Shown here in pieces: positions 1 through 10,131 of a DNA stretch of 10,131 bases (the stretch's first letter is position 1; each line of letters starts with the position of its first letter). The DNA is from a bacterium. Its GTDB lineage: Bacteria; ARS69. The stretch spans positions 1-10,131 of the forward strand of contig JALGZO010000295.1 in the NCBI GenBank assembly GCA_025774865.1. Direction: 5' to 3'. Under the pieces are notes generated by a model, which was given only the letters and a program-made list of their open reading frames with translations, ran no database searches and was not told the DNA's origin. Position numbers and translations under genes: made by a program.

Positions 1-1
1 G

Positions 2-646
2 ATCTTCCGGATCTCGCTCGAGCTCCAGCAGATCGAGTGGCGCGAGACCTTGCGGGTCCGGAGCCGGGATCTCGTGCCGGAAGGGGGGATCCGGGTCGGG
101 AACGTCGGGATCGGGGACGGGGAGCCGGTGCTCTTCGCCGGGCCCTGCTCGGTGGAGACCGAAGAGCAGATGGAGGCGGCGGCGTCCTATCTCGCGTCTC
201 TCGGTGTCCCCACGATCCTTCGCGCCGGCGCGTTCAAGCCCCGCACGAACCCGAATTCGTTCCAGGGGCTCCGCGAGGACGGGCTTCGCATTCTCCGCGA
301 GGCGGGCGACCGGCACGGATTGCCGACCGTCACGGAAGTGCTGGACGTGTCGACCCTCGATCGGGTGGCCGCGCACACCGACATGCTCCAGATCGGCGCA
401 CGCAACATGTACAACACGGAGCTCCTGAAGGCGCTTGAAGCGCAGCTTCATGGCCACGATCGAGGAGTGGCTGCTCTCGGCGGAGTACATCCTGGCCGGC
501 GGCAACGAGGCGGTCGTTCTCTGCGAGCGGGGGATCCGCACGTTCGAACCGAGCACCCGCAACACGTTCGACCTCGCAGCGATTCCCCTGATGAAGGGGG
601 AGACGTCGCTGCCGGTGGTGGCGGACGTCAGCCACGCGACCGGTAG
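2..646 (+). pseudogene. Chorismate mutase/DAHP synthase fusion, N-terminal part (frameshifted, 5' end outside window)
   Basis: An open frame enters from the left edge. Its first ~20 residues (IFRISLELQQIEW then RVRSRD) match the last helix and linker of the AroQ chorismate mutase domain in Bacillus-type AroA(G) fusions, so the gene starts upstream of the window. The DAHP synthase barrel follows, with the metal-ligand cysteine in AGPCSVE (~138-158), FKPRTNPNSFQGL (~234-272) and QIGARNMYNTELLKAL (~391-436). The intact enzyme condenses PEP with erythrose 4-phosphate (first shikimate step), and the mutase domain converts chorismate to prephenate. After about 434 the frame loses all family similarity and runs as nonsense to a stop at 644-646, while the correct reading resumes in the next frame at 435. 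About nine residues (the usual G-x-x-KPVL segment) are missing at the junction. A real inactivating deletion and an assembly error are equally possible. Confidence 0.85.
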
Positions 647-875
647 GCGGGATCTGTTGCTGCCCTGCAGCCGCGCCGCGCTGGCCGTGGGTGCGGACGG
701 CCTGATGATCGAGACGCACCCCGCGCCGGACCAGGCGCTCTCCGACGGATTCCAGCAGCTCGATCTGGAGAGCTTCGGCGAGCTGGTGCGGGCGCTCGGC
801 TTCATCGATGCTGCGCCCCCGGCGGATCGCGTGCCCGCCGGGGCCGAATCCAATCGGAAAGGAGAGGCGTCGTGA
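435..875 (+). pseudogene. DAHP synthase, C-terminal part (continuation after frameshift)
   Basis: This frame carries the rest of the same DAHP synthase domain, from LKRSFMATIEEW onward. It includes AEYILAGGNEAVVLCERGIRTF in outline, then TRNTFDLAAIP, SHATGRRD (metal-ligand histidine), the IETHPAP glutamate and ALSDG (metal-ligand aspartate). These are the standard C-terminal signatures of the Bacillus/Thermotoga-type enzyme, and the length to the stop is normal. The TTG at 435 is unlikely to be a genuine start: no Shine-Dalgarno stands before it, and the barrel half it would encode lacks the first strands and the cysteine ligand. Read it as the 3' half of the upstream fragment. The stop at 873-875 overlaps the GTG start of cmoA, so translation of the operon would depend on ribosomes finishing this frame or initiating afresh at the strong ribosome binding site at 858-864. 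Confidence 0.85.
858..864 (+). promoter_or_regulatory. Strong Shine-Dalgarno site for cmoA
   Basis: AAAGGAG stands 7 bases before the GTG at 872. It fixes the cmoA start inside the end of the DAHP synthase gene. It could let cmoA be translated independently of the frameshifted upstream gene. Confidence 0.7.
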
Positions 876-1618
876 GTGACACGGGGAAGGAACCGGACGC
901 GATCTTCGCGGACAGGCGGGACCGGATCGACGACTTCGACTTCGGGGCGGAGACGGCGGCCGTCTTCGACGACATGCTCGACCGGTCCGTCCCCCTCTAC
1001 GGAGAGATTCAGCGCATGACGGGGGAGCTCGTCTCGGAGTTCGTGGAGGATGGTACGTCCGTGTACGATCTCGGCTGCTCGACCGCGACGACGATCCTCC
1101 ATGTCGCCCGGTTCATCCCGTCGCACTTGACCGCCAAGTTCGTCGGCGTAGACTCGTCGCCGGAGATGCTGGACATTGCGCGCGAAAAGCTCCGCGAGCA
1201 CGGTTTCCCGTACCCGTGCGAGCTCAAGTGCGCGGACCTCAACGACGGCGTCAACGTCGTGGACGCCTCCGTGGTGTTGCTGCTCCTGACCCTGCAGTTT
1301 GTGAGACCATTGAACCGCGAGCGGCTGCTGCGCTCGATCCAGCAGGGGATGGAGAAGGGCGGATGCGTGGTGCTCGTGGAGAAGGTCCTGGGCGACGATT
1401 CCACGCTGAACCGCCTATTCATCGAGCGTTACTACGACATGAAGCGGCGAAACGGCTACAGCGATCTCGAAATCGCGCAGAAGCGGGAGGCGCTCGAAAA
1501 CGTCCTCGTCCCGTACCGACTCGACGAGAATATCCGACTGCTGAAGGAAGTGGGCTTCTCCGCGGCGGACGTCTTCTTCAAGTGGTACAACTTCACCGGG
1601 ATCATCGCGGTCAAGTGA
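872..1618 (+). CDS. cmoA: Carboxy-S-adenosyl-L-methionine synthase (CmoA)
   Basis: This 248-residue protein matches E. coli CmoA (247 residues) along its whole length. CmoA makes carboxy-SAM from SAM and prephenate, releasing phenylpyruvate. CmoB then uses carboxy-SAM to make 5-carboxymethoxyuridine at the wobble position of tRNAs. Visible features are the SAM-binding motif YDLGCS (65-70), VDSSPEM (93-99), TLQFVRP (140-146) and the diagnostic stretch from KRRNGYSDLE (191-200) through AQKREALENV (202-211). Arg205 aligns with E. coli Arg199, which as I recall contacts the carboxyl group of carboxy-SAM and separates CmoA from ordinary methyltransferases. The GTG start at 872 overlaps the upstream stop (GTGA) and has a good AAAGGAG site. 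The next gene starts within its own stop codon in the same way. No cmoB is in the window. A plain class I methyltransferase is the only alternative and is unlikely. Confidence 0.92.
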   Translation: MSDTGKEPDAIFADRRDRIDDFDFGAETAAVFDDMLDRSVPLYGEIQRMTGELVSEFVEDGTSVYDLGCSTATTILHVARFIPSHLTAKFVGVDSSPEMLDIAREKLREHGFPYPCELKCADLNDGVNVVDASVVLLLLTLQFVRPLNRERLLRSIQQGMEKGGCVVLVEKVLGDDSTLNRLFIERYYDMKRRNGYSDLEIAQKREALENVLVPYRLDENIRLLKEVGFSAADVFFKWYNFTGIIAVK

Positions 1619-2385
1619 GCGGCTCTCCCGTGGCCGATCCGGCCTCCGATACCTCTCGCCGCGGCCCGTGGGTCACGGTTGGCAACTTCCTGTTCGGACA
1701 CCGCAACTACGTTTTCCCGATCGTGTTCCTGGCGATCGTCCTCTTGGACCGGCCGCGGTACCCGTTCGGCGCGGCGACCTGGGATCGAGCCCTGGATGCG
1801 GTCGGGATTCTGCTGATTCTCGCGGGGCAAGGGCTTCGCGCGCTCGTGATCGGGCTCGCCTACATTCGTCGCGGTGGCAAGGACGGAAAGGTCTACGCAG
1901 ACGATCTCGTCACGAACGGCATCTTCGCCCACTCGCGCAATCCCCTCTACGTCGGCAACATCGCCGTGTTCGTCGGTCTGTTCGTCGTCCTCAACTCACC
2001 GCTGGGTTGGATCGTCGGCGTACCCGCGGTGTTCGTGGCCTACTGGTGCGTGGTGCTCGCGGAAGAGGATTTTCTCCGCCGAAAGTTCGGGGCTCCCTAC
2101 GAGGACTATTGCCGCCGCGTGAACCGGTTCCTGCCGTCTCCGAAGGGTCTGCGCGCCACGGTCTCCTCCATGCGCTTCGACTGGCCCTGCGTGATTCGCA
2201 AGGAATACGGCTCCACGTTCGCGTGGATCACGGCCTTGATCGGATTGCTCTTCTGGCAGCGGGTGGCGCACGAAGGGCTCGAGAGCGTAAGGGCCGACGT
2301 GCCCGGTTTCTTGCTCCCTTGGCTGGCCGCGGCCGTGTTGTGGGGGGTCGCCCGATTCCTCAAGAAGACAGGGCGGCTCGGGTAG
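1615..2385 (+). CDS. Isoprenylcysteine carboxyl methyltransferase-like integral membrane methyltransferase
   Basis: This 256-residue hydrophobic protein has about six membrane segments, near residues 31-47, 60-83, 113-127, 129-149, 200-215 and 230-247. The signature of the ICMT/phospholipid methyltransferase superfamily is present: NGIFAHSRNPLYVGN (101-115), the AEEDF acidic pair (149-153), and FGAPYEDYCRRVNRFLPS (158-175). Members are membrane enzymes that transfer methyl groups from SAM to prenylcysteine carboxyls, phospholipid amines or other lipophilic acceptors. The bacterial substrate is usually unknown and cannot be read from this sequence. The GTG at 1615 was chosen because it overlaps the cmoA stop as GTGA, as elsewhere in this window. 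GTG at 1630 is an alternative, and an upstream reading open to 1216 lies inside cmoA and shows no similarity. About 80 residues follow the RFLP motif and carry two extra membrane segments. The role is unknown, but coupling to cmoA is noteworthy. Confidence 0.8.
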   Translation: MSGSPVADPASDTSRRGPWVTVGNFLFGHRNYVFPIVFLAIVLLDRPRYPFGAATWDRALDAVGILLILAGQGLRALVIGLAYIRRGGKDGKVYADDLVTNGIFAHSRNPLYVGNIAVFVGLFVVLNSPLGWIVGVPAVFVAYWCVVLAEEDFLRRKFGAPYEDYCRRVNRFLPSPKGLRATVSSMRFDWPCVIRKEYGSTFAWITALIGLLFWQRVAHEGLESVRADVPGFLLPWLAAAVLWGVARFLKKTGRLG

Positions 2386-2386
2386 T

Positions 2387-3610
2387 TCAGGGGCTCGCGA
2401 GCCTCTCCAGATGCGACTTCGTGATCGTGACCTCGTCGACGAGCCGATCGTCCTGGCTCGCGTACGTGCGAATCGTGCACGTGGCCCCGCTGACGGCGAC
2501 GTGGGTCCAGAGGATCGTCTCGTCGAGGAAGAAGGCGTTCGGCCCGCATCGCCGCGTGGGCTTGTTGTCCTTCACCTTACCGCCGGCCCCGGAGACGATG
2601 TAGATCGTCCCCTCCGGATCCACGTAGTCGGGATCCTGTTCGCGATCGACGATCCGGCCGCTCGTGATGGGGTAGAGCCGCTCGTACGCGTGGGCGTGGC
2701 CCGAGAACGCGACATCGACGTCGAAGCGATCCAAAACGGGCAAGAAGTGGTCGATGACCGCGTCGTTGTTGTGTTTGTACGTGCACGTGATTCCGGGGTG
2801 GTGGAAGTACACGAAGGTCCAGCCGGCGGCGGAGTGTCTCGCCAGGTCGTCCTCGAGCCAGCGGACCTGGCGCTTCCGGTCGTAGATCTTTCCGTCCTGA
2901 GTATCGAGCGCCACGAAGTGCGCATTGCCGTAGTCGAACGAGTAGTAGTGCTCGTTGTTCGGCAGGTGCCACTCGTGCTCCCAGTTCTTCTTCGGCGAGC
3001 TCTCCCAGTCGTGATTCCCGAGCGCCGGCCACACCGTGATGTTGCTGAAGAGATCGCGCCAGGGGTACATCAGGCGTTCGTCGTAGTCGCTGGAGCGCCC
3101 CTTGGTATATACGATGTCGCCGCAGAGGATCCCGAGCTCGGGCCGCGGATCAGCTCGCAGGATCGAAGCGCTCGTGAGCACTTGCTTGCCCTTCTTGGTC
3201 CCGATGTCGCCGGTCACGAAGAAGCTGAACTCGCGGTCCGTCGGGCCCTCGTCCGTGCGAAAGCGGTACTCGCCTCCCTCGGCGAGAACGCGGTCCCCGG
3301 CCCGGACGCGGTAGAAGTATGTCGTGCCGGGATAGAGGCCCGTGAGCTTCACGTGGCGGCGCGCGCCGTCGCGCTCGGCCTCGACCGTCTGGCCGTACGC
3401 GGGGGTGGTCCCGTAGTCGACCCAGGGTGTCCCCCGGGCCGAGGCGATCCACGCGACCACCACGGAGTTCTCGCCGAGGCTCTGCAGGTAGGGCGAGCGC
3501 TCGTAGCCCGGCGCTATCTCGGGGCGAGATCGGCCGGCGTCGGCGAGCGGCGCCGCCGCGACGAACAACCCGAGTACGATGGGCACTGTCTGGCGCCAAG
3601 TCGGTAGCAT
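2387..3610 (-). CDS. Secreted purple acid phosphatase-like metallophosphoesterase
   Basis: This 407-residue protein has an N-terminal Sec signal peptide (hydrophobic 9-20, likely cleavage after ADA, about residue 25). A fibronectin-III-like purple acid phosphatase N-domain (about 33-120) begins YERSPYLQSL and includes the typical GLYPGTTYFYRV. A calcineurin-like catalytic domain follows (about 126-345). All dimetal motifs are visible: GDIG (Asp135), GDIVY (Asp165, Tyr168), GNHD (Asn199, His200), YFHHP (His270/271) and GHAHAYER (His305, His307). Tyr168 is the charge-transfer tyrosine of true purple acid phosphatases. The family hydrolyses phosphomonoesters or phosphodiesters outside the cytoplasm; the substrate here is not known. 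Four cysteines (163, 276, 355, 378) lie in the mature chain. The ATG at 3610 follows GAGG (3617-3620), which overlaps the stop of the DUF5916 gene 8 bases upstream, so the pair is very likely co-translated. The gene ends one base from the convergent methyltransferase gene. Confidence 0.88.
   Translation of the reverse strand: MLPTWRQTVPIVLGLFVAAAPLADAGRSRPEIAPGYERSPYLQSLGENSVVVAWIASARGTPWVDYGTTPAYGQTVEAERDGARRHVKLTGLYPGTTYFYRVRAGDRVLAEGGEYRFRTDEGPTDREFSFFVTGDIGTKKGKQVLTSASILRADPRPELGILCGDIVYTKGRSSDYDERLMYPWRDLFSNITVWPALGNHDWESSPKKNWEHEWHLPNNEHYYSFDYGNAHFVALDTQDGKIYDRKRQVRWLEDDLARHSAAGWTFVYFHHPGITCTYKHNNDAVIDHFLPVLDRFDVDVAFSGHAHAYERLYPITSGRIVDREQDPDYVDPEGTIYIVSGAGGKVKDNKPTRRCGPNAFFLDETILWTHVAVSGATCTIRTYASQDDRLVDEVTITKSHLERLASP
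2389..2406. terminator. GC-rich hairpin at the tail-to-tail junction of two operons (possible bidirectional terminator without U-tract)
   Basis: The palindrome GGCTCGCGAGCC (2392-2403) extends outward through a G-U, a G-C and an A-U pair to 2389-2406. It lies just past the stop of the + strand membrane methyltransferase and covers the last codons of the - strand phosphatase gene. Neither side has a T-run, so it is not a classical intrinsic terminator. It is the only hairpin seen at this convergent junction and could slow polymerase from both sides. Confidence 0.3.
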
Positions 3611-3618
3611 GGTGATCC

Positions 3619-6063
3619 TCAGAACCGCCAGGTGTACTGGACCTTCACCGGCAGCTCGTTGGAGACGAAGCCCCAGCCGCCGCTGCGGCCGATGCGATCC
3701 CAGTTGTGATTGTAGACGACGAAGAGGTCTCCATTGCGATTGAACGTCCAGCGCAGCCGGTTGTTCGTGCCGAGCTCCTCCACCTCGTTGTCGAACTGGA
3801 GCTGTGTGAAGCTACTGAGCTGCAGCTCCGGAGAAAAGTTCAGTTCGAGCCGGACGCCGACGACGTCCTCCCTGAAGTCCTTCCGGACGAGACCCAGATC
3901 CTCCAGCTCAACTTCAGGGTCCTCTTCCTGCAGCGCCTCGAGAAGCTCCTCCCAGTCATCCGGTAACGCGTCGACGGTGCCCTCGTTCCGCTCGCCGGTC
4001 AGCTCCAGCGTCAGGAGGGCGGACGGTCTCACCGAGAGCGTCGCCTCGAGGGTGTTCAGGTCGCCATTGTAGAAGTCGCCGAACTCCCAGAGGATCTGGC
4101 CGCTGACCTTGCGCTTCGGGGCGGCGCGGGCACCGGCGACGAAGCGAACGTACTCGTAGGACCCGGGGCGAATGTCCACGCCGCCCGACACCTCGAAGGG
4201 CTCGTCCGGCCGGTCTCCCTCGGGCTCCACCGAGAATTCGAACTGGTCGCCGCTCTCCAGCTGCCAGTCGAGCGGCTTGATCGTCGACTGGTAACTCACC
4301 CAGTCGCTGTTGTCGTGTTCGTTGTACAACGTGATCCCCACCTCGTGGGACATTTGCCGCACGAAGGACCAGGCCGGGCGCGGATTGAACTCACCGGCGG
4401 CGTTCCAGATGTTGACGTCGTTCCTCGGGACGAAGCCCAGCGACGGGTCGAAACCGTCGCCGATCCGGATCGAGCTCAGCTGAAGATCGAGGAGATCGTT
4501 CGGATATTCGATGTCGAACCCGTACGCGGACCGGTTACCGTCGAGGTCCTGCCGATCGTTCGCCAATCCCCACACGCCGATGAGGAGATTCTTCTCGTCT
4601 CGGAAGCTCGACGTGCGAAAAGTGAAGTCGGCTCCGACCATCCAGCTGTCTTGGCGATCCAACGGCACGCGGATCTCTCCCTCCTCGGGGTCATCGATGC
4701 GCAGGACGCCGTCCGCCACCTGATCACCGACGGTGCCGATCAGTCCGATCGAGGACTCCTCGAGGACGTTCTGCGTGACCCGGACCGCCCCCATGGTCGT
4801 GTTGGGTACGTCGAAGTCGGTCTCGTCGTCGATCGCCAAGCCTTCGGTCTCGCGCGTGTTCACGACGAGTGCACCGAGGTTCGTCTGGCCCGAGCGGCCG
4901 GTGATCTTGCCGCCCACGTTGATGGGGATCTCGAGCTGATCCTCGTCTTGATTGAGGCCGACGAGACCGATCGTCCGCGTGAAGAACGGGAGGACGGTCT
5001 CCTCGTCCAGTCCCAAACCGAACTCGAAGATGTCCGCGCCCTCGAGGAAGAAGGCGCGTTTCTCGGGAAAGAAGAGGTCGAAGCGGGTGAGGTTGACCTG
5101 CCGAGAGTCGACCTCCGTCTCGGCGAAGTCGGTGTTGACCGTCAGCGAAGTGACGAGGTTTGGCCCCAGCTTCTTGGTCACGTCGAGGCTGATGTCAGCG
5201 TCGTACTCCGTTTCCTCGTCCGCACTCAGCTTCTCCGCCCGGCCGACGACGGCGGGGCGCACGTCCAGGCCCAAACCGAGGTCGAACTCCGGTAGGTCGG
5301 TCAAGAGGCCGGCCCGGCTCGTCTGGGAAATCTCGAAGTCCTGGCTCGCGCCCGACCAGCGGCTCGTCTCCTGGAGGCGTTGTACGCGGCGCTCGACGTT
5401 GAAGCCCCATTCCGTGAGACCGGGCTGGAAACTCAGGCTCTTGATGGGAATCCGGACCACGGCGCTCCAGCCTTCCTCATCCACGGCGGTTCGGGCGTCC
5501 CAGAGCGCATCCCAGTTGCTGTTGATCTCGGCTCGTCCCACGATCAGTCCGTCGAATCGCGACCCGGCGGGGTTCACGCCGAACGCGTAGCCGGATCGGC
5601 CGTCCTGAAACGTGTCGAACACGATCATGACGTGGTCTTCCTCGTCGAGCTCGGAGTCCCGGGCCTTCGAGTAGGAGACGATCCCGCTGGGGTCGTCGTC
5701 GAAGCAGCGCACCCCCACGACGATGTCGCTCTCGTTCACGAGCACTTTCACGATCGTCTGCCCGGCCGGGTCCGCGCCCTCCTCGGGCTCGACGGTGATC
5801 AGATTCTCGATGGGAGAGGCCACGGACCACGTCGAACCATCCATCCATGCGTTGAATACGAAGTTCACGGAAAGGGGGCCGGCCCCGACTTCCGGCCGCC
5901 TCCCGGACGCGGCGGCCATCTCCTCTTCTCCGTCCTCTTCTTCCTCCGGTTCGGCGTACAATGTCGAGGGTCCGGACCACGCCAGCAGCAGGGCGAACAT
6001 CGATGTCCAAAGCGCTCGGCGTTCTCGGGACGGAATGAGAGGGCGGGAGGGTTGCGCAGACAT
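3619..6063 (-). CDS. DUF5916 outer-membrane beta-barrel protein with N-terminal CBM9-like domain
   Basis: This 814-residue exported protein has an arginine-rich start and hydrophobic segment (18-30), with probable signal cleavage after LYA (residue 37). A very acidic stretch (38-48, nearly all Glu/Asp) follows. Residues about 62-235 look like the CBM9-type beta-sandwich that heads DUF5916 proteins, including HVMIVFDTF (144-152), YAFGVNPAG (159-167) and WSAVVRIPIKSL (199-210). The DUF5916 hallmark is NTDFAETEVDSRQVNLTRF (310-328) then FFPEKRAFFLEG (331-342). The remainder is rich in alternating amphipathic strands and ends in WRF, the aromatic C-terminus typical of barrels inserted by the BAM complex. 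Function is unestablished for the family. The ATG at 6063 was chosen because GGAGG lies 10 bases upstream and a signal peptide follows. An open reading upstream to 6216 has neither. The next gene, the phosphatase, starts 8 bases after its stop. Confidence 0.85.
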   Translation of the reverse strand: MSAQPSRPLIPSRERRALWTSMFALLLAWSGPSTLYAEPEEEEDGEEEMAAASGRRPEVGAGPLSVNFVFNAWMDGSTWSVASPIENLITVEPEEGADPAGQTIVKVLVNESDIVVGVRCFDDDPSGIVSYSKARDSELDEEDHVMIVFDTFQDGRSGYAFGVNPAGSRFDGLIVGRAEINSNWDALWDARTAVDEEGWSAVVRIPIKSLSFQPGLTEWGFNVERRVQRLQETSRWSGASQDFEISQTSRAGLLTDLPEFDLGLGLDVRPAVVGRAEKLSADEETEYDADISLDVTKKLGPNLVTSLTVNTDFAETEVDSRQVNLTRFDLFFPEKRAFFLEGADIFEFGLGLDEETVLPFFTRTIGLVGLNQDEDQLEIPINVGGKITGRSGQTNLGALVVNTRETEGLAIDDETDFDVPNTTMGAVRVTQNVLEESSIGLIGTVGDQVADGVLRIDDPEEGEIRVPLDRQDSWMVGADFTFRTSSFRDEKNLLIGVWGLANDRQDLDGNRSAYGFDIEYPNDLLDLQLSSIRIGDGFDPSLGFVPRNDVNIWNAAGEFNPRPAWSFVRQMSHEVGITLYNEHDNSDWVSYQSTIKPLDWQLESGDQFEFSVEPEGDRPDEPFEVSGGVDIRPGSYEYVRFVAGARAAPKRKVSGQILWEFGDFYNGDLNTLEATLSVRPSALLTLELTGERNEGTVDALPDDWEELLEALQEEDPEVELEDLGLVRKDFREDVVGVRLELNFSPELQLSSFTQLQFDNEVEELGTNNRLRWTFNRNGDLFVVYNHNWDRIGRSGGWGFVSNELPVKVQYTWRF

Positions 6064-6073
6064 GATGGTCGTG

Positions 6074-6078
6074 CCTCC
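6074..6078 (-). promoter_or_regulatory. Shine-Dalgarno site deciding the start of the DUF5916 gene
   Basis: GGAGG on the - strand lies 10 bases before the ATG at 6063. The in-frame start at 6216 has no comparable site and would put 51 extra polar residues ahead of the signal peptide. Confidence 0.65.
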
Positions 6079-6295
6079 GAACAATGTTTCCGCGTGGACG
6101 TGCCGCCGGAACGAATGCGCCGAGTCCGAGTGTCCTGACTTCGCAGGAAAGGCCGCAAAATCCTTCTTTACCCGCGAGTCGCGACAAGCGTAACAGTGAA
6201 TCCGGACAGTTCGCAAATTGTTTTTCGATGTGTTTGCTAATGCGCAGTATCACCATAGCAATAGTTGCGTGGACCGAGCGTGATCTCGGGGGAAG

Positions 6296-6349
6296 TTGTC
6301 ACTAGTGGCCGTTCGTGACAATGATGGTGTCAAGCTCGTCAACTTGACA
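6296..6349. promoter_or_regulatory. Candidate operator: alternating TGTCA/TGACA half-sites
   Basis: Four half-sites alternate in orientation: TGTCA at 6297-6301, TGACA at 6316-6320, TGTCA at 6328-6332 and TGACA at 6345-6349. The first two form TTGTCAC-N12-GTGACAA (6296-6321), a perfect 7-base-arm inverted repeat. The last two form TGTCAAG-N8-CTTGACA (6328-6349), also with perfect 7-base arms, and its right arm contains the -35 hexamer. This layout fits cooperative binding by a dimeric repressor or activator. The regulator is not identifiable. Confidence 0.45.
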
Positions 6350-6373
6350 GTGCACATCGCGGACGGATACCAT
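6344..6373 (+). promoter_or_regulatory. Sigma70-like promoter for the lipoprotein operon
   Basis: A perfect TTGACA -35 box (6344-6349) is followed after 18 bases by TACCAT (6368-6373), a four-of-six match to the -10 consensus. Transcription would start near 6380, giving a leader of about 33 bases before the ATG at 6413 with its ribosome binding site. Initiation there would exclude the 6296 reading as a start. The -35 box lies inside an inverted repeat that could be an operator. Confidence 0.5.
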
Positions 6374-6400
6374 CTGAGTCCCGCCAATCACCATAATGTT

Positions 6401-6404
6401 GGAG
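6401..6404 (+). promoter_or_regulatory. Shine-Dalgarno site deciding the lipoprotein start
   Basis: GGAG (within TTGGAGAAAG) lies 8 bases before the ATG at 6413. This supports that start over the in-frame reading from 6296, which would bury the export signal behind 39 unrelated residues. Confidence 0.65.
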
Positions 6405-6412
6405 AAAGCACG

Positions 6413-7318
6413 ATGCCGAGGAACACTGTTCGTCCACTGGGAGCCGGTGCGACCCGGAGACCGACGCACATCACCTTTGTCGCGGCGGCGGCCGGTCTCG
6501 TCCTCGCGTCGGCGGCTTGCGGCGATGAGGCCGGTCAAGAGAACCATGAAGACTTCGACGGCGCCAAGTTCTCGAATCCGACGAACGTCGACAACGAGTG
6601 GATGTCGCTGAAGCCCGGCACGCGGTGGGTCTGGGAGGGCACGACGGTCGACGACGACGAGGTGCTTCCTCACCGCGTGGTGATCAATGTCACCGATCTG
6701 ACCAAGGTGATCGGGGGTGTGGAGTCGGTCGTCACGTGGGATCTGGACTACAGTGACGGCGAGCTCGTCGAGGCGGAGCTCGCCTTCTTCGCTCAGGACG
6801 ACGACGGGAACGTCTGGCGCATGGGCGAGTATCCGGAGGAGTACGAGGATGGCGAGTTCGTGGTGGCTCCCGCGTGGGTCCACGGCGTCGAGGGCGCGGT
6901 GGCCGGCATCTCCATGCGGGCCGATCCGAAGGTGGGCACGCCCAGCTACTCGCAGGGCTGGGGGCCCGGGGTCGACTTCACGGACCGCGGAAAGGTCCAT
7001 GAGTTTGTCGACGAAGTGTGTGTCCCCTTGGACTGCTACAAGAACGTGCTCGTGATTGATGAGAGCAGCCTGTCGGAGCCGGACGCTCATCAGTTCAAGT
7101 ACTGGGCCAAGGGCGCGGGCAACGTACGGGTCGGCTGGGCCGGCGAGGGCGAGAAGACGCAGGAGGTGCTCGAGCTGATTTCCATGAAGCAGCTCGACGA
7201 AGAGGGGCTGGCCGAGGTTCGCGCGGGTGCCCGGGCGCTCGAGAAGGGCGCCTACGAGAGAAGCAAGGACGTGTACGGCGAGACGCCGCCGCTGCAGCAG
7301 CGAGGTGGCGAGAAGTGA
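6413..7318 (+). CDS. Exported protein of unknown function, probable lipoprotein (first of a related tandem pair)
   Basis: This 301-residue protein begins with a basic segment including RR at 15-16. A hydrophobic stretch (20-35) follows, ending SAAC, with Cys36 the likely lipidated residue. The lipobox is imperfect because the -3 position is Ser. The mature part is acidic and predicted beta-rich, starting FSNPTNVDNEWMSLKPGTRW (53-72). It then shows GELVEAELAFFAQ (116-128) and AWVHGVEGAVAGISMRA through DPKVG (154-175). A YWAKGAGNVRV segment (230-240) and a charged helical tail (258-290) follow. C203 and C208 might pair as a disulfide. I do not recognise a characterised family. The next gene shares the central motif and order of elements, so the two are probably paralogs, perhaps partners at the outer membrane. 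The ATG at 6413 is supported by GGAG and by the export signal. Its stop overlaps the next start (GTGA). Confidence 0.75.
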   Translation: MPRNTVRPLGAGATRRPTHITFVAAAAGLVLASAACGDEAGQENHEDFDGAKFSNPTNVDNEWMSLKPGTRWVWEGTTVDDDEVLPHRVVINVTDLTKVIGGVESVVTWDLDYSDGELVEAELAFFAQDDDGNVWRMGEYPEEYEDGEFVVAPAWVHGVEGAVAGISMRADPKVGTPSYSQGWGPGVDFTDRGKVHEFVDEVCVPLDCYKNVLVIDESSLSEPDAHQFKYWAKGAGNVRVGWAGEGEKTQEVLELISMKQLDEEGLAEVRAGARALEKGAYERSKDVYGETPPLQQRGGEK

Positions 7319-8043
7319 GACGGGCGACGATCGTCGTGGCGACGGCGATCGCCGGCGTCGCCCTCGGATGTGTCGGCGCCCGGAACGCGTCGGCCTGGCA
7401 GGAGGACTTCGGCCTCTCGGAACGTACTCTCTCACCGACGGGACGGAACGACTTCTTCATCCTGGAGCCGGGGTTCCGGCTCGTTCTCGAAAGCAAGAAC
7501 GAGAAGCTGGCGATCACGGTCCTGGACGAGACCCGGGAGGTGGACGGCGTCGTGACCCGGGTCGTGGAGGAGCGCGAGTGGAAGAAGGGCGCGCTCAAGG
7601 AGGTCTCGAGGAATTTCTTCGCGATCTGTGAGGAGTCGAACGACGTCTTCTACTTCGGTGAGGAAGTCGACATGTACAAGGGCGGCAAGATCAAGAATCA
7701 CAAGGGGGCGTGGCTCGCCGGTGAAGACGGCGCGCGGGCCGGCTTGATCATGCCGGCTCAGCCGAAGGTGGGCATGAAGTACTACCAGGAGATTGCCCCG
7801 GGCGTCGCCATGGACCGGGCCGAAGTCCTCACTCTCGAGGAGGTGTTCGAGACCCCGGCGGGCCGATTCGAACAATGCCTGAAGACGAAAGAGGGCACGG
7901 CGCTGAACTACTTCGAGCGCGAGCACAAGAGGTATGCGCCGGGGATCGGGCTCATCCAGGACCAGAAGCTGCGGCTGACTCAGTACGGATTCATCGACCC
8001 GGAGGTAGCGCGCGTCTCAGCCCACCGGGACCGGGGACCGTAG
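7315..8043 (+). CDS. Exported protein of unknown function (second of a related tandem pair)
   Basis: This 242-residue protein starts MRR, then a hydrophobic segment (5-18). Two export readings are possible: signal peptidase I cleavage after ASA (residue 27), or lipidation at Cys19 after ALG. The mature region follows the plan of its neighbour: NDFFILEPGFRLVLES (45-60), GALKEVSRNFFAICEESNDV (92-111) and AWLAGEDGARAGLIM (132-146). PAQPKVG (147-153), RFEQCLKTKEG (184-194) and YAPGIGLIQ (207-215) complete it. The AWxxGxxGAxAGxxMxAxPKVG core is shared by both proteins. It lacks the neighbour's charged helical tail. GTG at 7315 lies 6 bases after GAGGTGG (7302-7308) and overlaps the upstream stop. 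Its last 27 bases overlap, tail to tail, the end of the - strand glycosyltransferase gene. No enzymatic residues stand out; a structural or ligand-binding beta protein is a guess. Confidence 0.75.
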   Translation: MRRATIVVATAIAGVALGCVGARNASAWQEDFGLSERTLSPTGRNDFFILEPGFRLVLESKNEKLAITVLDETREVDGVVTRVVEEREWKKGALKEVSRNFFAICEESNDVFYFGEEVDMYKGGKIKNHKGAWLAGEDGARAGLIMPAQPKVGMKYYQEIAPGVAMDRAEVLTLEEVFETPAGRFEQCLKTKEGTALNYFEREHKRYAPGIGLIQDQKLRLTQYGFIDPEVARVSAHRDRGP

Positions 8044-9237
8044 CTGCCGGGCCAGTTCGGTGATTCGCTCCGCCCTCGCCGTCCAGCTATGGCCCGCCAC
8101 CACCCGTTCTCGCGCGGCGGCGCCGAGGCTCTTCCCCCGATCGGGTCGTGACAGGATGTGGCGGATGCAGCTTGCCAGATTGTCCGCGTCACCGGGGTCG
8201 TAGAGAAGGCCGGTCTCGTCGGGGACGATGAGCTCGGTCACTTGCCCCATGCGTGCGCCGACGATCGGCTTTCCCATCGCCATGAATTCGAAGAGCTTCA
8301 GTGGAGAGAAGTACTCCTCCTCGCCACCGAAGGGCACGATGGCGACGTCCATCGCGGCGATGAACTCCGGGACTCGCTCGTGCGGTACGGCGCCCGGGCA
8401 GATCACTCGACCACCGCCGCGCGCCTCCATCTCCTCGAGGTGCTCGCCGGGACCGACGGCGAGGAAGCGCACGGACGGATCGACCTGACTCAACCGGTCC
8501 ACGGCGTCCAGCACCGTATCGAGATCGTGCCACACCCGGAGACTTCCCACGTAGCCGATGACCGGCTCCCCGTGCAGCCCGTACTCGCGGCGAACCGCGT
8601 CCCCGGACGTCGCAGGGTCGAAGCGCCCGGGATCGACACCATTCGGAACGTGCGCAACGCGCTCGGGAGGGACCCCCAAGGTCCGAGCGTGGTCCACGAC
8701 GGCTTGCGAAACGGCGAGGACGACGTCGGCTCGACGCAGGATCTCGGCTTCCATCTCACCCGCCGTCTGTCCGAGAACCCACCCCCGGCGTCGCGCTCCT
8801 TCCTGCGCGAGAGGCGCGTTGACTTCCAGGAGAATCGGGATGTCGAGTTCCTCGGCGATCTCCACCCCGGCGTAGCCGAAGAGGGTGTAACGCTCGTAGA
8901 TCGCGTCGGGGCGGAACTCCTCGAGCAGGGGACGCAGCTTCGCGCGGAGCTGCTCCGAATAGAGGAGCCGACGAAGCTCCCGGAACAGATGCGGAGGAAC
9001 GCCGACCTCCTCTCGGTTCAGGAGTCGCGCGGCGGTTCGCGCGAGACCCCCCAGGGGGACCCGATACACTCCGGCTTCACGGGCAACGACTTCGTCGGCC
9101 CCCGGCTCGGGCGCATAGATGCGCACCTCGTGTCCCAGCTCGCGCAAGGCGCGCGAGATCTCCCGGACGTGGACGGAACAACCCTTCGACCCGAGCACGG
9201 GAACGCCGAAATCGGAGCAGAGGTAGGCGATCTTCAC
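8017..9237 (-). CDS. GT4-type glycosyltransferase
   Basis: This 406-residue GT-B fold glycosyltransferase has an N-terminal acceptor domain starting MKIAYLCSDFGVPVLGSKG (1-19), with the glycine-rich loop typical of group 1 enzymes. It continues with HVREISRALRELGHEVRIYAP (23-43) and ADVVLAVSQAVVDH (170-183). The nucleotide-sugar domain begins near VPNGVDPGRFDP (197-208) and PVIGYVGSLRVWHDLD (225-240). It contains FSPLKLFEFMAMGKPIVGA (310-328), the usual donor-binding segment, and ends ETGLLYDPGD with a GHSW helix (382-385). It transfers a sugar from an activated donor to a glycan or lipid-linked acceptor at the cytoplasmic face; the sugar cannot be told. GTG at 9237 was chosen because it gives the canonical N-terminus and overlaps the upstream stop as GTGA. 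The open reading to 9726 lies inside the neighbouring gene. There is only a weak Shine-Dalgarno, so translation probably depends on coupling. Confidence 0.88.
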   Translation of the reverse strand: MKIAYLCSDFGVPVLGSKGCSVHVREISRALRELGHEVRIYAPEPGADEVVAREAGVYRVPLGGLARTAARLLNREEVGVPPHLFRELRRLLYSEQLRAKLRPLLEEFRPDAIYERYTLFGYAGVEIAEELDIPILLEVNAPLAQEGARRRGWVLGQTAGEMEAEILRRADVVLAVSQAVVDHARTLGVPPERVAHVPNGVDPGRFDPATSGDAVRREYGLHGEPVIGYVGSLRVWHDLDTVLDAVDRLSQVDPSVRFLAVGPGEHLEEMEARGGGRVICPGAVPHERVPEFIAAMDVAIVPFGGEEEYFSPLKLFEFMAMGKPIVGARMGQVTELIVPDETGLLYDPGDADNLASCIRHILSRPDRGKSLGAAARERVVAGHSWTARAERITELARQLRSPVPVG

Positions 9238-10131
9238 GGGGCGCCGACCGCCACGGGTTCCAACCCGCTGACGCCTCTTCGGGCGAACAGCTCCGAAAGC
9301 TCGCGTACGTTCTCGCCGCGATCGAAGCGCCGCGCGACGGTTTCGCGGCCGCGGGCTCCGAGCTGCGCCCGCAAGTCGGCGTCCGCGAGCAGGCGGCGCA
9401 AGGCCGACGCCAGAGCCGGTGCATCCCGTTGCGGGATCAGGAGTCCGTTTCGTCCGTCCTCGATCACCTCGGGAATGCCGGAGATCGTGGTCGAGACGAT
9501 CGGGAGCTCCACCGCCAGGGCCTCCAGCAGCACGTTCGGAATGCCGTCTCGATCGCCGTCTTCGAGCACCCGACACGGCAGGGCGAACACGGTGGCCCGG
9601 TGGTAAGCGTCGAGGGCCTCCTCCTGGCTGCAGCTGCCCGGCAGCGACACGACGTTCTCGAGGGAGAACTCCTCGACCATGCGCTCCAGCCGCTCGCGTT
9701 CCGGACCTTCCCCGACGATCAGGCACCGGAAGGGCACGCCGTCGCGCTTGAGGACGTCACAGGCGCGGAGGAGATCGGTGAAGCCCTTCTTACGAACCAG
9801 TCGCCCGACCGAGAGGATGAGCGGCACATCCGGCGCCGCCGGCTCGAGCCGCGGACGGAATTTGGCGAGATCGATCCCGTGATAACCGAGCAGGATCTTC
9901 GAGCGTGACTCGGGCCCGACGAGACTCTGCAGATACTCGCGATTGGCCCCGGTGCACGTGACGACGAAGCTCGCGGCTTCGAGGCGCTCCCTGAGCACGT
10001 GTGGGGCCGTCGTATAGACGTCACGCGCGTGGGCGGAAAAGCTGAACGGAATGCCCGTCAGTTTGCTGGTCAGCATCGCGATCCGTGTCGCGCCGCCGGC
10101 GAAGTGGGCGTGGAGGTGGCGAAGCCCGCTC
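9234..10131 (-). CDS. GT4-type glycosyltransferase (partial, 5' end outside window)
   Basis: The frame is open to the right edge. Residues upstream of the first in-frame ATG (10076) read SGLRHLHAHFAGGATRIA, a standard GT4 segment, so the gene begins beyond the window. Visible parts continue with LTGIPFSFSAHARDVYT, the acceptor-domain helix. The donor domain then shows ILLGYHGIDLAKFRP, LILSVGRLVRKKGFTDLL, LIVGEGPERERLE, DGDRDGIPNVLLEALA and SGIPEVIEDGRNGLL. The family E-x7-E motif appears as D-x7-E in DGIPNVLLE, a variant I recall as common in colanic-acid/WcaL-like transferases. It probably adds a hexose during exopolysaccharide or surface glycan assembly; donor and acceptor are unknown. Its stop (9234-9236) overlaps the GTG start of the next glycosyltransferase, so the two are co-translated and presumably act in one pathway. 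Confidence 0.87.
   Translation of the reverse strand, partial: SGLRHLHAHFAGGATRIAMLTSKLTGIPFSFSAHARDVYTTAPHVLRERLEAASFVVTCTGANREYLQSLVGPESRSKILLGYHGIDLAKFRPRLEPAAPDVPLILSVGRLVRKKGFTDLLRACDVLKRDGVPFRCLIVGEGPERERLERMVEEFSLENVVSLPGSCSQEEALDAYHRATVFALPCRVLEDGDRDGIPNVLLEALAVELPIVSTTISGIPEVIEDGRNGLLIPQRDAPALASALRRLLADADLRAQLGARGRETVARRFDRGENVRELSELFARRGVSGLEPVAVGAP

Follow-up and report, generated by a model that had tools for sequence, protein, structure and literature searches.

A cmoA-linked membrane transferase related to LmtA: a putative carboxy-SAM-dependent carboxymethylation module with lipid A as candidate acceptor

Gene organization of the locus

The window analyzed here is one whole contig of 10,131 nt (G000:C298:1-10131), taken from an assembly of 4.7 Mb in 785 contigs that is 92.65% complete and 8.3% contaminated. 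The contig opens with three plus-strand genes, which encode a DAHP synthase, the carboxy-SAM (Cx-SAM) synthase CmoA and an integral membrane transferase of the PEMT family, as follows:

2..436, plus strand: N-terminal part of DAHP synthase in frame 2, open at the contig start (PF00793, 104.6 bits; PRK12595 positions 78-221 matched)
434..437, plus strand: junction of an out-of-frame deletion of ~26 nt, where frames 2 and 3 abut (intact relative in L174)
435..875, plus strand: C-terminal part of DAHP synthase in frame 3 (PF00793, 118.7 bits; PRK08673, 193.8 bits)
872..875, plus strand: GTGA overlap of the DAHP synthase stop and the cmoA start, read from the sequence
872..1618, plus strand: cmoA, carboxy-SAM synthase, 248 aa (TIGR00740, 237.1 bits against a cut-off of 193.3; matches 4gek, E. 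coli CmoA)
1615..1618, plus strand: GTGA overlap of the cmoA stop and the transferase start, read from the sequence
1615..2385, plus strand: PEMT-family integral membrane transferase, 256 aa, GTG start (PF04191, 48.8 bits against a cut-off of 25)

The preliminary description of this DNA had reported that consecutive genes overlap by GTGA, and we found these overlaps at 872-875 and 1615-1618; NTGA overlaps between the paired genes were found again in most loci that carry the cmoA-transferase pair. Contamination was considered as the origin of the contig; its GC content of 65.2% matches that of other loci of the genome (65-69%), which is weak evidence against it, and the contamination level of the MAG is 8.3%. 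Further along the plus strand, two genes with a 4-nt overlap (6296-7318 and 7315-8043) have signal-like N termini and gave no Pfam match. The minus-strand regions at 2387-6216 and 8017-10130 encode a purple acid phosphatase-like protein, a DUF5916 protein and two GT4-type glycosyltransferases.

The first gene had been described as a chorismate mutase/DAHP synthase. This gene type is confirmed by an intact homologue in another pair locus (L174, genome G870), to which the C-terminal part of the window DAHP synthase is 72% identical, but the window copy is truncated by the contig start and carries a frameshift that the description overlooked. At most the tail of a chorismate mutase domain fits in the gene as it stands, and such a tail is possibly present in 2-436. 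The intact frame with both domains, characteristic of the bifunctional CM/DAHP synthase (PRK12595), is thus found in L174 and is broken in the window. At the frame junction, PRK08673 profile positions 198-205 were absent, with about nine codons missing, and the intact relative in L174 reads ...MYNTELLKALGKVAKPVLLKRGFMATLDE... at the deleted stretch. The break is either a pseudogene lesion or an assembly error. The junction at 434-437 coincides with a near-palindrome, gcgcttgaagcgc.

Chorismate-pathway genes beside the pair

At least three different arrangements of chorismate-pathway genes with the pair were observed. In L174, the intact gene for the bifunctional chorismate mutase/DAHP synthase (453 bits) is followed by cmoA and then by the transferase (65% and 48% identical to those of the window, respectively), and because of this intact operon of the same order we regard the three-gene order of the window as a genuine type of operon. 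A chorismate mutase gene (PF01817) separates the transferase from cmoA in L079, and in L177 aroC and aroK lie divergently beside cmoA. Such neighbours would make metabolic sense because the co-substrate of CmoA is prephenate (PMC10491745). The earlier suggestion that the first gene supplies prephenate to CmoA is thus backed by the L174 operon and by the chorismate mutase gene placed between the paired genes elsewhere.

Identity of CmoA

The second gene product exceeded the TIGR00740 equivalog cut-off, in agreement with its previous naming as CmoA, and is, as judged from its sequence, a true carboxy-SAM synthase. One residue is of particular relevance:

1484..1486, plus strand: codon of Arg205, the counterpart of E. 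coli CmoA Arg199 in the alignment

In E. coli CmoA, Arg199 forms a salt bridge with the carboxylate of Cx-SAM (PMC3663124), and the Arg at this position was present in all 19 pair CmoAs. A difference was observed at residue 138 (window 1283-1285), which corresponds to E. coli Asn132: most pair CmoAs have Leu, Ser, Val or Ile here, and Asn is kept in 10 of 11 other CmoAs. Asn132 of the E. coli enzyme is a SAM contact, and its substitution in most pair CmoAs was counted against our preferred reading.

Conserved pairing of cmoA with the transferase gene

When public bacterial genomes were scanned with the membrane protein as query, five full-length relatives were found in MAGs whose labels are Deltaproteobacteria, Planctomycetota and Nitrospirae. 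In all five cases the gene follows immediately after that for CmoA, and in most of them stop and start codons overlap by 4 nt. We then searched the phylum to which the Planctomycetota hit belongs (294 genomes) and that of one Deltaproteobacteria hit (395 genomes). The scores of the homologues fell into two well separated classes (≥190 bits and ≤145 bits); every upper-class homologue adjoins cmoA, and none of the lower-class homologues examined lies beside it. The same was seen in 386 diverse genomes, in which new upper-class members in G868, G870 and G842 adjoin cmoA and the lower-class members among the matches listed do not. G868 and G375 have an identical CmoA and probably represent a single genome, which leaves G870 and G842 as the genuinely new pair genomes. 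Overall, about 19 genomes have the adjacency; their labels are Planctomycetota, Deltaproteobacteria, Nitrospirae and the small phylum of the window, in which only one of five genomes carries the pair. The gene order is reversed in G277 and G129, yet the adjacency is kept. The check proposed in the preliminary description, whether the two genes stay together in other species, showed their adjacency to be strict across several phyla. Relatives of the transferase were not found in the viral contigs searched.

In one locus (L080, genome G136, 5710-12668), two near-identical copies of a LAB_N-cmoA-transferase unit flank a transposase-like ORF (9375-10439), and each copy has its transferase divided between two reading frames.

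Absence of CmoB from genomes with the pair

CmoB was known to be missing from the window, and a search of the whole genome with the CmoB model (TIGR00452) likewise gave no match over the cut-off; the best match reached 32.8 of the required 275 bits and covered profile positions 111-219 only. CmoB over the cut-off was found in none of the 17 pair genomes tested (the window genome and 16 further ones, three of which are essentially complete single-contig genomes; G870 and G842 lie outside this count). The weak matches in pair genomes did not extend beyond the generic SAM domain and lay mostly within profile positions 100-230. In contrast, of 11 genomes in which cmoA lacks the membrane partner, 10 have CmoB. 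These include eight Planctomycetota genomes with an unpaired CmoA 30-38% identical to that of the window, all of which have CmoB at 343-472 bits and serve as a control that the model detects CmoB outside Proteobacteria, and two further genomes, G030 and G045, with CmoB at 382 and 308 bits. The difference (0/17 paired versus 10/11 unpaired) gave a Fisher p of about 8e-7, which ignores phylogeny and is optimistic because of phylogenetic dependence; within Planctomycetota, the corresponding counts were 0/8 and 8/8 (p 1.6e-4). A cmoB elsewhere in the genome together with a non-conserved adjacency had been named as the outcome that would overturn the initial idea, and the opposite was found.

Genome G009 has neither CmoB nor a membrane partner. 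Its CmoA (L009, 1495-2154) is 47% identical to that of the window and is encoded near a radical-SAM-like protein and a LeuA-like gene, and this genome possibly harbors another carboxy-SAM consumer.

Relationship of the membrane transferase to LmtA and ICMT

The third gene product had been called ICMT/phospholipid-methyltransferase-like. Its membership of the PEMT family (PF04191) holds, but it is nearer to LmtA (TIGR04571, 86 bits, far under the curated cut-off of 325) than to ICMT (NF040696, 40.1 bits, under the curated cut-off of 160). The LmtA model matched all 16 linked proteins searched, and LmtA rather than ICMT was their best family match. In a tree of 75 sequences, the cmoA-linked transferases formed one clade (support 0.93) apart from the LmtA-like paralogues. 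Three sequence elements were considered:

1858..1878, plus strand: AYIRRGG loop, residues 82-88, with Arg86, which is invariant in the cmoA-linked clade and mostly Thr in paralogues
1936..1959, plus strand: RNPLYVGN motif, residues 108-115, common to the PEMT/ICMT family, with invariant positions; aligned to the RHPxY motif of ICMT
2062..2067, plus strand: Glu150-Glu151, the invariant pair of the PEMT/ICMT family, from the alignment

We compared the residues of 19 linked members with those of 56 unlinked paralogues, most of them LmtA-like. Arg86 was found in 19 of 19 linked members and an Arg in 3 of 56 paralogues; the linked clade has Arg86-Gly87-Gly88, whereas the paralogues mostly have Thr-Ser-Gly. 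Tyr83, His106 and Arg171 further distinguished the linked clade. By sequence, the Arg86 loop was aligned with the GSNFNH loop of ICMT. The use of Arg86 as a diagnostic across the superfamily was ruled out, as an Arg also occupies the position of Arg86 in the alignment of another PEMT subfamily, which has an HIGRSARTR loop (L163, L166, L168) and is not linked to cmoA.

An AF2 model of the transferase, built from six sequences and without a placed ligand, had a pLDDT of 73 overall and under 50 at the Arg86 loop (residues 83-88). Because this key loop is poorly modelled, we draw no pocket argument from the structure. A Foldseek search with the model gave no significant match; a second structure comparison ranked ICMT (5vg9) first with a Z-score of 7.5, which is modest for a helical protein.

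Proposed mechanism and candidate acceptor

We propose that cmoA and the PEMT-family gene together encode a two-enzyme module for carboxymethylation, in which a membrane carboxymethyltransferase uses carboxy-SAM, most likely on lipid A; we assign this reading a probability of roughly 0.6. CmoA would make carboxy-SAM from SAM and prephenate, and in some lineages prephenate would be raised by a shikimate/chorismate enzyme encoded within the operon or next to it. The membrane transferase, predicted to belong to a sister clade of LmtA-like lipid A phosphate methyltransferases, would move the carboxymethyl group from carboxy-SAM to an acceptor in the membrane, for which lipid A is the most likely candidate and, by analogy with LmtA, a phosphate oxygen the likely site. 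Since cmoA shares an operon with an LmtA-related enzyme and CmoB is missing, cells with the pair probably draw on carboxy-SAM to tag their outer-membrane lipid. Gene identities, the conserved pairing, the lack of CmoB and the LPS context of part of the loci are computed results, from which the cofactor, the role of Arg86 and the acceptor are inferred. The broken first gene of the window and the presence of the pair in only one of five genomes of its phylum weigh against this reading.

The acceptor was approached through the gene neighborhood. In L074, the pair lies between a gene for a LAB_N protein (LAB_N being the lipid A biosynthesis N-terminal domain) and genes for two ArnT-like proteins, followed by ArnB, ArnC, ArnA (1094.6 bits) and ArnD, with a two-component system upstream. 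This layout recurs by homology in L077 and L080. LAB_N and ArnT-like protein genes occur near the pair in L075, an LptF/LptG gene adjoins cmoA in L076, and KdsA-like, SIS-CBS (KdsD-like) and PMT genes lie near the pair in L036. Such LPS neighbours occur in part of the lineages; the flanks are unrelated in the window, in the Nitrospirae loci and in several others. LpxC, the absence of which from a genome with the pair would contradict a role in lipid A modification, was found in all 17 pair genomes tested; this count is read only as a refutation test that was passed.

LmtA of Leptospira methylates the lipid A 1-phosphate, according to the title of Hinckley 2005 as cited in PMC10248169. Because LmtA is the nearest characterized relative and LPS genes are neighbours, we consider lipid A the most likely acceptor, with moderate confidence at about even odds. 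A carboxymethylated phosphate is the simplest guess given the LmtA reaction, and the phosphate oxygen as the exact acceptor atom is weakly suggested by this analogy. The original proposal of a membrane acceptor, lipid or protein, thus narrows toward lipid, which the LmtA homology and LPS neighbours appear to favour. A somewhat more tentative extension, to which we give slightly less than even odds, is that the membrane-embedded enzyme carboxymethylates lipid A, probably on phosphate, as a new kind of modification that would provide a carboxylate handle and, in certain Planctomycetota, act alongside L-Ara4N decoration. The role of Ara4N is charge masking; a carboxymethyl phosphate would not lower the negative charge and would fit poorly with such masking unless it served as a handle for a further step.

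The strongest alternative, which we regard as unlikely, is that the transferase uses carboxy-SAM on another acceptor, such as a phospholipid, undecaprenyl phosphate, an aminolipid or a membrane protein. The restriction of LPS neighbours to part of the loci, the PlsC-type acyltransferase encoded downstream in L035 and the homology to ICMT, a protein-modifying enzyme, all point in this direction. Against it stand the best family match of the linked proteins, the arn, lptF/G and kds-type neighbours and the uniform presence of LpxC, although LpxC is common in Gram-negatives.

We infer that the membrane transferase very probably uses carboxy-SAM, as the preliminary description had ventured; both the absence of CmoB and the strict adjacency argue for this, and a Cx-SAM synthase is genetically coupled to the enzyme, as in the class of Cx-SAM-dependent carboxymethyltransferases. 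In known carboxy-SAM enzymes the carboxylate is held by a cationic residue, Lys91 in CmoB (PMC4482062) and the characteristic Arg350 in CmoX (PMC12783734), and for this reason Arg86 is taken as the candidate cation that may hold the carboxylate of carboxy-SAM; the low model confidence of its loop and the Arg at this place in three unlinked paralogues count against this role. A less probable alternative than a different acceptor is that the membrane protein is an ordinary SAM-dependent LmtA-like methyltransferase and that another, unrecognized enzyme consumes carboxy-SAM. The characterized family members LmtA and ICMT use SAM, the core motifs RNPxY and EE are unchanged, and the Arg86 loop is without a structural placement. 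These points are outweighed in our view by the obligate adjacency to cmoA of this one clade and of no sister clade, by the lack of CmoB in the pair genomes tested and by the clade-specific changes in the very loop that aligns with GSNFNH of ICMT.

It is highly improbable that the pair is still devoted to forming cmo5U in tRNA, with CmoB replaced by a diverged or non-homologous enzyme and with the membrane gene as a co-transcribed neighbour only: tRNA modification is the best known role of CmoA, and a non-homologous replacement, of which MccB and CmoX are examples, could escape the CmoB model, but CmoB matches in pair genomes are limited to the generic SAM domain, and several of these genomes have LPS genes, not tRNA genes, as neighbours.

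Comparison with known carboxy-SAM systems

The known carboxy-SAM users are CmoB, TglF, MccB and CmoX, and none acting on a lipid was found in the openly available literature searched. The destinations of carboxy-SAM in this literature are four, namely tRNA, a peptide thiol, a nucleotide-peptide and phage DNA, and its use on a membrane lipid was unreported there. If our reading is true, a membrane lipid would be the fifth destination and the first reached by an integral membrane enzyme, and a charged, couplable group would join the list of lipid A modifications. The annotation of cmoA would also be corrected in cmoB-less genomes, where a tRNA modification is wrongly implied, and the clade would offer a clean case of methyltransferases that may have switched cofactor.

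The pair resembles CmoA/CmoB, which carboxymethylates the tRNA wobble uridine, in that a true CmoA makes the donor and a second enzyme would transfer the group; unlike that system, the pair genomes tested lack CmoB, and the second enzyme is integral to the membrane and has a different fold. In TglE/TglF and MccS/MccB (PMC10491745), a cmoA homologue is likewise paired with a dedicated carboxymethyltransferase, but the acceptors are a peptide thiol and a nucleotide-peptide and the enzymes are soluble. The CmoA/CmoX system for carboxymethylcytosine in phage DNA (PMC12783734) shares the placement of cmoA beside a repurposed methyltransferase, the lack of CmoB and a characteristic Arg; CmoX is a soluble C5-MTase homologue that acts on DNA, whereas the present protein belongs to the PEMT/ICMT family and is encoded in bacterial chromosomal operons. 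Isoprenylcysteine carboxyl methyltransferase (ICMT/Ste14) has similar sequence motifs and probably the same core fold, but the window protein reaches only 40 of 160 bits and lacks a prenyl-protein context. LmtA of Leptospira is the closest characterized homologue of the membrane protein, and part of the pair loci share a lipid A gene context; the window protein differs from it in scoring 86 of 325 bits, in having Arg-Gly-Gly in place of the Thr-Ser-Gly of LmtA-like paralogues and in being linked to cmoA.
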